From IMG/VR virus record IMGVR_UViG_3300046787_000408, positions 1 to 64,000 of that record: a DNA stretch of 64,000 nt, one strand, 5' to 3'. The position numbers were made by a program, and so were the translations under genes. Below the pieces are notes generated by a model that worked only from the letters and a program-made list of their open reading frames with translations, made no database searches and had not been told where the DNA came from. The stretch is from a virus. How positions within the stretch are numbered: position 1 is the stretch's first letter; each line of letters begins with the position of its first letter. Shown here one piece after another: positions 1 through 64,000 of the stretch.

Positions 1-3000
1 ACTGCAAACGGGTAAGCACTAGAATTCCACCACGATGCTTCAACAGGGCCACCATCGCCTGCGACCCATGACTTTTGGAAACTGGTGTCGTCATAACCGC
101 CCACTACGCTAACAAATGGACTTACCAAGTTACCTTCACTGTCTACTGGCAGTACAGTGGTCAACTCTGGACGAGCATATGCTGGTAATATATACGCACC
201 GTCGGGGTCAGCAACACGACCTGCTTCAAGGTCGTCCCATAGCACCAAGTTGTCGCTAGTATAAGGTCCTGGACCATACACAGTGTTCCACCAGGTGGGT
301 TTGATTGCAAAGCCCAGCATCTCCCATGGAGTCAACGCAGGGTTTTCTGTGTCGTAGAAGTATCGGTTAATGCCGCGCCAAGCACCCAACAAGTTGGTGT
401 TGTTGAGACGGTCAAAGCTTAGTTTGTTCTGACTACTGCTGTAGTTCCAAGAAAACTCATTACTTGGCAAATAGTTTTGCGAAGTGTAATCCAGTTTGTT
501 CCAGCCTACATAACTTAGGAAATCTGTACTCAACAAACTGTTGATGTCTGAATATGAATATCCTGTTTCACGGAAGTTGCCAGGCAACACATCTGTAATT
601 AACAACGGTACAGGATTTCCGTCCAGTTTCAAGTTGTTGTAGATGCGAGTTTCAAATTCCAGTAGCACCTGATCTCTTATGTCGTCAAACGCAGGAGTTT
701 GGCTACCATCGTGACCCACAATTACAACTGCGGTGCCTGTGGTAGTTTTGGTTTCTACAATTTCTGGACGGTATGCAGGATACAGACCTAGTTTGGTAGG
801 AGTGTTAGGCACAAAGTTGCCGTAGGTAACAGTGTATTCTTGAATGGTAACAACATCGCCCACGGCCAACGGTGTTAGTATGGTCACACGAGGACCGTCT
901 ACAGCCACAGTGTAATCAAAACCACGAGTCAACAACTGACTGTTTTTGTATACCAACAGGCCAAGATAGTTGGCAGAAGTATAGTTATAGATCTGCACAG
1001 TGTCAAACACATTGGTAGTGATTAGACCCACTGTGTAGGAGTTCTCAATGAACACCGATCCAGTTGGCAGCATGTCGCTCCAGTAAAACGGATTGATCTC
1101 AATTCTACCAGCTGTGAGGTTTTCCATGGCCTGTGTTAGAATTTGGCCAGGGGTTTCAAATCCAATGGTGAGTCTAGTAACTTCTTCCAGCATCAAATTC
1201 TTGAACTTTTGATATTCTCTAGAATTGTATTGCAGGCTGGCAAAAATGTTGTACTCTTGCGAGCGGTTAAAATAACCGGGCAATACCAGCGGTGCGCTTT
1301 GTTGCAAAATTACTTGACCATATGGGCCAATGTTGCCAAGATCTCGTGTGTTGTTGGCACCGTTGATTGGACCAGTTAATGTGGTCAAGTTCTCGCAAAT
1401 TGACTCATAGTGAGTACGAACAGTACCCAAGGTAAAGCTGTCACTGTTGCCGTTGATTGGGTTCTTTTCTAGGTTGATAGGAATCTGGTAAAACGCTACC
1501 TGACTAATTTGATCACTCAGTACCAACACTTCTACAATATCACCAATTGCATATGTGTTGTCCAATGCAATAGTGGTTGAGTTATCAAACACTTCAACTG
1601 TGTATGTTCCTGGATCTCGAAATGCTGATCCCACATACACTTGTACCGCAGGTATATTCACATTTGATGATTGTGCCTGCACGTCTAGTTTTAGTAGCTC
1701 GCCAGAGTAGGTAAATTTAAATTGTTGTCTTATTAATGTATCTGTGGCCGCAGTGTTCCATCCAATTTGTCGTTGGAATACTGCTCTGGAGTCATACTCT
1801 CTAACAAAGCCAATGCTGATGGACTCTGTAGTACTAACGTTGTCACGCACATACAAGAAGGTGTCTTTGTAGAGATTGTTCTCAAAAACAATGTCGCCCA
1901 CGTTGTTGAGGTTGAGATACTGCAACGGGAATTGCAACACAGGATCTAGTACACCAGTGTCACCTACAGCATAGCTGAACAATTTGCTGCCTGCAAATGT
2001 TGTACTTGGATATTTTGCAAGATTAGCAAAACTCACTCCATCAGCATCGTAGATGTTGAACAACGGTGCTTGTTGAACACCAGTTTTGAGTTGTGCTTCA
2101 GCCCATACAACACCGTCATACCAAAAAGATATTCCTTTGAGTGTGGTACCGTCAAGACAAACTGTGCTTTGATCAACTAGGACTTCACCGTCAGTGGCCA
2201 ATGTCAAATGAATCAAAGGTTGTTCCACATACGGAGCAATAGAATCTGGTGTAATAAAGTTTACTACCCAGATCTTGTTTCGTACGTTGACGTCAAGGTC
2301 AGCTGCAAAAATAACTCGAGAACCTTCAGTAAAGGTGTAGCCCCCGGTTGAATATCCAGTAGAGCCTTCAATGTTACTGAATGCATCTGTTTCTGTAAAG
2401 TCAATGATGTTAACTGGTTGCTTGCCTTCAGTTCCCATGTTGAACATACGCAGGCCAGGACGGAACTCAATGATTGGTCGTTTGGCGCGGTACGCATTGT
2501 CAATCACTGCTTCTGTATTGTTGTAAACTGCTGTGGCGTTGATAACATCAATGTGGAACCAGCGGTTGCTACGGCTCCAGGCATTAAGGTCCAAGGCAGC
2601 ACGATCAATGGTCAAGTAATCTAGTTCACCAGGTTCAGTAGCTTCAGTGCTACCATCCCCGTCAACTACGTAGGTTTCAGGAGTGATGTAGTTGGTAACT
2701 GGCAACAACTCTATAGCAGTGCCTACTCCACTTATGTAATATTCTTTGTTGATGTATTCAGCTGGCTCTACTTGGCCACGAAACACTACCTTGAGTCCGT
2801 TGGTAAACACTACTCCGTTAGGGCTTGTGTATGCTGGCTTGCCCAGCAGCTCGTCAATAAACAAAGTGTCACTTTGTGTTTGTTCAATCAGTCGAATACG
2901 ACCAAATATTTCTGGATCTGTACCGTCTTGGTAATACAGCGTATCTTGCGCTGCTGTCAACAAAGGTATTTCTCTAAAGAAACCTGCGTCATTTTTGTAC

Positions 3001-4490
3001 CATTGTGTGCTAGCATAGGTATTGCCATAACGCACAGTGAATTTTTCAAGATTGTTGATCAACTGAATGCTGTTCAGCGTCATGTACACATAGCCATCGT
3101 CGTTGACGTATTCAATTTGCCAAATACCAGAGCGTTGATCTAGCGGTACTTCGGTGGTTTCAGAATACAACAAGCTGTCATAACTGCCTGGTTGTCCGTT
3201 GAGAGAGTTGTCTCGATCCAAGGGATCATATACAGTTGTCTTGAACCAGCCGCCTAGGTCAGCGTCTAATGCAGGCTGAGTAAACACTATGGTACGGCCA
3301 TTGAGTTCAGTAATACCGTCAATACCACCGTAGGCTGCAATAAAATCAGCCACTGACACATTGTCCAACTGATCAAACTTGAGCTCAGTAAGCAGATCTA
3401 CTGTGCCAATACTAGGCAAACCGTAGTAAAAATCTTGTGCTGTCTTGGTTGGCACGTTGAATGTAATTGTGCCAAGGTCTTCACCGTTGTTGGTGACGCC
3501 ATATACATCTCTGCTGCTGATGTTGGGAGTGATTGGAACTTTACCGTTTACACCTGGGGCAGACTGAATCCAAAAGCCTGGGCCAGTACCAGCAGTGGCG
3601 TTGGCCACTGCGATGGTGCCTTGCATGTTGCTTTGTGTAGAACTAGCATAGAACAAAGTATCAGGAGCGTCTTGTGGTACTACAAATGTTACCTGTCCAA
3701 CAACTGCTCCGTTGTTGGTTACACCTGAGTTGTAAACGTTGCTCAAGCCTGTGGTTGGAGCTGTTTTGATATAGAATGGGTATGCACCATCTAGGTTCAT
3801 GGTAAACACGTAGGTATTACCGCGAACCAGCGTCAGCGTAGGATTGCTTTGTGAATCAATTACATAGCTACTGATGCCAGAATTGCTTACTCTGTAGTTG
3901 ACAGTTTCTTTGTTGTTTTGTGCAACTTCAAAAGTATAACTACCACCACGCACCAGGTCAATAGTGGGATTAGTTCCAGCCAGACCTGAGAATGAGTACA
4001 CGCCGTTTGCACGATCTACAACAAAGTCATCAGTGGCTGGAACTCCAGTTGCTGCTACATCTACTGATGCAGGGCCGCCGGGAATCCAAAAGTACTGACT
4101 AAAGTTGATGAAGGTATCCCAGTTGATAAAAGGATCCCAGGTGTAGTATTGACTCTCAAACAGTCGATCAGGACGGCTAGCATTGCCTCCCTGATAGGCT
4201 ATTGCATCCAGGATGCCTGGATATGTCATTACGTCGCGAACCTTGTTTGTATCAGGTTCCAGACTTACAACTCCAGCTTCTAACTGATAGTCAGCACGAG
4301 TTTTGTTGGGTTCTACCACATAACGGTCATTGGGGTTTACGCCGGGCCCTACACTGCGACCAATAAAGCCCTGAGTCTTTTTGAACTTGGGCTCCTGAAT
4401 CAGTTGATCCAACGTTGCAGCCAAAAACTGCTTGTTTACATCAGTCTGAAAGATTTCAGGTAAAAATTCTACACTACGTACTCTTGCCAT
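1..4490 (-). CDS. Very large virion/baseplate protein downstream of gp6, C-terminus beyond window
   Basis: Open frame without stop from the ATG at 4490 to the left edge (about 1496 codons visible). Its ATG overlaps the gp6 stop codon by one base (TAATG), so it is translationally coupled to gp6. By position it corresponds to T4 gp7, the wedge initiator, but I recognise no gp7-specific motif, so this is inference from order. The N-terminus begins MARVRSVEFLPEIFQTDVNK. Around residues 170-280 there are two adjacent beta-rich segments, each starting with an NPT-x-x-LVRG motif followed by a YTFEVA or YVFTMN strand. The second continues into PFYIKT and TGLSNVYNSGVTNNG and resembles a cupredoxin-like fold without copper ligands. 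The rest is beta-rich and low in cysteine, as expected of a structural protein. Confidence 0.75.
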   Translation of the reverse strand, partial: MARVRSVEFLPEIFQTDVNKQFLAATLDQLIQEPKFKKTQGFIGRSVGPGVNPNDRYVVEPNKTRADYQLEAGVVSLEPDTNKVRDVMTYPGILDAIAYQGGNASRPDRLFESQYYTWDPFINWDTFINFSQYFWIPGGPASVDVAATGVPATDDFVVDRANGVYSFSGLAGTNPTIDLVRGGSYTFEVAQNNKETVNYRVSNSGISSYVIDSQSNPTLTLVRGNTYVFTMNLDGAYPFYIKTAPTTGLSNVYNSGVTNNGAVVGQVTFVVPQDAPDTLFYASSTQSNMQGTIAVANATAGTGPGFWIQSAPGVNGKVPITPNISSRDVYGVTNNGEDLGTITFNVPTKTAQDFYYGLPSIGTVDLLTELKFDQLDNVSVADFIAAYGGIDGITELNGRTIVFTQPALDADLGGWFKTTVYDPLDRDNSLNGQPGSYDSLLYSETTEVPLDQRSGIWQIEYVNDDGYVYMTLNSIQLINNLEKFTVRYGNTYASTQWYKNDAGFFREIPLLTAAQDTLYYQDGTDPEIFGRIRLIEQTQSDTLFIDELLGKPAYTSPNGVVFTNGLKVVFRGQVEPAEYINKEYYISGVGTAIELLPVTNYITPETYVVDGDGSTEATEPGELDYLTIDRAALDLNAWSRSNRWFHIDVINATAVYNNTEAVIDNAYRAKRPIIEFRPGLRMFNMGTEGKQPVNIIDFTETDAFSNIEGSTGYSTGGYTFTEGSRVIFAADLDVNVRNKIWVVNFITPDSIAPYVEQPLIHLTLATDGEVLVDQSTVCLDGTTLKGISFWYDGVVWAEAQLKTGVQQAPLFNIYDADGVSFANLAKYPSTTFAGSKLFSYAVGDTGVLDPVLQFPLQYLNLNNVGDIVFENNLYKDTFLYVRDNVSTTESISIGFVREYDSRAVFQRQIGWNTAATDTLIRQQFKFTYSGELLKLDVQAQSSNVNIPAVQVYVGSAFRDPGTYTVEVFDNSTTIALDNTYAIGDIVEVLVLSDQISQVAFYQIPINLEKNPINGNSDSFTLGTVRTHYESICENLTTLTGPINGANNTRDLGNIGPYGQVILQQSAPLVLPGYFNRSQEYNIFASLQYNSREYQKFKNLMLEEVTRLTIGFETPGQILTQAMENLTAGRIEINPFYWSDMLPTGSVFIENSYTVGLITTNVFDTVQIYNYTSANYLGLLVYKNSQLLTRGFDYTVAVDGPRVTILTPLAVGDVVTIQEYTVTYGNFVPNTPTKLGLYPAYRPEIVETKTTTGTAVVIVGHDGSQTPAFDDIRDQVLLEFETRIYNNLKLDGNPVPLLITDVLPGNFRETGYSYSDINSLLSTDFLSYVGWNKLDYTSQNYLPSNEFSWNYSSSQNKLSFDRLNNTNLLGAWRGINRYFYDTENPALTPWEMLGFAIKPTWWNTVYGPGPYTSDNLVLWDDLEAGRVADPDGAYILPAYARPELTTVLPVDSEGNLVSPFVSVVGGYDDTSFQKSWVAGDGGPVEASWWNSSAYPFA

Positions 4491-7400
4491 TAAATTACTC
4501 CGCTACCAGGGGCTGTTCGGAGATTGGTGCTGGTCAAAGCCTCAATCACATCTATATTAGTTATGTCTGCTGCATTCACGAATATTTCGTTGGGAGTTGA
4601 ACGAATCTCGTACAAGTCGCCAAAACTCTTTTGTGGGTCCAGTGGTACTAGTACTACCGAACTGATAATGGTTCCCAACTGGCGGTGCAGGTACGCTGCC
4701 AATTCTGAGAAGTAAAAGGTGTCACCAAAGTTCCACTTGTCAATACTGAAGTAGGTGTTCATTTCTGCAATCACAGAGCTTTTGATTTCACTGGTACTGG
4801 CAGTAGACCCTTGAGCACGAATCACCTTGATGGTAGCTCGCAACTGTGGTGCTGCTTTGGCTCCAAACAAGGGCTTGAAGTTTACAGAATTCAACACCAC
4901 GTTGTCAGAGATCATTTTGTAATCCTGCAAGCCTTGGTATGCTGTGCTCAGTTCATCAATAGTAGGAACGCTAGGCTCAGTCACTGTGCCAGTAGTATCA
5001 CGAATCCAGTTTTGATATGCAGTATAGTAGGCTTGTGTGACCACATACAAATCAATAATGTTTGTAGTACCTGGATCAATACGAGTGGTCAGTGGTGAGT
5101 TGTGGCGATACTGAAAGTATAAATCTTGACGTCCAGTGCGTGCAATCCAGCCTGATTGTTCTACCAGCGTGCGAACACCAGCAACGTTGATGCTCAACAA
5201 GTAGAATGCGTCATCAGTGTATGCATAGAAAATTTGTCCAGGGCTCCATTCGCTCTTGACCAATTCAATGTCATCCAGAGTAGCGTAGTCACTGTTTACA
5301 ATACCTTCTTCAACCAAGAGATATCTTTGCAAGTTGTCAAAGTCCACAGTTTGTTGCAAGAACACCAGTTTCTGGTTGGAATTTACACCAGGGGCAACAA
5401 TTTCTTTAAAGAAGTCTGGGTTGTCTGGTACACCGTCGTTGTCGCTGTCACGGAAGCTGACCAAGACTTGGAAGTCGTCAACATAACCGTCTGACTCAAC
5501 TGGCTGACCAATAATGTCCATGACCACATCGCCTTCTAAAGGAGCTGAGTCGTCAGGTTGAGTATTCATGGCCAACACATTGATAAAGTCTTTGATAATC
5601 GTGCCAGTTCTGCTGTCATAGATCAACTGATCGCCGTAGAAGAAAAAGCGAGTCTGCAACACACTACCAAAGTAGTAGGCTAGGCCACGGAATGTCACAG
5701 TGTAGTTTTGATTTTCCACTACAAATTGTATCAGCCAACTTGCGTCACTGTTTGTGCCTGCTGTTGACCCTGCATTGGCATCGCTCCAGGCAGCATCTTG
5801 ATCCAAATTGGTACTGGTAATAATATACCAAGTGCCTGTTAGGTTGTTGTAGCCTAGACCAAAGTCACGGAACAACTCAATTTGGTCGCCCATTTGTTGT
5901 TCTAGCGACACTGGCAGGTCAGTTACAAATAGCGGAATAATTTCGCTGACCACTGCGCCTGTGGGCACAAAGTTGTTGACTGTGACTGGGCCTGCGCCTG
6001 AACTTAAATTGCCTAGGCCATTGTTGTATCCATCGCCTACAATGGCTTGTGGACTAGCCCAAATTTCTGTGCGTTCGTCAGGTCGGGTAGGTACGCCAGC
6101 TTGCAGTCGATTGTTACGATCAAAGTAATAAGGCTGTCCGTTAATAACTGGAGCCACAAACTTGATCAAGCTGCCAACTTGCACATACTTAAAATCAGTA
6201 CCGCTGCTGGGACCAACAGGAACAGCAGTGCCTGCAGAATTCTTGAAATAACCAGTAGTTTCGTTGGCCAAGGTAGTGGACTGTTGCCATGTACTTCCAG
6301 CAATGCTAACAAATGCAGTACCGGTTCCTGCTCCTACTCCTGTGGCCACAAATTCTGTGCCCACGGTGTTGTTTGCCGCACCAATAGCAGTAAAGTTGGT
6401 AGTGCCCACAGTGGCAATTACATACGGTTGCCCAATTACAAAGCTGCCTGCTGGTGCTGCATTGGTGTACACACGAGGGAAATTGTCGTAGTAGAACTGC
6501 TTCATTGTGGCTTCAGTCAATTGCGGTTGTACTGAGTTGGTCACAAAGTCTGCGATTTCGTTACGGTTGGTCCACCCAAACAAGATAGTGGGCAGTATGT
6601 TGTTTTCCCACAATGCGCCGTCGCTAGAGAAACTGTTGGTACTAGAATACTTGCCAGTGTTGTCCACTAGATCCAAATAACGGCTGGTACCAATCGATGC
6701 ACGGTTAAGCGCCTTGCTCTTGATAATACTGTTGTACTGAGTAAACGGAAACAAGTTGTAGTCTTCGCCGTTGACCATACGGTTTTGTGTATAGTATCTA
6801 GCAGGAGCACGTTGTTTGATTGCATCAATAGGTTCACGAGCCTGTGCATTAGTCACTGGTTGTGTAATACCACAAGTGAATGTAATTGTTTCAAGATTAC
6901 CGCTACGGCTGGTATAACTGATAGGGATACTCACGCTCTGCATTTCAGCAGGATTGATAATGTATTCCAAACCGTTTGAAGCACGAGTGTAGCATCGGAA
7001 AATACCCACTGGGATTTCGCTAAACACACCGTCACCAAATACCAAGGTAATTTGGTCATTGGTTCTACTGGTTGTGCTGTAGATTGGACGAAGTTCTACT
7101 TGTTGTTCTGCTGCGGCAGTGTAAACACTTTCCACATACTGCCACTCACGAGTGATGTTACCAACGTTGTCCAACTGGAATAGCCAACGATCTTCATTGT
7201 TAACACCTTCCACGTTGATGTTTACAGTGCGGTTGCTAATACGTTCACTCAAGTTGAAGTCCGTGTTGATCAAAGTTCCTTGTTTGAACGCAAAGAAATA
7301 GCCAGTGTTGGCGCTTTGAAAGCCCAGTTGATCATTGCGGAACAAGATGTTAAAGGGCGAATTTGCTGTTGGAGCAGGTTCGTACACATAGTCACGACCC

Positions 7401-8059
7401 ACGCTGGTTGATGTTACTGCTTCAAACGGCATTGATACACCGTCAATTGTGGCAGTATACGGCACCACTGGCAAAAAGCCTGGCAACAGATTGATAGCAT
7501 ATTCTTCTGTGCGTACACCTAGAATTGTTTGGCGATTACCAGGACGTCCCACACGCTGACTGTCTACTAGAGCTGCATTGATAATTGTGGTAAACTGTTC
7601 TTGCCAATCAGGGTTTGTGGGGTCAGCCCAGTCCACAGTAACATTGCTTAGGTTAATACCGTTGTAGTCCGTGACGTTTTCTGTAGTGGTTACGTTGAAT
7701 ACTTTGAGAAAGCCACTAGATGCAGTATTTCGTTTGGGATCGTAGCTGACCAAGTTGGCCAAGCGTACCACACTGTCACGACGTTCAGCAGTGTCTAAAT
7801 AGTTTTCACGAGTGTTAAGGTCAGTACGGAACGCAAGACTTTGTCCCATGAATGCAATAATATCCAACAGTGCAATAAATTCTGAACTTTCAATATAGTC
7901 GTTGAAAGTTTCTGGATAGTACAATCTCAAATAATCTACAAAACTCTTGCGCAGAGTTTCAAAGTCGTAGCTTTGGAAGTCAGCTTCCCTGTAGGTCTGA
8001 TATATTTGTTTCCAGTCTTCTACACCGAAAATTGCTGTTTGTCTAGTGGTTTTTGCCAT
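4490..8059 (-). CDS. gp6: Baseplate wedge subunit gp6
   Basis: Baseplate wedge protein of the T4 gp6 / phage P2 gpJ class, which forms the inner ring joining wedges around the hub. The N-terminus has the typical wedge sequence, with YPETFNDY near residue 49 and an FIALLDIIAFMGQSLAFRTD helix near 62-82. The C-terminus carries a FGDLYEIRSTPNEIF strand region. At 1189 residues it is nearly twice T4 gp6 (about 660). Part of the excess is an insertion near residues 535-590 rich in Gly and Thr, with the core VGTTNFTAIGA and GAGTGTA. The same module occurs in the virion protein at 40359. It follows gp25, the normal T4-like neighbour, after a 56-nt gap holding a late-promoter octamer; the leader has an AAAAAGG purine stretch. 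Confidence 0.9.
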   Translation of the reverse strand: MAKTTRQTAIFGVEDWKQIYQTYREADFQSYDFETLRKSFVDYLRLYYPETFNDYIESSEFIALLDIIAFMGQSLAFRTDLNTRENYLDTAERRDSVVRLANLVSYDPKRNTASSGFLKVFNVTTTENVTDYNGINLSNVTVDWADPTNPDWQEQFTTIINAALVDSQRVGRPGNRQTILGVRTEEYAINLLPGFLPVVPYTATIDGVSMPFEAVTSTSVGRDYVYEPAPTANSPFNILFRNDQLGFQSANTGYFFAFKQGTLINTDFNLSERISNRTVNINVEGVNNEDRWLFQLDNVGNITREWQYVESVYTAAAEQQVELRPIYSTTSRTNDQITLVFGDGVFSEIPVGIFRCYTRASNGLEYIINPAEMQSVSIPISYTSRSGNLETITFTCGITQPVTNAQAREPIDAIKQRAPARYYTQNRMVNGEDYNLFPFTQYNSIIKSKALNRASIGTSRYLDLVDNTGKYSSTNSFSSDGALWENNILPTILFGWTNRNEIADFVTNSVQPQLTEATMKQFYYDNFPRVYTNAAPAGSFVIGQPYVIATVGTTNFTAIGAANNTVGTEFVATGVGAGTGTAFVSIAGSTWQQSTTLANETTGYFKNSAGTAVPVGPSSGTDFKYVQVGSLIKFVAPVINGQPYYFDRNNRLQAGVPTRPDERTEIWASPQAIVGDGYNNGLGNLSSGAGPVTVNNFVPTGAVVSEIIPLFVTDLPVSLEQQMGDQIELFRDFGLGYNNLTGTWYIITSTNLDQDAAWSDANAGSTAGTNSDASWLIQFVVENQNYTVTFRGLAYYFGSVLQTRFFFYGDQLIYDSRTGTIIKDFINVLAMNTQPDDSAPLEGDVVMDIIGQPVESDGYVDDFQVLVSFRDSDNDGVPDNPDFFKEIVAPGVNSNQKLVFLQQTVDFDNLQRYLLVEEGIVNSDYATLDDIELVKSEWSPGQIFYAYTDDAFYLLSINVAGVRTLVEQSGWIARTGRQDLYFQYRHNSPLTTRIDPGTTNIIDLYVVTQAYYTAYQNWIRDTTGTVTEPSVPTIDELSTAYQGLQDYKMISDNVVLNSVNFKPLFGAKAAPQLRATIKVIRAQGSTASTSEIKSSVIAEMNTYFSIDKWNFGDTFYFSELAAYLHRQLGTIISSVVLVPLDPQKSFGDLYEIRSTPNEIFVNAADITNIDVIEALTSTNLRTAPGSGVI

Positions 8060-8088
8060 GCTCGTTGAACCTTTTTGTCACCTTGAAG

Positions 8089-8096
8089 TATTTATG
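8089..8096 (-). promoter_or_regulatory. Late promoter octamer CATAAATA before gp6
   Basis: On the minus strand the octamer reads CATAAATA, one base from the T4 late consensus TATAAATA recognised by gp55 with RNA polymerase. It lies between the gp25 stop and the gp6 ATG and leaves a leader of about 25 nt. Confidence 0.7.
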
Positions 8097-8115
8097 GAGA
8101 CTAAAAACGGCGCAG

Positions 8116-8490
8116 TTATACGTAGCTGGCTGTGCGTTGTTGTTGGTCGAAGAAGATGCTCAGTCTCTTGGCATCTGTTGTGGGCACTACAGTAAGTTGT
8201 ATCTGTAACAAGATACCGTTTTCCTGGGGGAATGCCTGCACCTGGCTTACAAATATTCTAGGATCGCCCCCAGCTACTCGTTGCACTTCTTGCTGGATTG
8301 ATGTTTGTGTTTCCTGTGTTTGTGGTTCAAACACAAAACTCCACAGTGTGGTACCATAGGCAGGGCGGCCAGGCAGTTGTCCTGGTCGAATGTTGAATGC
8401 ATTCAACAGATCTCGTTTGATCAGCTCAAAATCTGTTAGAGTAAACTTTTTGAATTGATTGATTGTGTTAAAGCCGATGAATGTAGACAT
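8116..8490 (-). CDS. gp25: Baseplate wedge subunit gp25
   Basis: GPW/gp25-family baseplate wedge protein, 124 residues (T4 gp25 has 132). The family pattern is visible: a DFELIKRDLLNAFNIRPGQLP helix-loop, PAYGTTLWSFVFEP near residues 44-57, a helix QTSIQQEVQRVAGGDPR, and a final beta hairpin with ILLQIQLTVVP. gp25 is the conserved sheath-initiator/wedge protein of contractile tails and partners gp6, encoded next. The ATG lies exactly 5 nt downstream of a GATAAATA octamer, with no room for a Shine-Dalgarno sequence within the predicted transcript. Translation would therefore be leaderless, or would depend on read-through from the upstream gene. Confidence 0.92.
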   Translation of the reverse strand: MSTFIGFNTINQFKKFTLTDFELIKRDLLNAFNIRPGQLPGRPAYGTTLWSFVFEPQTQETQTSIQQEVQRVAGGDPRIFVSQVQAFPQENGILLQIQLTVVPTTDAKRLSIFFDQQQRTASYV

Positions 8491-8495
8491 AACAA

Positions 8496-8503
8496 TATTT
8501 ATC
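8496..8503 (-). promoter_or_regulatory. Late promoter octamer GATAAATA, leaderless type, before gp25
   Basis: Minus-strand GATAAATA ends 5 nt before the gp25 ATG. Its internal TAA (8499-8501) is also the stop codon of the 466-residue gene upstream. With T4 spacing, transcription would start at or next to the ATG. Confidence 0.65.
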
Positions 8504-9899
8504 GGCGTTGCAATTGAGCTCTAGCTTGTTCAACAAACTGAATACTGTTGTTGATCTTGATTATCAAATTGTCAATTTGTTGTAGCAATAGATCTAGCTG
8601 TGCTACCAGTGCAGGAGAGATAGGAGCCGCAGTTGATGCTTGCTGGCGTATTGTAGATACTTGGGTTCGCAAAGTACCTAATGTTGCTCGGTAGTTTTCC
8701 AACTTGGTTCTACGCAACACTGCGTTTTGCACCGTTGTAGATTGTGCTACCACTGAGGCTACTGCATCTTGAGTATTAGTCAATTCCAGTTGTAAACGTG
8801 TATATTCTGTAACCAGCACTGGATTAACTGGCTCTGGACCATAAATCAATTGAGGGACTTTTGGGTTGCCCACAATTCTATTGGTGGCAGCGTCTAGTCT
8901 AGCACGGTCAGTGGTATTAACTACTCCCACAGGGTCTGCTTCGTTGGCCATAGAATTGTTAACTTTGTTGTCAACAAAGTCTACAGCATATGCACCGTCT
9001 CTAACATACTGACTAAACAAAACAGAGTCTGCAGCGCTTACTGACTGTCCACGCAACCATGCTTCGGTTGCTGCTGGAGATTTTGCAGCACTGAGCACAA
9101 CACCAGCTTGATTGCGTGGCGGAAATTGATCTACTGCTATGCCCACTTGAGCAAGGTAGTTTAGACCCAAATTCATCAAGCTTACTTGTGTTTGCTGTTG
9201 CAATGTTTCGTTAGATAACATTTGTTGTAGAGATTCAACCCCGTTGAGACCGGTCCAAACCGCAGGACTTTTTAACACATTAGGAAGCGAGTTTTGTCCT
9301 GTTTGCATCAGTTGCACTGCTATTGTTTTTACATATCCTGCTGCTGCAAGTTGTGATGCAGTGAGTGCATAAGATCCAAGTCCCACTGTGGTAACTACCC
9401 CAGCTGGTTGTGCCGCTAGTTTACGTGCTTGTGCCAACACTCCAGTAAATTGAGTATCTGTCATGTTACCAAGTCCAGTAGTTTCTGCTGGTTGTGTTGC
9501 ATAGTCTGATATGGTAATCCCGTTTGTAACCGGAAACTTTGCCAATACTTCAGTTATGACCTTGACTGGAGTTACTTGCTCTGCTTGACTGGGTGTTTGA
9601 GCTAGTTGTTGCAACAATTGAGATTCAGCTGTGATCAATCCATTGGCAGCTTGAGTGGCCGGACTGATTACATCGCCAACCGCAAGTCCTATCAAAGAAC
9701 CACTGGCCAACTGTTGATTAAAAATCCTCTGAGCTGCATCTCTATCCAAGCTTTCAGGTCCAGACACCACAATAGTTTGATTGGTGCTTGCTGTAAGAGT
9801 TACACCAGCAGGAACTGCTGGAGCGCCAGGTGGTGTTTGTGTACCAGTATTTGTGGTACTGGACTGTGGCGATGGATTGATAAAACTAAAAGATGCCAT
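8499..9899 (-). CDS. Virion/baseplate-associated protein of unknown function with C-terminal coiled coil
   Basis: 466 residues, family not recognised. The N-terminus (about 1-45) is Ser/Thr/Pro-rich and low in complexity. The middle (about 45-330) is Ala/Gln-rich and helical. Residues about 360-466 form likely coiled coils, with heptad-like stretches such as YTRLQLELTNTQDAVASVVA and QLDLLLQQIDNLIIKINNSI. It lies between the gp5-like spike and gp25 with short spacings (3 nt after gp5), so a role in baseplate or hub assembly is inferred from position. There is no catalytic motif, signal peptide or membrane segment. Its TAA stop lies inside the octamer upstream of gp25. Confidence 0.7.
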   Translation of the reverse strand: MASFSFINPSPQSSTTNTGTQTPPGAPAVPAGVTLTASTNQTIVVSGPESLDRDAAQRIFNQQLASGSLIGLAVGDVISPATQAANGLITAESQLLQQLAQTPSQAEQVTPVKVITEVLAKFPVTNGITISDYATQPAETTGLGNMTDTQFTGVLAQARKLAAQPAGVVTTVGLGSYALTASQLAAAGYVKTIAVQLMQTGQNSLPNVLKSPAVWTGLNGVESLQQMLSNETLQQQTQVSLMNLGLNYLAQVGIAVDQFPPRNQAGVVLSAAKSPAATEAWLRGQSVSAADSVLFSQYVRDGAYAVDFVDNKVNNSMANEADPVGVVNTTDRARLDAATNRIVGNPKVPQLIYGPEPVNPVLVTEYTRLQLELTNTQDAVASVVAQSTTVQNAVLRRTKLENYRATLGTLRTQVSTIRQQASTAAPISPALVAQLDLLLQQIDNLIIKINNSIQFVEQARAQLQRR

Positions 9900-9902
9900 A
9901 AC

Positions 9903-11324
9903 TTAGACCTTGACACCTGTGTTGTGGAACGGATATGGCTCATGTGTGGGCGCTCGATTAACCACACTGGCTATTCCTTTGTCCACTGGCTTCCACCCGG
10001 TGCTAGCGTTAAATGTCACGTCAGGCATAAGGTTCATGGGAATTACAGGTGGCGTCGGAATCTTGGATGCTGCTGGTCCATTAAGATCAATAGTACCAGC
10101 ACTGGCCACAATAGAACTGCCACCGTTGATACTGGTGTTTTTGCCTTGCAAGCCCAAGGTACCGTCTGCCTTGAGTGCTAGCGTGGCGCGAGAATATACA
10201 GTCATACTTTTACGAGCCATCATGATTAAATCAGTCTCAGTTTCGACCTGCATGGCCTCTTTGCTTTTTACCTTGATGTTTTTGCCAGCGTACATGTTGA
10301 TACTGCCGTCAGCATGCAGATTCAAGTCACCTTGTGTGCGCACATTTACAGAATTACTGCTGTAAAGATCTATTGTGCCTTCACTGCCAAACTCCAGCCA
10401 GCTTTGTCCGTTGGCATGAATGATATAGAAAAAGTCTCCAGAATCACTCATGGTAATCTGATGACCTTTAGCAGTGCGTAGTCTGATCATTTGATCCTTG
10501 CCGTCTACAGACCCATCATCCATGACCAGAGTGTGACCACCTAGACGTCCAATTACTTTGGTATCAACAGGTGATATTGCTCCTTGATCAATACGACTTG
10601 GGATCTCTTCTTGCTTGAATCCACCTTGATAAATTGGTCGTCCTGGTGTGCTAATTCCAAACACTTGGCTAGGACTTTCGCGTTGACTACTGCTGGCCAC
10701 TGGTCCACGGGCAGTGTCAGTTATCAGTCCCTGTTGAAACATTGTGGCTGCTGCCACAGCATGTACCGGCTTAGGTTGGTCAAAGAATCTTGGATTGTTG
10801 ATAATACCGGCGTTGGCTGCATTGATCTCAGTTACCGGCAATTGTGCTGCATCAGCAAAATAGGCTTTTTGACTGGGATTGGCAGTATCTGCTGCTGTAC
10901 TTGCACCTATTGCTGGCACCATGTGCCCAAGGCCTTGCTCAGGCAATACGCCAATGTAGTAACCCTTGTCTCGCTCACCGTTGACAAAGATGCACATGAC
11001 TTTGACTCCAATGTCAGGCGGAGTAAACCACATGCCATATGTGTTACGGTTACCTGGGTATGTACCAACACCAGTGGTAGTACCTGCGTTTGCTGGAGTA
11101 GATCCAAAAAAGCTTGGCAAATATTCTACAGTGGTCCATTTGGTATCGTCGTCTTCTGCACCGTCTGAGAATGTTTCAATGTACACACGTAGTCTACCTG
11201 ATCTAGTGTTATCAACATTGCTCTTGACTTTGCCAATAAACGGACCTGGTTGAGCAGGTACTCCGCCTCGATCCGGTTTGTAGTTCTGTGGTGTGCCTTT
11301 ACTGCGTGCTATATTTTCTGACAT
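9903..11324 (-). CDS. gp5: Baseplate central spike, gp5-like, lacking lysozyme domain
   Basis: Tail spike of the T4 gp5 / VgrG type, 473 residues. Residues about 28-130 match the gp5 N-terminal OB-fold: PFIGKVKSNVDNTRSGRLRV, then FTPPDIGVKVMCIFVNGERD and GYYIGVLPE. After a linker, residues about 255-400 show the repeated alternating strands of a trimeric spike beta-helix (GTIDLYSSNSVNV, GDLNLHADGSINMYAGKNI, SMTVYSRATLALKADGTL). T4 gp5 carries a lysozyme domain between OB-fold and helix. Here the linker, about residues 135-250, has no recognisable lysozyme motif. It follows the hub-like protein after 8 nt with an AAGGACG Shine-Dalgarno site. The position next to a putative gp27-like hub protein suits a hub/spike complex. 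Confidence 0.88.
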   Translation of the reverse strand: MSENIARSKGTPQNYKPDRGGVPAQPGPFIGKVKSNVDNTRSGRLRVYIETFSDGAEDDDTKWTTVEYLPSFFGSTPANAGTTTGVGTYPGNRNTYGMWFTPPDIGVKVMCIFVNGERDKGYYIGVLPEQGLGHMVPAIGASTAADTANPSQKAYFADAAQLPVTEINAANAGIINNPRFFDQPKPVHAVAAATMFQQGLITDTARGPVASSSQRESPSQVFGISTPGRPIYQGGFKQEEIPSRIDQGAISPVDTKVIGRLGGHTLVMDDGSVDGKDQMIRLRTAKGHQITMSDSGDFFYIIHANGQSWLEFGSEGTIDLYSSNSVNVRTQGDLNLHADGSINMYAGKNIKVKSKEAMQVETETDLIMMARKSMTVYSRATLALKADGTLGLQGKNTSINGGSSIVASAGTIDLNGPAASKIPTPPVIPMNLMPDVTFNASTGWKPVDKGIASVVNRAPTHEPYPFHNTGVKV

Positions 11325-11332
11325 GAGCGTCC

Positions 11333-14300
11333 TTATGCCTCACCAGACATTTGCTGGCTAGGAGTATTTGTTATTTGATTTTGCGCATTCAGTACCCCAG
11401 GTGCTGGTAAGTTAACTGACTGCACTTCTGAACCGTTGCTGGTGGTTGGAGTTGTTGACTGGCGAATCAAATCCACTGCTGCGGTGGCACTAGCGGTGGC
11501 ACTACTGCCAGCAAGATTTACTACATCTAGCACAGGAGGGGCAGGCAATGCTCCTGCTCCTGGAATTACATTCTGAGCCATGCTGGTTAGTACCGAGCTA
11601 CGTTCTGCTAATCCACTGTCATTTGCTGCTACACTGGCTGTTTTGGCAGTAGCGGTGTTTTGTTGTGCTGGAACTGGGAACATGTATAATGATCCTTCAA
11701 CTGTTTGCTCAAATTTACCTTGACGGAATTCACTCACACATTTTTTTGCCAAATAAACATTGCTTTGTATTGCTTGTCGTGCCAAGTTTGCGTTTCCTGA
11801 ATATGCACCTGAGTACGGATCTGCTAGTCCTGTGTTGATGTTGTAGTCTTCAGGGCGCTGCCAGGCAATTTCAAACATCACTTGACTACTGTCAAAGTTG
11901 ATTGTACCATCTGGTAAAAATCCCTTGTAGTCAAAGTTGGTGGGATTGACTCCTGCTGCCACACTGCCTTGTTGTATCCAGGCTGGATCGCCCACAATAC
12001 GAACCTTGGTTGTTCCTTGTTCGCTAGGTGCGTACAAATATTCAGCTGCGTTTGCGGATGTTTCATTACCTTTGCCATCAGCACCAAAGTTGCTTTCTGA
12101 ACTTCGAGCTTGATACACATAGGTAGAAATATCTCGCATGCTAGAAGTAAACTTTCTTCTGATAGCTTCAGTACCTGAGTCTTTGCTGTCACTGCCAGTC
12201 ATGGTCATGTTGTAAAGATGATTGAAATTGGCCTGGTAATCCAGTACGTCTTTGTTTTCACCAGTGAACCAATACTTGTAGCTCTTGTGCAAGCCATTAA
12301 ACTTAGGTATAGGGAAATATTTGCTGTCAAGATTTACAACCACATACGGACTAATAATATAACGAATATCATATGCATAATCGTTGCGTTTGTAATCATA
12401 TTCGCTCACACGGGGCACAGCTTCCATGGTAATATTGAACCAGTTGATTTTGGCTGTTGGAGGTGAGGCTGTGGGAGTTTCTCCTGCCACATCGCCGCTG
12501 GTTGTTGTTTCTTCTTCTTCTTGATTGACCACTCTAGCTTGTTGCGTAATAAACGTGCTATTACGAATAGTCAAGTCAATAACTTGCAACAATTGCTGTC
12601 CTGCAGTCACGGCTGAATTTCTCAAGGTATTGTCAACTTGATTTTTTCGAGGATCAAGGCCACTAGGATCAGTAGTGGCCGGTTTGCCCATTGGAGTTGC
12701 TGCTAGATTTTTAATCTTGTTTTCTGGTTTGATGATAGACGAGTCTCTAATGCTTTCTGCACCGTTAACAAAGACTATTTCATATTGATCTGCATATTCG
12801 TACACACCGTCTTGAACTAATTTTTTCTGAAAATCGTTCATTGCACCCATGAGGCCTTGACGGATAGTAGGTTTGTTTGACGGAGCTGCATTGGCCTTTT
12901 GTGGAGCTGTAGGATTGGTTGTTGGTGTTTCACTAGGTGACGCTGTTCCATACTGAGTGTCACCAGTTAACAATCCGCCCACAGTGCTGTCAGTTAATTC
13001 TATATCATAAGGAATGGTGCCACGGCTTTGTCCACCAGCTATCAACTGACCCACAGGCTTACATACAAAATCGTATGTGACCAGTTTGTTGTGAACGCCC
13101 CAGTTAATTGTTTGTATTTTAAAAGGAATAAATTTTTCAATTGCAGCGTTGGGATCAGTTAGACCTTGAGTTTGACCAACTCCACGTATGAGCTGTCCGT
13201 CAAGATCCCATCCATACCAACGAATGGCCAACAAGTACTGCACTGCGGTGTAGTTTACTTTGCCTGCTCCGTCCTTGGGCACAAAATCTTGCACTGCTGC
13301 ATACATCCTATCCAGCAAGGTAATACCATTGGGCTCAACCACTGTGAATTTTAATTCACTAGCCATGTGAGCCGCACCAGTTTGTTTGCCAGGAAATGCA
13401 TTTTCCAAAGTCAAACTGTCAATATAAAAATCTACATCAAAATAAGGATTGCGTCCTGCATCTCCTGGCTCAAGAGAAGTCATGCCACCAGGGGATTGAG
13501 ACCCACCAACCGGAGCTCCGCCACTTTGAAACAACAGATTACTGCCGTTGAGAGTGCGCTTTTTACTAGTTATCATGGATTTGTATGCTTCTGGAGTCAT
13601 CAAGTACACAGATATACCATATGTGTAGCTAGCAAACTGATCTAGCACATTGTCTTGTGGTTTGATCTGTTGCGGTTCATTGGCTGCATTGTTTGTGGCA
13701 GCGCTGGTGGACTGTGATGTTTCAAATGGATTATCGTCCTGAGCGCCGTTACCAACTGTAACAGCCGGAGCAGCGCCGCCGGCAGTGCCCTGTTGCGATG
13801 GATCAGTAACTTTGCCTTCGCCATTGGGCTGTTCAGTACCTGGTGGATATTCTGGTTGTTTTGGCGCTGATATTGTACCGGCGCCAGTTTGCTCTTGCTC
13901 GTTAGACGATGACTGAGTAGTTGAAAAAGTTTTTTGCGGCCCGTTGGTGTTGATGTCTGCATCGCCAGCGGCAGTGGTTGGTACCTGATCAGCATTAGAC
14001 GGTACAGTCTCAGGCACAAAGTTTTGTATGCGTCCTGTATCAGGGTTGGTTTCTAACGGTTGCTGCTTGATCGGGTTTGGAACTGCGTCATCGCCAACAG
14101 TTTGTCCCGCTGTTTTTGGTGGAGGTGGCACGACCCCACCTTCACTAGCAACTTTTTGTTGTGCTTGAACCAGCTCTTGTCTTAGAGCTGCCAGACGTGC
14201 TTCAGCACGTTGAAGATTGGTTTGAGCCGTGGCACGCTGAATTGGGCGTAAGTTAGGATCTTCAAGTCGTTCTCGAAAAGCAGCAATATCTGCAAGGGTG

Positions 14301-14353
14301 ACATTGATATCAACTTGTATGCGAACAACTTCGCTTTGGGCTGTGGTACTCAT
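11333..14353 (-). CDS. Putative baseplate hub protein (gp27-like by position)
   Basis: 1006 residues. Residues about 10-70 look like a coiled coil (QTNLQRAEARLAALRQELVQ). Residues about 70-240 are a Pro/Gln/Thr/Asn-rich disordered linker. From about 240 a folded region begins with DQFASYTYGISVYLMTPEAY and includes FYIDSLTLENAFPG and ELKFTVVEPNGITLLDRMY, which resemble hub/tail-tube-type beta-barrel proteins in other marine T4-like phages. The C-terminal 110 residues are low complexity. It lies just upstream of the gp5-like spike, where a gp27-like partner would be expected, and 3 nt after gp53. The hub assignment is positional; no motif settles it. Much longer than T4 gp27 (about 390 residues), mainly through the linkers. 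Confidence 0.6.
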   Translation of the reverse strand: MSTTAQSEVVRIQVDINVTLADIAAFRERLEDPNLRPIQRATAQTNLQRAEARLAALRQELVQAQQKVASEGGVVPPPPKTAGQTVGDDAVPNPIKQQPLETNPDTGRIQNFVPETVPSNADQVPTTAAGDADINTNGPQKTFSTTQSSSNEQEQTGAGTISAPKQPEYPPGTEQPNGEGKVTDPSQQGTAGGAAPAVTVGNGAQDDNPFETSQSTSAATNNAANEPQQIKPQDNVLDQFASYTYGISVYLMTPEAYKSMITSKKRTLNGSNLLFQSGGAPVGGSQSPGGMTSLEPGDAGRNPYFDVDFYIDSLTLENAFPGKQTGAAHMASELKFTVVEPNGITLLDRMYAAVQDFVPKDGAGKVNYTAVQYLLAIRWYGWDLDGQLIRGVGQTQGLTDPNAAIEKFIPFKIQTINWGVHNKLVTYDFVCKPVGQLIAGGQSRGTIPYDIELTDSTVGGLLTGDTQYGTASPSETPTTNPTAPQKANAAPSNKPTIRQGLMGAMNDFQKKLVQDGVYEYADQYEIVFVNGAESIRDSSIIKPENKIKNLAATPMGKPATTDPSGLDPRKNQVDNTLRNSAVTAGQQLLQVIDLTIRNSTFITQQARVVNQEEEETTTSGDVAGETPTASPPTAKINWFNITMEAVPRVSEYDYKRNDYAYDIRYIISPYVVVNLDSKYFPIPKFNGLHKSYKYWFTGENKDVLDYQANFNHLYNMTMTGSDSKDSGTEAIRRKFTSSMRDISTYVYQARSSESNFGADGKGNETSANAAEYLYAPSEQGTTKVRIVGDPAWIQQGSVAAGVNPTNFDYKGFLPDGTINFDSSQVMFEIAWQRPEDYNINTGLADPYSGAYSGNANLARQAIQSNVYLAKKCVSEFRQGKFEQTVEGSLYMFPVPAQQNTATAKTASVAANDSGLAERSSVLTSMAQNVIPGAGALPAPPVLDVVNLAGSSATASATAAVDLIRQSTTPTTSNGSEVQSVNLPAPGVLNAQNQITNTPSQQMSGEA

Positions 14354-14356
14354 TTA

Positions 14357-14656
14357 TTAGAATCCCAGTGTTTCTTGCAGAGTTGATAACTTGGGCAAAT
14401 ATATTTTCTTTCCTGCCACAAAGTCCAAAGGTGGGGCAGTCAAAGTGTTGGGATTACGTTGATAAAACACCCACCATAAATTAGAATTTTGATAAAGGTC
14501 AAATGCCAACAGATCAGGACGATACTGATAAGTTTGATTGATCACAAATGACAAGTCGTCTGTGAGTCTAGGTATAGGTCTATCCACCATGACATCCAAA
14601 AAGAACTGACTGTAGCCAGTTGCATAGTATGGACTGGTTGCTCCGTATGTGGCCAT
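14357..14656 (-). CDS. gp53: Baseplate wedge subunit gp53
   Basis: Small wedge protein of the T4 gp53 family, 99 residues against about 196 in T4. The diagnostic region is RPDLLAFDLYQNSNLWWVFY followed by QRNPN, a LysM-like segment typical of short gp53 homologues in marine myoviruses. The C-terminus, with FVAGKKIYLPKLSTLQE, gives the matching final strand. gp53 helps join wedges into the ring baseplate. Its ATG overlaps the stop of the upstream 957-residue gene by one base (TAATG), so the two are probably translated in a coupled way. Confidence 0.85.
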   Translation of the reverse strand: MATYGATSPYYATGYSQFFLDVMVDRPIPRLTDDLSFVINQTYQYRPDLLAFDLYQNSNLWWVFYQRNPNTLTAPPLDFVAGKKIYLPKLSTLQETLGF

Positions 14657-17529
14657 TACCAGAACCCTCCTTTGAGCAAGCTGCCGTTAGCAAACTCTTT
14701 GACACTGAACTGTTGACTAACTTGACTGCGTGTGTTGGTAGGCAACAGTGTGATGCTGATTTCTATCTTGGTTGGCACGTAAGTGGCTCCTGTTAGATTG
14801 TCGACGTTTTGAGTTATAGAACCAGGTGTTGGGGAACTAGGCTCAGCGCCTTTGGGCACTCCGGCTGCGGTCAACCGACTCAATGCAGCACTTAACGGAT
14901 TGGTACTGATACCACCTGTTTTGGCTCGTTGGCTAAACAGGTTCCCGTAGTTGTTCGGACCCCATGCTCGTATATAGTCAACTTCGTTGGGCAAGCTGTA
15001 ACTAAAGTTGGATACCAAGCAAGGATGTTCGTTAAATTGGTATTCGCCAAACCCGCTGAGATATACCAAAGGAGGTGGTGCACCACGCAAGGCATCTTGG
15101 CCATAGAACATGCGTGTTACAGATCTAAAAAAGTGTATCACGGCCAGCATGTATTCTGCTTCAGCAGTGTCTTGAGCAGTAAAGGTGCCACGAATATTGA
15201 TGTCGTTGACCACACTGTTCTTGTAGAAATATCCACGATAGTTGCTGTGAACTAAATCGTACTTGTCATAGTTGGCAGCATAGGATGTTTCAATAGTTGG
15301 AGTGTAGGGAAACACTACCCCGTCTGTTTGAAACAGTGGTGCCAGTATACCTGGCTCAGGATCTTTGTAGAGATACTGTGCGCCAGGTGCCAGTTGCAAT
15401 CGTACACGCCAGTCTGGTGCAGCAGCTTCATTGTTTCGCGCCTCCAGTGTTGCTTGTTCTTTGGCTTTTTGTATAGTGGCATTTTGCCTTGACAGCAAGT
15501 CTGTTACTGCACCCAAGCCGCTGGCCTGTACCAAACTGTCTACAGTATCAGTTACAAATCCTGTTAGATTGTCAGGAATTCTTTCAGGTAAACTTCTAAT
15601 ACCGGCCACTAACGAATTGGCAGTGTCTTCAGCTTGTTGTGCCAGTCCAGCAACCTGAGCCGCAGTAAGTTGCAATGCACCAGTAACAGACGGAAGTGCT
15701 GGCAATGCAGCAGTAAATCCGGCTGCAAAGCCTGTAGCAATACCTGCTAGGTCAGTGGGCACAGATGGAACAGACGATAATACATTGTTGACTGCACCAG
15801 TTACTACACCAGTTGCTCCTGCTAGGTTAGTAGGTACTCCAGCGTTTGATGCAACTGATGAAAAAGACGCATTAGCAAATCCTGCTGAGTTAACAAGACC
15901 TGTTACTGCAACCACAGTGGCGCCGTTGGCAGATAACCCTGTTGAGCCACTTGAACCTGGACCAGCTACTAGACCAGCAGCGGCATCATTGATAGCAGCT
16001 TGTCTAGCTGCTTCGGTAGGATTGGTGGCGTTTAACGCCCAGCTTTGAAAAGTGGCTTCGTCCCAACCGTTTTCAGCTTTGAGTTGATTTTTAACATTAA
16101 CATCGGTAAGAGCTGCACTGGCAATACCATATGCTTCCTTGTTGCTGCCTTGATATGCTGGCCAATTTGGATCGTTCCAAGGTGCAATGGTGCTGCCCGG
16201 AGGTGTTACTCCATTTTGACTAAACAGTGCTGTTCGATCGTCTGCGCGATTAATTTGATTTTGTGCCTGCGCAACCAGTTTTGGATCAGCATAAGGGTCG
16301 GAGATACCTTGCCGAGCCCAGGTTTCTCTAACTAATCCCCCGTTATTGGGATCGTACTGTGATCCTTGCCACTGAATAAATCTAGCTGTTTCAGAGTTAG
16401 CATCAACTACTATGCTGCCTTCAGAAGTAGATACAGTTCTAGCCACTTCAGGCAGCGCTGTTATTGTCACAGTTCTAAACGGAGTGTCTACAGTAGTAGT
16501 ACCGTACGTGGGCACACTGATATCTATAGCTACTGGTGGTTTTGAGTTGCCTTCAAAGTAAGCGGTGATGTCAATATTTCTACCATTTTCTAGTGTAATA
16601 TAAACTTGGCCAGTGTTTGGATCACTAACAGTAGGAATTGCAGCATCTGGCGGAAATCCATTGGCGATAGCTGCTCTTCGAATATCATCGCGAGCCTCTT
16701 GTCTTGAAAGTTGTTCGGCCCGAATAAATTCAGTAGTGCCTCGATAAAACTGAGGATTTCCGCTGGCATTCAGTGTTCCTGGTTCTACTTGCGAAGGTGA
16801 ATTCGTAATACGATTTAACTGAGCAATTTCTTGAACAGCTTCTGGAGGGAGAAAATACGTACCGTCGGAGGCCCGGCTGTAGCGACCAACTGCACCAGTA
16901 GCACCTTCAATTCTAGCAATGTCCTCAACGGTCATGTTTTTGCCGCCATACAATTCAACTGCTAGTTTTTCCCAGGCTTGGTTTCCGTTCTTGACATTGC
17001 TTAGATCAACATTTCGAATTTCAGGATCTAGTGCAACTTCACGCCGGGTCGCAAAAGGATCACGAGCAGCATCTGCATATGAAAACTGGACTGGCGAATA
17101 ATAATCAGGTGCTGTTGGAAGGGGAGTGGGATTAAACCCGTACTCTTCTTTCCAGACTGCTCCAACTTCAGGAATAATGTTTGCAATTTCATTAAGATTG
17201 CTGTTGGAGCGAATGGTATAATCTTTTCTATCAGTACCAGAAATAAAATTTGCTTTATCTTCGCTGTAGCGATATATTACGCCGCCTGCAAAGTCGGTAT
17301 AAGAACCCACTGGAGCGTTTTTCCAGTAACTATCGTAGTCAGCTGCAATGCTCACCTGTGGCGGAGAAGCAACTACACCAGTATTGGTTACTGTTGGCAA
17401 CGGTGCTGGCACTGGAGCAGGTGCAGCAGATTCTACCCGAGGTGGGGGTGGTGGTGGCGGAGCGGGTACAGGATCGTCTTCCCAGACTGTAAATGAGTTT
17501 TCTCCAGTTCCTACGGTGATGTATGCCAT
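14656..17529 (-). CDS. Tail tube cap-like baseplate protein (gp48/gp54 type C-terminus) with long N-terminal extension
   Basis: 957 residues. The last 240 or so contain the conserved phage part: PDWRVRLQLAPGAQYLYKDP, then GVVFPYTPTIETSYAANYDKY, HSNYRGYFYKNS, TAEAEYMLAVIHFFRSVTRM, and FNEHPCLVSNFSYSLPNEVDY. This alternation of strands and one helix matches tail-tube cap proteins, which end the tail tube on the baseplate. The first 700 residues are different: a Pro run (residues 18-30), Ala/Gly-rich segments and a possible coiled coil. They have no recognised domain. T4 gp48 and gp54 are each only about 320-365 residues. The leader carries an AGAAGG Shine-Dalgarno sequence and an upstream GGTAAATA octamer. 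Cap identity is inference from strand pattern and neighbours gp53 and gp5. Confidence 0.65.
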   Translation of the reverse strand: MAYITVGTGENSFTVWEDDPVPAPPPPPPPRVESAAPAPVPAPLPTVTNTGVVASPPQVSIAADYDSYWKNAPVGSYTDFAGGVIYRYSEDKANFISGTDRKDYTIRSNSNLNEIANIIPEVGAVWKEEYGFNPTPLPTAPDYYSPVQFSYADAARDPFATRREVALDPEIRNVDLSNVKNGNQAWEKLAVELYGGKNMTVEDIARIEGATGAVGRYSRASDGTYFLPPEAVQEIAQLNRITNSPSQVEPGTLNASGNPQFYRGTTEFIRAEQLSRQEARDDIRRAAIANGFPPDAAIPTVSDPNTGQVYITLENGRNIDITAYFEGNSKPPVAIDISVPTYGTTTVDTPFRTVTITALPEVARTVSTSEGSIVVDANSETARFIQWQGSQYDPNNGGLVRETWARQGISDPYADPKLVAQAQNQINRADDRTALFSQNGVTPPGSTIAPWNDPNWPAYQGSNKEAYGIASAALTDVNVKNQLKAENGWDEATFQSWALNATNPTEAARQAAINDAAAGLVAGPGSSGSTGLSANGATVVAVTGLVNSAGFANASFSSVASNAGVPTNLAGATGVVTGAVNNVLSSVPSVPTDLAGIATGFAAGFTAALPALPSVTGALQLTAAQVAGLAQQAEDTANSLVAGIRSLPERIPDNLTGFVTDTVDSLVQASGLGAVTDLLSRQNATIQKAKEQATLEARNNEAAAPDWRVRLQLAPGAQYLYKDPEPGILAPLFQTDGVVFPYTPTIETSYAANYDKYDLVHSNYRGYFYKNSVVNDINIRGTFTAQDTAEAEYMLAVIHFFRSVTRMFYGQDALRGAPPPLVYLSGFGEYQFNEHPCLVSNFSYSLPNEVDYIRAWGPNNYGNLFSQRAKTGGISTNPLSAALSRLTAAGVPKGAEPSSPTPGSITQNVDNLTGATYVPTKIEISITLLPTNTRSQVSQQFSVKEFANGSLLKGGFW

Positions 17530-17553
17530 TGGTTTGCTTGCCTTCTTATGGCT

Positions 17554-17561
17554 TATTTACC
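17554..17561 (-). promoter_or_regulatory. Late promoter octamer GGTAAATA before the tube-cap-like gene
   Basis: Minus-strand GGTAAATA lies 24 nt upstream of the ATG at 17529, leaving a short leader with an AGAAGG ribosome binding site. Confidence 0.6.
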
Positions 17562-17590
17562 GGTATAAAAAACTGCGCCGTTTACTCTGA

Positions 17591-18436
17591 TTACACTGGA
17601 GGTTGTACAGGTATGCCAACAAATGGCTGATTGTCAAGCTGCTGTATAGCCAGCTGAAGATCTACTGCTGGACTCACTGTGTAGTTTACTGTGGGGTTGA
17701 CTGTGGTAGTTGCAACAGTTGTGGGTACACCAGGATCTGATTGAGTAGACGTTGGTGCAATTCTTACTGAAACTGGACGAGTTGCTGTGTACTGAGGACT
17801 AGAATAGTACACTGGTACTTCTGCCGCAGCAGCCGCTAGTGCAGCTGATTCAGCGTCAATTATGGTTATTGTTCTGCCTGCTGCTGCTACTGTTGCAGTT
17901 GTTTGAGCCTGTGCTTGTGACTCTGCTTGCGTTATTATCTGCACTGTTTGTATATCTTGCGCCAGCTGTTGCTGGTACAACTGCTGTTGAATTTCTGCAG
18001 CCTGTTGTGCAGCTTGTGCAGCAGCGGCTTGTTGTGCAGCCAGTTGTGCTTGAATAGCTGCCTGTCGAGCTGCTTCTTCATAGGCAACTTGTTGCGAAGC
18101 CTGAGCTTGAGCTGCTAGTTGTGCTTGGGCAGCAGCTTCTTGTGCAGCTTGGTAAGCGGCTTGTTGTGCTGCCGCTTGCTCGGCAGCAGCCTGGGCTTGT
18201 GCGGCTGCTTGTTGTGCGGCTGCTTGTGCAGCCTGCTGGGCTTGCTGTTGGGCTTGATACTGTTGTTGAGCAAGATACTGTGCATAGGCCTGTTGCTGTG
18301 CAATCTGTTGTTGTTGGGCCTGATATTGCTCATAAGCTCGCTGTTGAGCAAGTTGTTGTTGATACTGATAGTACGCCTGTTGTTGTGCTTGGTACTGATA
18401 ATATTGTTGTTGTGCTATGTATTGTGCGTAGTCCAT
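17591..18436 (-). CDS. Gln/Ala/Tyr-rich low-complexity protein, first gene of tail cluster
   Basis: 281 residues, family not recognised. Residues 1-75 are almost only Gln, Tyr and Ala, in repeats such as QYQAQQQAYYQYQQQL. Residues 75-160 are Ala/Gln helix-formers (AAAQQAAAQAQAAAEQAAAQ), likely a long coiled coil. The final 85 residues are Pro/Thr/Val-rich and end VGIPVQPPV. The DNA is correspondingly a repeat of GCTTGTTGT-like units. There is no signal peptide. It has its own GGTAAATA late promoter and a clear CAGGAG Shine-Dalgarno site, which supports real expression. It is the first gene of the minus-strand tail cluster, so a virion or assembly role is plausible but not shown. Confidence 0.75.
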   Translation of the reverse strand: MDYAQYIAQQQYYQYQAQQQAYYQYQQQLAQQRAYEQYQAQQQQIAQQQAYAQYLAQQQYQAQQQAQQAAQAAAQQAAAQAQAAAEQAAAQQAAYQAAQEAAAQAQLAAQAQASQQVAYEEAARQAAIQAQLAAQQAAAAQAAQQAAEIQQQLYQQQLAQDIQTVQIITQAESQAQAQTTATVAAAGRTITIIDAESAALAAAAAEVPVYYSSPQYTATRPVSVRIAPTSTQSDPGVPTTVATTTVNPTVNYTVSPAVDLQLAIQQLDNQPFVGIPVQPPV

Positions 18437-18454
18437 GGTGGCTCCTGTTTACCA

Positions 18455-18462
18455 TATTTACC
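18455..18462 (-). promoter_or_regulatory. Late promoter octamer GGTAAATA before the Gln-rich gene
   Basis: Minus-strand GGTAAATA lies 18 nt upstream of the ATG at 18436, with CAGGAG between them. It is 9 nt from the divergent sigma70-like promoter of gp55. Confidence 0.65.
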
Positions 18463-18471
18463 CAATTCTGG

Positions 18472-18499
18472 TTGACATCTGTGGCGTTTATGCTACAAT
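18472..18499 (+). promoter_or_regulatory. Sigma70-like early promoter of the gp55-gp46 operon
   Basis: TTGACA (18472-18477), a 16-nt spacer, then TACAAT (18494-18499): a full -35 and a 5-of-6 -10 for host sigma70. The gp55 ATG is only 9 nt downstream of the -10, so transcription would start about 2-4 nt before the ATG and the mRNA would be essentially leaderless. Confidence 0.75.
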
Positions 18500-18508
18500 A
18501 AGTACTAT

Positions 18509-19408
18509 ATGTCCTTAATCCCTAAACCTCCTGCCAAAGTAAACTATCTCAACAACCGAGATATCCTCAAAGAAATTCATCTCAGCAAAAATACCTACTG
18601 CTGGTATCGTGACAGAGACCTTGATCATCAATTTGATTTGATTCTGCCGTCAGTGGACAAGATCAATCAGCGCACTGTGGTAGAAGCACGTAAAAATCGT
18701 GCTGACCGTATCAAACGCGAAACAGGTGAAGTAATTGATCAAAAGAAAATTGCCAACACTGATCTAGTGTTTCGAATCACTGCTTGGGATCATATTCCCA
18801 AGGCACCCAAGAAAATAACCAAAGCCGAAGCCAAACGCAAAAAACTAGAAGACATCTTTGAACTAGAAGATGCTGTAACTGATGATCCATTGGCTGATCT
18901 TGTGGACGAACCTGTGCTGAACATGAACTATGTGCGACTGAATTTTCCGCCGTTTGAGCACTACAGACTAGACGAAGACAAGGTTCCTTTTATTGTGGGC
19001 CGCAGTCACTGGAAAGGCGATTTGGCCACAGGCGAGTTTTGTCGTGAACACGGTACTATGACTCGCAAGTTGGCCACTATGTTTATGAAACTGTGTGAGC
19101 GTTATGCCACACGCTCTAACTGGAGAGGATACACCTACAATGAAGAAATGCGTGGACAAGCCCTACTTCAACTATCACAGATTGGTCTTCAATTCGATGA
19201 GTCTAAGAGTCAGAATCCGTTTGCATACTATACGGCGGCTATTACAAACAGTTTTACACGTATCCTAAACATCGAAAAGAAAAATCAAAACATTCGCGAT
19301 GACATTTTGGAGATCAACGGTCTCAACCCATCATGGACACGCCAAAACTCCGGCAGCAAAAGCATGGCAGCTATGTCTGGTCCGGTTATTTCCAGCCTAG
19401 ATGAATAA
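18509..19408 (+). CDS. gp55: Late-transcription sigma factor gp55
   Basis: Phage sigma factor that directs host RNA polymerase to late promoters, 299 residues (T4: 185). The C-terminal half has the gp55 pattern: MTRKLATMFMKLCERYA, then YTYNEEMRGQALLQLSQIGL, the motif NPFAYYTAAITNSFTRILN (a sigma region 2-like helix for core binding and -10 recognition), and a basic tail. The N-terminal 130 residues include a Lys-rich segment (KITKAEAKRKKLEDIFELED), longer than in T4. It heads an operon of overlapping genes transcribed from a sigma70-like promoter, as expected for a factor needed before late genes. The many TATAAATA-like octamers in this window are its expected targets. The ATG was chosen because it is the first codon after the promoter. 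Confidence 0.92.
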   Translation: MSLIPKPPAKVNYLNNRDILKEIHLSKNTYCWYRDRDLDHQFDLILPSVDKINQRTVVEARKNRADRIKRETGEVIDQKKIANTDLVFRITAWDHIPKAPKKITKAEAKRKKLEDIFELEDAVTDDPLADLVDEPVLNMNYVRLNFPPFEHYRLDEDKVPFIVGRSHWKGDLATGEFCREHGTMTRKLATMFMKLCERYATRSNWRGYTYNEEMRGQALLQLSQIGLQFDESKSQNPFAYYTAAITNSFTRILNIEKKNQNIRDDILEINGLNPSWTRQNSGSKSMAAMSGPVISSLDE

Positions 19409-20291
19409 AACTCTACATCTAACTCACCCTGAATTTGATGTATCCTTGGTGCTTCCTGGGAGTGTGTTGTTGAATGATAGTACTCAACTGCTTTCGGGAC
19501 AGTGCTATCATACTTCCTTGGGAGATTTATCTGTACAAGAAGTGTTGTGCATCAGCAAGCAATTTGATGTTATAAATTTTATACCCGACAAGTTTGATGC
19601 TGACAGTTCCATCTACCACGAAACTGTTGTCATACTCAATTATTTGTCTCATAAAAAACCAGTAACTGGATACACACCTGTTGGTCAACAGGAATTTTTA
19701 TCACTGGATGTTCATGATCGATCTGATGGCCCAACAGTGTGGGTTTTTGGTTGCAGTCACAGCTATGGCGTAGGGCTAACGGCCGATCAAGAGAATTTTG
19801 GGCAACACATAAGTCAGCACACCAAGTTGCCATTGAAATTGGTAGCACAATCAGGTTCTAGTGTTCAATGGAGTTTGCGACATTTGATGCATGCCAACTT
19901 CCAAGAAGGAGATTTTGTAATCTGGCAACTTACATCTCCGGAACGCATCAGTTACGGGTACCCACCGTCAGAGCTTAGATTCTCTCAAGCAGTGAGTCGA
20001 CATTTGCTTGAAACGTACAATGATCAACAGCTATTGTTCAATCAGTTATCGTTGTTCAATCAAGGTGTACAACATTTAAGATGTCAGCCAGTCAAATTTG
20101 CAGTTATATCCATTAGTGGATCATCGCCGCTGTTTTATCCTTGTTTGACCGAATACAGCAAGCACCCAGAATTTTGTCATGTGCCAAATTACCTATTGGA
20201 TTTAGGAACAGATGGAGAACACATGGGTCCTTTGAGTCACAAGGCTCTTGCGCAATCCATACTGAATCATGTAAACTACAGCAATGAGTAA
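19401..20291 (+). CDS. SGNH/GDSL-like hydrolase domain protein
   Basis: 296 residues. After an N-terminal domain of about 110 residues without recognised motif, residues 113-124 read VWVFGCSHSYGV: the SGNH block I form often seen in phages (GxSHS with Ser119 as candidate nucleophile). Near the end DGEH at 271-274 supplies the Asp-x-x-His of block V. These suggest an esterase or acyl-hydrolase fold acting on sugar or lipid acyl groups; the substrate is unknown. Blocks II and III are less clear. It overlaps gp55 (8 nt) upstream and gp47 (8 nt) downstream, so translation is coupled in the early operon. Its base composition looks more AT-rich than gp47, a possible sign of acquisition. Confidence 0.75.
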   Translation: MNKTLHLTHPEFDVSLVLPGSVLLNDSTQLLSGQCYHTSLGDLSVQEVLCISKQFDVINFIPDKFDADSSIYHETVVILNYLSHKKPVTGYTPVGQQEFLSLDVHDRSDGPTVWVFGCSHSYGVGLTADQENFGQHISQHTKLPLKLVAQSGSSVQWSLRHLMHANFQEGDFVIWQLTSPERISYGYPPSELRFSQAVSRHLLETYNDQQLLFNQLSLFNQGVQHLRCQPVKFAVISISGSSPLFYPCLTEYSKHPEFCHVPNYLLDLGTDGEHMGPLSHKALAQSILNHVNYSNE

Positions 20292-21300
20292 TCTATTTAA
20301 AAAAGCCGCAATCTTTACCGACATCCACTTTGGCTTGAAGTCAAACTCAGTTCTTCACAACGAGGACTGTTTGGCGTTTGTCAAGTGGGCAACTGCCAAA
20401 GCAAAAGAGGAAGGTTGTGAAACCTGTTTGTTCTTGGGCGATTGGCACAACAATCGATCAACTATTAACATTGTCACACTCAACTACAGCTTACAATCCC
20501 TGGAGCACCTAAATGAGCATTTTGAACGTGTTTATTTTATTCCTGGTAACCATGATCTATATTATCGCGATAAACGTGACATTCAAAGCGTGGAGTTTGC
20601 AAAGCACCTCCCTAATGTTCAAATCTGTAATGATTGGTTCAGCGACGGTAATGTCACTATTGCCCCTTGGCTATGTGGAGACGATCATAAACGCCTGGCC
20701 AAACTAAAAGGCGATTACTTGTTTGGGCACTTTGAGCTGCCCGGTTATTTGATGAACGCAATGGTGGAGATGCCAGATCATGGGGAACTGCAACGAGATA
20801 GTCTTGGGGGATTTGGTCATGTGTTCACTGGGCACTTCCACAAGCGACAGACTAAAAAGAACATTACCTATATCGGTAATGCGTTCCCTCACAATTATGC
20901 AGACGCTGGTGACGACGAAAGAGGTCTCACTGTGTTGGAGTGGGGAAGAGCGCCTGAATTTCATGCTTGGCCTGCTCAACCAACATATCGTGTATATGGA
21001 CTCGCCAACCTTATTGACAACGCTGCAACACTTCTTAAGCCCAAAATGCATGTTAGAGTGAACCTAGATATTGAGATCAGTTACGAAGAAGCTAACTTTA
21101 TCAAGGAAACGTTTGTGCGGGACTACAATCTACGTGAGATGGCCCTGATTCCCAACAAGTCTGCAGGAGTAGATGAAGACATGGCACCTGGTGAAGTCAA
21201 GTTTGAATCAGTAGATCAGATTGTTACAGACCAGCTCACAAACATCGAATCTGAATTTTACGACAATAAACTCTTGCTCAAGATTTATCAAACATTATGA
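20284..21300 (+). CDS. gp47: Recombination endonuclease subunit gp47 (SbcD/Mre11-like)
   Basis: Metallophosphoesterase nuclease, 338 residues (T4 gp47: 339). Ordered metal-binding motifs are visible: FTDIHFG (residues 11-17), LFLGDWHNN (48-56), PGNHD (90-94), and later FGHFE and FTGHFHKRQ. With gp46 it forms the nuclease/ATPase that processes DNA ends for recombination-dependent replication and degrades host DNA. In T4, gp47 and gp46 are nearly adjacent. Here they are separated by two accessory genes but joined by overlapping start and stop codons. The ATG overlaps the end of the SGNH gene. Confidence 0.95.
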   Translation: MSNLFKKAAIFTDIHFGLKSNSVLHNEDCLAFVKWATAKAKEEGCETCLFLGDWHNNRSTINIVTLNYSLQSLEHLNEHFERVYFIPGNHDLYYRDKRDIQSVEFAKHLPNVQICNDWFSDGNVTIAPWLCGDDHKRLAKLKGDYLFGHFELPGYLMNAMVEMPDHGELQRDSLGGFGHVFTGHFHKRQTKKNITYIGNAFPHNYADAGDDERGLTVLEWGRAPEFHAWPAQPTYRVYGLANLIDNAATLLKPKMHVRVNLDIEISYEEANFIKETFVRDYNLREMALIPNKSAGVDEDMAPGEVKFESVDQIVTDQLTNIESEFYDNKLLLKIYQTL

Positions 21301-22694
21301 TTGTTTCATTGAATGCAATTTCTAAAAATTTTAGACTCTTCAATAATGATGAGTGGCTTTCACGCGATCTACTAACTGAATTTGTTGATCATTGGAAACT
21401 GATTTTTGTTGAAAAAAATCAGTTAAAAGCTGGAGATAAAATAGGTCTAGGATTTGCACTCACTGACATATATTATTTCGGCGCACTTATTGCTGCTGCA
21501 GAACTTGGACTCAAGTTGGTTGTGCTCGATGTGTCGTCAACAAAAAACGCAACCTCTGAATATTTTTTCCCCCTTGATCTTTTTGTGTCTGGTCCCATGT
21601 TGTCACCTGACAAACATCAGTATTACAGTACAGTCAGTTTACAAACTGAATTTTGGCATGTATGGGACAATTACACTACTACGTCTGACGGTTGGTGGGA
21701 TCATTCAACTAGATCTAGTATAGACCAGGATCTTGCGCTATTGTCATGCACTAGCTCAGGAACTACCAATCGTCCAAAAAAAGTTGAGCATAGTCACAAA
21801 TTTATATTCAACATATCTAAAAGAAATTGTAATCTGTTGAAATTCCGGGGCAATGTAATGCATATTAGAAATTTGCATCATGGCAGCAGTATTGCAACGT
21901 ACTTCCTTCCTTCACTAATGTCTGATGAGTGCACCGGACACTATGTTTTCAATGTAGAATCCCAATATCAAACAGCAGACCTGGTTCGGTACTGTGCTGA
22001 TCACGATATCAATCATATACAATTTCCATATGTAAATTTTGCTGAACAATTTTTAAAACAGGCAGTTTTACAAAATATCAAGTTCAATGATCTTACAATA
22101 TATGTACTATCATACATCAATCCGGCCTGGCAATCATTGATCCGACAGTGCGGCTTGGTAAAAATTGTCAGTATATTTGGTTGCAACGAAACTAGTGGGC
22201 CTTTGTTTACTAACAGTCTACAATCGAATCAGGTAGAGTTTGATTGCAAAATTTTTGTGGCCCTTGATGACTTTTATCAATTTGATTTTAATCAGCAAGA
22301 TCAACTAGTAGTGCATATCAATGACTACAACACATCTATTGTGATGCAGGATTCTTTCAGTCGGAACAATAATGTTTTTACCCACCATGGCCGCAATGAT
22401 CTTGTACGAATCAATGATGTTGAGGTTGATCTGTTTTGGATTTTGGATCTAGCAAAGAACGAACAGATCAATGCACAAATTGTACTAGACCGAGATCGGG
22501 AAAAACTATATCTAGCTGTTTGGGATCAAACTGACTTACAGTCAGTAACTGATCAGCTAAACGATAAGATTATTGATCGTTACAGCAACAAAGTAGTTAT
22601 TAGTTCTGCTATGCACTTAACCATGGACGAGTGTAGCTACGGAATCAAATTAGACCATGAAATCATACGAAATATTTTTCGAAAAAACATATGA
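21297..22694 (+). CDS. Adenylate-forming (ANL / AMP-binding) enzyme
   Basis: 465 residues with the signatures of the acyl-CoA synthetase / NRPS adenylation / luciferase superfamily. A3 phosphate loop LSCTSSGTTNRPKK is at residues 149-162, A5-like IFGCNETSGP at 293-302, and A7/A8-like HHGRNDLVRIND at 363-374. The C-terminal small domain of about 90 residues ends SYGIKLDHEIIRNIF, whose Lys may be the A10 catalytic lysine. Such enzymes activate a carboxylate as an acyl-adenylate and pass it to a thiol or amine; the substrate cannot be read here. It is about 50-100 residues shorter than typical members, mainly at the N-terminus. The ATG overlaps the gp47 stop (ATGA) and the last bases overlap the next gene. 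Hand counts of two 60-nt blocks give 23-27% GC against 43% in gp47, which suggests transfer. Confidence 0.82.
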   Translation: MIVSLNAISKNFRLFNNDEWLSRDLLTEFVDHWKLIFVEKNQLKAGDKIGLGFALTDIYYFGALIAAAELGLKLVVLDVSSTKNATSEYFFPLDLFVSGPMLSPDKHQYYSTVSLQTEFWHVWDNYTTTSDGWWDHSTRSSIDQDLALLSCTSSGTTNRPKKVEHSHKFIFNISKRNCNLLKFRGNVMHIRNLHHGSSIATYFLPSLMSDECTGHYVFNVESQYQTADLVRYCADHDINHIQFPYVNFAEQFLKQAVLQNIKFNDLTIYVLSYINPAWQSLIRQCGLVKIVSIFGCNETSGPLFTNSLQSNQVEFDCKIFVALDDFYQFDFNQQDQLVVHINDYNTSIVMQDSFSRNNNVFTHHGRNDLVRINDVEVDLFWILDLAKNEQINAQIVLDRDREKLYLAVWDQTDLQSVTDQLNDKIIDRYSNKVVISSAMHLTMDECSYGIKLDHEIIRNIFRKNI

Positions 22695-22939
22695 AAAAAC
22701 ATCAACACTTGTATAACAGCAACGAAAGCTACAAATCACATTTGGTATGGGCAATAACTTCAGGTGTCCAGCTGATATGGGCTGGCATCATGAGTCTGCT
22801 TCATGCAATTTATCCTGGCTGGTTCCCGTTTGGCGCTGCAAAAACAGTCATTGACTTATATTACAAAAGACTGCATAATCATGTTAATGACGATTATCAA
22901 CGCTATATCCAACAAGTTAAAAATCAAAAGAAATCATGA
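22691..22939 (+). CDS. Small putative inner-membrane protein (DUF6356-like)
   Basis: 82 residues. Residues 18-45 form one or two hydrophobic helices (LVWAITSGVQLIWAGIMSLL then HAIYPGWFPF), followed by an amphipathic segment AAKTVIDLYYKRLHNHV and a Lys-rich tail. The pattern N-ESY-x-x-H, hydrophobic helix, LLHAI-x-P, resembles the small proteobacterial family I remember as DUF6356, function unknown; this is from memory, not a search. It sits between the ANL enzyme (4-nt overlap) and gp46 (4-nt overlap, ATGA), so it is translated with them. It could anchor the ANL product or partner to the membrane, which is speculation. Confidence 0.72.
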   Translation: MKKHQHLYNSNESYKSHLVWAITSGVQLIWAGIMSLLHAIYPGWFPFGAAKTVIDLYYKRLHNHVNDDYQRYIQQVKNQKKS

Positions 22940-25017
22940 TCCAAATTAAAAAACTCACTGTCAAGAACTTTATGAGCGTGGGCAATGCCACGCAAGGTAT
23001 TGACTTTGATCGCAGAGACTTAACACTGGTACTAGGGGAAAATTTAGATCTTGGTGGCGACGGTAGTCGCAACGGCACCGGCAAAACCACTATCATCAAT
23101 GCTCTCAGCTATGCTTTGTATGGTAATGCCCTGTCAAACATTCGCAAAGACAATCTTGTGAACAAAACCAACGGCAAGAACATGTTGGTAAGTCTGGATT
23201 TCAGCGTAGGCGGACAGGACTACAGAATTGAACGTGGACGCAAACCCAACGTTCTAAAGTTCTATGTGAATCACGAAGCACAAGCTGCTACAGACGAAGC
23301 ACAAGGCGAAAACAAAGAAACACAAGAAGCCATTGAACGTGTGATGGGCATGAGTCACGACATGTTCAAACATGTGTTGGCTCTAAATACCTATACCGAA
23401 CCGTTCCTGAGTTTGAAAGCCAACGACCAACGTGCTATCATTGAACAGTTGTTGGGTATCACACTGTTGAGCGAACGTGCTGATCGTATCAAAGAACTCA
23501 ACCGGCAAACCAAAGATGCTATCTCGCAAGAAGAATTTAGAATACGAGCTGAACAAGAAGCAAACAAACGTATCGAAGAACAGATCGAAAGTTTGCGTCG
23601 TCGCCAAGTGATGTGGCAGAAAAAATACGACAGTGATCTACAGAGCCTGGTTGTGCAATACGATGACTTGTCAAAGATCAACATCGAAGTAGAATTACAA
23701 GCACACCGAGACCTAGCAGTTTGGAGTGATCAAAAGAAACAACAGGAAACCTACAACTCGTTGGTGGCCCGTAGTACCGCTTGGAAACAAAAGCAACAAG
23801 CTGAATGGCAAGCTGCTGGCAGTGCGTACTTGGACAAAAATCGCATCAACATTGATATTGAACTTGAAGCCTGGGCACAGTTGTCTGCTTACAATCAAAA
23901 GTCCAAAGACATTGCTGAATTACAAAAGCTAATTGAACGCTGTGTTCAAGACGAGAAGAAAGAAACCAAGCTAGTAGAAAAACTACGAGCCGAAATCCAA
24001 GAACTCAAGAATCACAAATGTTATGCTTGTGGTCAAGACTTTCATGACGCCAATCACGAAAGTGTGTTGGTCTCCAAGGAAAAAGCCCTTCAAGAAGCTG
24101 CACTACAGGCCCTGGCCACTAACACTCAATGGGTCGAACATACTGATGCTTTGCTAAAGCTAGGGGAGTTGGGCACAAAGCCAGTTACTCATTACAAAAC
24201 TGAAGCAGAAGCAATTCGCCATGCTGGCGAGTTAGCCAGCTTGAAACAGGCCATGGATGCTAAAGAAGCGGAAGTCAACCCGTTTGCTGAACAGTTGGCC
24301 GAGCTGGAAGAAGTTGTGCCTGGACCACAACCAGTCACACACTACGACACCGAAGCTGAAGCTATCAAACATTCTAGTCAAGTGGCCAGTTTGTTAGCAC
24401 AGATTACCAACAAGCATGCTGAAACTGATCCTTACACTGAACAGATTGATGAAATGACTGGGCAAGCTTTGCAACCGGTCAGTTACAGTCATCTTAATGA
24501 ACTTACACGAGTTCAAGACCATCAAGACTTTTTGCTCAAACTGCTGACTTCTAAAGACTCATTTGTTCGCAAAAAGATTATTGATCAAAACTTGAGCTAT
24601 CTCAACAGCCGACTCACACATTACTTGGATCGCATGGGCCTCCCGCACACAGTTAAATTCATGAATGACTTGTCAGTCAACATTGAAGAACTGGGTCGAG
24701 AACTGGACTTTGACAATCTTTCAAGAGGTGAACGTACCAGATTGATTCTCAGCATGAGCTGGGCGTTTCGTGATGTGTGGGAAAGTTTGTATTACCCCAT
24801 TAACTTGATGTTTATTGATGAACTGATCGACAACGGACTAGACACAGCCGGAGTGGAGAATGCACTGGGCTTGTTGAAACGCATGAGTCGCGAACGCAAC
24901 AAGAGCGTGTGGCTTGTGAGTCACCGAGACGAACTAGCCGGACGAGTTGAAAACATACTCAAGGTAGTCAAAGAGAACGGCTTCACAAATTACAATACAG
25001 ACGTAGATGTTGCTTGA
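22936..25017 (+). CDS. gp46: Recombination endonuclease subunit gp46 (SbcC/Rad50-like ATPase)
   Basis: SMC-type ATPase, 693 residues (T4: 560). Walker A GSRNGTGKTT ends near residue 52 with Lys50. Long coiled coils flank a zinc hook CYACG (Cys362 and Cys365). The ABC signature LSRGERTRL is near 595 and Walker B LMFIDEL near 623-629, followed by the His switch LVSHRDEL. Partner of gp47 in end resection and recombination-dependent replication. Between hook and signature there are two related segments, each with PVTHY-x-TEAEAI, an internal duplication in the coiled-coil arm that makes it longer than T4 gp46. The ATG overlaps the preceding stop. A perfect 11-bp hairpin overlaps its own stop codon. 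Confidence 0.95.
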   Translation: MIQIKKLTVKNFMSVGNATQGIDFDRRDLTLVLGENLDLGGDGSRNGTGKTTIINALSYALYGNALSNIRKDNLVNKTNGKNMLVSLDFSVGGQDYRIERGRKPNVLKFYVNHEAQAATDEAQGENKETQEAIERVMGMSHDMFKHVLALNTYTEPFLSLKANDQRAIIEQLLGITLLSERADRIKELNRQTKDAISQEEFRIRAEQEANKRIEEQIESLRRRQVMWQKKYDSDLQSLVVQYDDLSKINIEVELQAHRDLAVWSDQKKQQETYNSLVARSTAWKQKQQAEWQAAGSAYLDKNRINIDIELEAWAQLSAYNQKSKDIAELQKLIERCVQDEKKETKLVEKLRAEIQELKNHKCYACGQDFHDANHESVLVSKEKALQEAALQALATNTQWVEHTDALLKLGELGTKPVTHYKTEAEAIRHAGELASLKQAMDAKEAEVNPFAEQLAELEEVVPGPQPVTHYDTEAEAIKHSSQVASLLAQITNKHAETDPYTEQIDEMTGQALQPVSYSHLNELTRVQDHQDFLLKLLTSKDSFVRKKIIDQNLSYLNSRLTHYLDRMGLPHTVKFMNDLSVNIEELGRELDFDNLSRGERTRLILSMSWAFRDVWESLYYPINLMFIDELIDNGLDTAGVENALGLLKRMSRERNKSVWLVSHRDELAGRVENILKVVKENGFTNYNTDVDVA

Positions 25018-25035
25018 TACAAACATCTACGTTTT
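25001..25035 (+). terminator. Stem-loop overlapping the gp46 stop codon
   Basis: ACGTAGATGTT (25001-25011) pairs perfectly with AACATCTACGT (25022-25032) around a 10-nt loop, followed by TTT. The 5' arm and loop are gp46 coding sequence. The short U tract makes it a weak intrinsic terminator or an mRNA 3'-end protector. Confidence 0.55.
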
Positions 25036-25063
25036 GACAAATCACTGGCAGCAAAAATACCAC
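25034..25063 (+). promoter_or_regulatory. Possible sigma70-like promoter before the GIY-YIG gene
   Basis: A perfect TTGACA (25034-25039) follows the gp46 hairpin, but the best -10 at acceptable spacing is only TACCAC (25058-25063, 18-nt spacer). About 60 nt of leader would follow, with no strong Shine-Dalgarno sequence. Confidence 0.3.
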
Positions 25064-25126
25064 TAAAATAACAGGCAACACTTTGATCATGCTAACTAAT
25101 ACATAAGGCAGCAACGCAAAACAAAC

Positions 25127-25555
25127 ATGACTTGGTTATATCAAAACACCCCAGTTGAGACATTACCCGAAGAGTGTATTGGATTTGTATACTTAATCAC
25201 CAATAATCTATCTGGACGCAAGTACATAGGCAAAAAACTAGCAAAATTTAGCAAGACCACTTACAAAACAGTCAAGCAAAAAAACGGCATCAAAAAGAAA
25301 AAGAAGGTTAGATCAAAAGTCGATTCAGACTGGCGCGACTACTATGGTAGCAGCGAGCATCTAACCGCAGACATCGCACAATTAGGCACCGAAAACTTTA
25401 CCAGAGAAATACTTTACTATTGCACATCAAAAGCGCAGTGTTCGTACATTGAAGCTCGCGAGCAGTTTGATCGTAAAGTATTAGAATCAACAGATTATTA
25501 CAACGGCCATATCTCGGTTAGAGTACATGGCTCACATATCATAAACAAAATTTAA
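25127..25555 (+). CDS. GIY-YIG family endonuclease (Seg-like)
   Basis: 142 residues. The GIY-YIG core is seen as GFVYLITNNLSGRKYIGKK (residues 18-36): FVY stands for GIY and KYIG for YIG, followed by a basic stretch. WRDYYGSSEHL is at about 82-92, and a candidate catalytic Glu lies in YIEAREQFD at about 107-115. This is the free-standing Seg-type arrangement of T4-like phages, which cut related genomes at a nearby site and spread themselves. It lies just downstream of gp46 and upstream of a 440-nt non-coding structured region. Start is the ATG at 25127, after a purine stretch without a strong Shine-Dalgarno site. Confidence 0.82.
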   Translation: MTWLYQNTPVETLPEECIGFVYLITNNLSGRKYIGKKLAKFSKTTYKTVKQKNGIKKKKKVRSKVDSDWRDYYGSSEHLTADIAQLGTENFTREILYYCTSKAQCSYIEAREQFDRKVLESTDYYNGHISVRVHGSHIINKI

Positions 25556-25721
25556 GTCAGGCAGTTTCGGCCCGCACAAGCCAATATCGTGTGCCCTAGA
25601 CCTGGATCACGGATCACAGGGATGGAAGTCTTGCCGCGCCAGCAAGCACTCAATCAGTATCCTTGACAGGACCACGATCGCTAATTGCTGCGGTTTGATT
25701 GTTTGAAGATGAATAAAAGCT
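25556..25721. other. Non-coding stretch with a tandem GGATCAC repeat
   Basis: No credible gene. GGATCAC occurs twice in tandem (25604-25610 and 25611-25617), enclosed by CCTG and CAGG arms. A small TCCT/AGGA hairpin lies near 25660-25671. It is continuous with the structured region to its right, giving about 440 nt without a gene in a genome that otherwise overlaps its genes. Confidence 0.5.
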
Positions 25722-25745
25722 AAAAAGACGCTACCGTGGGGTAGC
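25722..25745 (-). terminator. Intrinsic terminator of the minus-strand gp26 operon
   Basis: Minus-strand hairpin GCTACC-CCAC-GGTAGC (25745-25730) followed by GTCTTTTT. It ends the structured region downstream of the last gene of the operon. Confidence 0.65.
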
Positions 25746-25990
25746 AGGTTGGCACAGTATGTTAGCGTATGTTGTGTCAATTGCCGTTGTGATAAAGACA
25801 ACACTCGAGGTACCGGACAACCGCCTCTGTAATGTGTTAACGCTAAGTGACTTGCCCGACTCGGATGAAGTTTCTTTGCCCTGTGCGGGCAAAGTGTGAC
25901 CATAAGATCTGGATGAATACTTAGTCGCTTCGCTCTTGAGCTAACAGTATGTGTGAGCGATAGCGAAACACTGATGTGCGTAGCACATCA
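25722..25990 (-). ncRNA. Candidate structured non-coding RNA or structured 3' UTR
   Basis: At least five complementary segments lie within 270 nt: TGATGTGC/GCACATCA (25972-25979 with 25983-25990, 3-nt loop); CGCTC/GAGCG plus CGC/GCG (25926-25935 with 25955-25965); CTTTGCCC/GGGCAAAG (25874-25881 with 25887-25894); a junction-closing TTAGCGT/ACGCTAA (25762-25768 with 25840-25846) around an inner GAGG-CGG-ACAA-CCG-CCTC hairpin (25807-25827); and GCTACC/GGTAGC (25730-25745). On the minus strand the last is followed by GTCTTTTT, a terminator, so I assign the minus strand. The region starts 8 nt after the last gene of the 28703-25999 operon. I recognise no known RNA family; it could also be a decayed intron linked to the GIY-YIG gene. 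Confidence 0.5.
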
Positions 25991-25998
25991 AAACACAG

Positions 25999-26373
25999 TT
26001 AATATATTTTCTCTTCTACTATATCACTGTTTGTGATTTGATTGATTTGGCGTTTGATTGCAGCTCTTTGATCGTTCTTGATATACACAGCCCTTGCCAA
26101 AGCAATGAAATCACTGTCAAATTGTTGACGTTGTTCGTGTTGCCTTTTGGCATCTTCAATATTCCACAGTTCTTGGTTTATTGCGTGTAGCTGTATGGTT
26201 TGTTGTGAGATGTCTTGGCTCAATGCCAACTGATTGAGAGTGCTGTTGAGCTGGGTTAACTCAACAGAAACATTGTGTGTTTGTGTGGGTGTGCGGGCAT
26301 GAGCCAATTTTATCTGCAAGATTGTTATCTTGTCAATCAACTCGCCTACACTAACCGGGACATGCACTATCAT
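25999..26373 (-). CDS. DUF6165-like protein
   Basis: 124 residues. The ends match the bacterial family I know as DUF6165, which has no assigned function: VPVSVGELIDKITILQIK near the N-terminus and an ARAVYIKNDQRAAIKRQINQ to VEEKIY C-terminus, with INQELWNIEDAKR between. It is all-helical, probably coiled coil, with no catalytic motif. In bacteria this family is often seen near sugar- or glycan-related genes, as far as I recall. Last gene of the minus-strand operon; its ATG overlaps the stop of the next upstream gene by 4 nt. Most of its relatives are cellular, so it is probably host-derived. Confidence 0.75.
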   Translation of the reverse strand: MIVHVPVSVGELIDKITILQIKLAHARTPTQTHNVSVELTQLNSTLNQLALSQDISQQTIQLHAINQELWNIEDAKRQHEQRQQFDSDFIALARAVYIKNDQRAAIKRQINQITNSDIVEEKIY

Positions 26374-26711
26374 AGATTTTGATCAGGCCAGTCTCTAAAC
26401 AGTGCATGTTGAATAGTTGAGCAATCCACGAACTGATTAAAGCTCTTGTGTTTGTCTTCTAGTTCACCTTCAAGTGGTGCTACTCGTTTGAATGCCGAAT
26501 CCATCTGAGCCATTCCTGTAAACTCCATGAGTATCATCCATTCTGGCATGTCTGCGATTGAACGAAAGCCCATTTTACAGCGTGTGATTCTGTAGCTTTC
26601 CATTTTGCCTTCTGATATCAAGTGATCAAAAAAGCTTTTCATGTTTGTGACCCATTCAAGGTCTGAAATGTCGCCGGCCTTGTTGGCCCAAATTGTATAT
26701 ACGTCTGCCAT
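26370..26711 (-). CDS. Small conserved protein (DUF6614-like), function unknown
   Basis: 113 residues. The form VYTIWANKAGDISDLEWVTN, then a helix, SYRITRCKMGF, EWMILMEFTGMAQMDSAF, resembles a ferredoxin-like dimeric alpha/beta fold with a beta-alpha-beta order. I associate it with the proteobacterial family DUF6614, from memory. There is no clear active site; Cys residues at about 45 and 97 are isolated. It is coupled to its neighbours: 3 nt after the acetyltransferase-like gene and a 4-nt overlap with the next. Confidence 0.68.
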   Translation of the reverse strand: MADVYTIWANKAGDISDLEWVTNMKSFFDHLISEGKMESYRITRCKMGFRSIADMPEWMILMEFTGMAQMDSAFKRVAPLEGELEDKHKSFNQFVDCSTIQHALFRDWPDQNL

Positions 26712-26714
26712 GTT

Positions 26715-27149
26715 TTACTCCAGTGGTCCCAGTAGTTCAAAGCCATCCATGCTTTGTTTGTACAGGTGTGCTTGTTCAAGATACAGGTATTGGAACCCGC
26801 GAGCCTTGTAGATAGCACACTCTGTTTGTAGTGTCTCTATCCCTAGCCGTAGCCGGGGATTGTTGTAGTTCCATGCGAATTGATCACACAGTGCATTCTT
26901 TTCGTCGTAGCGTCGGATCAAGCTGAACGCTGCTAGTTTGTCCCCGTCGTAATACCCTATTACGTCAGTCATTGGGTCTGTATAACGACTGTCAAATATA
27001 GGCATCACACTGGCAAAATGTTTGTATTTGCAGTAGTCTCTGTAGATGCTGTTCAGCTGAGTGATATTGGGTTCACGCAAGTACTCCCATTTTACCGTGG
27101 GTTTGTAGTTGGTTTTTGACAAATCAATACGTGCGAACTGGTAAGTCAT
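26715..27149 (-). CDS. GNAT-like acetyltransferase, putative
   Basis: 144 residues. Predicted order resembles a short GNAT fold: DVIGYYDGDKLAAFSLIRRY (strands beta2-beta3), DQFAWNYNNPRLRLGIETLQ (strand beta4 then a helix at the acetyl-CoA loop position), and YKARGFQYLYLEQAHLYKQS (strand beta5). The classical RxxGxG/A loop is replaced by NPRLRLG, so activity is uncertain. The closest forms I remember are hypothetical proteins of marine myoviruses. It overlaps the next upstream gene by 4 nt and would be co-translated. Confidence 0.62.
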   Translation of the reverse strand: MTYQFARIDLSKTNYKPTVKWEYLREPNITQLNSIYRDYCKYKHFASVMPIFDSRYTDPMTDVIGYYDGDKLAAFSLIRRYDEKNALCDQFAWNYNNPRLRLGIETLQTECAIYKARGFQYLYLEQAHLYKQSMDGFELLGPLE

Positions 27150-27646
27150 CTAGGATCCTTTCTGTGGTGAAACAGCACTTTTAAGTAATCTTCTGGCCAA
27201 GTATCGTAGAATCCTTTGCGTGCCATACCTGCTGCTCGTTGATTAAGATCCTCAAGTGGCTGCACCAGAGCCAGTGCATATTTGCCTTGGTTCATTACAA
27301 TGCCATTGACTATTTCAGGATCTGCAGGATGATCTTCCAGCGCAATCAAGTCGTTGTGGTGCAAGAACTCTTGATTGGCTTGTTCAAGACTGCTAGAGAA
27401 CAATTCGTAATTCCATTCTGCAGGATCGTAGGCATATATTATTACTTCGTGCGAGCCCATGCCATGCTGACTGCGATGCTTTAGATCATAGTAAGGATCG
27501 GACCCTACAAAGATACCTATGGTGTTCTTGAGTCTTGCTGATCTTGCAAACGGGCATGGTGGCCATCCGCCTAGCGCAGGATGCGGCTTTTCCACAAAGT
27601 TTTCGCTCCATTCCAGGATGTCTCGGCGTAGTTGTTCTAGTTCCAT
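27146..27646 (-). CDS. Conserved hypothetical protein with a CPFA motif
   Basis: 166 residues, function not known. A striking conserved block HPALGGWPPCPFARSARL is at residues 22-39. It is followed by alternating strands (TIGIFVGSDPYYDL, EVIIYAYDP) and a helix-rich second half ending KGFYDTWPEDYLKVLFHHRK. The single Cys with Pro on both sides looks functional, perhaps metal or nucleotide binding, but I cannot assign a reaction. It sits between the small gp26-linked gene and the GNAT-like gene, with 1- and 4-nt overlaps. Confidence 0.65.
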   Translation of the reverse strand: MELEQLRRDILEWSENFVEKPHPALGGWPPCPFARSARLKNTIGIFVGSDPYYDLKHRSQHGMGSHEVIIYAYDPAEWNYELFSSSLEQANQEFLHHNDLIALEDHPADPEIVNGIVMNQGKYALALVQPLEDLNQRAAGMARKGFYDTWPEDYLKVLFHHRKDPR

Positions 27647-27822
27647 TAAAAGAAAGGCAATTTGCTTGATTTAGTTGTTTCTAAGTTTTCCTTGATCAAT
27701 TCACTGATCAAGGTTCGTTCAGACGGACTCATTTGCATAACATCGTCATAGGTGGCGCCGCCTCGCATGTACCATGACATTTTCAAACTCTGCCTACGCA
27801 TTTCGTTGGCCTCCTGGTCCAT
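27646..27822 (-). CDS. Small conserved T4-like phage protein next to gp26
   Basis: 58 residues from the ATG at 27822. The core SLKMSWYMRGGATYDDVMQM and the end ENLETTKSSKLPFF match a small family I recall beside gp26 in marine T4-like phages, probably a hub assembly factor by location. A longer frame could start at 27936 but would overlap gp26 by 76 nt and add a part unlike the family. A third choice, the ATG at 27801, has a better Shine-Dalgarno site (CAGGAGG) and would give 51 residues. The stop shares one base with the start of the next gene. Confidence 0.65.
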   Translation of the reverse strand: MDQEANEMRRQSLKMSWYMRGGATYDDVMQMSPSERTLISELIKENLETTKSSKLPFF

Positions 27823-27860
27823 CTGATCGATTAGTGCTGAAATTTCGTCAGCAGACGCTG

Positions 27861-28703
27861 TCAGGAGGCGGCTTCGAAAAAACTTGCTTGGTCCAGAGTC
27901 AAGGGTTGATCGTACTCGTGTTCGCAATTGTTGCATTTTAAGTGCAAGGGCTTGAGTTCACTAGCAGTGCGCAGTTCAATCACGTGATCGCGAATTACGT
28001 TGAACAGCTTACGATCACAGTTGTTCAAAAACTCTTGAATAAATTCAGGTTCAACCACAACAGTGTTGGGAGTTCTAATGCCAGCAATACTGTGCTTGAG
28101 TGCTTGTACAGTAAGCTCAGTAATTTTACGCAGAGCTTGATTCAACTTGGTTAGTTTTTCTTCGTCGGACAGATCGCTACCGGGAATCTGTTGAATGATT
28201 CGTTGTTCTTCAAATTGAGTTTGATTGGTGTCTGTTTGATTTTTGTAGGTAATGGGTCTGAAAAAGATCTCCATGTCCCCATGACGAATAGTTTTGCTAA
28301 AGTCAGGACTGTCCAGCTGTGCCAGTACAGTGCGCAGATCCAGTTGATATTCTTCATCAGTTTTACATGCAGGACACTGAGTGCTAAAACCCATTTCGTG
28401 CCCATAACTGGCAATACGAATGGCTACCAAAATAGCATTGATGTCCACAGCAGGAGCAGCCCAGGCATTGAGCACGTTGGGCAAACAGCTTTGGATCACA
28501 TTGATCACAGCTTGTCCGTTGAACAGTGCGTCTGGAGTACGGTACGTGATCTCGTCAATGGCTGTCATGGGCAGCACAGGTAGTTCTTTATTTTCAGGCA
28601 TGCTGATAGCATCCTGATGCCAGAATTCTCCACGAGTGGGCAGGGTCAAATAGATTGCCGGTTGTCTAAAGAATTGTCGCAATGGGTTAGCTAATTGGGT
28701 CAT
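27861..28703 (-). CDS. gp26: Baseplate hub protein, gp26-like (T4 baseplate family)
   Basis: 280 residues (T4 gp26: 208). LPTRGEFWHQDAISMPENKE, then LPMTAIDEITYRTPDALFNG and INAILVAIRIASYGHEM are typical of the T4-like baseplate hub family. Two CxxC pairs stand out: CPAC at about 110-113 and CNNC near the C-terminus, which together could form a zinc site. gp26 helps assemble the central hub and is present in few copies. It lies back to back with the tape measure gene, across a 41-nt intergenic space carrying two opposed late-promoter-like sites. Confidence 0.8.
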   Translation of the reverse strand: MTQLANPLRQFFRQPAIYLTLPTRGEFWHQDAISMPENKELPVLPMTAIDEITYRTPDALFNGQAVINVIQSCLPNVLNAWAAPAVDINAILVAIRIASYGHEMGFSTQCPACKTDEEYQLDLRTVLAQLDSPDFSKTIRHGDMEIFFRPITYKNQTDTNQTQFEEQRIIQQIPGSDLSDEEKLTKLNQALRKITELTVQALKHSIAGIRTPNTVVVEPEFIQEFLNNCDRKLFNVIRDHVIELRTASELKPLHLKCNNCEHEYDQPLTLDQASFFEAAS

Positions 28704-28711
28704 GAATCACC

Positions 28712-28719
28712 TATAAATA
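28712..28719 (+). promoter_or_regulatory. Late promoter octamer TATAAATA before the tape measure gene
   Basis: Exact T4 late consensus TATAAATA. A 25-nt leader follows before the ATG at 28745, with only a weak purine stretch (AGGCGATAGA). Confidence 0.75.
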
Positions 28720-28725
28720 TATGTC

Positions 28726-28733
28726 TACTTATA
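28726..28733 (-). promoter_or_regulatory. Late promoter-like octamer TATAAGTA before gp26
   Basis: Minus-strand TATAAGTA, one mismatch, opposed to the plus-strand TATAAATA. Together they form a CCTATAA...TTATAGG inverted repeat, so a divergent late promoter is likely. Confidence 0.5.
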
Positions 28734-28744
28734 GGCGATAGACC

Positions 28745-31696
28745 ATGGCAGACATAAATCAGCAAACAGAAGAACTAGCAAGAATAATGGAACAGGTCAA
28801 CCGGGAAATGGCGTTATACGGCCAAATTACCAAGACCACCGCTGATCAAAAGCGTGATGCTGAGATTGAAGCAGCCACAGGCATGAAAAACTTCACCAAA
28901 GCTTCTGGATCAGCAGCTGATGCAGTGGGTCACTTGGCCAATGCTGGTATGGCTGCTGGTAAAGCCATGCTGGATGGCAAAAAAGGCGCAGCAGTATTCA
29001 ACGACAGTATTGACGGTATGGCCAAAGCTGCTCAGGCAGCAGGCGTTGCCTTGGCTCTGTTGATACCTGGCGGCCCTGCAATCAAGCTACTGATAGCTGG
29101 TATAACTGCGTTAACTGGTGCAGTAGCCGGCATGGTCAAGGCATCCAACGAGATGGCCGACAAGTTGTACAAGAGCTATTCAGGTCTATCCAAGTCAGGT
29201 GCAGCAGCAAGTGACGGCATGACCGGCGTGTACAATGACGCTAAAAAGCTGGGTCTCAGCATGAACGACCTGGACAGCTTGGTGGGGTTAGTAGGCGAAA
29301 ATGCCAAAGATCTTGCACTGTTTTCTGGGTCTGTGTTTGAAGGGCGCAAACAGTTTGCTGACATTGGTCAAGCAATGGAGCCTTACCGCAAGAGCTTGAT
29401 TGCTGCTGGTATGACTCAAGAGCAGATCAACGAAGGCACAATGCAGTACATTAGACTGCAAACTCGTGTGGGTCTAGCACAAAACAAAACAACTCAAGAA
29501 CTAGCAGACGGTGCCAAAAAGTACTTGCAAGAACAAGATGCGCTGACCAAGCTAACTGGGCAAACACGACAAGAGCAAGAAGCAGCACTAGAAGAAGCAC
29601 GAAGCCAAATGCGCTTTCGTGCCAAACTGGAAGAAATGCGCGGATCAGGCGATGAGAAACAAATTGCCGCAGCAGCTCAACTGGAAAAAACATATGTGTT
29701 GTTGAGAAGTCAGAGTAAAGAAGCAGCGCAAGGCTTCGGTGACATGACCACTGGCATGATAGGTACTGAAGCTTCGCAAAAGTTACTGATGAGTACCAAT
29801 GGAGAAGCACTACAAACTGCTAACCAAATGGTTGCTGGGCAAAAAGATGCTATAGCAGGAACACAGGCTATTGCAGCCGCAGCTGGTCAAACCACCAAAG
29901 ACATGAATATGCTGTACCAAACAGGTGCAGCAGAAAACTTTTTGCTCAGTATTGACGAGGGCGCTAAACTAGGCTTGTTGGCACAAAAAGATCTATCAGA
30001 ACAGTACGACAAGATTACAGCAGACCAGAAAAAGCAAGGTCAAGAAGGCGGTAAAGCAGCAGACGGCATCACAGACCAGTACGCTAAAAACATCAAGCAA
30101 CAGCAAGATCTCAACAAGAAAATGGAAGATGTTGTGTTCAAAGGTATTGACAATGCTCTTGTGATCACTAACAAATTGGGCAATGCTACTGACACGTTGG
30201 CCACAGGTTTTGAAACTCTAGGAAAAGCAGTAAACAAGCTTTTGAATATCTTTGGGTTAGGTACTAAAGAACCCAAGGTCCCAGCACCACCTACTAAAGA
30301 ACAAGAAGCTGCTGGTGCAGCAGTTACCGCAGCAAGAACTCAGTCAGAGCAAGCAGACAAAAAGTTAGCTGATCAAATGGCTGCAACTGAAGCGCTAAAA
30401 AAGGATTTAGAGAGTATCACTAAGTCCAGCAACAAATCAGCAGAAACCACAGCCAAAATTGCTGAACTCAAGAAGCAGATTGCAGAGTCAGAAAGCAAAG
30501 AACTGACTCTAAACAAAGAAGCAAAAATTGCTTCGTCGAAAAAATTAGAAGCAGCAGCAGCGCAAACCAATGCTAATCGTGCATCGCGAGGGCAAGCGTC
30601 AACAGCTACAGCAACTCCAACTGCTCCTGCTAGCGCAGGGGGTGGCGGAGCACCAGCAGGTGAAGCAACATCACGATCAATGGCGCCACGTTCTGGATCA
30701 CCGTCACCATCAGCTGGTGCCCCAGACGGCCAGCCAGGAAAAGGCGCGGCCGCAGGACAAGCACAAGGCGGAGGTAGTCTCAAAATAGGTCCAGCAGCAG
30801 ACATGTCTGGTCTTGACAATGAAATGATTTCAAGATTGGAAAAATTTGCACTATCAACTGGAAAATCCGTAGATGTAAACAGTGCTTTTAGATCTGATCA
30901 GAAACAGGCAGAACTCTGGGTAAGAGGCCACATACTTAATGAGCCAGGTGTACACATGCCTGCTGCTCCTAAAGATGATCAAGAAATAACCTACAAAGGT
31001 AAAACTTATCAAGTCAAGGGCTCAGGCAAAGGCAGTTTACATGGAGTTGGTAATGCAGTAGACATTAGTGTAGCAGGTATGGGAAAAAGCAAAGGCCCCA
31101 TTGACGAGCTATTGGCCAATGCTGGTTTGTTCCGTCCTTTCATTGCCAATGATCCTCCTCATGTGCAAATGATGGCAGAAGGCGGTATTGTACAGCCTAC
31201 TCCGGGAGGAACACCGGCTATTATTGGCGAAGGTGGCAATGCTGAAGCAGTTATTCCTCTCAAAGGCAACAGAATTCCTGTAGACTTCCCCGAAGAAGTC
31301 AAAAGATTTTTTCAATTTCAAGCTCAGGCTGACAATCTCAAATTCCTTAAAGGGGGCGACGAAAAATCCACCTATGAAGATGTTGATGCTGTGGTAGCTG
31401 CTAGTCAAGTCAAGATGTTTGCTAAACTAGAAGAAATAAAATTGGATTTAATAACCAAGGGTTTTGATCGGGAAATTTTAGAAAACTACGGAGAAGAAGG
31501 CAAATCAGCAGGAAACAAAACTGAAGCAGATGTAGCTGATCTACAGAGCAGATACAACGATGATGTAGTAGCAGAATCAATAAAAGAAAACGTAGTACAG
31601 ACCAAAACATTGATTGACATGATTTCAGAACTTGTGCGTGAGCAACGCAATGCCAATGACATCAGTACAAGGATCCTGCAAGTCAGTAGCAATTAA
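28745..31696 (+). CDS. Tape measure protein with M15-type peptidase domain
   Basis: 983 residues. Residues 1-100 and 200-480 are Ala/Gln/Lys-rich helices typical of tape measure proteins. Residues about 90-135 are hydrophobic (AAQAAGVALALLIPGGPAIK, LLIAGITALTGAVAGMV), a likely membrane-inserting segment. Residues about 525-690 are an Ala/Ser/Gly/Pro-rich linker. Residues about 695-812 form an M15 (VanY/endolysin-like) domain: SAFRSDQKQAELW, then SLHGVGNAVDIS with His766 and Asp773, and PPHVQ with His806, which give the His-Asp-His zinc set. The closing EGGIVQPTPGGTPAIIGEGG motif is common at tape-measure C-termini. It probably sets tail length and cuts peptidoglycan peptides during entry. T4 gp29 is 590 residues without this domain. 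Confidence 0.85.
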   Translation: MADINQQTEELARIMEQVNREMALYGQITKTTADQKRDAEIEAATGMKNFTKASGSAADAVGHLANAGMAAGKAMLDGKKGAAVFNDSIDGMAKAAQAAGVALALLIPGGPAIKLLIAGITALTGAVAGMVKASNEMADKLYKSYSGLSKSGAAASDGMTGVYNDAKKLGLSMNDLDSLVGLVGENAKDLALFSGSVFEGRKQFADIGQAMEPYRKSLIAAGMTQEQINEGTMQYIRLQTRVGLAQNKTTQELADGAKKYLQEQDALTKLTGQTRQEQEAALEEARSQMRFRAKLEEMRGSGDEKQIAAAAQLEKTYVLLRSQSKEAAQGFGDMTTGMIGTEASQKLLMSTNGEALQTANQMVAGQKDAIAGTQAIAAAAGQTTKDMNMLYQTGAAENFLLSIDEGAKLGLLAQKDLSEQYDKITADQKKQGQEGGKAADGITDQYAKNIKQQQDLNKKMEDVVFKGIDNALVITNKLGNATDTLATGFETLGKAVNKLLNIFGLGTKEPKVPAPPTKEQEAAGAAVTAARTQSEQADKKLADQMAATEALKKDLESITKSSNKSAETTAKIAELKKQIAESESKELTLNKEAKIASSKKLEAAAAQTNANRASRGQASTATATPTAPASAGGGGAPAGEATSRSMAPRSGSPSPSAGAPDGQPGKGAAAGQAQGGGSLKIGPAADMSGLDNEMISRLEKFALSTGKSVDVNSAFRSDQKQAELWVRGHILNEPGVHMPAAPKDDQEITYKGKTYQVKGSGKGSLHGVGNAVDISVAGMGKSKGPIDELLANAGLFRPFIANDPPHVQMMAEGGIVQPTPGGTPAIIGEGGNAEAVIPLKGNRIPVDFPEEVKRFFQFQAQADNLKFLKGGDEKSTYEDVDAVVAASQVKMFAKLEEIKLDLITKGFDREILENYGEEGKSAGNKTEADVADLQSRYNDDVVAESIKENVVQTKTLIDMISELVREQRNANDISTRILQVSSN

Positions 31697-31697
31697 C

Positions 31698-31705
31698 GGT
31701 AAATA
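31698..31705 (+). promoter_or_regulatory. Late promoter octamer GGTAAATA, leaderless type, before the portal gene
   Basis: GGTAAATA ends 5 nt before the portal ATG at 31711; no Shine-Dalgarno sequence lies between. Confidence 0.6.
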
Positions 31706-31710
31706 ATAAC

Positions 31711-33477
31711 ATGGCAGAACAAAACAAACCCGGTTGGAAAAAGTACTTTAAAGTAGCTGATACGTCAGGTCAGCTCGGTCCCATCTCTGGTAGACACGCT
31801 GACGGTTACCCCAACTACGGCAGAAATTCCGGCACAGAAACACAAACAGACATGGTGTTTAGAAACTATGCTAGCCGTCTGCCTGAAGTGTACTCGGGCC
31901 ACCCCAACCGTATCGAGCGATACAATCAGTACGAAAACATGGACATGGATTCAGAAATCAATGCATGTTTAGACATCATTGCTGAGTTCTCAACACAGAT
32001 GAACGAACAAAACGGCACGCCGTTTGACGTCAAGTACAATGACAAACCTACTGATCACGAAATTGACATTGTGCGCAAGCAATTGCAACAGTGGGTCAAG
32101 CTGAACAAACTAGATCAACGCATCTTCAAACTGTTTCGCAACACTATCAAGTATGGCGACCAAATTTTTGTGCGTGACCCAGAAACATTTGAAATGATGT
32201 GGGTGGACATGAGCAAATTGGCTCGTGTGATTGTAAACGAATCTGAAGGCAAGCGCCCAGAACAGTATGTGATTCGTGACATCAACCCTAACTTTCAAAA
32301 CATGACTGTGGCAGCAAAAACCACTACAGATTACATGACCAATCCTACCACAGGATCAGTAGCTGGCAACAGCAACTACACCATGCCCAACGGCGGCACA
32401 GGTGGCGGTGTGGGCAACAGTCGCTTTATGCAGGCCATGAACGAAGTTTGCTTGGATTCCAAGCACGTGGTGCACCTGAGTCTTAACGAAGGTTTGGATG
32501 TGTTTTGGCCGTTTGGCAAAAGCATCTTGGAAAACATTTTCAAAGTGTTCAAACAAAAAGAATTGCTTGAAGATGCTATCTTGATCTATCGTGTACAACG
32601 TGCTCCGGAACGCAGAATCTTCAAGATTGACGTGGGTAATATGCCAAGCCACTTGGCTATGGCATTTGTGGAACGTGTGAAAAACGAAATGCATCAGCGC
32701 AGAATTCCCACTACCAATGGCGGTGGTGGCAACATGATGGATGCCAGTTACAATCCACTCAGTATCAACGAAGACTATTTCTTTCCACAAACAGCAGACG
32801 GTCGCGGCAGCAGTGTTGAAACATTGCCTGGAGGCCAGAACCTAGGCGAGATTGACGACTTGAAGTACTTCAACAACAAGATGGCTCGCGGCTTGCGTGT
32901 GCCCTCAAGCTACTTGCCTACAGGCCCTGATGACTCAGGTGCTACCATGAACGACGGCAAAGTAGGCACAGCATTGATTCAAGAATATCGTTTCAACCAG
33001 TACTGTGAGCGCTTGCAGGCCTTAATTGCACAGAAACTAGACGACGAATTCAAGATGTTCTTGAAGTGGCGCGGTTTCAACATTGATTCTGGCTTGTTCT
33101 CAATTGGATTCAATGCACCGCAAAACTTTGCTAGTTATCGCCAAAGTGAACTGGACAACACTCGTATTACTGCTTTCCAGGGTCTAGAACAGTTGCCTTA
33201 CATGAGCAAGCGATTCTTGCTTGAGCGTTTCCTAGGCCTAACTGAAGAAGAAATCAAGAAAAACGAAGAGATGTGGCGTGAAGAACGCGACCAGCCTGAT
33301 GCACCTGCTACAACTGGTCAAGACCTACGTGGTGTGGGTATCACTCCTGGCGGATTGGAAAGTGATGTAACAGCAGGCGAAGAAGTAGCTGGCATGGATC
33401 CTGCTATGGCAGGCGGCCCAGCAGATGCTGGAGTAGCACCAGCAGGTCCAGGTGCAGCAGCACCACCACCAGTATAA
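31711..33477 (+). CDS. gp20: Portal vertex protein gp20
   Basis: T4-like portal protein, 588 residues (T4: 524). Marker stretches include NYASRLPEVYSGHPNRIERY, NMDMDSEINACLDIIAEFST, IFKVFKQKELLEDAILIYRV and RAPERRIFKIDVGNMP. NKMARGLRVPSSYLPTGPDD and GTALIQEYRFNQYCERLQAL follow. The dodecameric portal starts head assembly and conducts DNA. A Gly/Asn-rich insertion lies at about residues 205-235 and a Pro/Ala/Gly tail at the end. It heads the T4-order head cluster 20, 67, 21, 22, 23. The ATG is 5 nt after a GGTAAATA octamer. Its own TAA stop lies inside the next octamer. Confidence 0.97.
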   Translation: MAEQNKPGWKKYFKVADTSGQLGPISGRHADGYPNYGRNSGTETQTDMVFRNYASRLPEVYSGHPNRIERYNQYENMDMDSEINACLDIIAEFSTQMNEQNGTPFDVKYNDKPTDHEIDIVRKQLQQWVKLNKLDQRIFKLFRNTIKYGDQIFVRDPETFEMMWVDMSKLARVIVNESEGKRPEQYVIRDINPNFQNMTVAAKTTTDYMTNPTTGSVAGNSNYTMPNGGTGGGVGNSRFMQAMNEVCLDSKHVVHLSLNEGLDVFWPFGKSILENIFKVFKQKELLEDAILIYRVQRAPERRIFKIDVGNMPSHLAMAFVERVKNEMHQRRIPTTNGGGGNMMDASYNPLSINEDYFFPQTADGRGSSVETLPGGQNLGEIDDLKYFNNKMARGLRVPSSYLPTGPDDSGATMNDGKVGTALIQEYRFNQYCERLQALIAQKLDDEFKMFLKWRGFNIDSGLFSIGFNAPQNFASYRQSELDNTRITAFQGLEQLPYMSKRFLLERFLGLTEEEIKKNEEMWREERDQPDAPATTGQDLRGVGITPGGLESDVTAGEEVAGMDPAMAGGPADAGVAPAGPGAAAPPPV

Positions 33478-33480
33478 ATA
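33473..33480 (+). promoter_or_regulatory. Late promoter octamer TATAAATA, leaderless type, fused to portal stop codon
   Basis: Exact consensus. TAA at 33475-33477 is the portal stop codon, and the next gene's ATG starts 5 nt after the octamer. Confidence 0.7.
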
Positions 33481-33485
33481 CCAGT

Positions 33486-33704
33486 ATGATTCTCAACGAA
33501 TTTTTCAATAAAGAACCTGAAGCATATCAGGACCTGTCACAGGACAACAGCCAACCCAAGTTGGGAGACTTGCGCAAGACTCGCTTGACCTTGAGACAAA
33601 TCAACAAGCTTCGCAAAATGAACGATGTCCGCACATATGAGTACAAAGAAAAACTCAAGCTGGTGAGACAACAATATGCACCACCACCTGCACCAATTGC
33701 ATAA
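33486..33704 (+). CDS. Small basic protein between portal and prohead core genes
   Basis: 72 residues, family not certain. The middle is a basic helix (LRKTRLTLRQINKLRKMNDV, then RTYEYKEKLKLVRQQY) and the tail is Pro-rich (APPPAPIA). The N-terminus is acidic. Its position between portal and the gp67-like gene suggests a prohead core or scaffold-binding factor, comparable with T4's small head genes 67 and 68, but there is no sequence motif to confirm this. It is preceded by an exact TATAAATA ending 5 nt before the ATG. Confidence 0.65.
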   Translation: MILNEFFNKEPEAYQDLSQDNSQPKLGDLRKTRLTLRQINKLRKMNDVRTYEYKEKLKLVRQQYAPPPAPIA

Positions 33705-33759
33705 CTTTGGCAATTTAGCATAGTTTTTACCCCATAAACCACAGAGTTTTTACATGTTG

Positions 33760-33767
33760 TGTAAATA
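33760..33767 (+). promoter_or_regulatory. Late promoter octamer TGTAAATA before the gp67-like gene
   Basis: TGTAAATA in a 95-nt gap, followed by a 32-nt leader with CAGGAG before the ATG at 33800. It could supply the abundant core, protease, scaffold and capsid transcript. Confidence 0.6.
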
Positions 33768-33799
33768 ACAACATACTTTACCTAACAGGAGTTTACCTT

Positions 33800-34636
33800 A
33801 TGAACAAATTTGAACAATTGATCGAATACGTGATCAATGATGACACACAAAAAGCACAAGAATTGTTCCACGAAATTGTAGTGGAAAAAAGCCGTCAAAT
33901 CTACGAAGACATCATGTCTGAAGAAGAAATTGACGAAGCTGACGAAGGCGAAGACCTAGAAGAAGGCGACATGGGCGGCGATGCTGCTGATGACCTAATC
34001 GACGATGTTGAAGCTGAAGAACAAGACGACATGAACATGGAAGCTGAAGGCGACGACGACATGGAAATGGACGTTGAAGTTGGCGGCGACGAAGACATGG
34101 GCGGCGATGATTTTGGCGGTGACGACATGGGTGGTAGCGATGAAGCAGCCACCAAAGACGACATCCTTAACTTGGAAGACAAGCTAGACCAATTGATGGC
34201 AGAATTTGAAGACCTTATGGGTGGTGATAATGATGAAGTTGGTGATGGCGACGGATTTGGTCCAGACGAAGGCGGCGACGCTATTGAAATGGACGACACT
34301 GAAGAAATGGAACCAGGCATGATGGAATCCTTGGATCTCAAGGCAGCTCCAAAGCCAGTTACCAGTGAAGAAGGTGGCGTAAACAAGAAGTCTACAGTAG
34401 CTGCAAATGCAGGCGCAAAAGGCCCAATCGGCAATAGCGTTAAGCCAGTACACACAGGTGCTGATGGCGGCGGTCACCATGATGCTAGCCCATACAAGAA
34501 CACTGTAAAAGAAATTGGTACACCTAGTACACAAGAAGCTGGTAAGAAAGCATTTAAAACTGCTGCTCCTAAGCCAGTAACTGGTCAAGCTGCTGGTGTT
34601 AACAACCGTAGCATTACCCCAGGTGGACGTGGTTAA
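33800..34636 (+). CDS. gp67: Acidic prohead core protein, gp67-like
   Basis: 278 residues. The first 40 form a helix (FEQLIEYVINDDTQKAQELF, HEIVVEKSRQIYEDIM) with the same layout as the T4 gp67 N-terminus, a helical repeat followed by an acidic tract. Residues 40-180 are extremely acidic: Asp/Glu runs mixed with Gly and Met (DMGGDDFGGDDMGGSDEA). Residues 180-278 are neutral, with two KAAPKPVT or TAAPKPVT repeats and a Gly/Arg end. T4 gp67 is only 80 residues and is cleaved to internal peptide by gp21. This is a lengthened version, encoded directly before gp21 (3 nt gap). Function by homology of layout and position. Confidence 0.7.
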   Translation: MNKFEQLIEYVINDDTQKAQELFHEIVVEKSRQIYEDIMSEEEIDEADEGEDLEEGDMGGDAADDLIDDVEAEEQDDMNMEAEGDDDMEMDVEVGGDEDMGGDDFGGDDMGGSDEAATKDDILNLEDKLDQLMAEFEDLMGGDNDEVGDGDGFGPDEGGDAIEMDDTEEMEPGMMESLDLKAAPKPVTSEEGGVNKKSTVAANAGAKGPIGNSVKPVHTGADGGGHHDASPYKNTVKEIGTPSTQEAGKKAFKTAAPKPVTGQAAGVNNRSITPGGRG

Positions 34637-34639
34637 TTA

Positions 34640-35272
34640 ATGAAAACTCTAAGAGAACAACTTACTTTTAGCCAGGCCAACATTCAGGTTCTTGAAGAAT
34701 CTGACATGGCTGGTGGTAAGCATCTCTATCTCAAAGGTATCTGCATCGAAGGCGATAAACAAAACGCTAACGGACGCACATACCCTTTGAGAGAAATTGC
34801 TAAAGCAGTTAACACTATTAATCAACAGATTAGAGAAGGTAACTCCGTTTTAGGTGAAGTGGATCACCCAGATGATTTGAAGATTAACTTGGATCGTGTG
34901 TGCCATAGCGTGGAAAACATGTGGATGGACGGTGATGCTGGTTGCGGTAAACTTAAAATTTTACCAACACCTATGGGAGAATTGATCAAGACGTTGTTGC
35001 AATCGGGAGTGAAACTTGGAGTTTCAAGCCGTGGTTCCGGTAACGTTGACGACAGAACAGGACATGTGAGTGACTTTGAAATAGTCACAATCGATGTGGT
35101 TGCCCAACCCAGTGCGCCAAATGCGTATCCTAAAGCAATTTATGAAAGTATGATGAACATGAAATATGGTCATAGACTTCTTGAAATTGCCAAAGAAGCT
35201 GGTCAAGACAACAAAGTGCAAAAGTATCTCAAGAGTGAAGTTGTAAAACTCATTCGAGAACTTAAAATCTAA
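34640..35272 (+). CDS. gp21: Prohead core protease gp21
   Basis: Head maturation serine protease, 210 residues (T4: 212). Catalytic sequence features: LGEVDHP with His76, KLGVSSRGSG with the nucleophile Ser at 129/130, and FEIVTIDVVAQPSAP with Asp152. Homologues cleave scaffold, core and capsid after Glu in (Ile/Leu)-x-Glu sites, and self-process. It is followed by the scaffold gene, then capsid, in T4 order. The gap of 3 nt to the gene upstream suggests coupled translation. Confidence 0.95.
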   Translation: MKTLREQLTFSQANIQVLEESDMAGGKHLYLKGICIEGDKQNANGRTYPLREIAKAVNTINQQIREGNSVLGEVDHPDDLKINLDRVCHSVENMWMDGDAGCGKLKILPTPMGELIKTLLQSGVKLGVSSRGSGNVDDRTGHVSDFEIVTIDVVAQPSAPNAYPKAIYESMMNMKYGHRLLEIAKEAGQDNKVQKYLKSEVVKLIRELKI

Positions 35273-35285
35273 GGAGAATCTACTA

Positions 35286-36380
35286 ATGTTAGATGCAATC
35301 AAACCATTGCTAGATAGCAACTTGATCACCGAGGAAACTCGTACAGAGATCAACGAAGCTTGGGAAGCCAAGCTAAGTGAAGCTCGTGAACAAGCTCGCA
35401 CCGAACTTCGTGAAGAATTCGCGCAACGCTATGAGCACGACAAAACAGTCATGGTAGAAGCCCTAGATAGAATGGTAACAGAAGGTTTGGCCGCAGAGAT
35501 CCAAGCAGTAGCCGCTGAAAAGCGTTCACTGGCTGAAGACCGCGTCAAGTTCCAACGCAAGATGGGCGAAAGCGCCACAAAGTTTAACAGCTTCATGGTA
35601 ACAAAACTTGCAGAAGAAATTGGCGAATTGCGCAAAGACCGACAAATGCACAGCGAAGGACTTGAGAAACTTGAGTCATTTATGGTGCATGCTCTAGCTC
35701 GTGAAATTCAAGAATTTGCCGCAGACAAGCGTGATGTAGTGGAAACAAAAGTCCGCTTGGTCCGTGAAGCTCGTAGCAAACTTGAAACTCTCAAGTCACG
35801 TTTCGTTAAAGAAAGTGCTGAGAAAATGAGCCGTGCTGTTAGCAGTCATCTAAAGGCTGAACTAAACCAACTACAAGAAGACATCAAAATTGCTCGTGAG
35901 AACAGTTTCGGTCGTCGTATCTTTGAAGCATACGCAGCAGAATTTGGTGCTACTCACTTAAATGAGAAAGCAGAAGTTCGTACACTGCATGCATTGCTGG
36001 TCAATAAAGACAAGCAACTGGCGGAAGCCATCAAACTCACCGAGAAGGCTAAGGTCGTCGTTGAGTCTAAAGAACGCGAAATACGCATGATTCGCGAATC
36101 CAATGAGCGTCAAAGCACAATGGAAATGTTGCTAGCTCCTTTGAACAAGGAAAAAGCAGAAGTAATGCGTAATTTGCTCGAAAGCGTACAAACAGCTCGT
36201 CTGAAAAACGCATTCGAAAAGTATCTACCAGCAGTGTTGGAAGACCGCTCCGTGAAAGCTTCTAAAGTGATCACAGAATCGGTTACCGCAGTTACCGGTG
36301 ATAAGACTGTTCCTAACCGTGACGTCGAACAGGAAGATCGCAGCAATGTGATTGACCTCAAGCGCTTGGCTGGACTGTAA
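35286..36380 (+). CDS. gp22: Prohead scaffold protein gp22
   Basis: Core scaffold, 364 residues (T4: 269). Almost entirely charged helix, rich in Glu, Arg, Lys and Ala: WEAKLSEAREQARTELREEF, KQLAEAIKLTEKAKVVVESK, KEREIRMIRESNERQSTMEM, and a conserved C-terminal part AFEKYLPAVLEDRSVK, typical of gp22. It directs capsid shell assembly and is degraded by gp21. AAGGAG lies just before the ATG at 35286. The VIDLKRLAGL end is also typical. Confidence 0.92.
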   Translation: MLDAIKPLLDSNLITEETRTEINEAWEAKLSEAREQARTELREEFAQRYEHDKTVMVEALDRMVTEGLAAEIQAVAAEKRSLAEDRVKFQRKMGESATKFNSFMVTKLAEEIGELRKDRQMHSEGLEKLESFMVHALAREIQEFAADKRDVVETKVRLVREARSKLETLKSRFVKESAEKMSRAVSSHLKAELNQLQEDIKIARENSFGRRIFEAYAAEFGATHLNEKAEVRTLHALLVNKDKQLAEAIKLTEKAKVVVESKEREIRMIRESNERQSTMEMLLAPLNKEKAEVMRNLLESVQTARLKNAFEKYLPAVLEDRSVKASKVITESVTAVTGDKTVPNRDVEQEDRSNVIDLKRLAGL

Positions 36381-36401
36381 TTTAAACTATAGGAGACTTA
36401 A

Positions 36402-37598
36402 ATGTCAGAACAACTATTAGAAAGCCGCTGGGGCGAGACCAAAGAAGCATTGCTTGAAGGTCTGAACGGTACCAAGCGCAATAGCATGGGTGTTATCCTC
36501 GAAAACACTCGCAAGTACTTGAAGGAAAACGCTTCCGCAGGTTCCACCGCTGCCGGTAACATCGCTACACTTAACCGTGTGATTTTGCCTGTTATCCGTC
36601 GTGTAATGCCAACAGTTATCGCTAACGAGTTGGTAGGCGTTCAGCCCATGACTGGTCCAGTTGGTCAGATCCACACTCTACGTGTGCGTTATGCCCAAAG
36701 CTTGACAGACTCTTCTGCTGCTGCAACTAGCGTTACTGCTGGTCAAGAAGCATTGAGCCCGTTCACTATCGCTACTGCATATTCTACTGTGCCTAAAGAC
36801 ACAGCTACTGCTACTGGTTACACTGGTAACAACACAGCAGTTATGGAAGGTAACGGCGGTAAGCAAATTTCCGTGCAAATCTTGAAGCAGGCTGTTGAAG
36901 CCAAGACTCGCAAGTTGCAAGCACGTTGGACTTTTGAATCTGCACAAGATGCACAAGCTATGCATGGTATCGACGTTGAAGCCGAAATCATGGCAGCATT
37001 GGCTCAAGAAATTACAGCTGAAATTGACCAAGAGATTCTCTTGAGTCTACGCAGCTTGGCTTCTACTGAGTTCACATACAACCAAGCTACCGTATCTGGT
37101 ACTGCTACATTCGTTGGTGACGAACACGCTGCTTTGGCCGTGTTGATCAACCGTGTTGCTAACTTGATCGCCCAACGTACTCGTCGTGGCGCAGGTAACT
37201 ACGCTGTTGTTTCTAGCGCTGCATTGACAGTGTTGCAATCTGCAACTACTTCTGCATTTGCTCGTACTACAGAAGGTACATTTGAAGCTCCCACAAACAC
37301 CAAGTTTGTTGGTACACTGAACGGCGCAATGCGTGTGTTTGTTGATAGCTATGCTAGCGACACAACACCTGTGTTGGTTGGTTACAAAGGTTCGTCTGAA
37401 GCTGATGCTCCAGCGTTCTATTGCCCATACATCCCGTTGATGAGTTCTGGTGTTGTTCTTGACCCAACAACATTCGAACCAGTCGTGAGCTTCATGACAC
37501 GTTACGGGTACATAGAACTCACCAACACTGCATCAAGCTTCGGCAATGCGGGCGATTATGTCGGAGAAATTGCCGTGAGCAATTTGTCCTTCAGCTAA
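36402..37598 (+). CDS. gp23: Major capsid protein gp23
   Basis: HK97-fold major capsid protein, 398 residues against 521 in T4, with no obvious insertion domain. Signature stretches: LNRVILPVIRRVMPTVIANE, LVGVQPMTGPVGQIHTLRVR, ISVQILKQAVEAKTRKLQAR and WTFESAQDAQAMHGIDVEAE. Towards the end are YCPYIPLMSSGVVLDPTTF and RYGYIELTNTASSFGNAGDY. Likely gp21 cleavage sites are ILE (32-34) and LKE (40-42), which would leave mature protein starting near Asn43. AGGAG precedes the ATG. A strong terminator follows the stop codon by 25 nt. Confidence 0.97.
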   Translation: MSEQLLESRWGETKEALLEGLNGTKRNSMGVILENTRKYLKENASAGSTAAGNIATLNRVILPVIRRVMPTVIANELVGVQPMTGPVGQIHTLRVRYAQSLTDSSAAATSVTAGQEALSPFTIATAYSTVPKDTATATGYTGNNTAVMEGNGGKQISVQILKQAVEAKTRKLQARWTFESAQDAQAMHGIDVEAEIMAALAQEITAEIDQEILLSLRSLASTEFTYNQATVSGTATFVGDEHAALAVLINRVANLIAQRTRRGAGNYAVVSSAALTVLQSATTSAFARTTEGTFEAPTNTKFVGTLNGAMRVFVDSYASDTTPVLVGYKGSSEADAPAFYCPYIPLMSSGVVLDPTTFEPVVSFMTRYGYIELTNTASSFGNAGDYVGEIAVSNLSFS

Positions 37599-37623
37599 TC
37601 GAAAACGTTTGTTTATCAAACTC

Positions 37624-37647
37624 AAAAAGGGCCGCAAGGCCCTTTTT
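37624..37647 (+). terminator. Intrinsic terminator after the capsid gene
   Basis: AAAAAGGGCC-GCAA-GGCCCTTTTT: a 10-bp stem with a GNRA-like GCAA loop and a run of five T. This is the strongest terminator in the window. Confidence 0.92.
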
Positions 37648-37679
37648 CATTGACTAAAACTTTATTTCGTGCTAACATA

Positions 37680-37687
37680 CATAAATA
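37680..37687 (+). promoter_or_regulatory. Late promoter octamer CATAAATA, leaderless type, before the HNH gene
   Basis: CATAAATA ends 5 nt before the ATG at 37693, directly after the capsid terminator, giving the HNH gene its own late expression. Confidence 0.6.
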
Positions 37688-37692
37688 ACATT

Positions 37693-38439
37693 ATGAACAA
37701 ATACACTCGTTGGTACAACCAAATAGTCAAAAACGCTCAAACTCGTGTAACAGAAGGGTATGTTGAACGTCATCATATACAACCACGTAGTCTTGGCGGA
37801 GCAGATACACCAGACAATCTTGTTGAACTGACTGCACGTGAACATTTTGTTTGCCATTGGTTGTTGACCAAAATGACCACAGGTGAAGATAGATACAAAA
37901 TGCTAAATGCACTGCGAATGATGCGAGCAGAAAAAGAAGGTCAGCAACGTTATAACACTTCAATAACTAGCAGAGTATATGAAAGCATCAAACAAGAATA
38001 TGCAGAGCTACAGTCAATCTTGCGTTCTGGCGAAGGCAACGGATTCTACGGTAAAACACATACTGATGAAGCTAGGCGTAAGATAAGTGAAGCCAATAAA
38101 GGCCGTATCCAACCGCCTGAAGAAAAAGCAAAACAGATAACGGCTATCACTGGTCGAAAACGTGCTCCGTTTTCAGACGAGTGGCGTGCTAAAATGTCTG
38201 CTTCTAAATTAGGCGAAAACAACAATAGATATGGCGTTGAGCTCAGTGATAAAACCAAACAAAAAATACGAGAGAAAGCAACAGGCCGCAAACAGTCAGC
38301 AGAAACAATCCAAAAGAAAGCAGATGCTATTCGTGGAATCAAAAGAGAGAAAAAGCTGTGCCCTCACTGCGGCCAAATGATTGCTGTGAACACATTCTCC
38401 CGTTGGCACGGTACCAACTGTGTTGCCGTCAAAGTTTGA
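37693..38439 (+). CDS. HNH homing endonuclease with NUMOD3-like repeats
   Basis: 248 residues from the ATG at 37693. The frame is open 24 nt further to a GTG, but that would lie across the promoter octamer. The HNH motif is VERHHIQPRSLGGADTPDNL, then VELTAREHFVCHWLL, residues about 25-60. Further on come DNA-binding NUMOD3-type repeats: GNGFYGKTHTDEARRKISEA at about 117-136 and GENNNRYGVELSDKTKQKIR at about 176-195. A CPHCG zinc knuckle is near residue 230. This is the design of free-standing phage homing nucleases. It is inserted after the capsid gene. The last 11 nt overlap the end of the convergent gene. Confidence 0.88.
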   Translation: MNKYTRWYNQIVKNAQTRVTEGYVERHHIQPRSLGGADTPDNLVELTAREHFVCHWLLTKMTTGEDRYKMLNALRMMRAEKEGQQRYNTSITSRVYESIKQEYAELQSILRSGEGNGFYGKTHTDEARRKISEANKGRIQPPEEKAKQITAITGRKRAPFSDEWRAKMSASKLGENNNRYGVELSDKTKQKIREKATGRKQSAETIQKKADAIRGIKREKKLCPHCGQMIAVNTFSRWHGTNCVAVKV

Positions 38440-38959
38440 ATCTTGACCGGGGACCTAGAACTCTGGTGTCATTTGATCCGGGGTTGGGTACTGGTCGTCC
38501 CTGCTGATTCACATAAAAACTCACGATGTCCCCGGTGGCAATACTGTCCCAGAGTCGTGACGCACCTTGAGTGTGTTCATCTGTTACAAACACCCAAGGC
38601 CCGCCACGCAGGAATGTGGTGTATGCCCGTGTGCTGATGCCTTGTCGCTGTGCTTCAGGGGCCAGGGCCATGTGTGGAGTCACTGCTCGTATTCCGGGCT
38701 GGAGAACTTTTATGCGATCACCAGTGTCTTCTATGGTAAACAGTCCCACGCACCGTCCAGTTTGCTTGTGGTATAGATAGTAGTCATGATAGTTTTCAGC
38801 TTGTTCGTAGCGCACATCAAAGTCAGCTAGAGGAGTTTTGACCGGTTTCAGCTGAGACTTTTTGCGATCACCACGCTGAACTGACGTCATGGGATCATAA
38901 CTTCTAAGCAGTCTGTATTCGTCCACTATTTGTTCGGGTATAACATCTTCAATCAGCAT
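38429..38959 (-). CDS. Conserved phage protein of unknown function, weak GNAT resemblance
   Basis: 176 residues. The region RAVTPHMALAPEAQRQGIST followed by RAYTTFLRGGPWVFVTDEHT recalls an acetyltransferase core: a beta4 strand, then an R-Q-G-I-S cofactor loop and helix. The N-terminus has no such feature and the family is not certain. The C-terminus ends with GPRSRFKL. Convergent with the HNH gene, with overlapping 3' ends. The ATG is 4 nt from an ACTAAATA octamer on its own strand, so late expression without a leader is possible. Confidence 0.62.
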   Translation of the reverse strand: MLIEDVIPEQIVDEYRLLRSYDPMTSVQRGDRKKSQLKPVKTPLADFDVRYEQAENYHDYYLYHKQTGRCVGLFTIEDTGDRIKVLQPGIRAVTPHMALAPEAQRQGISTRAYTTFLRGGPWVFVTDEHTQGASRLWDSIATGDIVSFYVNQQGRPVPNPGSNDTRVLGPRSRFKL

Positions 38960-38963
38960 GTGT

Positions 38964-38971
38964 TATTTAGT
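38964..38971 (-). promoter_or_regulatory. Late promoter-like octamer ACTAAATA, leaderless type
   Basis: Minus-strand ACTAAATA ends 4 nt before the ATG at 38959. CTAAATA is a known degenerate form of the T4 late sequence. One of the weaker matches. Confidence 0.45.
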
Positions 38972-38981
38972 GGCCGTAAAA

Positions 38982-39024
38982 AATCCGCACATCCTGACGG
39001 GTCAATTCAGGAGTGGTGCGGATT
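38982..39024 (-). terminator. Intrinsic terminator of the TPR-glycosyltransferase gene
   Basis: Long hairpin: AATCCGCAC pairs with GTGCGGATT, and inner TCCTGA with TCAGGA. On the minus strand it is followed by TTTTTTAC, 48 nt after the stop at 39072. Confidence 0.85.
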
Positions 39025-39071
39025 GAGTAATATAGTTTAACGACCTTGCTATTAGCGTTTATTGTAACATA

Positions 39072-40220
39072 TTAGACCTTGAACCACGAGAGATATTGGG
39101 AAACACGATCAGTCACACTGTTCCAGTCTCCCATGGCAGGTTGTCTAAACAATCTAGCAGTAGCATACCAAGGTGAATCATCTCGATTCAACAACCAACG
39201 CCAGTCAGTGCTGAACCAATTGAGCATGATCCAGACTGGTCTTCCTAAACTACCGGCCAAATGCGCTACTGCGGTATCTACACTAATAATCACATCCATG
39301 TGCATCATTTGTGCAGCAGTGTCGGCCCATTGATATTGACTAGGCGGCAAACAGTGTACTCCTGCTGCTTTTAATTCATCTTCTTCTTCAGCGGTACAAT
39401 CAGCCTGCAAGTTGATCCACTCGTGCTGAGGATTTTTACGTATCAACTCTAACATTTGTTCAAAGGGCATACCTTTGTGACGATTTAACCAGTTATCTCT
39501 ACGTCCACTCCAGCTAAACCCCACACGCATACGATGCTTGGGCCCAAAGTAGTCTAGCCATCTACGTTGCAGTCCTGCATCAGCATTAAGATAATTTACT
39601 GGACGAGGCATGTTGTCCAATGTGACTCCTAGTATACCCGGGATGCTCATGATCGGAGTCCAGTAATCAAAGTCGTTCACAGTGTAGTCATAACCGCTGA
39701 CTCTTTTAATAATTGGGCTGGCACTAAGCATAGGAACCAAACCATCTGTAACTTGCAAAATAATTTCAGCGCCCATCACATGCAGATTGTATACAAAACG
39801 CACAAACTGAATGTTGTCTCCGTGTCCTTGTTCGCCTACCACAAGAATAGTTTTGCCCTGAAGATCCTCACCGCGCCATCTTGGCTGTGTAAATGGTGGC
39901 ATTGTATTGGCTAGATGTTCATAGTCCCATCGAGTTTCGTATGCTGGCCATCCTTGGGCATAGTCTCCAGACAACAAATGAGCCACTGCAAGATTGAATT
40001 TTGCAGTTACATTGGAGGGTTCCAATTGAATAGCCCTTTGCAAAAACGGTATAGCTGCTTGGGGTTCTCCAACTTCTCGTAGCACATTACCGTAGTTGTT
40101 GAATGCAGCCGACGAATTGCGATCCTGTGCAAATGCCAAGGCGTAGCATTGCAAAGCCTGTTCGGGCTGATCATCGGACCGGTGTTGATTGCCTTGATCT
40201 ATAAGTTGATTTGTGTTCAC
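39072..40220 (-). CDS. TPR-repeat glycosyltransferase (GT9-like)
   Basis: 382 residues from a GTG at 40220. Residues about 1-110 are two to three TPR units (PEQALQCYALAFAQDRNSSA, AAFNNYGNVLREVGEPQAAI, PFLQRAIQLEPSNVTAKFNL). The rest is the glycosyltransferase-like domain usually fused to TPRs in bacteria: GKTILVVGEQGHGDNIQFVR, VGFSWSGRRDNWLNRHKGMP, and DVIISVDTAVAHLAGSLGRP followed by VWIMLNWFSTDWRWLL, the nucleotide-sugar part. The upstream ATG at 40334 would add 38 unlike residues across two promoters; the GTG begins 4 nt after an ATTAAATA octamer and starts where the TPR homology starts. Next to the fibre genes, it may glycosylate a virion protein. Substrate unknown. Confidence 0.8.
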   Translation of the reverse strand: MNTNQLIDQGNQHRSDDQPEQALQCYALAFAQDRNSSAAFNNYGNVLREVGEPQAAIPFLQRAIQLEPSNVTAKFNLAVAHLLSGDYAQGWPAYETRWDYEHLANTMPPFTQPRWRGEDLQGKTILVVGEQGHGDNIQFVRFVYNLHVMGAEIILQVTDGLVPMLSASPIIKRVSGYDYTVNDFDYWTPIMSIPGILGVTLDNMPRPVNYLNADAGLQRRWLDYFGPKHRMRVGFSWSGRRDNWLNRHKGMPFEQMLELIRKNPQHEWINLQADCTAEEEDELKAAGVHCLPPSQYQWADTAAQMMHMDVIISVDTAVAHLAGSLGRPVWIMLNWFSTDWRWLLNRDDSPWYATARLFRQPAMGDWNSVTDRVSQYLSWFKV

Positions 40221-40224
40221 TGAA

Positions 40225-40232
40225 TATTTAAT
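40225..40232 (-). promoter_or_regulatory. Late promoter-like octamer ATTAAATA before the glycosyltransferase
   Basis: Minus-strand ATTAAATA ends 4 nt before the chosen GTG. One mismatch to the consensus; it also supports the start choice. Confidence 0.45.
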
Positions 40233-40258
40233 GCTGCGGTAGTTGTAGTGTAGATTTT

Positions 40259-40266
40259 CATAAATA
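40259..40266 (+). promoter_or_regulatory. Late promoter octamer CATAAATA before the virion gene at 40359
   Basis: CATAAATA begins a 92-nt leader that ends with AAGGAG before the ATG. It is divergent from the glycosyltransferase promoter, 26 nt apart. Confidence 0.65.
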
Positions 40267-40358
40267 CTTGTCAACACAATCAGGTGTTTTATGCTGGGAC
40301 TAACTACCCACAGCGTAGCGGCTAGAACCCGCATCGGACTTCTTTAAGGAGAAAACAA

Positions 40359-41060
40359 ATGGGTCGTCCTCTAAAAATTAAAAAATCTACCACTAGCGAT
40401 ATTGGTTTCAATCCGTTCAGCGCACTAACAAACCCAGTATATCCATCAACTCCTACTGTGTTTGATGGTACTGAGTATTTGGGTGTTGTTGGTGGTGCCA
40501 ATGCCAACGTAGCATCTACTGCATTTCCAGTAGTCAAGTGCCGTGCGTTTATCGCAGGTACAAGCGCAGAAGATGATGCATACATCATCACACAAAAAGG
40601 CACAACCAAGTATCAAGTGGCTACAGTAAGTGCTATCAATGACGAAGACATTGTGGCCGGACGTGCATACAGAATCTTGGCAGTGGGAACTACCAACTGG
40701 GCAGCCATTGGAGCCAGCGGTTCCGCTGCGGTAGGCGATGTGTTTACAGCCACAGGTGCTGGTGCAGGTACAGGTACTGTGCAAGCAGTGGGCACATGTA
40801 TTCTAGCCAACCAAGCTGATACTGCATTGACTTCGGGCAACATGAACATCACATTCAGCACTGGCGACAGTACTGCTCAATTGATCAGCAAGCTGACCAA
40901 CAAGTTTGCTTTGGATTACAGCACACCGCCAGTTCGTTATTTGACCAACTTCTTCAGTGACGAAGGTTACGAAATCAAGTCAGGTACCACTGGTGCCGCC
41001 AACGTAACCGGACAACAAAACCAAGTTAGCTTGGCAATTGTAGAGAACTTTACTTCGTAA
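40359..41060 (+). CDS. Putative virion structural protein with a VGTT module
   Basis: 233 residues, begins MGRPLKIKKSTT. Gly/Ala/Thr-rich beta protein of the type abundant in marine myovirus particles. Residues about 98-145 read GRAYRILAVGTTNWAAIGAS, then VGDVFTATGAGAGTGTVQAV, the module that is also inserted in gp6. The flanks (IAGTSAEDDAYIITQKGTTK, VRYLTNFFSDEGYEIKSG) are typical of these proteins. Strong AAGGAG ribosome binding site and a 92-nt leader point to high expression. Ends at a terminator. Exact place in the virion is unknown. Confidence 0.7.
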   Translation: MGRPLKIKKSTTSDIGFNPFSALTNPVYPSTPTVFDGTEYLGVVGGANANVASTAFPVVKCRAFIAGTSAEDDAYIITQKGTTKYQVATVSAINDEDIVAGRAYRILAVGTTNWAAIGASGSAAVGDVFTATGAGAGTGTVQAVGTCILANQADTALTSGNMNITFSTGDSTAQLISKLTNKFALDYSTPPVRYLTNFFSDEGYEIKSGTTGAANVTGQQNQVSLAIVENFTS

Positions 41061-41074
41061 TATCTCCCAACTCC

Positions 41075-41109
41075 AAATCCTCTCAGCTACATACTGGGAG
41101 GATTTTTTT
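41075..41109 (+). terminator. Terminator whose 3' arm carries the next gene's Shine-Dalgarno site
   Basis: AAATCCTCTCAG pairs with CTGGGAGGATTT (12 pairs, one G-U) around CTACATA, then a run of T ending at 41109. The ATG of the next gene is at 41110, and GGGAGG in the 3' arm is its only Shine-Dalgarno candidate. Confidence 0.82.
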
Positions 41110-41694
41110 ATGAGCAGAGCATTTGTATTGGGTAATGGCGTAAGCCGACAACAGATTGATCTAAACAATCTACGACATTTGGGCAAGATTTATGGGTGCA
41201 ACGCCCTGTACAGAGATTTTGTTCCTGATGTGTTGGTCAGCACAGATAAACCTATCAGCACTAGAATACAAGATTCGGGATACGCTCATAACAACAGATT
41301 TTACACTCGACGCCCTGAACCTGGGAATGGTGCTCATCCTGTTCCACAAAAGTACTATGGCTACAGTTCAGGGCCCATTGCTGCTAGCATTGCAGCAATA
41401 GATGGCGCTGTAATAATTTATCTTGTGGGTTTTGACATGGGCCCAGTCAATAGCCATTTCAACAATGTGTATGCTGATACTGAATTTTACAAAAAAAGCT
41501 CAGCTCCGCCTACTTTTACTGGTAATTGGGCCAGACAACTAACACAAATCATGCGTGATTTCCCCAACACGGCTTTTGTAAGGGTAATGGGAGATACCAC
41601 AGCACCCGTTGATGATTTTTCTAGCTCACGAAACTTCAGAACCATGCCCATGGTGGACTTTCAAAACCGTATAAATAACACAAAGGATCTTTAA
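41110..41694 (+). CDS. Rossmann-like protein (MptE/sialyltransferase-like fold), conserved in marine phages
   Basis: 194 residues. Starts MSRAFVLGNGVSRQQIDLNN, a Rossmann strand and Gly-rich loop, followed by GKIYGCNALYRDFVPDVLVS and a TDKP, then AVIIYLVGFDMGPVNSHFNN. I have seen this pattern in marine phage proteins and in the DUF115/MptE group, where a nucleotide or nucleotide sugar is bound; the reaction here is unknown. Located between a virion protein and the first fibre, so a fibre-modifying enzyme is possible. The start codon comes right after the T run of a terminator hairpin, so translation depends on whether that hairpin is open. It ends one base before the fibre ATG. Confidence 0.7.
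   Translation: MSRAFVLGNGVSRQQIDLNNLRHLGKIYGCNALYRDFVPDVLVSTDKPISTRIQDSGYAHNNRFYTRRPEPGNGAHPVPQKYYGYSSGPIAASIAAIDGAVIIYLVGFDMGPVNSHFNNVYADTEFYKKSSAPPTFTGNWARQLTQIMRDFPNTAFVRVMGDTTAPVDDFSSSRNFRTMPMVDFQNRINNTKDL
41670..41677 (+). promoter_or_regulatory. Late promoter octamer TATAAATA before the first fibre gene
   Basis: Exact consensus inside the end of the 194-residue gene, followed by an AAAGGA Shine-Dalgarno site and the ATG at 41695. Confidence 0.75.
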
Positions 41695-44499
41695 ATGTCT
41701 ACCTACAAGCGTGTTAACGGCGATTATACAATTCAAACACTTGGTGCAAACACCATCACCTTTGCAGGTAACGTTGCTAACGCAGTCACAGTTGTGGTGG
41801 ACGGTAATTTCACAGTAACTGGCAACGCTACTTTGACTGGTAATATTTCCGGCGACAAACTGTTTAACGGAACAACGTCAATTGAAATCCCCGCAGCCAA
41901 CGGCAACGCTAATGTAACAGTAGGTGGCACATCTAACGTAGCAGTGTTTACCACAACAGGCCTTAACATCAGTGGGGTAGCCAGCGTAAGTGGCAACATT
42001 GTTGGCGGCAATCTTAACACAGCTGGCCTGGTGTCAGCTACTGGTAACATCAATGGTGGGAACGTTAACACCGCAGGTAATGTAACTATCACACGTGATG
42101 CTAGTGTGAGTCAACCAACAATACGATTTGCAGACACAGACACTACTGGTACCGCAGGCACAGTGCTAGGCGCAGTTGAATGGTTTACTAGTGATGTTAC
42201 CGCTGCAGGCGTGACCGCAGCAATTAGAGCAACACTGGTTGACACTGGCGGAAACAGTAACGTACAAATTTTAACAGGAACTCCGGGTAGTCTTGCAGCC
42301 AGAGTTACTGTATTGCATACAGGAAATGTGGGTGTTGCTAACGCAGCCCCAGACACCACAATAGGAGTTACTGGTACAGCGTACATAAGTGGTAACACCA
42401 CAGTTGCAGCCAATATTTCAGGTGGCAACATTTCCACAGCTGGATTAATCGCAGCAACAGGCAATATCACTGGTGGTAATATCAACACTGCTGGCCTGGT
42501 AACAGCTACTGGTAACATTACTGGTGGCAACATTATTACAGCAGGCACAATTTCTGCTGGTGCAGCTGGAATAACAGCCACTGGCAATATTCGTGGCGGC
42601 AACTTGGTAAGTGACGCTGCAATTACTGCTACAGGTAGCATTGCGTCAGGCGCTAGTATAACAGCCCAAGATCAAATCAGCGCACAAGGCAACGTGATTG
42701 CTAACAACATCAGTGCTGGTAACATTATCAATACTGGTATTCTAAATGCCACCAGTAACGTTAGCGCAACTGGCAACGTTACTGGATCAAATTTGGTAAC
42801 TGGTGGCGCAGTTACAGCAGTAGGTGCAGTCACAGGCGGAAGTATCACTACAGGCGGATTGATAACTGCTACAGGCAACATTACAACCAGCGCATTTTTT
42901 GTAGGCGATGGTGGATTTTTATCCAACGTTACGGCTATCTCAAACGTTACCACAAGCCAGATTACTAACGGTACCACAGTAATGGCCGTTGCAGGCCCCA
43001 ATGGCAATATTTTTGCTACAGTCAATGCTGTGGGAAATATTTTGGTATTGTCTGACACTGGTGCTTTTGTTACTGGCACATTGTCAGCAACTGGAAACGT
43101 AACTGGTGCCAATGTTAATACTGCAGGATTGGTCAGCGCAACAGGAAACGTCAATGGTGGAAACGTTAATGGTGGCATTGGTAACTTTACCACTGTGATT
43201 GGTGCAGCAAATGCATCCAGTTTGACATCAGGTACTGTGTCAGCTGACCGACTAAGTGGCAGTTATGTGATCAACGTTACTGGTAACGTGAGTGGTACAG
43301 CCGCTACAGTAACCAATGGTGCTCAAGCCAACATTACTTCAGTAGGCACATTGACTTCTTTGAGTGTGAGTGGCAACATCAACACTGGAGGGGTATTCAG
43401 CGCAACTGGTAATATCACTGGTGGAAACGTCAGCACTGGCGCATTGAGTTTGAGCGGCAATGTACTAAGTGCAATCAACACTACTAGTGCAATTACTACC
43501 ACAGCCAATATCACTGGTGGCAACATCTTGGGCGGTGCCAATGTAAACGCTACCACTCATACAGGTACTACAGTAAGTGTTACTGGAAATATCACTGGTG
43601 GCAACTTGATTACCGCTGGGCTTGTGAGTGCAGGTACAACAATTAGTGCTACTGGCAACATTACCGGTGGTAACTTGATTACTGCAGGATTGATTACGGC
43701 AACTGGTAACATCAGTGCAACTGCTAACATATCAGGCGGCAATATTAGAACAACAGGTACAACTAATACTGTTGGCTTGATTGCTAGTGGTACAATTAGC
43801 GCTAGTGGTTCAATTAGTGGAGCTGACCTACTTTTGGTTGACGGTGTTGCAAACATTGGCGGTTTCATAATTGATAGTAGTGCAACACCTACTGGGCCAA
43901 CCTTTATGTCTGGGCCTGGTGGTAACCTTGAGATTGTTGGGAATGTTTCTGCTGATCGACTTACTTCTGCGGGTAACATCACTGGCGGCAATTTAATCAC
44001 CAGTGGTACTACAGGCATTTTGAGTGTTAACAGTATCACTCACACTGGCACAAATGCAGTGGGTAATATTGGTAGTGCCAGCAGTTATTTCAACCAGGTG
44101 TTTGCCACAGCTACCACTGCACTTTATGCTGACTTGGCAGAAAAATATGCAGCAGACGCTGATTATGAACCAGGTACTGTGGTAAGTTTTGGCGGCACAG
44201 CAGAAGTCACCGCCAGCGTAGTCAGTGCTGATCGAAAAATTGCTGGTGTAGTATCTGCTAACCCTAGCTATTTGATGAACGCTGGACTTGAGTCAGCACA
44301 TACTGTTGTGGTTGCACTGCAAGGTCGTGTGCCATGCAAGGTGGTTGGTACAGTTCAAAAAGGCGATATGATGATATCAGCTGGCAACGGCCGAGCACAA
44401 GCCTGTGAAAACCCACTAGTGGGATCTGTGATTGGTAAAGCCCTGGAAAACTTTGATGGTGTTGAAGGCACAATTGAAGTTGTAGTAGGCAGAATCTAA
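41695..44499 (+). CDS. Tail fibre-like repeat protein with conserved C-terminal domain
   Basis: 934 residues. Residues about 60-790 are many variants of a short repeat, SATGNITGGNLITAGLV, in which strands of about 8-10 residues alternate with Gly-Gly-Asn turns; such proteins form trimeric beta-helix shafts. The C-terminal 150 residues are not repeated: NIGSASSYFNQVFATATTAL, then YADLAEKYAADADYEPGTVV and GKALENFDGVEGTIEVVVGR. A close relative of this domain ends the 1273-residue protein at 56777. It may be a tip or folding (chaperone) domain. AAAGGA Shine-Dalgarno and an exact late promoter precede it. Host receptor binding is inferred from type and context. Confidence 0.82.
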   Translation: MSTYKRVNGDYTIQTLGANTITFAGNVANAVTVVVDGNFTVTGNATLTGNISGDKLFNGTTSIEIPAANGNANVTVGGTSNVAVFTTTGLNISGVASVSGNIVGGNLNTAGLVSATGNINGGNVNTAGNVTITRDASVSQPTIRFADTDTTGTAGTVLGAVEWFTSDVTAAGVTAAIRATLVDTGGNSNVQILTGTPGSLAARVTVLHTGNVGVANAAPDTTIGVTGTAYISGNTTVAANISGGNISTAGLIAATGNITGGNINTAGLVTATGNITGGNIITAGTISAGAAGITATGNIRGGNLVSDAAITATGSIASGASITAQDQISAQGNVIANNISAGNIINTGILNATSNVSATGNVTGSNLVTGGAVTAVGAVTGGSITTGGLITATGNITTSAFFVGDGGFLSNVTAISNVTTSQITNGTTVMAVAGPNGNIFATVNAVGNILVLSDTGAFVTGTLSATGNVTGANVNTAGLVSATGNVNGGNVNGGIGNFTTVIGAANASSLTSGTVSADRLSGSYVINVTGNVSGTAATVTNGAQANITSVGTLTSLSVSGNINTGGVFSATGNITGGNVSTGALSLSGNVLSAINTTSAITTTANITGGNILGGANVNATTHTGTTVSVTGNITGGNLITAGLVSAGTTISATGNITGGNLITAGLITATGNISATANISGGNIRTTGTTNTVGLIASGTISASGSISGADLLLVDGVANIGGFIIDSSATPTGPTFMSGPGGNLEIVGNVSADRLTSAGNITGGNLITSGTTGILSVNSITHTGTNAVGNIGSASSYFNQVFATATTALYADLAEKYAADADYEPGTVVSFGGTAEVTASVVSADRKIAGVVSANPSYLMNAGLESAHTVVVALQGRVPCKVVGTVQKGDMMISAGNGRAQACENPLVGSVIGKALENFDGVEGTIEVVVGRI

Positions 44500-44581
44500 T
44501 CTTTTGACACCGTAAGCGCAGTTTTTGCTGAATTAGTAGATAAAGTCTTTTGGTAAATACAACCAGAGGACTTGAATCTAC
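44500..44581 (+). promoter_or_regulatory. Intergenic leader with late promoter octamer GGTAAATA (44552-44559)
   Basis: GGTAAATA at 44552-44559 is followed by AGAGGA and the ATG at 44582. The first part holds GCGCAGTTTTTGC, like short elements found before two other late promoters. Confidence 0.6.
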
Positions 44582-45199
44582 ATGACACAACAGATCATTG
44601 ATGTTGGCGCTGCGGCCAACGACGGCACAGGTGAACCGTTACGTACCGCATTTGAAGCTGTAAATTCTAATTTTACAGAAATTTACACGGCTGGTCCAGT
44701 TGGTAGCAATATCCAAATTGCCAACAACACTATCACCACCACAGTTACAAACACCAACCTGGTACTAAAACCCAATGGTATTGGCGTTATACAAGCCAAC
44801 GCCGCAGTGCTGCCCAGTATCGACAACGTGTACGACATTGGTAGCCCGACTCTGAGATTTGACACTATCTATGCTGGTTACTTTGTGGGTAACGGTGCAT
44901 TGCTTACTGGTATCTCAGGAGGCTCAGGAAACGGCCAGGCAATCGTCAATGGCAACTCCAATGTAGCAATCTCCACATCCGGCGGCAATGTAACCATTGG
45001 TATCAACGGCACCGGCAACGTAGTTACAGTAAGCCAAACGTCACTGTTTGTCAATGGCGTAATAGCAACTCCTCGCACACTTTCTGCCAACATTGCAGTT
45101 CAAGCAAACGTATCTGCAATGATGGTAAGCCCATTAACAATCCCTAGTGGATTGCAAATTACCGTACCCAGCTCATCAACATTCAATGTGGTACCATAA
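44582..45199 (+). CDS. Short fibre-type structural protein
   Basis: 205 residues. The N-terminus has the motif NDGTGEPLRTAFEAVNSNFT, common at the attachment end of marine phage fibre proteins. It is followed by a beta-rich part with YDIGSPTLRFDTIYAGYFVG and NGALLTGISGG, modules also present in the large fibres. The C-terminus (LTIPSGLQITVPSSSTFNVV) is not repeated. Probably a connector or short fibre. The stop codon TAA (45197-45199) is inside the next late promoter. Confidence 0.75.
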   Translation: MTQQIIDVGAAANDGTGEPLRTAFEAVNSNFTEIYTAGPVGSNIQIANNTITTTVTNTNLVLKPNGIGVIQANAAVLPSIDNVYDIGSPTLRFDTIYAGYFVGNGALLTGISGGSGNGQAIVNGNSNVAISTSGGNVTIGINGTGNVVTVSQTSLFVNGVIATPRTLSANIAVQANVSAMMVSPLTIPSGLQITVPSSSTFNVVP

Positions 45200-45202
45200 A
45201 TA
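45195..45202 (+). promoter_or_regulatory. Late promoter octamer CATAAATA fused to the upstream stop codon
   Basis: CATAAATA contains the TAA stop of the 205-residue gene. A 21-nt leader with AAAGGA leads to the ATG at 45224. Confidence 0.7.
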
Positions 45203-45223
45203 TAAGATTAAAGGACTGAATAA

Positions 45224-48200
45224 ATGGCAATCGAACTCGACGGCACCACAGGCATAAGCGCATCAGGTAATATCCAGGCGGCAAACATAACCGCGAGTGG
45301 TAACGTCACTGCTACATATTTTGTCGGTAACGGTGCTGCACTAACAGGGATTGTGGCCTCAGCAGGCGCTGCTATCACCAACGGAACATCCAACGTCAGT
45401 ATTGGCGGCTCAGGAGCCAATGTAACTGTCAGTGTTGACGGTATTGGCAACGTGGCAGTTTTCTCTAAAACAGACCTAACAATTTCAGGAAACTTGTTGC
45501 CCACTGGCAACGTATCCAAGAACATTGGTAGCGCAACCAATGCATTCAATGACTTGTTTCTGGCCAATGGTACAATTTACCTTGGTAATGCTACAATCAG
45601 TGCCAATGCAACTTCTATTATCCTGACCAACGAGTCTGGGCAAACCACTGTACTCACAGGGTCAGGCACAGTGACTCCTTACGGCAACTCCAACGTGGCT
45701 ACACTGTTGGCTGGGTTTGGGTCAAACACAATTTCAACAACTGGCAACGTTACAGCAGGCTTCTTTTTGGGTGACGGTAGCCAACTAACAAACTTGCCAA
45801 GTGGCAATTATTCAAATGCCAACGTAGCTGCTTACTTGCCAACATATACAGGCAACTTGGTAGCATTGCAGGGCAACGTTACTACAACAGCCAACATTAG
45901 TGCTAGCTATGTTCTTGGTAACGGTGCTTTCCTAACAGGTATTTCAGGTGGCGGAACACCAACATCAATTGTTAATGGTACATCAAACGTAGTAGCAGCC
46001 TCAAGTGGCAACGTTACTGTGGGTGTAGCTGGTACAGGTGTTGCTACATTTGCTACCACAGGTGAGTATGTAACAGGCGTAATTAGTGCATCAGGTAACA
46101 TCACCAGTGGTGCTAACGTCAGCGGTAATTACATCTTAGGTAACGGCGCTTTCTTGACAGGTGTTGCTTCAAGTTATGGCAATGCAGATGTTTCGAGTTA
46201 TCTAGCATCTGGTACAGATACTGCTAACATTGTAACAACTGGCAATGTAACTGGAGGCAATGTTACAACTGCAGGATTGATCTCAGCTACAGGTAATATC
46301 ACTGGCGGCAACTTAAATGCTACAGGCCTGAGCCTGAGTGGTAACGTTGTAAGTGCAATCAATACCACAGCCAATATCACAACCACTGCCAACATTGCTG
46401 GTGGCAACATCCAGGGAACAACAGGGGATATACTCAATGTTACTAGTACAAACCTAACAGTTACAAATATCTCTGCACCAAGTTCCGGCAATATTGTAAA
46501 CATCGGTGCTGGCGGAAACAACAATCTTGTGGTAAGCAACGTGCTGGTGCAGGTGCAAAACGTTCCCTTGAGCGTAAATGGTAACGTAGTTGGTGGTAAC
46601 TTAACCACAGCTGGCCAAGTATCTGCAACTGGTAATATTAGTGCTGCTAATGTGGTAGTAACTCCTGGTGTTGGAACATTGGTACTTGGTCGAGCCACTG
46701 CCACTGGATCTCCAGGATTAAGTTCAACTACGTCTTTAACTTTTACAGCTAACCGAGCTGGCACCGCCAGCTCAATGGAATTGAGTGACAATGGCGTCTT
46801 GTCAGTTCCTGGTAACATTTACACTGCTGCCAACGTCAGTGGTGGCAACTTGATTACCACTGGTAATGTTAATGCAGCTTGGGCAAGTTTAGGCAACGTT
46901 GGTAACATCGCTGTATTGGCAGCAAACGCCCTTTTCCAAATTACCGCAAACGCAGCCAGCAACACTGCACCATATTGGACATTTAATACTGACGGCACTA
47001 TGTATGTGCCTGGAAATATTTCTGGTGACAATGGTGGTGCGTTGATCATTGATGGTAATGGCTTAGGGGAAGGCATCATCAGTTTGCCGGCTACAGCATT
47101 TGGTGGTGAGCAGATAGCTATTATCAACCAGTTTAGTCTAGGCAACGGTATTCGTTTGCAAACTAATGGCGGTAACTGGCACTTTAGCGACGCTGGTTCG
47201 CTAACTACCCCTGGGAACGTTACTGCTACTGGTATCTTAAGTGCAACAGGTAACATCATTACCACTGCTAATATTTCAGGTGGTAATTTGTCAGTAACCG
47301 GTGCATTTGCTCCTGCTAGTGTTGCTGCTACAGGAAACGTAGCTGGCGGCAACTTGACCACACAAGGCATTGTGAGTGCAGTAGGTAACATTGTAACTGA
47401 CGGATATTTTGTTGGTAACTTTGCTGGCAACATCACTGGTAACATTGTTGTGCCTGGCGCTAACACACAAATTCTCTTCAACACCAATGGTAATGCAGAT
47501 GCAGTTGGCGGATTAACTTACAACAAAGATTCTAATGTATTTGCTGTACTTGGAAACGTCAGTGCTCAAGGCAATGTAATTGCTGGTAACGTAAGCACTG
47601 TTGGCAATATCAGCGCTGGTAATATTTCAGTTACTAGCGCAGTTGCAGGAGCAACTGTTAGTGCAAGTGGCAACGTAACCGGCGGTAACATTAACACAGC
47701 TGGCCTGATCAGTGCTACTGGTAACATCATTGGCGGCAACCTAAGCGGCACAAATATTGTTGGTACGCTAACTACCGCAGCTCAAACAAACATTACGTCT
47801 GTTGGCACGCTGGGATCATTGGCAGTAACTGGTAACATTAGTGGTGGTAACTTGAGTGGTACTAGCATTGTTGGTACGCTGACTACTGCTGCTCAAACAA
47901 ACATCACATCAGTTGGTACCCTTGGTAGTCTAGCGGTCACTGGCAACATCGGTGGTGGCAACCTAAACGCCACAGGGTTGAGTCTGAGTGGTAACGTTGT
48001 AAGCGCAATCAACACCACAGCTAACATTACAACCACAGCCAATATCAGCGGTAACTTTATATTAGGTAACGGTAGTCAACTAACTGGCTTGCCAGCAACA
48101 TATGGCAATGCTAACGTAGCAGCTAACTTGGCAGCATTTGGATCTAATCCAATATTGACCACTGGCAACATCACAGGCGGCAACCTAAATGCTACAGGTT

Positions 48201-51200
48201 TGAGTCTGAGTGGTAACGTTGTAAGTGCATTGGTTTCAGCAGCCAATATTACAACCACAGCCAATATCTCAGGTGGATACATTTTAGGTAACGGCGCTTT
48301 CTTGACAGGTGTTGCTGCAAGTTACGGTAACTCAAATGTTGCTGCATACTTGCCTACATACACAGGTAACTTGGTTGCATTGCAAGGCAACGTAACAACC
48401 ACAGCCAACGTCCAGGCCAATTACTTTATTGGTAATGGTGCTGCACTTACAGGAATTGTTGCATCAGCTGGCGCTGCTATCACTAACGGAACATCTAATG
48501 TAACAGTGGCAGCAAGCGGCAACACCACAGTTGGTGTAGCTGGTACCACAATTGGTACATTCCATCCAGGCGGCGCAACTGTTGCTGGTAACTTGTTGGC
48601 AGGTAACCTAACAGGTACGTTTGTAACTGGTACATTGACCACTGCAAGTCAGCCAAATATCACCACAATTGGTACTCTAGGTAGTTTGGCAGTAACTGGC
48701 AACGTTGCCGGTGGCAACATCAGCACAGGTGGATTGATCACAGCAACCGGTAATATTAATGGTGCTAACATCACAACTGGTGGAGTAGTAACTGCAACTG
48801 GTAACGTTCGTGGTGGTAATATCAATACCGATGGAGTGCTTAGTTCAACTGGTGGAGTAAACACCATTGGTAACATCACTGGTGGCAACTTAATTACATC
48901 AGGCACAGTAAGCGCAACTGGCAATATCTCTGGTGGCAACGTCAATACTGGTGCATTGAGCTTGAGTGGCAACGTACTGAGTGCAATCAATACTACCAGC
49001 GCAATTACTACTACAGCCAATATCACTGGTGGTAACATCAATACCACTGGGCTTGCAGCGTCTGGCAACGTAAGTGCAACTGGCACTGTTACTGCGGCAG
49101 ACCTCAGCGCAACTGGAAATGTACAAGCCACCTACTTTAATGGCACAGGAATTAGTTTAAGTGGAAATGTAATATCTCCATTGAATGTAACTGGTAACGT
49201 AACAGCATCCTACTACTTTGGTAATGGTAGCCAGCTTACAGGTGTTGTTGCAACTGGAATTGGCACACTGGCTTCATTGAGTGTAACTGGTAACACTGTA
49301 TCTGGAAACTTGATCACTGGTGGATTGATCACTGCAACTGGCGGGATCACAACCAATGCAGCAGTAGTTGCGGCTAGTCTGAGCACAACTGGTAACGTGG
49401 TTATTGGTGGCGACTTAGCAGTTAATGGCAACATCAGTTACATAAACGTCTCTACTCTAGCAATTGAAGATCCAATTATTGAAATGGGCCGTGGCCCTAA
49501 CAATGCACCATTGGTAGCCAACGACGGCAAGGATCGAGGTCTTGATCTTTGGTATTATGACTCAACAGAAAAACAAGCCTTTGTTGGATTGGACACTCTA
49601 AACGACAAGCTGTTTGCGGCTGTTGACGTTAGTGTTGCTAACGAAGTGGTCACTGTTAATTCATACGGAACATTTGTAGTTGGTGACCTAGAAAGCACTT
49701 CAGTTGCGACCGCAACAATTTCAGCTACAGGCAACGTTACTGGTGGTAACTTGTTTACAGGTGGCTATATTGACGCTACTGGTAACATCAGTACCACTGC
49801 CAATATTGCAGGCGGTAACTTGATTGTGGGACCAGTGTACTCTAGTGGAAATGTAAACGCTGCAAACGTTAATGCGTCTGGTACAATTTCTGCGGCAAGT
49901 GCAACACTGACTGGTACAGTAACTGGTGGCAACATTGCTACAGGTGGTACTGTAAGTGCAAGCGGAAACATCACTGGCGGCAATGTTAATACTGCAACTG
50001 TGGCAGCTACCACAGTTAGTGCAACAGGTAACGTTACAGGTGGTAACGTTAATACCACTGTATTGTACACCACTACAATTTCTGCTGCTGGCAACATCAT
50101 TGGCGGCAACGTAAATGCAACTGGCCTAAGCCTAAGCGGAAATGTGGTAAGTGCTTTAAACGTAACTGGCACTGTAACTGGCGGCACTGTAAATTCAGCA
50201 GGCGCCGTAAGCGCTGTTGGTAACGTCACTGGTGGTAACATCAACACCACTGGCATAGTGTCTGCACAAGGCAGCATTGTTAGCGCAGCAAACGTTACCG
50301 GCGCAAACATTACTACATTGGGATTGATCAGTGCATTTGGTAACATTACAGGTGGAAACCTAAGTGGTGTCAGCATTGAAGGTACTTTGCTGACAGCAAG
50401 CCAAACCAATATTACCGCAGTTGGTACACTAGCATCACTTGCAGTAACCGGTAACGTTGGTGCTGGCAATGTAAACGCAACTGGCCTAAGCCTAAGCGGA
50501 AATGTATTGAGTGCAATCAATACCACCAGCGCAATTACTACCACAGCCAATATCACTAGTGGTAACCTTGCTACTACCGCAATACAAGCAGCTACTGTAA
50601 GCCTAAGTGGTAACATTGTTTCTGCATTGAATGTAACTGGCAATGTAACAGCACCGTTCTTTATTGGTAACGGAAGTCAATTAACTGGCGTAGTAGCAAC
50701 TGGTATTGGTACTCTGGCTTCGTTGAGTGTAACTGGTAACACTGTATCTGGTAATCTTGAAACAGGTGGCGTAGTCACAGCAACCGGCAACATCATTGGT
50801 GGCAATTTGATCACTGGTGGATTTGTAACTGCGGTTGGCAACGTAAACGGTGCCAATATTGGCACAGCAGGCCTAATTACTGCCACAGGAAACATCACAA
50901 GCTCTGCTAACATTGCTGGTGGCAATATTGGCGCTACAGGCATAATCAGCGCAGTAGGTACTATAACAGGCGGCAACGTGTCCACAGGCGGTTTTGTGTT
51001 TGCTCTTGGTAACGTTGAAGGTGGTAACGTTAATACTGGAGGAGTAAACGCAGCCACAGTTAGTGCTACTGGTACAATAACAGGTGGCAACTTGGCCACA
51101 GGCGGAACAGTTAGTGCTACAGGCAACATCACTGGTGGCAATGTTAGTACAGGGCTGATTACAGCTACTGGCAACATCACAAGCTCTGCTAACATTGCTG

Positions 51201-52615
51201 GTGGAAACATCAGTACAGCAGGTCGACTAACAGTAACTGGCAACATTGCAGGCAACAACATTTCAGCAATTGGACTGGTTTCTACCAAAGACATTAGTGC
51301 AAGTGGTAACATCAACGTTGATGGCACCGTTGACATTGTTGGTAATACCACAGTAACTGCTGACTTTACGGCTGGCAACTTGAACTCTGGTGGCATTGCA
51401 CTTGTAACTGGCAACGTAATTGGTGGCAACTTGATCACTGGTGGGTTTGTTTTTGCAAGCGGCAACGTTAGCGGTAGCAACATCAATGGTACAAATGTAT
51501 ATTCAACTGGTGTTGTAAGCTCTACTGGTAACATTACTGGTGGCAACTTGATTACCGCAGGACTAATTAGTGCTGCTGGCAACATCATTGCCAACAATAT
51601 TGTTGGTACATTGGTAATGTCAACTGCTAACACCCAAGTGGCATTCAATGACAATGGTATTGTTGGTGGCACCGCAGGATTTGTATTTGATAAAGTGGGC
51701 AATGTGTTCACAGTTGGCGGCCCAATCAGCACAGCCAATGGTGGCAATATTACTGCTGCTGGGGCACTGAGTGCAACTGGTAATATCACAACCAATACTG
51801 GCAACATCACTGGTGGTAACATCGCTACTGCTGGTACAGTTACTGCTACAGGCAACATTACTGGTGGCAACATTGACACCAGTGGCGAACTCACAGTTGG
51901 TGGCAACATTGTAGCAAGTCAAGACATTACTGGCTTGAATTTGAACGCTAGCGGATATGCTCTGGTTACAGGCAACATCATTGGTGGCAATTTGATCACT
52001 GGTGGATACGTGTTGTCAACAGGATCTGTAACTGGTGGTAATTTGTTAACTGGTGGCAGAGTTAGTGCAACAGGTAACATTACCGGCGGTAACTTGATCA
52101 GTTCAACACTAAGCTTGTCTGGTAACGTACTAGGTAACCTCAATATTGACGGTGGTGCTACAGGCGCATTCTTCAACAGTACTGGTGCAGTAAGTGCTGT
52201 GGGTAATGTCAACAGCGGCAACTTGCAAGTGACTGGAACAGGTACCGTAGCTACCTTGGTAGTGACATCAACTCACAGTGTGACTGGCAACATCACTGGT
52301 GGTAACGTCAACACTGGTGGATTGGTATCTGCTACTGGCAACGTTAACGGTGGTAACGTCAACGCAGGCGGCATAGTTAGTTCAGTTGGCAACGTAATAG
52401 CTACTGGTAATGTTACTGGTGGCAACGTCACAACCGGAGGCATAGTAACTTCTACAGGTAATGTTCGCGGTGGTAACATCACAACAGGTGGTCAGGTAAG
52501 CGCAACTGGTAACATTACCGGCGCTAACTTGGCAGTTTCGGGAGTGATAAATATCAATAACCAGAGAGCTGCAACAGTAGATGACGCAATTGCGTTGTCA
52601 ATAGCATTAGGATAA
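45224..52615 (+). CDS. Giant repeat fibre protein (2463 residues)
   Basis: Uninterrupted 7.4-kb frame. After an N-terminus LDGTTGISASGNIQAANITA, the protein is built from dozens of strand-turn units of the type SATGNITGGNL-x-TGGLV. These are interspersed with larger modules: YFVGNGAALTGI, AAQTNITSVGTLGSLAVTGN, and at about residues 1400-1490 a separate domain with LAIEDPIIEMGRGPNNAPLV and GLDLWYYDSTEKQAFVGLD. Unlike its two neighbours it lacks the 150-residue C-terminal domain and ends NINNQRAATVDDAIALSIAL. Probably a long trimeric fibre shaft. Many near-identical DNA repeats (one of 33 nt at 46136 and 48284) give scope for length change. AAAGGA lies before the ATG. Confidence 0.85.
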   Translation: MAIELDGTTGISASGNIQAANITASGNVTATYFVGNGAALTGIVASAGAAITNGTSNVSIGGSGANVTVSVDGIGNVAVFSKTDLTISGNLLPTGNVSKNIGSATNAFNDLFLANGTIYLGNATISANATSIILTNESGQTTVLTGSGTVTPYGNSNVATLLAGFGSNTISTTGNVTAGFFLGDGSQLTNLPSGNYSNANVAAYLPTYTGNLVALQGNVTTTANISASYVLGNGAFLTGISGGGTPTSIVNGTSNVVAASSGNVTVGVAGTGVATFATTGEYVTGVISASGNITSGANVSGNYILGNGAFLTGVASSYGNADVSSYLASGTDTANIVTTGNVTGGNVTTAGLISATGNITGGNLNATGLSLSGNVVSAINTTANITTTANIAGGNIQGTTGDILNVTSTNLTVTNISAPSSGNIVNIGAGGNNNLVVSNVLVQVQNVPLSVNGNVVGGNLTTAGQVSATGNISAANVVVTPGVGTLVLGRATATGSPGLSSTTSLTFTANRAGTASSMELSDNGVLSVPGNIYTAANVSGGNLITTGNVNAAWASLGNVGNIAVLAANALFQITANAASNTAPYWTFNTDGTMYVPGNISGDNGGALIIDGNGLGEGIISLPATAFGGEQIAIINQFSLGNGIRLQTNGGNWHFSDAGSLTTPGNVTATGILSATGNIITTANISGGNLSVTGAFAPASVAATGNVAGGNLTTQGIVSAVGNIVTDGYFVGNFAGNITGNIVVPGANTQILFNTNGNADAVGGLTYNKDSNVFAVLGNVSAQGNVIAGNVSTVGNISAGNISVTSAVAGATVSASGNVTGGNINTAGLISATGNIIGGNLSGTNIVGTLTTAAQTNITSVGTLGSLAVTGNISGGNLSGTSIVGTLTTAAQTNITSVGTLGSLAVTGNIGGGNLNATGLSLSGNVVSAINTTANITTTANISGNFILGNGSQLTGLPATYGNANVAANLAAFGSNPILTTGNITGGNLNATGLSLSGNVVSALVSAANITTTANISGGYILGNGAFLTGVAASYGNSNVAAYLPTYTGNLVALQGNVTTTANVQANYFIGNGAALTGIVASAGAAITNGTSNVTVAASGNTTVGVAGTTIGTFHPGGATVAGNLLAGNLTGTFVTGTLTTASQPNITTIGTLGSLAVTGNVAGGNISTGGLITATGNINGANITTGGVVTATGNVRGGNINTDGVLSSTGGVNTIGNITGGNLITSGTVSATGNISGGNVNTGALSLSGNVLSAINTTSAITTTANITGGNINTTGLAASGNVSATGTVTAADLSATGNVQATYFNGTGISLSGNVISPLNVTGNVTASYYFGNGSQLTGVVATGIGTLASLSVTGNTVSGNLITGGLITATGGITTNAAVVAASLSTTGNVVIGGDLAVNGNISYINVSTLAIEDPIIEMGRGPNNAPLVANDGKDRGLDLWYYDSTEKQAFVGLDTLNDKLFAAVDVSVANEVVTVNSYGTFVVGDLESTSVATATISATGNVTGGNLFTGGYIDATGNISTTANIAGGNLIVGPVYSSGNVNAANVNASGTISAASATLTGTVTGGNIATGGTVSASGNITGGNVNTATVAATTVSATGNVTGGNVNTTVLYTTTISAAGNIIGGNVNATGLSLSGNVVSALNVTGTVTGGTVNSAGAVSAVGNVTGGNINTTGIVSAQGSIVSAANVTGANITTLGLISAFGNITGGNLSGVSIEGTLLTASQTNITAVGTLASLAVTGNVGAGNVNATGLSLSGNVLSAINTTSAITTTANITSGNLATTAIQAATVSLSGNIVSALNVTGNVTAPFFIGNGSQLTGVVATGIGTLASLSVTGNTVSGNLETGGVVTATGNIIGGNLITGGFVTAVGNVNGANIGTAGLITATGNITSSANIAGGNIGATGIISAVGTITGGNVSTGGFVFALGNVEGGNVNTGGVNAATVSATGTITGGNLATGGTVSATGNITGGNVSTGLITATGNITSSANIAGGNISTAGRLTVTGNIAGNNISAIGLVSTKDISASGNINVDGTVDIVGNTTVTADFTAGNLNSGGIALVTGNVIGGNLITGGFVFASGNVSGSNINGTNVYSTGVVSSTGNITGGNLITAGLISAAGNIIANNIVGTLVMSTANTQVAFNDNGIVGGTAGFVFDKVGNVFTVGGPISTANGGNITAAGALSATGNITTNTGNITGGNIATAGTVTATGNITGGNIDTSGELTVGGNIVASQDITGLNLNASGYALVTGNIIGGNLITGGYVLSTGSVTGGNLLTGGRVSATGNITGGNLISSTLSLSGNVLGNLNIDGGATGAFFNSTGAVSAVGNVNSGNLQVTGTGTVATLVVTSTHSVTGNITGGNVNTGGLVSATGNVNGGNVNAGGIVSSVGNVIATGNVTGGNVTTGGIVTSTGNVRGGNITTGGQVSATGNITGANLAVSGVININNQRAATVDDAIALSIALG

Positions 52616-52621
52616 AACGAA

Positions 52622-52954
52622 ATGGCAAACACTTTTACAAGAAAACTGAGTCAAAACATCGGAACTTCGGCAATTGATGTTGGAGGCTACACAGTAGCAG
52701 CCAACACCACAGTTGTGGTTGTGGGATTGACTATCACAAACAAAACCGGAAGCTCTATAGCAGCCAACGTTTTTATCAGCGATGGAGCAGCTAACACTTA
52801 TGTCACTGCAAACGCTCCAATTTCTTCAGGATCAAGCTTGGTTGCAGTAGGTGGCGATCAAAAGGTTGTGCTATTAACTGGAGACAAAATCTACGTTCAA
52901 AGCAGTGCAGCCAGCTCGTTGGATGCAGTCCTAAGTATTCTGGAAATTACATAA
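52622..52954 (+). CDS. Small beta-rich virion protein
   Basis: 110 residues. MANTFTRKLSQNIGTSAIDV opens, followed by a compact beta sandwich pattern (VVVVGLTITNKTGSSIAANV, DKIYVQSSAASSLDAVLSIL). Proteins of this form occur between fibre genes of marine T4-like phages. Probably a fibre accessory or a surface decoration protein. No clear Shine-Dalgarno site and only 6 nt after the giant fibre stop, so coupled translation is likely; a GATAAATA at 52546-52553 inside the upstream gene may add transcription. Confidence 0.72.
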   Translation: MANTFTRKLSQNIGTSAIDVGGYTVAANTTVVVVGLTITNKTGSSIAANVFISDGAANTYVTANAPISSGSSLVAVGGDQKVVLLTGDKIYVQSSAASSLDAVLSILEIT

Positions 52955-52955
52955 T

Positions 52956-55900
52956 ATGAGTTATATCGGTCTCAACCCAAATGTACCACTACTGAACGCT
53001 AGCACTGAGCAGTTTAGTGGCAATGGTTCGTCACAACAGTTTACGCTAAGTCGTAACGTTGCTTCGGCTAGTGATCTGGATGTGTTGATCAACAACACAG
53101 CCCAACGTCCCGGGACCGATTACGATGCAGAAGGTACTACACTATTATTCACAGTTGCACCCGGTGCTGGTGTCAACAATATCACTGTTACTTTCCGTGG
53201 CGGCGCATTAAACACATTAGACCTGCAAGCAACTGCATTTCCTGCAGGAACTGAAGGTGCACCAGGAGTGTACAGTTTAGCAGCCAACAACTCAGGTTTG
53301 TATTGGGGTAATGCAACATCAATGGCAGTGACCATTGCTGGAGTAGACAAAGCTACATTCAATTCCAATTCTGCTAGTACCAGTAACGTTACTGGCGCAT
53401 TAACACTCAACGGTGGCCTAGGTGTAAGTGGCAACATTAACTCTAGTGGACAACTTCGAGTAACAGATACCACACAAAGTGGCAATATCAGTACTGGTGC
53501 TGTGACTATTGCTGGCGGACTTGGCGTTACAGCCAACGTCAACGTAGGTGGCAACATTGTGGTAGTAGGGGACTTTACTGTAAATGGAACATTTACAACC
53601 ACTGGTACTGACAGCCTGGACGTTACAGATCCTTTTATCTTTTTGGCCAACAACAATCCTGGCGACACATTTGATACTGGTATTGTTGCTCAATATTTTG
53701 ACGGTGCTAACACACGTTACACTGGTTATTTTCGAGACGTAACTGATGGGCAATACAAGTTTTTTGGAAACTTGTTAACAGAGCCTACTACCACAGTAGA
53801 TACTAACGCTGCAAGTTTTGCATATGCCAACGTGGTAGGCGGAAACTTGCAAGCTATTGGCAATGTAACTGGAACTTATTTTATTGGTAATGGAAGTCAG
53901 TTAACTGGTATTTCAGTTGACACAACTCAAATTGCCAACAGCAATTCCAAAGTGGTTATTGCTAGTCCTAACGGCAGCATTGTATCCAACGTCAACAACA
54001 TCACAGTTGGTGTTGTTAGCTCTACTGGTCTAGCAGTTACTGGAGTAGTAACTGCGTCAGCTAATATCAGCGCAACTGGAAACGTCTTGGGTGCAAATGT
54101 GCAAACTGGAGGTTTGATAACAGCAACTGGTAATATCACCAGCGCTGCTAATATCGCTGGCGGCAACATCAGCTCGGGCGCACAAGTCAGCGCAGTAGGC
54201 AACATCACTGGTGGTAATGTTATCACTGGAGGATTGGTTACAGCAACTGGAAACATTCAAGGTGCTAACCTTCGTAGCGGTGGATCAGTTATTGCAGCTG
54301 GAGACATTCAAGCCGGTGGAGACCTAAGCGGCGATAACATCTTAACTGGCGGAACTATCAGTGCAACCGGCAACATTACCGGTGGCAACATTGATACAGC
54401 TAGATTGGTAGCTAATTCAACTATATCGGCTACAGGAACCATTACTGGTGGCAACATTGCTACAGGTGGCACAGTTAGTGCTGTGGGCAATATCACTGGT
54501 AACTACATTTTAGGTAATGGATCATTGCTGTCTGGTTTAAGCACCAGCAGTATCAGCAATGGAACATCCAACGTTAGAGTTATTGCCAACGCCAACGTTA
54601 CTATTCAAGTCAATAGCACAGCCAACGTTTTGGTTGCTGCTACCGACGGTGTTTATGTAACTGGTGATGTTAGTGCTACAGGTAACGTAACTGGTGGCAA
54701 CATTATTACATCAGGCTCAGGCGGAAACATTACTGGTGCCAACGTTATTACAGCCAGCACATTGAGTGCTACTAGTGGTGTTAACGCAACTGGCAACATC
54801 ACCGGTGGTAATTTGATTACTGGTGGCCTAGTTACTGCTACAGGAAATATCCGAGGTGGTAACATAGTTACAGGCGGATTGGTTAGTGCAGTTGGTGCAG
54901 TTAATGCAGCTAGCTTGGCTCTAACTGGTGCTATTACAGGAGCAACCACAATCAGTGCCAGCGGCACAGTTACAGGTGGTAATCTAGCAACTACTGGATC
55001 AATCACTGGTGGTGGTATAATCAGCACCACAGGCAACGTCACAGGCGGTAATTTTATCACAGCTGGACTGATTACAGCAACTGGCAATATTTCTGCAACT
55101 GCCAACGTCAGTGGCGGAAATATTTTATCTGGTGCAGCAATCAATGGTGCAAGTCTAAGTGTAAGCGGCAACATCTCTGCAAACAATGCATCGTTTACCA
55201 ATATTGTCACAGCAGCCAATGCCGCAGCAGACACCAATACAAATCAAGTTGCTACTACAGCATATGTAATTGGACAAGCCAGTGCAACGACTCCAACTTC
55301 AATTGGCACCAATACTGTTGGTACTAGTACTAGATATGCTCGTGCAGACCACACTCATACAGGCGTTGGTAGTTTAACCACATCTGGTACTGGTATCAGT
55401 GTTAATGCCACAACAGGTGCTATTACTCTGACTAGTAATGCAAACACTGCTAACTCAGCCAGTACATTAGTAGCACGTGACTCTGCTGGTAACTTTGCAG
55501 CCAACACAATTACAGCTACTTTGAGCGGCGCAGCCACTAGTGCTGGTACCGCTACCACAGCAGGTACTGTTACAGGTAACGCTCAGGCCAATATTACTAG
55601 TGTTGGTACACTGACCAGTTTGGCAGTTACTGGCAATATTACATCAGGTAATTTGAGTGGTACTAGCATTGTAGGTACATTAACCACAGCGTCACAGACC
55701 AATATTACAGCGGTAGGTACGTTGGGCAGTTTGGCGGTAACCGGCAATATCACATCAGGTAATTTGAGTGGTACTAGTATTGTAGGTACACTGACTACTG
55801 CGTCACAGACCAACATCACAGCAGTGGGTACATTAGGTAGCCTGGCAGTAACCGGCAATGCAAGTTCTGCAACAGCCGCAGCAGACACAAACACAACACA

Positions 55901-56777
55901 GTTAGCTACCACAGCGTTTGTGATAGGCCAAGCAAGTTCAACAACTCCTTCAGTAATTGGCGCTGCTGGTGTAGTAGGCACAAGTTTGCGTTATGCTAGA
56001 GCTGATCACACACACGAAGGTGTAACAAGTGTTGCAACTGGAACAGGTATCAGCACAAGTGCAGCAGACGGTGCAATCACATTAACTAACACAGGTGTTA
56101 CTAGTGTTGTGGCAGGTACCAACATTGCAGTCAGCGCCGCAACAGGTGCAGTTACAGTTAGCGTTACAGGTACTGTACCAACAGCAACATCGGCAACCAC
56201 AGCAGGTACTGTAACTACAGCGGCACAAGGCAACATTACATCAGTTGGTACGTTGACTAGCTTGGCTGTTAGCGGTGCAATCACAGTAAACTCAGGTGGG
56301 GCAGCAACTGCTATCGTCAACGGCACCTCAAGTGGTGTGGGCAACATTGGTAGTGCAGCCACTACGTTCAACACTGTTTTTGCCAAAGCAACTACAGCAC
56401 AGTATGCTGACTTGGCAGAAAATTATGCAGCAGATGCTGAATACGAACCAGGCACAGTGGTTGACTTTGGCGGTGCAGCCGAAGTTACTATGAGTCATGA
56501 ATCAGGAAGCACTAGAATTGCTGGTGTGGTTTCTACACAACCAGCTTACTTGATGAACAGTCACATGGAAGCTGAATATGTTGCAGCAGTGGCCTTGATG
56601 GGAAGAGTTCCAGTCAAAGTTACAGGACCAGTTCGCAAGGGCGACATGATGATATCAGACGGACACGGACGTGCAAAATCAGCTGTTCGACCAGAAATGG
56701 GCTCTGTAATTGGCAAAGCTCTAGAAAACTTTGATGGCGCTTATGGCGTGATCGAAGTTGTTATAGGTAAAATGTAA
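52956..56777 (+). CDS. Tail fibre-like repeat protein with DHTH motifs and conserved C-terminal domain
   Basis: 1273 residues. N-terminal part (1-110) differs: GNGSSQQFTLSRNVASASDL, ITVTFRGGALNTLDLQA, a fold seen at the base of marine fibres. Then come TGN-x-x-GGN repeats, a module with VTDPFIFLANNNPGDTFDTG, a perfect tandem repeat of NITSGNLSGTSIVGTLTTAS plus QTNITAVGTLGSLAVTGN, and two RYARADHTH units common in phage fibres. The last 150 residues (YADLAENYAADAEYEPGTVV) repeat the C-terminal domain of the 934-residue fibre. ATG one base after the previous stop. Likely receptor-binding fibre; which fibre it is cannot be said. Confidence 0.82.
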   Translation: MSYIGLNPNVPLLNASTEQFSGNGSSQQFTLSRNVASASDLDVLINNTAQRPGTDYDAEGTTLLFTVAPGAGVNNITVTFRGGALNTLDLQATAFPAGTEGAPGVYSLAANNSGLYWGNATSMAVTIAGVDKATFNSNSASTSNVTGALTLNGGLGVSGNINSSGQLRVTDTTQSGNISTGAVTIAGGLGVTANVNVGGNIVVVGDFTVNGTFTTTGTDSLDVTDPFIFLANNNPGDTFDTGIVAQYFDGANTRYTGYFRDVTDGQYKFFGNLLTEPTTTVDTNAASFAYANVVGGNLQAIGNVTGTYFIGNGSQLTGISVDTTQIANSNSKVVIASPNGSIVSNVNNITVGVVSSTGLAVTGVVTASANISATGNVLGANVQTGGLITATGNITSAANIAGGNISSGAQVSAVGNITGGNVITGGLVTATGNIQGANLRSGGSVIAAGDIQAGGDLSGDNILTGGTISATGNITGGNIDTARLVANSTISATGTITGGNIATGGTVSAVGNITGNYILGNGSLLSGLSTSSISNGTSNVRVIANANVTIQVNSTANVLVAATDGVYVTGDVSATGNVTGGNIITSGSGGNITGANVITASTLSATSGVNATGNITGGNLITGGLVTATGNIRGGNIVTGGLVSAVGAVNAASLALTGAITGATTISASGTVTGGNLATTGSITGGGIISTTGNVTGGNFITAGLITATGNISATANVSGGNILSGAAINGASLSVSGNISANNASFTNIVTAANAAADTNTNQVATTAYVIGQASATTPTSIGTNTVGTSTRYARADHTHTGVGSLTTSGTGISVNATTGAITLTSNANTANSASTLVARDSAGNFAANTITATLSGAATSAGTATTAGTVTGNAQANITSVGTLTSLAVTGNITSGNLSGTSIVGTLTTASQTNITAVGTLGSLAVTGNITSGNLSGTSIVGTLTTASQTNITAVGTLGSLAVTGNASSATAAADTNTTQLATTAFVIGQASSTTPSVIGAAGVVGTSLRYARADHTHEGVTSVATGTGISTSAADGAITLTNTGVTSVVAGTNIAVSAATGAVTVSVTGTVPTATSATTAGTVTTAAQGNITSVGTLTSLAVSGAITVNSGGAATAIVNGTSSGVGNIGSAATTFNTVFAKATTAQYADLAENYAADAEYEPGTVVDFGGAAEVTMSHESGSTRIAGVVSTQPAYLMNSHMEAEYVAAVALMGRVPVKVTGPVRKGDMMISDGHGRAKSAVRPEMGSVIGKALENFDGAYGVIEVVIGKM

Positions 56778-56786
56778 GGATACAAA

Positions 56787-57179
56787 ATGGCCTACTTAGG
56801 TAATACGCCACAGATTGGACAATATAGAAAAATGGACTCCCTGACGTTTGACGGGAGTACTACAAGTTTTCCGATTGAAGTCAGTGGCACAGCATTTACG
56901 CCGCCCACAGTTTTTGCGATGATGGTAAGTCTCAATAATGTTGTACTGAATCCAGGAGTGGATTTTAGTATCAGTGGTCCTACAATTAGTTTTGTAACGC
57001 CACCAGCAGCATTTACCCCATTTTTTGCTTTGCTTTTTGGGGATACGCTATATACTGGCACGCCCAGCGACGGCACAGTTACTGATAGCAAAATTGCTGA
57101 TGGTACAATTAGTTACAACAAGTTCTCAACGAATACACAAGCAACGTTGACAGCTAATCAAATTATTTTTGGAGTTTAA
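56787..57179 (+). CDS. Fibre-associated structural protein
   Basis: 130 residues. MAYLGNTPQIGQYRKMDSLT, then FDGSTTSFPIEVSGTAFTPP and a beta-rich body with VLNPGVDFSISGPTISFVTP, close in form to the N-terminal domain of the fibre at 52956. The C-terminus, DGTISYNKFSTNTQATL, is helical. This looks like a free-standing copy of a fibre base domain, perhaps a connector. AAGGA precedes the ATG by 7 nt; 3 nt to the next gene. Confidence 0.7.
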   Translation: MAYLGNTPQIGQYRKMDSLTFDGSTTSFPIEVSGTAFTPPTVFAMMVSLNNVVLNPGVDFSISGPTISFVTPPAAFTPFFALLFGDTLYTGTPSDGTVTDSKIADGTISYNKFSTNTQATLTANQIIFGV

Positions 57180-57182
57180 GAA

Positions 57183-60100
57183 ATGGCAAGACAAAGAATT
57201 AGTGAATATGTGTTCACCCCAGGAGTTTCTGGCAGTGGTACCATCAAAGTTCCTGGCAGAATAAACCTAGAAGACTTTTTGGCCATTTATAACACAACTG
57301 ACCAGATTTCAATCTACAATTTTGGTGATACTGCACAAGGCGGATCTGTAGCCTGGGTAGCAGGAGTAACTGCGGACTTCCCTACAGCTTATGCAGGGGT
57401 AACTACTCTGAGCCTAGACTGGGATACTAGTTCTATGAATGCTAACGATAAGTTGGCTATCTATGTAGAGTCTCAAGCATTAACAGTGCAACCCTGGGCG
57501 TTTGGCATGGATGCGATTGGTCGCGAGCGAGTTTCAAATCCGCAAGCCCTAATTGACGCTGACTTTGAATATGGTTTACAAAATACCAAATGGCAAAACG
57601 TCAGTACCATCAATAACATTCCAGCGTTCTACGAAGACATTGGCGCAGATATTACGATCAACACCAATGGATACGTTAGCATGATTGCTGGTGACGATCA
57701 AATCACCAGCAACTCAGACACTGCGGTTAGATTAGAAAATCAAGGTACACCAGAATGGCATACAGCTGATTTTGCATTGATGATTAGCCAAACTCAAGGC
57801 AACGTTACTCCGTTCACCAGCAACTATCTTACTGCAAACATCAACAGTTCAGCTGAACGAACATTCACAGTAGCTAGCACCACAGGATTCACAGCTGACG
57901 ACAATATCATAATCATTGGCAATCCAGGTACAGGTGGTACCACAGTGGCTACAGCCAACATTACCAGTGTGGCTACTACCACAGTTAACGTGGCCAACGT
58001 AGCAGCCGCTGGTATCAGTGACGGCAGTTATATTATTGTAGAAACAGACACTGCAAACGTGTTTGAAGTAATGTCAGTAACCAACGTGACTGGTAATGCA
58101 CTTACTGTGGTACGACAAAGCAACCGCTCTAACGGCAGTTCGGCCAACATCACCATTGGCAACGATGTATTTGCAGTGAACAATATTGAGATTGCTAAAG
58201 TATTTGAAGTGACAGACGGTACAACCCTGCAACTCACTCGTGGTTGGTACAATATTCCAGCTGCTAACAGTTTTGTTACTGGCAGTGTAATACAAAAACT
58301 CAGTGGTAACGTTGAACTAGTTAACATGAGTGCAATCAACACAGCAGTAAACGGTACACAAACTATTGTTCGTGGCCAATTTGGAACCACAGCATTAACT
58401 GCTGCTGGTGTAGGTTCTCCTGTAATTCGCATGACTGGTATCTTTAACGCTACTGGCAACTCTGACATTCCGCAAGTGGCCGTGAATGCTACCAGTCACG
58501 GGCTAGTAGCTGGCGACTATGTCAGCGCACAAAACCAAGCCAGTACCAATGCTAGCGGAGTTAGCTATGTGTATTACTCCAACGATGACAACTTTGCGTT
58601 CTATCCTCCACGTTCAACTGGGTTAGCAGTAGGATATCCATTGAATCGTATTGACTCTATTATACGTCAGGCGTTCCAGTATACTGGTGCCGATCTTGAC
58701 GTTGTTAGTATCGCTAGCAATGGCTCTACTCCTAGTACAATTACAGTTACAACTCAGTATGCACATGGCCTAGTACCTGGTACCCCAATCATTGTGGCAC
58801 TAACATCAGGAACCAACCAAGCATATGCTACAGGTAGCTTTTTTGTTACAGAAGTGCCCAGTACTACAACATTCACTTACACTGCCAAAGCAGGTGCAGC
58901 AGTAAGCGGTAGTCTTGGTGGTACAGTGAACGTTCGTAGTAATGCGGTGTTCTTGCCAAGACCGTTTGATGGTGGTGTTATTCTTGGACCTGGTACTCCA
59001 ACTCGTGGTGCTAGTGCTGTACGTCAAACCAAGAAGTACTTTCGTTATCAATCAGGTAAGGGTATCTTGTTTACATCAGGTACCATGCTCAAGCCAACAT
59101 TTGATATTGCTAGCATCATTGCAGCTGGCACCAGTGTGGGCAGCAACATTACAGTAACTACCGATATTGAACACGGTCTCAATGCAGGTGCTGTGATTGA
59201 TCTAGCAGGTATTGTGACTTCGGGATACAATGATACCGGTTACACAGTGACCAGCATTGGAAGTGATACTGCTTTTGTAGTTGAAGCACAAAACAGTCTA
59301 GGTTCAGTAAGTCCTGAATTGGGACAACAACCACGTGTGAACGTTACCGGCTGGCACGGCTCTAGCATTCGTGCTGGTATGATGGACGATCAAAACGGTT
59401 TGTTCTGGGAACATAACGGACAAACACTCAATGTGGTGCAACGTTCTAGCACATTACAATTGGCTGGCTTTGTATCAGTCGGTGTTGGCAGTAACTTGGT
59501 TACAGGTGACGGAACATGTAGATTCCAGGATCAACTCAACAACGGTGATACTGTGGTTATTCAGGGTATGACTCACACTGTGGCCAGTGTGCTAGACAAC
59601 AACCGAATTACTGTGGTGCCTACTTTCCGTGGTGTACAGAATCAGACCAGGGTAAAAATGGCTCTGCGCAACGAGATTCGCGTGGTGCAGGAAGATTTTA
59701 ACGTGGACCAACTTGATGGTACTGGCTATAGTGGATACACTATTGATGCAAGTAAAATGCAGATGTTGGGAGTAGAATACTCATGGTACGGTGCTGGTTA
59801 TGTACAATGGATGGTTCGTGGACAAGACGGCAAGTTTGTTATGGCACATCGTTTGCCCAACAACAACCGCAACAACGAAGCATACATGCGTTCAGGTAAC
59901 TTGCCAGGACGTTATGAAGCTATCAACGATACACCAGTATCAAGCTTGGACGGTGCAATTGATGGCAGTCAAACAACTATTTCCTTGCGAGATGCTAGCC
60001 AGTATCCTGCAGCCAGCGTCACATATCCTGTGTTTGTAATGATTGACAGCGAAGTGATCAAGTACTCAGGCAAGAGTGGTAATGACCTAACTGGTTGCAC

Positions 60101-61148
60101 AAGAGCTGCTACGTTTACACAGTGGGTTGAAGGTGCTAGCCGTAGTTTTACATCTAGTTCAGCAACAAGTCACGCAGATAATACTGGCGTGATATTGATC
60201 TCAAACACTTGTACTCCACTAGTTAACCACTGGGGTAGTTCAGTTATCATGGACGGTAGCTTTGATGGCGACGAAGGTTATCAGTTTACATTCAACCGTA
60301 CCAGTTATGGTATGCCAGCTACAGTGGGTGAAAAACAAACTGTGTTTGCTATGCGTCTAAGCCCTAGCGTTAGTAATGGTATCATTGGTGACCTTGGTCA
60401 ACGCGAACTGATCAACCGTGCTCAGTTGACCTTGAGTAACATGACTGTTAACTTAACTGGTGGTCGTTTCTTGGTAGAAGGTATTTTGAACCCCAGCAAT
60501 ATTGACAGTGCTAACACAGTATGGGCAGGACTCAACAACGTCGGAGGTGGCTTCCAGCCTAGCTTTAGTCAGTTCACTACTGCACCTCGATACACTGGTG
60601 AAACCACAGGTGGTGTAACTAGTTCTTTGTTTGGCTCTGAAGGTGGTTTCTCTAAGTCAGGAACAAAAGTTACCTTCTCAGGAACCAAGAACCGTACATT
60701 CTCTGGATTGAGTTTAACCAACGTATCTAGTTCAGGTAGTTCAGCTAACGTAACAATTACACTGACTCCTACCAGCACTTTGTACAACAACAACACAGTG
60801 GCGATCAGTGTACAGAACCCAGGTACTGGTTATGCAATCGGTGACACAGTCAAGATTCTAGGAACAAGTTTGGGCGGAGCAACTCCGTTGAACGACTTGA
60901 ACATGACTGTGCAAGCGATTACTACTGAACTTACAGGTGGTGAAAGACTGTTTGCGATTCCAATCTCAACTACTAACTCAGGTGTGTTGGATTTGAGTTC
61001 AGTTAAACAGATTGGAACCAGTGCTGTACCCGGTACAGGCACATATCCTAACGGTCCAGAAGTATTGGCTATTCAGGTAACTGCGTTGAGCACAGTAACA
61101 ACACCAACTGCTGACGTGCAGTTGCAGTTCCAAGAATCTCAAGCTTGA
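57183..61148 (+). CDS. Large virion structural protein (1321 residues)
   Basis: Begins MARQRISEYVFTPGVSGSGT. Residues about 105-150 carry VQPWAFGMDAIGRERVSNPQ, ALIDADFEYGLQNTKWQNVS, a conserved block I know from big structural proteins of marine T4-like phages. The middle has repeated immunoglobulin-like or beta-sandwich units (VNATSHGLVAGDYVSAQNQA; ITVTTQYAHGLVPGTPIIVA; VTTDIEHGLNAGAVIDLAGI), three copies of an x-HGL-x-x-G-x-x-V pattern. No enzymatic motif. It may be a baseplate or fibre-network component. The end, LQLQFQES, is followed by a terminator in the convergent Nudix gene. Confidence 0.78.
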   Translation: MARQRISEYVFTPGVSGSGTIKVPGRINLEDFLAIYNTTDQISIYNFGDTAQGGSVAWVAGVTADFPTAYAGVTTLSLDWDTSSMNANDKLAIYVESQALTVQPWAFGMDAIGRERVSNPQALIDADFEYGLQNTKWQNVSTINNIPAFYEDIGADITINTNGYVSMIAGDDQITSNSDTAVRLENQGTPEWHTADFALMISQTQGNVTPFTSNYLTANINSSAERTFTVASTTGFTADDNIIIIGNPGTGGTTVATANITSVATTTVNVANVAAAGISDGSYIIVETDTANVFEVMSVTNVTGNALTVVRQSNRSNGSSANITIGNDVFAVNNIEIAKVFEVTDGTTLQLTRGWYNIPAANSFVTGSVIQKLSGNVELVNMSAINTAVNGTQTIVRGQFGTTALTAAGVGSPVIRMTGIFNATGNSDIPQVAVNATSHGLVAGDYVSAQNQASTNASGVSYVYYSNDDNFAFYPPRSTGLAVGYPLNRIDSIIRQAFQYTGADLDVVSIASNGSTPSTITVTTQYAHGLVPGTPIIVALTSGTNQAYATGSFFVTEVPSTTTFTYTAKAGAAVSGSLGGTVNVRSNAVFLPRPFDGGVILGPGTPTRGASAVRQTKKYFRYQSGKGILFTSGTMLKPTFDIASIIAAGTSVGSNITVTTDIEHGLNAGAVIDLAGIVTSGYNDTGYTVTSIGSDTAFVVEAQNSLGSVSPELGQQPRVNVTGWHGSSIRAGMMDDQNGLFWEHNGQTLNVVQRSSTLQLAGFVSVGVGSNLVTGDGTCRFQDQLNNGDTVVIQGMTHTVASVLDNNRITVVPTFRGVQNQTRVKMALRNEIRVVQEDFNVDQLDGTGYSGYTIDASKMQMLGVEYSWYGAGYVQWMVRGQDGKFVMAHRLPNNNRNNEAYMRSGNLPGRYEAINDTPVSSLDGAIDGSQTTISLRDASQYPAASVTYPVFVMIDSEVIKYSGKSGNDLTGCTRAATFTQWVEGASRSFTSSSATSHADNTGVILISNTCTPLVNHWGSSVIMDGSFDGDEGYQFTFNRTSYGMPATVGEKQTVFAMRLSPSVSNGIIGDLGQRELINRAQLTLSNMTVNLTGGRFLVEGILNPSNIDSANTVWAGLNNVGGGFQPSFSQFTTAPRYTGETTGGVTSSLFGSEGGFSKSGTKVTFSGTKNRTFSGLSLTNVSSSGSSANVTITLTPTSTLYNNNTVAISVQNPGTGYAIGDTVKILGTSLGGATPLNDLNMTVQAITTELTGGERLFAIPISTTNSGVLDLSSVKQIGTSAVPGTGTYPNGPEVLAIQVTALSTVTTPTADVQLQFQESQA

Positions 61149-61586
61149 TCAATTGCGAACAAGATCCTGTTGCACACGCAGGATCTTGTTTTGCACTGCA
61201 TCGATATTCACAGTACTCCACAACCCTGGGTGCATAGGTCTAGGCCATGTACCTTCGTCTATCCAAGCGTACCCTAGATGTTCATCGTTGAGCACAGGAG
61301 TAAATTCATCTTCTACTACACAAACAAATGTGTGATACACAAATTCGTTGTCTGACGATGTAAATTTCTCAATGGGAATTAGTCGTTGATAAACAGGAAA
61401 GCTGCCTAGTTCTTCTTGGCATTCTCGCTCCATGCCACCTAGCAAAGTCTCGCCATCTTCAATTTTTCCACCAGGTAGTCCCCAAGCTCCAGGGTGCTTG
61501 GGATCGTTGCGTAACAGATAAAGATAACGACCAGTTTGGTTGCTGCGGAACCAAACACCTACTGCTTTTACAGTACTAGATTCCAT
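61149..61586 (-). CDS. Nudix hydrolase
   Basis: 145 residues from the ATG at 61586; a longer frame would run through the end of gp15. The Nudix box is complete: GGKIEDGETLLGGMERECQE then ELG, residues about 35-57 (G-x5-E-x7-R-E-x-x-E-E-x-G), with LRNDPKHPGAWGLP before it. Nudix enzymes hydrolyse nucleoside diphosphates linked to another group; the substrate cannot be told. T4 has a comparable NudE. It overlaps the end of gp15 by 19 nt and has a GGCGGG Shine-Dalgarno site within gp15. Convergent with the structural gene at 61148, with no space between stop codons. Confidence 0.92.
   Translation of the reverse strand: MESSTVKAVGVWFRSNQTGRYLYLLRNDPKHPGAWGLPGGKIEDGETLLGGMERECQEELGSFPVYQRLIPIEKFTSSDNEFVYHTFVCVVEDEFTPVLNDEHLGYAWIDEGTWPRPMHPGLWSTVNIDAVQNKILRVQQDLVRN
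61158..61190 (+). terminator. Terminator of the fibre cluster, embedded in the Nudix coding end
   Basis: AACAAGATCCTG pairs perfectly with CAGGATCTTGTT (12 bp, 9-nt loop), with T's up to 61192. It stops plus-strand transcription 10 nt after the 1321-residue gene and lies in the last codons of the Nudix gene. Confidence 0.8.
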
Positions 61587-62968
61587 TGCCCGCCGGGGTA
61601 AATTCCTTGATAGCTTTTTATCCATTGCTGACCTGTCCATTGATATTGTAGTGAGGTAGTTAAGTTTGTAACGTACTGATCTCCAGGTTGGGTACTGGCA
61701 ATAAACGCCACATCCCAACGTGATCCATTGAATTCGATAATGTCGTTGTAGTTAGCAACCAGTGGACGTCCGCTGGGTCCTACCCAAGCAGTTGCTGGCC
61801 CAACGTTGCCATCAGCACCAGTGGACTCAGTTAACAAATAACGCTGACCTACCACCGCAGCCGGTAAACCTTGACCAGGCCCACTTACTAGTGGATTGAT
61901 CACAGCGTCAACTGGTAACAATGTATTTTGGGGCACAGTGTCTTGATCCACACTGAGCAACAAAAAACGTTCATCATTAGGGTCAACCACAATGGTTCCA
62001 ATCACTTGTGTTCCGTCGTCTTGATCAAGCCTCAGCTGACTGATACCTGGTCTCAACACACCATACATACCTATTATAGCAGGCCACATCACGTTACTGC
62101 TAGACACAATGGAAGGAGGCACAAGACTTTGGTTGGTTTGATCCACAATAGTGCGTTCTTGTAGGGCTTGTACTTGATTTCCAATTAACACAATTTTGTA
62201 GTTGTAAGGAGTAATCACTTGACGAGTGCCCAGTAACAAGTCACTGTTAGTAATAGCGTTCACAGCATCGCCTTGTGCATCGTAGATGGATGCAATCACA
62301 CGCTCAATGACTCCTAGCTTCTTGACTTTGGCAGGACTTGAAATCCAGATAGGCAAATTGAATCGTAAGGTAGCAATGTCAATAGGGTTTTCTGTTCCCA
62401 TGGGAATAGTACGACTGCTCCACTGCACACTTTCTAGTTCTACCACACTCAAACTGGTCCAGTCAATGTAGTTGTCAGTGCTTTGTATTTCCAAACTGGG
62501 ATTGAACAAGGTTAAAATTTGTTCTAGCAACTGCATTTTTTGATTGGTGTTTGTGGTCCAAATATCCAGATTCAGAGTCAACTTGTAAGGCACAGGCATC
62601 AAACGCTCAATGCTGAATGCATTGCCTTGTGTGCGTTCAAATGTGTCTGTGGTTTCATCATATGTGCGTTGGCGTACTGCAATTTTGCTCACGTGATATG
62701 GCTCTTGCATTCTGGGACGATCATAGTCCATGGCAGCAACATAAAAAGTCATGAGTGGTGCAGCCGGCAAGCTGTTGGCAGAGTTTTCTTGAATTATGGT
62801 TTGAGCATTACGGGTAGCATCGCCATATCGCACAGGTACTCGCAACAGGGCAGCAGCATCTCCTTCTTCTTCGCGACCGTATTCAATTTGAAAATTGCTA
62901 AAGATACGAGTAAATTGCAAAAGGAATCTGCGTATTTGAGCATCGTAAAAAAATTGGGACATACTCAT
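61568..62968 (-). CDS. gp15: Tail completion / sheath stabiliser gp15
   Basis: 466 residues; the first 260 match T4 gp15 (272 residues) in layout: SQFFYDAQIRRFLLQFTRIF, then LRVPVRYGDATRNAQTII, MPVPYKLTLNLDIWTTNTNQ and KMQLLEQILTLFNPSLEIQS, and ATLRFNLPIWISSPAKVKKL. gp15 caps the tail and joins it to the head through gp13/gp14. The remaining 200 residues are an addition with beta-rich segments and a WVGPSGRPLVANYNDIIEFN to WTGQQWIKSYQGIYPGGQWN end. The ATG overlaps the stop of the GIY-YIG gene (ATGA), so translation of the tail gene now follows the nuclease. Confidence 0.85.
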   Translation of the reverse strand: MSMSQFFYDAQIRRFLLQFTRIFSNFQIEYGREEEGDAAALLRVPVRYGDATRNAQTIIQENSANSLPAAPLMTFYVAAMDYDRPRMQEPYHVSKIAVRQRTYDETTDTFERTQGNAFSIERLMPVPYKLTLNLDIWTTNTNQKMQLLEQILTLFNPSLEIQSTDNYIDWTSLSVVELESVQWSSRTIPMGTENPIDIATLRFNLPIWISSPAKVKKLGVIERVIASIYDAQGDAVNAITNSDLLLGTRQVITPYNYKIVLIGNQVQALQERTIVDQTNQSLVPPSIVSSSNVMWPAIIGMYGVLRPGISQLRLDQDDGTQVIGTIVVDPNDERFLLLSVDQDTVPQNTLLPVDAVINPLVSGPGQGLPAAVVGQRYLLTESTGADGNVGPATAWVGPSGRPLVANYNDIIEFNGSRWDVAFIASTQPGDQYVTNLTTSLQYQWTGQQWIKSYQGIYPGGQWNLVL

Positions 62969-63525
62969 TGTTGTTTCTCCGTGTATACTCTTTTGCCATC
63001 AACTAGTTGCCAAGTTTTTCCTTTGGTCCCACTTCTTTCTAACTGCACTTGCCTTAGGCGTTCTTTTGCACTATTGGGCATATGCCACAATCCTGACACC
63101 CCTTTTCTAGGATGCGTCTTGCCTTTCATTGCGCCACCATCTCGACGAGTCCATGTATCTGTGCCACTGGCACGTCGTCGGGCATGAGCTTGTCTTTGAG
63201 ATTCTTTCATCTTTTCTTTTGATTGATCACTGTGTATCTTGTTGTTTCCGGCTTCTCTGAGATTGTAAACCTCGTTTGTTTTTCTGTATTCATCTAACCA
63301 CTGCTGTTCTTTGTTATTAAGATCGTCCAAGCAATGAGCAGAATCAATCACTTCCCATAGGAATTGGTCAATTCCGTATTTTCTCATACTGTTATAAAGA
63401 TGAGTATTTTTGCCTCCCCGAGCATCAGCCTGATGACTGTACCATCGCATCTTTGGATTTTTTTGTATGGTTTGTCCAATGTAAATCTTGTTGTTTACAA
63501 GGTTGGTTATTTTGTATATGTGCAT
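62965..63525 (-). CDS. GIY-YIG homing endonuclease with NUMOD3-like repeat
   Basis: 186 residues. GIY-YIG domain: MHIYKITNLVNNKIYIGQTI (residues 1-20) with IYK for GIY and YIG at 15-17, Arg27 in MRWYSH, and Glu in NKEQQWLDEYRKTN at about 72-85. The second half binds DNA: SDQSKEKMKESQRQAHARRR, and GKTHPRKGVSG of the NUMOD3 kind. It is inserted between the probable gp14 gene and gp15, contiguous genes in T4. Its ATG is 5 nt after CATAAATA and its TGA overlaps the gp15 ATG. Confidence 0.9.
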   Translation of the reverse strand: MHIYKITNLVNNKIYIGQTIQKNPKMRWYSHQADARGGKNTHLYNSMRKYGIDQFLWEVIDSAHCLDDLNNKEQQWLDEYRKTNEVYNLREAGNNKIHSDQSKEKMKESQRQAHARRRASGTDTWTRRDGGAMKGKTHPRKGVSGLWHMPNSAKERLRQVQLERSGTKGKTWQLVDGKRVYTEKQQ

Positions 63526-63530
63526 AAGTT

Positions 63531-63538
63531 TATTTATG
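63531..63538 (-). promoter_or_regulatory. Late promoter octamer CATAAATA, leaderless type, before the GIY-YIG gene
   Basis: Minus-strand CATAAATA ends 5 nt before the ATG at 63525. It may also drive gp15, which starts at the end of the nuclease gene. Confidence 0.6.
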
Positions 63539-63565
63539 CGTCATCATAAAAGAATTGCTGCATTG

Positions 63566-64000
63566 TTAGTATCCTGGTGGGCGTGGGTTAGGCGGTAAGT
63601 TGCCACCATCATCGCCGTTGTCTGCTTGGGGGCGCAGTATTTCTGACAAGCTTTGGCGGCTGGGAATATTGCCCATGTCTGTGGTGGGCACTGTGTATGT
63701 ATTGTTTACAAAGCCCGAGCGTAATGTTTTGTTCTCTGGACCATTGTTGAGATTGGTGCGTACACGATCTTCAATCTTGATCCAACGACGACCGTCATAT
63801 CTAAACAGCCTATTGGGCTGATAGTCCAAGCGCAATGCATAATCGCCGCTGACAGGATTGGGCGGAAAACTCACACCTGGGGTTACAGGAAAGGCGTTGG
63901 GAGCCAATCCGTCACCAGTCAAATAGCCCATGGTATAACCGTCAGTTCTAGGAGTAACATTCATGCCACCCTCGGTGCCATCGGCGGTAGCAGTACCTAC
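63566..64000 (-). CDS. gp14: Neck protein, probably gp14, C-terminal fragment
   Basis: The frame stays open through the right edge, so only the last 145 residues are seen; the internal ATG at 63964 is not taken as the start. GDYALRLDYQPNRLFRYDGR, then RWIKIEDRVRTN, resembles the end of neck proteins in marine T4-like phages, and the order (this gene, nuclease, gp15) fits T4 13-14-15. The Pro/Asn/Gly tail NLPPNPRPPGY is low complexity. If gp14, it closes the head after packaging. The number is from order and moderate sequence resemblance. Confidence 0.65.
   Translation of the reverse strand, partial: VGTATADGTEGGMNVTPRTDGYTMGYLTGDGLAPNAFPVTPGVSFPPNPVSGDYALRLDYQPNRLFRYDGRRWIKIEDRVRTNLNNGPENKTLRSGFVNNTYTVPTTDMGNIPSRQSLSEILRPQADNGDDGGNLPPNPRPPGY

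Follow-up and report, generated by a model that had tools for sequence, protein, structure and literature searches.

A candidate membrane-associated carboxylate-activating gene pair among the cargo of a conserved phage recombination operon

The window analysed here, i.e. the first 64,000 nt of the IMG/VR virus record IMGVR_UViG_3300046787_000408 of a large uncultured phage, carries on its plus strand a compact operon in which core genes alternate with accessory ones. The core genes encode the late sigma factor gp55 (18509–19408; PHROGs phrog_12791, 4.8e-74) and the recombination nuclease subunits gp47 (20284–21300; SbcD-like phrog_100, 9.3e-62) and gp46 (22936–25017; SbcC-like phrog_77, 8.9e-108). 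Between gp55 and gp47 lies a gene for an SGNH-like hydrolase or acyltransferase (19401–20291), and between gp47 and gp46 lie two further genes, for a predicted adenylate-forming enzyme of the ANL superfamily (21297–22694) and for a small protein of 82 aa (22691–22939). As a first-pass annotation had stated, every junction is an overlap of 4–8 nt (19401–19408 and 20284–20291, 8 nt each; 21297–21300, 22691–22694 and 22936–22939, 4 nt each), and its gene coordinates held as well; the last three overlaps (gp47/ANL, ANL/small protein and small protein/gp46) are ATGA junctions. Downstream, the gene for a conserved GIY-YIG-type protein (25127–25555) bounds a third junction, gp46|GIY, which is empty in the window. 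A promoter-like site on the same strand (18472–18499; TTGACA-16-TACAAT with a TG extended –10) ends 10 nt upstream of the gp55 start. Purely as a consensus match it is the best of the region (11 of 12 positions) and likely the promoter of the operon; with this extended –10 sigma70-type match just 5′ of gp55, early expression of the operon is possible.

By motifs and predicted fold, the ANL protein is an intact member of its superfamily. The Pfam AMP-binding model matches it at 2.9e-6, yet with 26.8 bits falls below the gathering cut-off of 29.9, indicating a divergent enzyme. All catalytic motifs are nevertheless present: the A3 phosphate-binding loop TSSGTTxxPK (T152 to PK161; 21750–21779), the Mg/ribose contacts of A5 (GCNET with E298; 22176–22199) and A7 (D352; 22350–22352), the A8 hinge GRND (G365-R366-x-D368; 22389–22400) and the C-terminal A10 motif GIK451xD (K451 at 22647–22649), each invariant among seven aligned ANLs of the DUF6356-paired type described below. 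The active site announced from A3, A5 and A8 is thus intact and includes A7, and the A10 lysine first put forward as possible is borne out. An AlphaFold2 model (pLDDT 76.9, with low confidence over the last 35 residues) matched solved ANL enzymes with a best E of 4.9e-19; 600 PDB matches had E ≤ 0.001, and all 50 listed of these were ANL enzymes, comprising amino-acid, aryl and fatty-acyl activators. Compared with solved members of the superfamily (acyl-CoA synthetases, NRPS adenylation domains, luciferase), the window protein shares the fold and motifs A3, A5, A7, A8 and A10, but only 10–15% identity. A carrier-protein (PP-binding) domain was not detected across the 300-kb phage record. The gene is under purifying selection (dN 0.25, dS saturated) and poor in GC (36.6% vs. 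43.3% in gp47 and 45.0% in the window), with only 2 of 1253 gene-sized stretches equally low. The 23–27% quoted earlier for the ANL gene needs correcting, being the range of its poorest 60-nt blocks.

Pfam places the 82-aa protein in DUF6356 (PF19883; 8.4e-12, 45.5 bits vs. a curated cut-off of 24.4), an uncharacterised bacterial family (cf. rings in Caulobacter vibrioides), and relatives likewise score above the cut-off. These proteins share a single conserved helix of moderate hydrophobicity, with a likewise conserved polar helix region behind it, and are probably membrane-associated. Their hydropathy is near threshold, however (KD19 1.3–2.0; the window copy has one borderline segment with a maximum of 1.60), and a conserved Arg or Gln lies within the segment, so that they could be peripheral or soluble. 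Purifying selection also acts on this gene (dN 0.19, dS 1.16). A further DUF6356-like match in the genome (86896–87018; 18.3 bits) contained internal stops and was dismissed as spurious, and a sequence search against solved structures returned RuvC only, a chance match. In the literature, a mention of DUF6356 was found in an unrelated context. PADLOC searches gave no match for the window protein, and a weak match of one relative to PycTM (6.8e-4).

With DUF6356 alone as bait, 37 viral loci were retrieved, in 35 of which an ANL gene directly adjoins the DUF6356 gene; ANL as bait reciprocally recovered DUF6356. The pairs represent 21 lineages (at 90% ANL identity), mostly of aquatic phages, and occupy many genome positions. 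The two genes usually overlap where paired, and their order is reversed in one lineage (L139–L141). Given this near-constant adjacency across lineages and positions, ANL and DUF6356 form a real two-gene module, and a functional link between the enzyme and its small hydrophobic partner is supported. Such a partner, together with a genome lacking a detectable carrier protein, sets the phage ANL apart from the rest of its superfamily; conversely, pairing with ANL distinguishes phage DUF6356 from the plasmid copy found in Skermanella rosea, a lone gene with no ANL annotated nearby. ANL relatives were not found in cultured-phage or plasmid records. The pair was absent from 50,697 phage records and from every cultured phage searched, PHROGs holds no family for it, and the literature searched gave no description of a phage ANL, in keeping with the initial remark that no T4-like cassette of this kind had been described. 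Two scans of GTDB genomes with degenerate ANL and DUF6356 patterns yielded matches, none of which was confirmed; being pattern-based, they leave absence there unproven.

Counter-defence and superinfection-exclusion devices typically couple an enzyme to a small membrane protein, and the module might be read as one of them, with the membrane as the target of DUF6356 and a small signal that ANL would make or consume. The PycTM match of one relative would fit this role, but a match of that size is explicable by common hydrophobic composition, the window DUF6356 lacks it, and we know of no described anti-defence class of catalytic ANLs. We regard such a device as quite improbable.

A sister ANL clade is paired not with DUF6356 but with the tricarboxylate-binding receptor TctC (Pfam 5e-33), in part within the same gp47|gp46 junction. 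In the ANL phylogeny, the window enzyme and that of L002 fall inside an 18-row clade whose members are all DUF6356-paired (support 97/98), while the TctC-paired ANLs form a separate clade (100/100); the partner gene thus tracks the ANL phylogeny. The A5 glutamate E298 is lost in the TctC-type enzyme of L008, and the A7 Asp in L083. No transporter subunit was noticed beside TctC in the stretches seen. Receptors of the TctC/Bug tripartite tricarboxylate type occur in phages, and a tctA domain match has been reported for a SUP05 virus contig (PMC4164917); the window ANL has no adjacent TctC, its partner being DUF6356. Because the sister clade is paired with a periplasmic tricarboxylate receptor, we prefer a role in carboxylate supply.

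The first-pass annotation had joined ANL, the SGNH-like protein and the membrane peptide into one acyl-modification pathway, made early in infection, that would activate an acyl group, transfer or trim it, and act at the membrane. In 13 aligned sequences, the SGNH-like protein has invariant block I Ser119 (codon 19755–19757), block II Gly152 and block V Asp271/His274 (20211–20213 and 20220–20222). The block III Asn (GxND) is missing (WQLTSPER in the window, with an invariant R182), for which reason we call the protein SGNH-like rather than SGNH sensu stricto. Structure searches of the PDB returned an SGNH-type fold, the top-ranking matches, at E 4e-5 to 6e-4, including TesA, CE2 esterases and PatB. 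The presence of an acyl-CoA thioesterase and an O-acetyltransferase among these neighbours suits a three-gene pathway, as does the occurrence of all three genes in the window, of an SGNH gene directly adjoining ANL in L026, and of SGNH genes near ANL in L095, L098, L131 and L142. However, in a survey based on 80 gp47-bearing records, SGNH and ANL did not co-occur above background (4/10 vs. 16/74 lineages, Fisher p = 0.24). The window's SGNH family is found without ANL in L004, L005, L019 and L058, and ANL+DUF6356 without SGNH in L002 and L003. Moreover, the phage genome holds at least five SGNH loci, making an SGNH gene close to any given gene unsurprising. A search for the same three genes together elsewhere thus recovers the ANL–DUF6356 half of the proposal, with SGNH as an independent neighbour, and we consider a single pathway of all three unlikely.

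The position of the module in the recombination operon is incidental, since the junctions are general cargo slots. In relatives, gp55|gp47 is filled in 35 of 79 cases, gp47|gp46 in 48 of 81 and gp46|GIY in 49 of 70, by varied enzymes, substrate-binding and SGNH proteins included; PA5oct, 121Q and XaC1 have bare junctions. Occupancy of the first slot showed no linkage to that of the second (17/17/28/15, p = 0.24). Most ANL+DUF6356 loci lie outside the gp55-gp47-gp46 operon and far from DNA-metabolism genes, which speaks against the suggested tie to host DNA degradation and recombination. The same gene order and the same two filled junctions are found in T4 (a-gt, mobB, a-gt.2–5 and 47.1; 46.1 and 46.2), including 4-nt overlaps at 47/46.2 and 46.1/46. 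T4 cargo comprises a DNA glucosyltransferase and a homing endonuclease, in contrast to the predicted carboxylate-activating and SGNH-like enzymes of the window. Variable host-adaptation genes amid conserved core genes are also a feature of the hyperplastic regions of T4-like phages, e.g. the g15–g18 region of cyanomyoviruses (PMC2984593; PMC2993671). Here, by comparison, the insertions are seamless, comprise one to three genes, occupy adjacent junctions within the recombination operon and have known bare relatives.

As the T4 alpha-glucosyltransferase gene a-gt sits between 47 and 55, we considered that the genes might modify phage DNA or a nucleotide, acylated DNA having been one of the targets first proposed. 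This reading was rejected because linkage to nucleotide-synthesis or DNA-modifying genes is missing, the recurrent neighbours at other loci being fibre-like, sugar-nucleotide, 2OG-oxygenase and radical SAM genes instead. The membrane-like DUF6356 partner, the distance of most pairs from DNA metabolism and the mixed slot cargo further argue against it. Modification of phage DNA or a nucleotide by these genes is therefore very improbable.

Many pairs adjoin a tail-fibre-like gene together with sugar-nucleotide, 2OG-oxygenase or radical SAM genes, raising the possibility of a tailoring step in surface or tail-fibre decoration, in which an ANL-activated acid would be linked to amino-sugars or protein side chains of the virion or host envelope. 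Islands containing the pair occur in 10–12 of the 21 lineages and bring together a tail-fibre-like gene, a UDP-glucose dehydrogenase, an NAD epimerase, 2OG oxygenases of the Asp/Asn-hydroxylase type, and genes for radical SAM enzymes and aminotransferases; other slot cargo is similar in nature. On the other hand, the module adjoins core recombination genes in the window and in L002, TctC as partner in the sister clade is ill-suited to sugar or fibre decoration, and a consistently adjacent glycosyltransferase was not seen. Decoration is hence a rather doubtful reading.

We favour, at a probability of roughly 55%, a core operon with cargo slots that carries two independent passengers, namely the SGNH-like enzyme and ANL+DUF6356 as a membrane-associated carboxylate-activating module. 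The latter would travel as a unit, need have no connection with recombination, and may have entered gp47|gp46 because ATGA-joined genes fit seamlessly into the slots. ANL would convert a carboxylic acid and ATP into an acyl-adenylate, from which the acyl group would go to CoA or to some other acceptor of the host. DUF6356 may hold the enzyme at the inner membrane, or hand over a membrane-borne or freshly imported acid; activation would trap the acid within the infected cell, or feed envelope acylation. Three solitary DUF6356 copies (L126, L147 and a second copy in G001) and the several substrate classes spanned by the ANL structure matches weigh against this carboxylate-activating reading, as do the near-threshold hydropathy of DUF6356 and the lack of any transporter subunit beside TctC in the stretches seen. 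More tentatively, the small DUF6356 membrane subunit might itself capture or import a carboxylic acid that ANL adenylates on the spot, making the pair a portable acid-capture device of many phage lineages, with the sister clade achieving the same via its periplasmic receptor. If true, this would be the first biochemical role for DUF6356.

ANL+DUF6356 constitutes a two-part phage module that is recurrent in aquatic phages, yet missing from PHROGs and the cultured phage records searched. It provides the uncharacterised bacterial DUF6356 with a concrete partner, such that both become testable together. More generally, a highly conserved recombination operon offers, at three junctions in a row, standing docking sites where single enzymes can be inserted; two of these sites coincide with the places of a-gt, mobB, 46.1 and 46.2 in T4, and the empty and filled states of the sites render accessory-gene exchange in T4-related phages directly observable.

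The start of the 299,983-base virus record (G000) carries gp55, an SGNH-like gene, gp47, a gene of the adenylate-forming ANL superfamily, an 82-codon gene and gp46 in this order on the plus strand (18509-25017), with successive overlaps of 8, 8, 4, 4 and 4 nt. PHROGs matches secure the identities of gp55, gp47 and gp46, and directly upstream of gp55 lies a putative sigma70-type promoter (18472-18499), a strong match by consensus only, with an extended -10 element. Divergently from this operon, the minus strand (17591-18436) encodes an extremely Gln/Ala-rich protein of 281 aa. With a GC content of 36.6% (vs. 45.0% for the window), the ANL gene (21297-22694) is among the lowest of the gene-sized stretches; the 23-27% quoted in the first-pass annotation describes its poorest short blocks only.

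The 82-codon gene (22691-22939) encodes a DUF6356 protein, scoring over the Pfam cut-off. An ANL-family profile search returned 36 viral loci (L-numbered relatives), in several of which Pfam assigned an 80-90-aa gene 3′ of the ANL gene to DUF6356. In the reverse search, using DUF6356 as sole bait, 35 of 37 loci (33 plus L131 and L138) had an ANL gene immediately adjacent; L126 and L147 were unpaired, and the genome of L086 harbored an extra, unpaired copy. The 33 loci and the window, a count outside which L131 and L138 fall, represent 21 lineages at 90% ANL identity. Gene order is reversed in L139-L141, which argues that the pairing points to function rather than to shared descent of one arrangement. 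Judged by this linkage, the small protein is the predicted partner of the ANL enzyme. The pair occupies many genome positions, often within an island that also encodes a fibre-like protein, a UDP-glucose dehydrogenase, an epimerase, 2OG oxygenases and radical SAM proteins. Membrane association of DUF6356 is likely though not certain, as its single hydrophobic segment is moderate (KD19 hydropathy score 1.3-2.0) and contains conserved Arg/Gln.

Several individual loci deserve mention. A tryptophan-halogenase family gene lies directly 3′ of the pair in two of them (L087:11684-12925, Pfam 3e-59; L158:826-2046). The phage with the lone DUF6356 gene L126:5992-6234 encodes Hsp20-, ClpS- and ClpP-like proteins (by eye), and no ANL gene was found in its 100-kb record. 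The DUF6356 protein of L117:11352-11597 weakly matched PycTM in PADLOC (6.8e-4), probably through shared hydrophobic composition.

The SGNH-like gene had been proposed as third member of an acyl-modification pathway with these two genes. Its product has the SGNH-enzyme fold and Ser/Gly/Asp/His, lacking the block III Asn. The same family fills the gp55|gp47 gap of L004, L005, L019 and L058 without ANL, and in L002 and L003, which carry ANL+DUF6356, that gap holds an unrelated gene; in L026, SGNH adjoins ANL. Across 84 lineages, co-occurrence was 4/10 vs. 16/74 (p=0.24), and G000 holds at least five SGNH loci. The pairing of the other two genes held up, while the SGNH-like gene appears to be a separate passenger. 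The same 300-kb record contains 12 radical SAM domain matches.

Pfam detects the window's ANL protein weakly. By motif its active site is intact: the protein carries A3, A5, A7, A8 and A10, none of which varies across seven aligned same-type relatives. An AlphaFold2 model (pLDDT 77) matched solved ANL enzymes (E 4.9e-19), NRPS adenylation domains and acyl-CoA synthetases among them, and dN of 0.25 with saturated dS against the nearest relative (L002, 68% identity) indicates purifying selection. The protein is therefore expected to form an acyl-adenylate. No phosphopantetheine carrier domain was detected across the 300-kb record. A separate ANL branch (L101-L116, e.g. L101:6796-9047) encodes a tandem pair of truncated proteins of about 335 and 412 aa, which seem to lack a complete C-terminal domain and may form a split or heterodimeric enzyme.

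The window and L002 fall within an 18-row ANL clade (support 97/98), every member of which has DUF6356. In a sister clade (support 100/100), the partner is instead a tripartite tricarboxylate receptor (TctC/Bug). Such ANL genes occupy the gp47|gp46 slot in L008, L095 and L097; the order is turned round in L092 and L119, the latter carrying an ANL-TctC-ANL triplet in this slot (L119:9992-13903). Partner type tracks ANL phylogeny, even within one genomic slot.

More generally, the operon junctions act as a set of cargo slots. Counting relatives and the window, the gp55|gp47 gap is occupied in 35/79 and gp47|gp46 in 48/81 cases, with no dependence found between their filling (p=0.24); the gap between gp46 and a downstream GIY-YIG-type gene is occupied in 49/70. 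Of 33 empty gp47|gp46 sites, 26 are 4-nt ATGA overlaps; ATGA joints are often retained where a slot is occupied. Among the cargo are SGNH-like, radical SAM/SPASM, ANL, 2OG oxygenase, methyltransferase, TctC and HNH-like or GIY-YIG endonuclease genes. The commonest family (L002:8104-8994 and 31 similar proteins of about 300 aa, N-terminus like MTIAIAFNGGGYGTYLEW) gave no significant Pfam match and looks sulfotransferase-like by eye. Endonuclease genes, HNH-type (by eye) or SegE-like GIY-YIG, lie in the gp47|gp46 and gp55|gp47 slots (L014, L023, L062; L050, L052), suggesting that homing and recombination through conserved flanks may swap cargo. Unlike the window, the nearest cultured phages by gp47 (PA5oct, 121Q and XaC1; 46-49% identity) have a bare operon. 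In T4, the corresponding two junctions carry a-gt, mobB, a-gt.2-5, 47.1 and 46.1, 46.2, with 4-nt overlaps; mobB has been placed at a-gt (PMC2988022), and hyperplastic regions of T4-like phages were published for other genome places (PMC2984593, PMC2993671).

No PHROGs family was found for ANL or DUF6356, 50,697 phage records yielded no match beyond a few chance-level DUF6356 hits, and the literature searched held no description of either in phages. ANL enzymes, DUF6356 and cargo in T4-like genomes are known kinds of component; what appears to be new is the pairing of ANL with DUF6356 and its broad spread across phages that are uncultured and mostly aquatic. For the module's role we favor carboxylate supply and activation, mainly because the sister-clade partner is a periplasmic carboxylate receptor.
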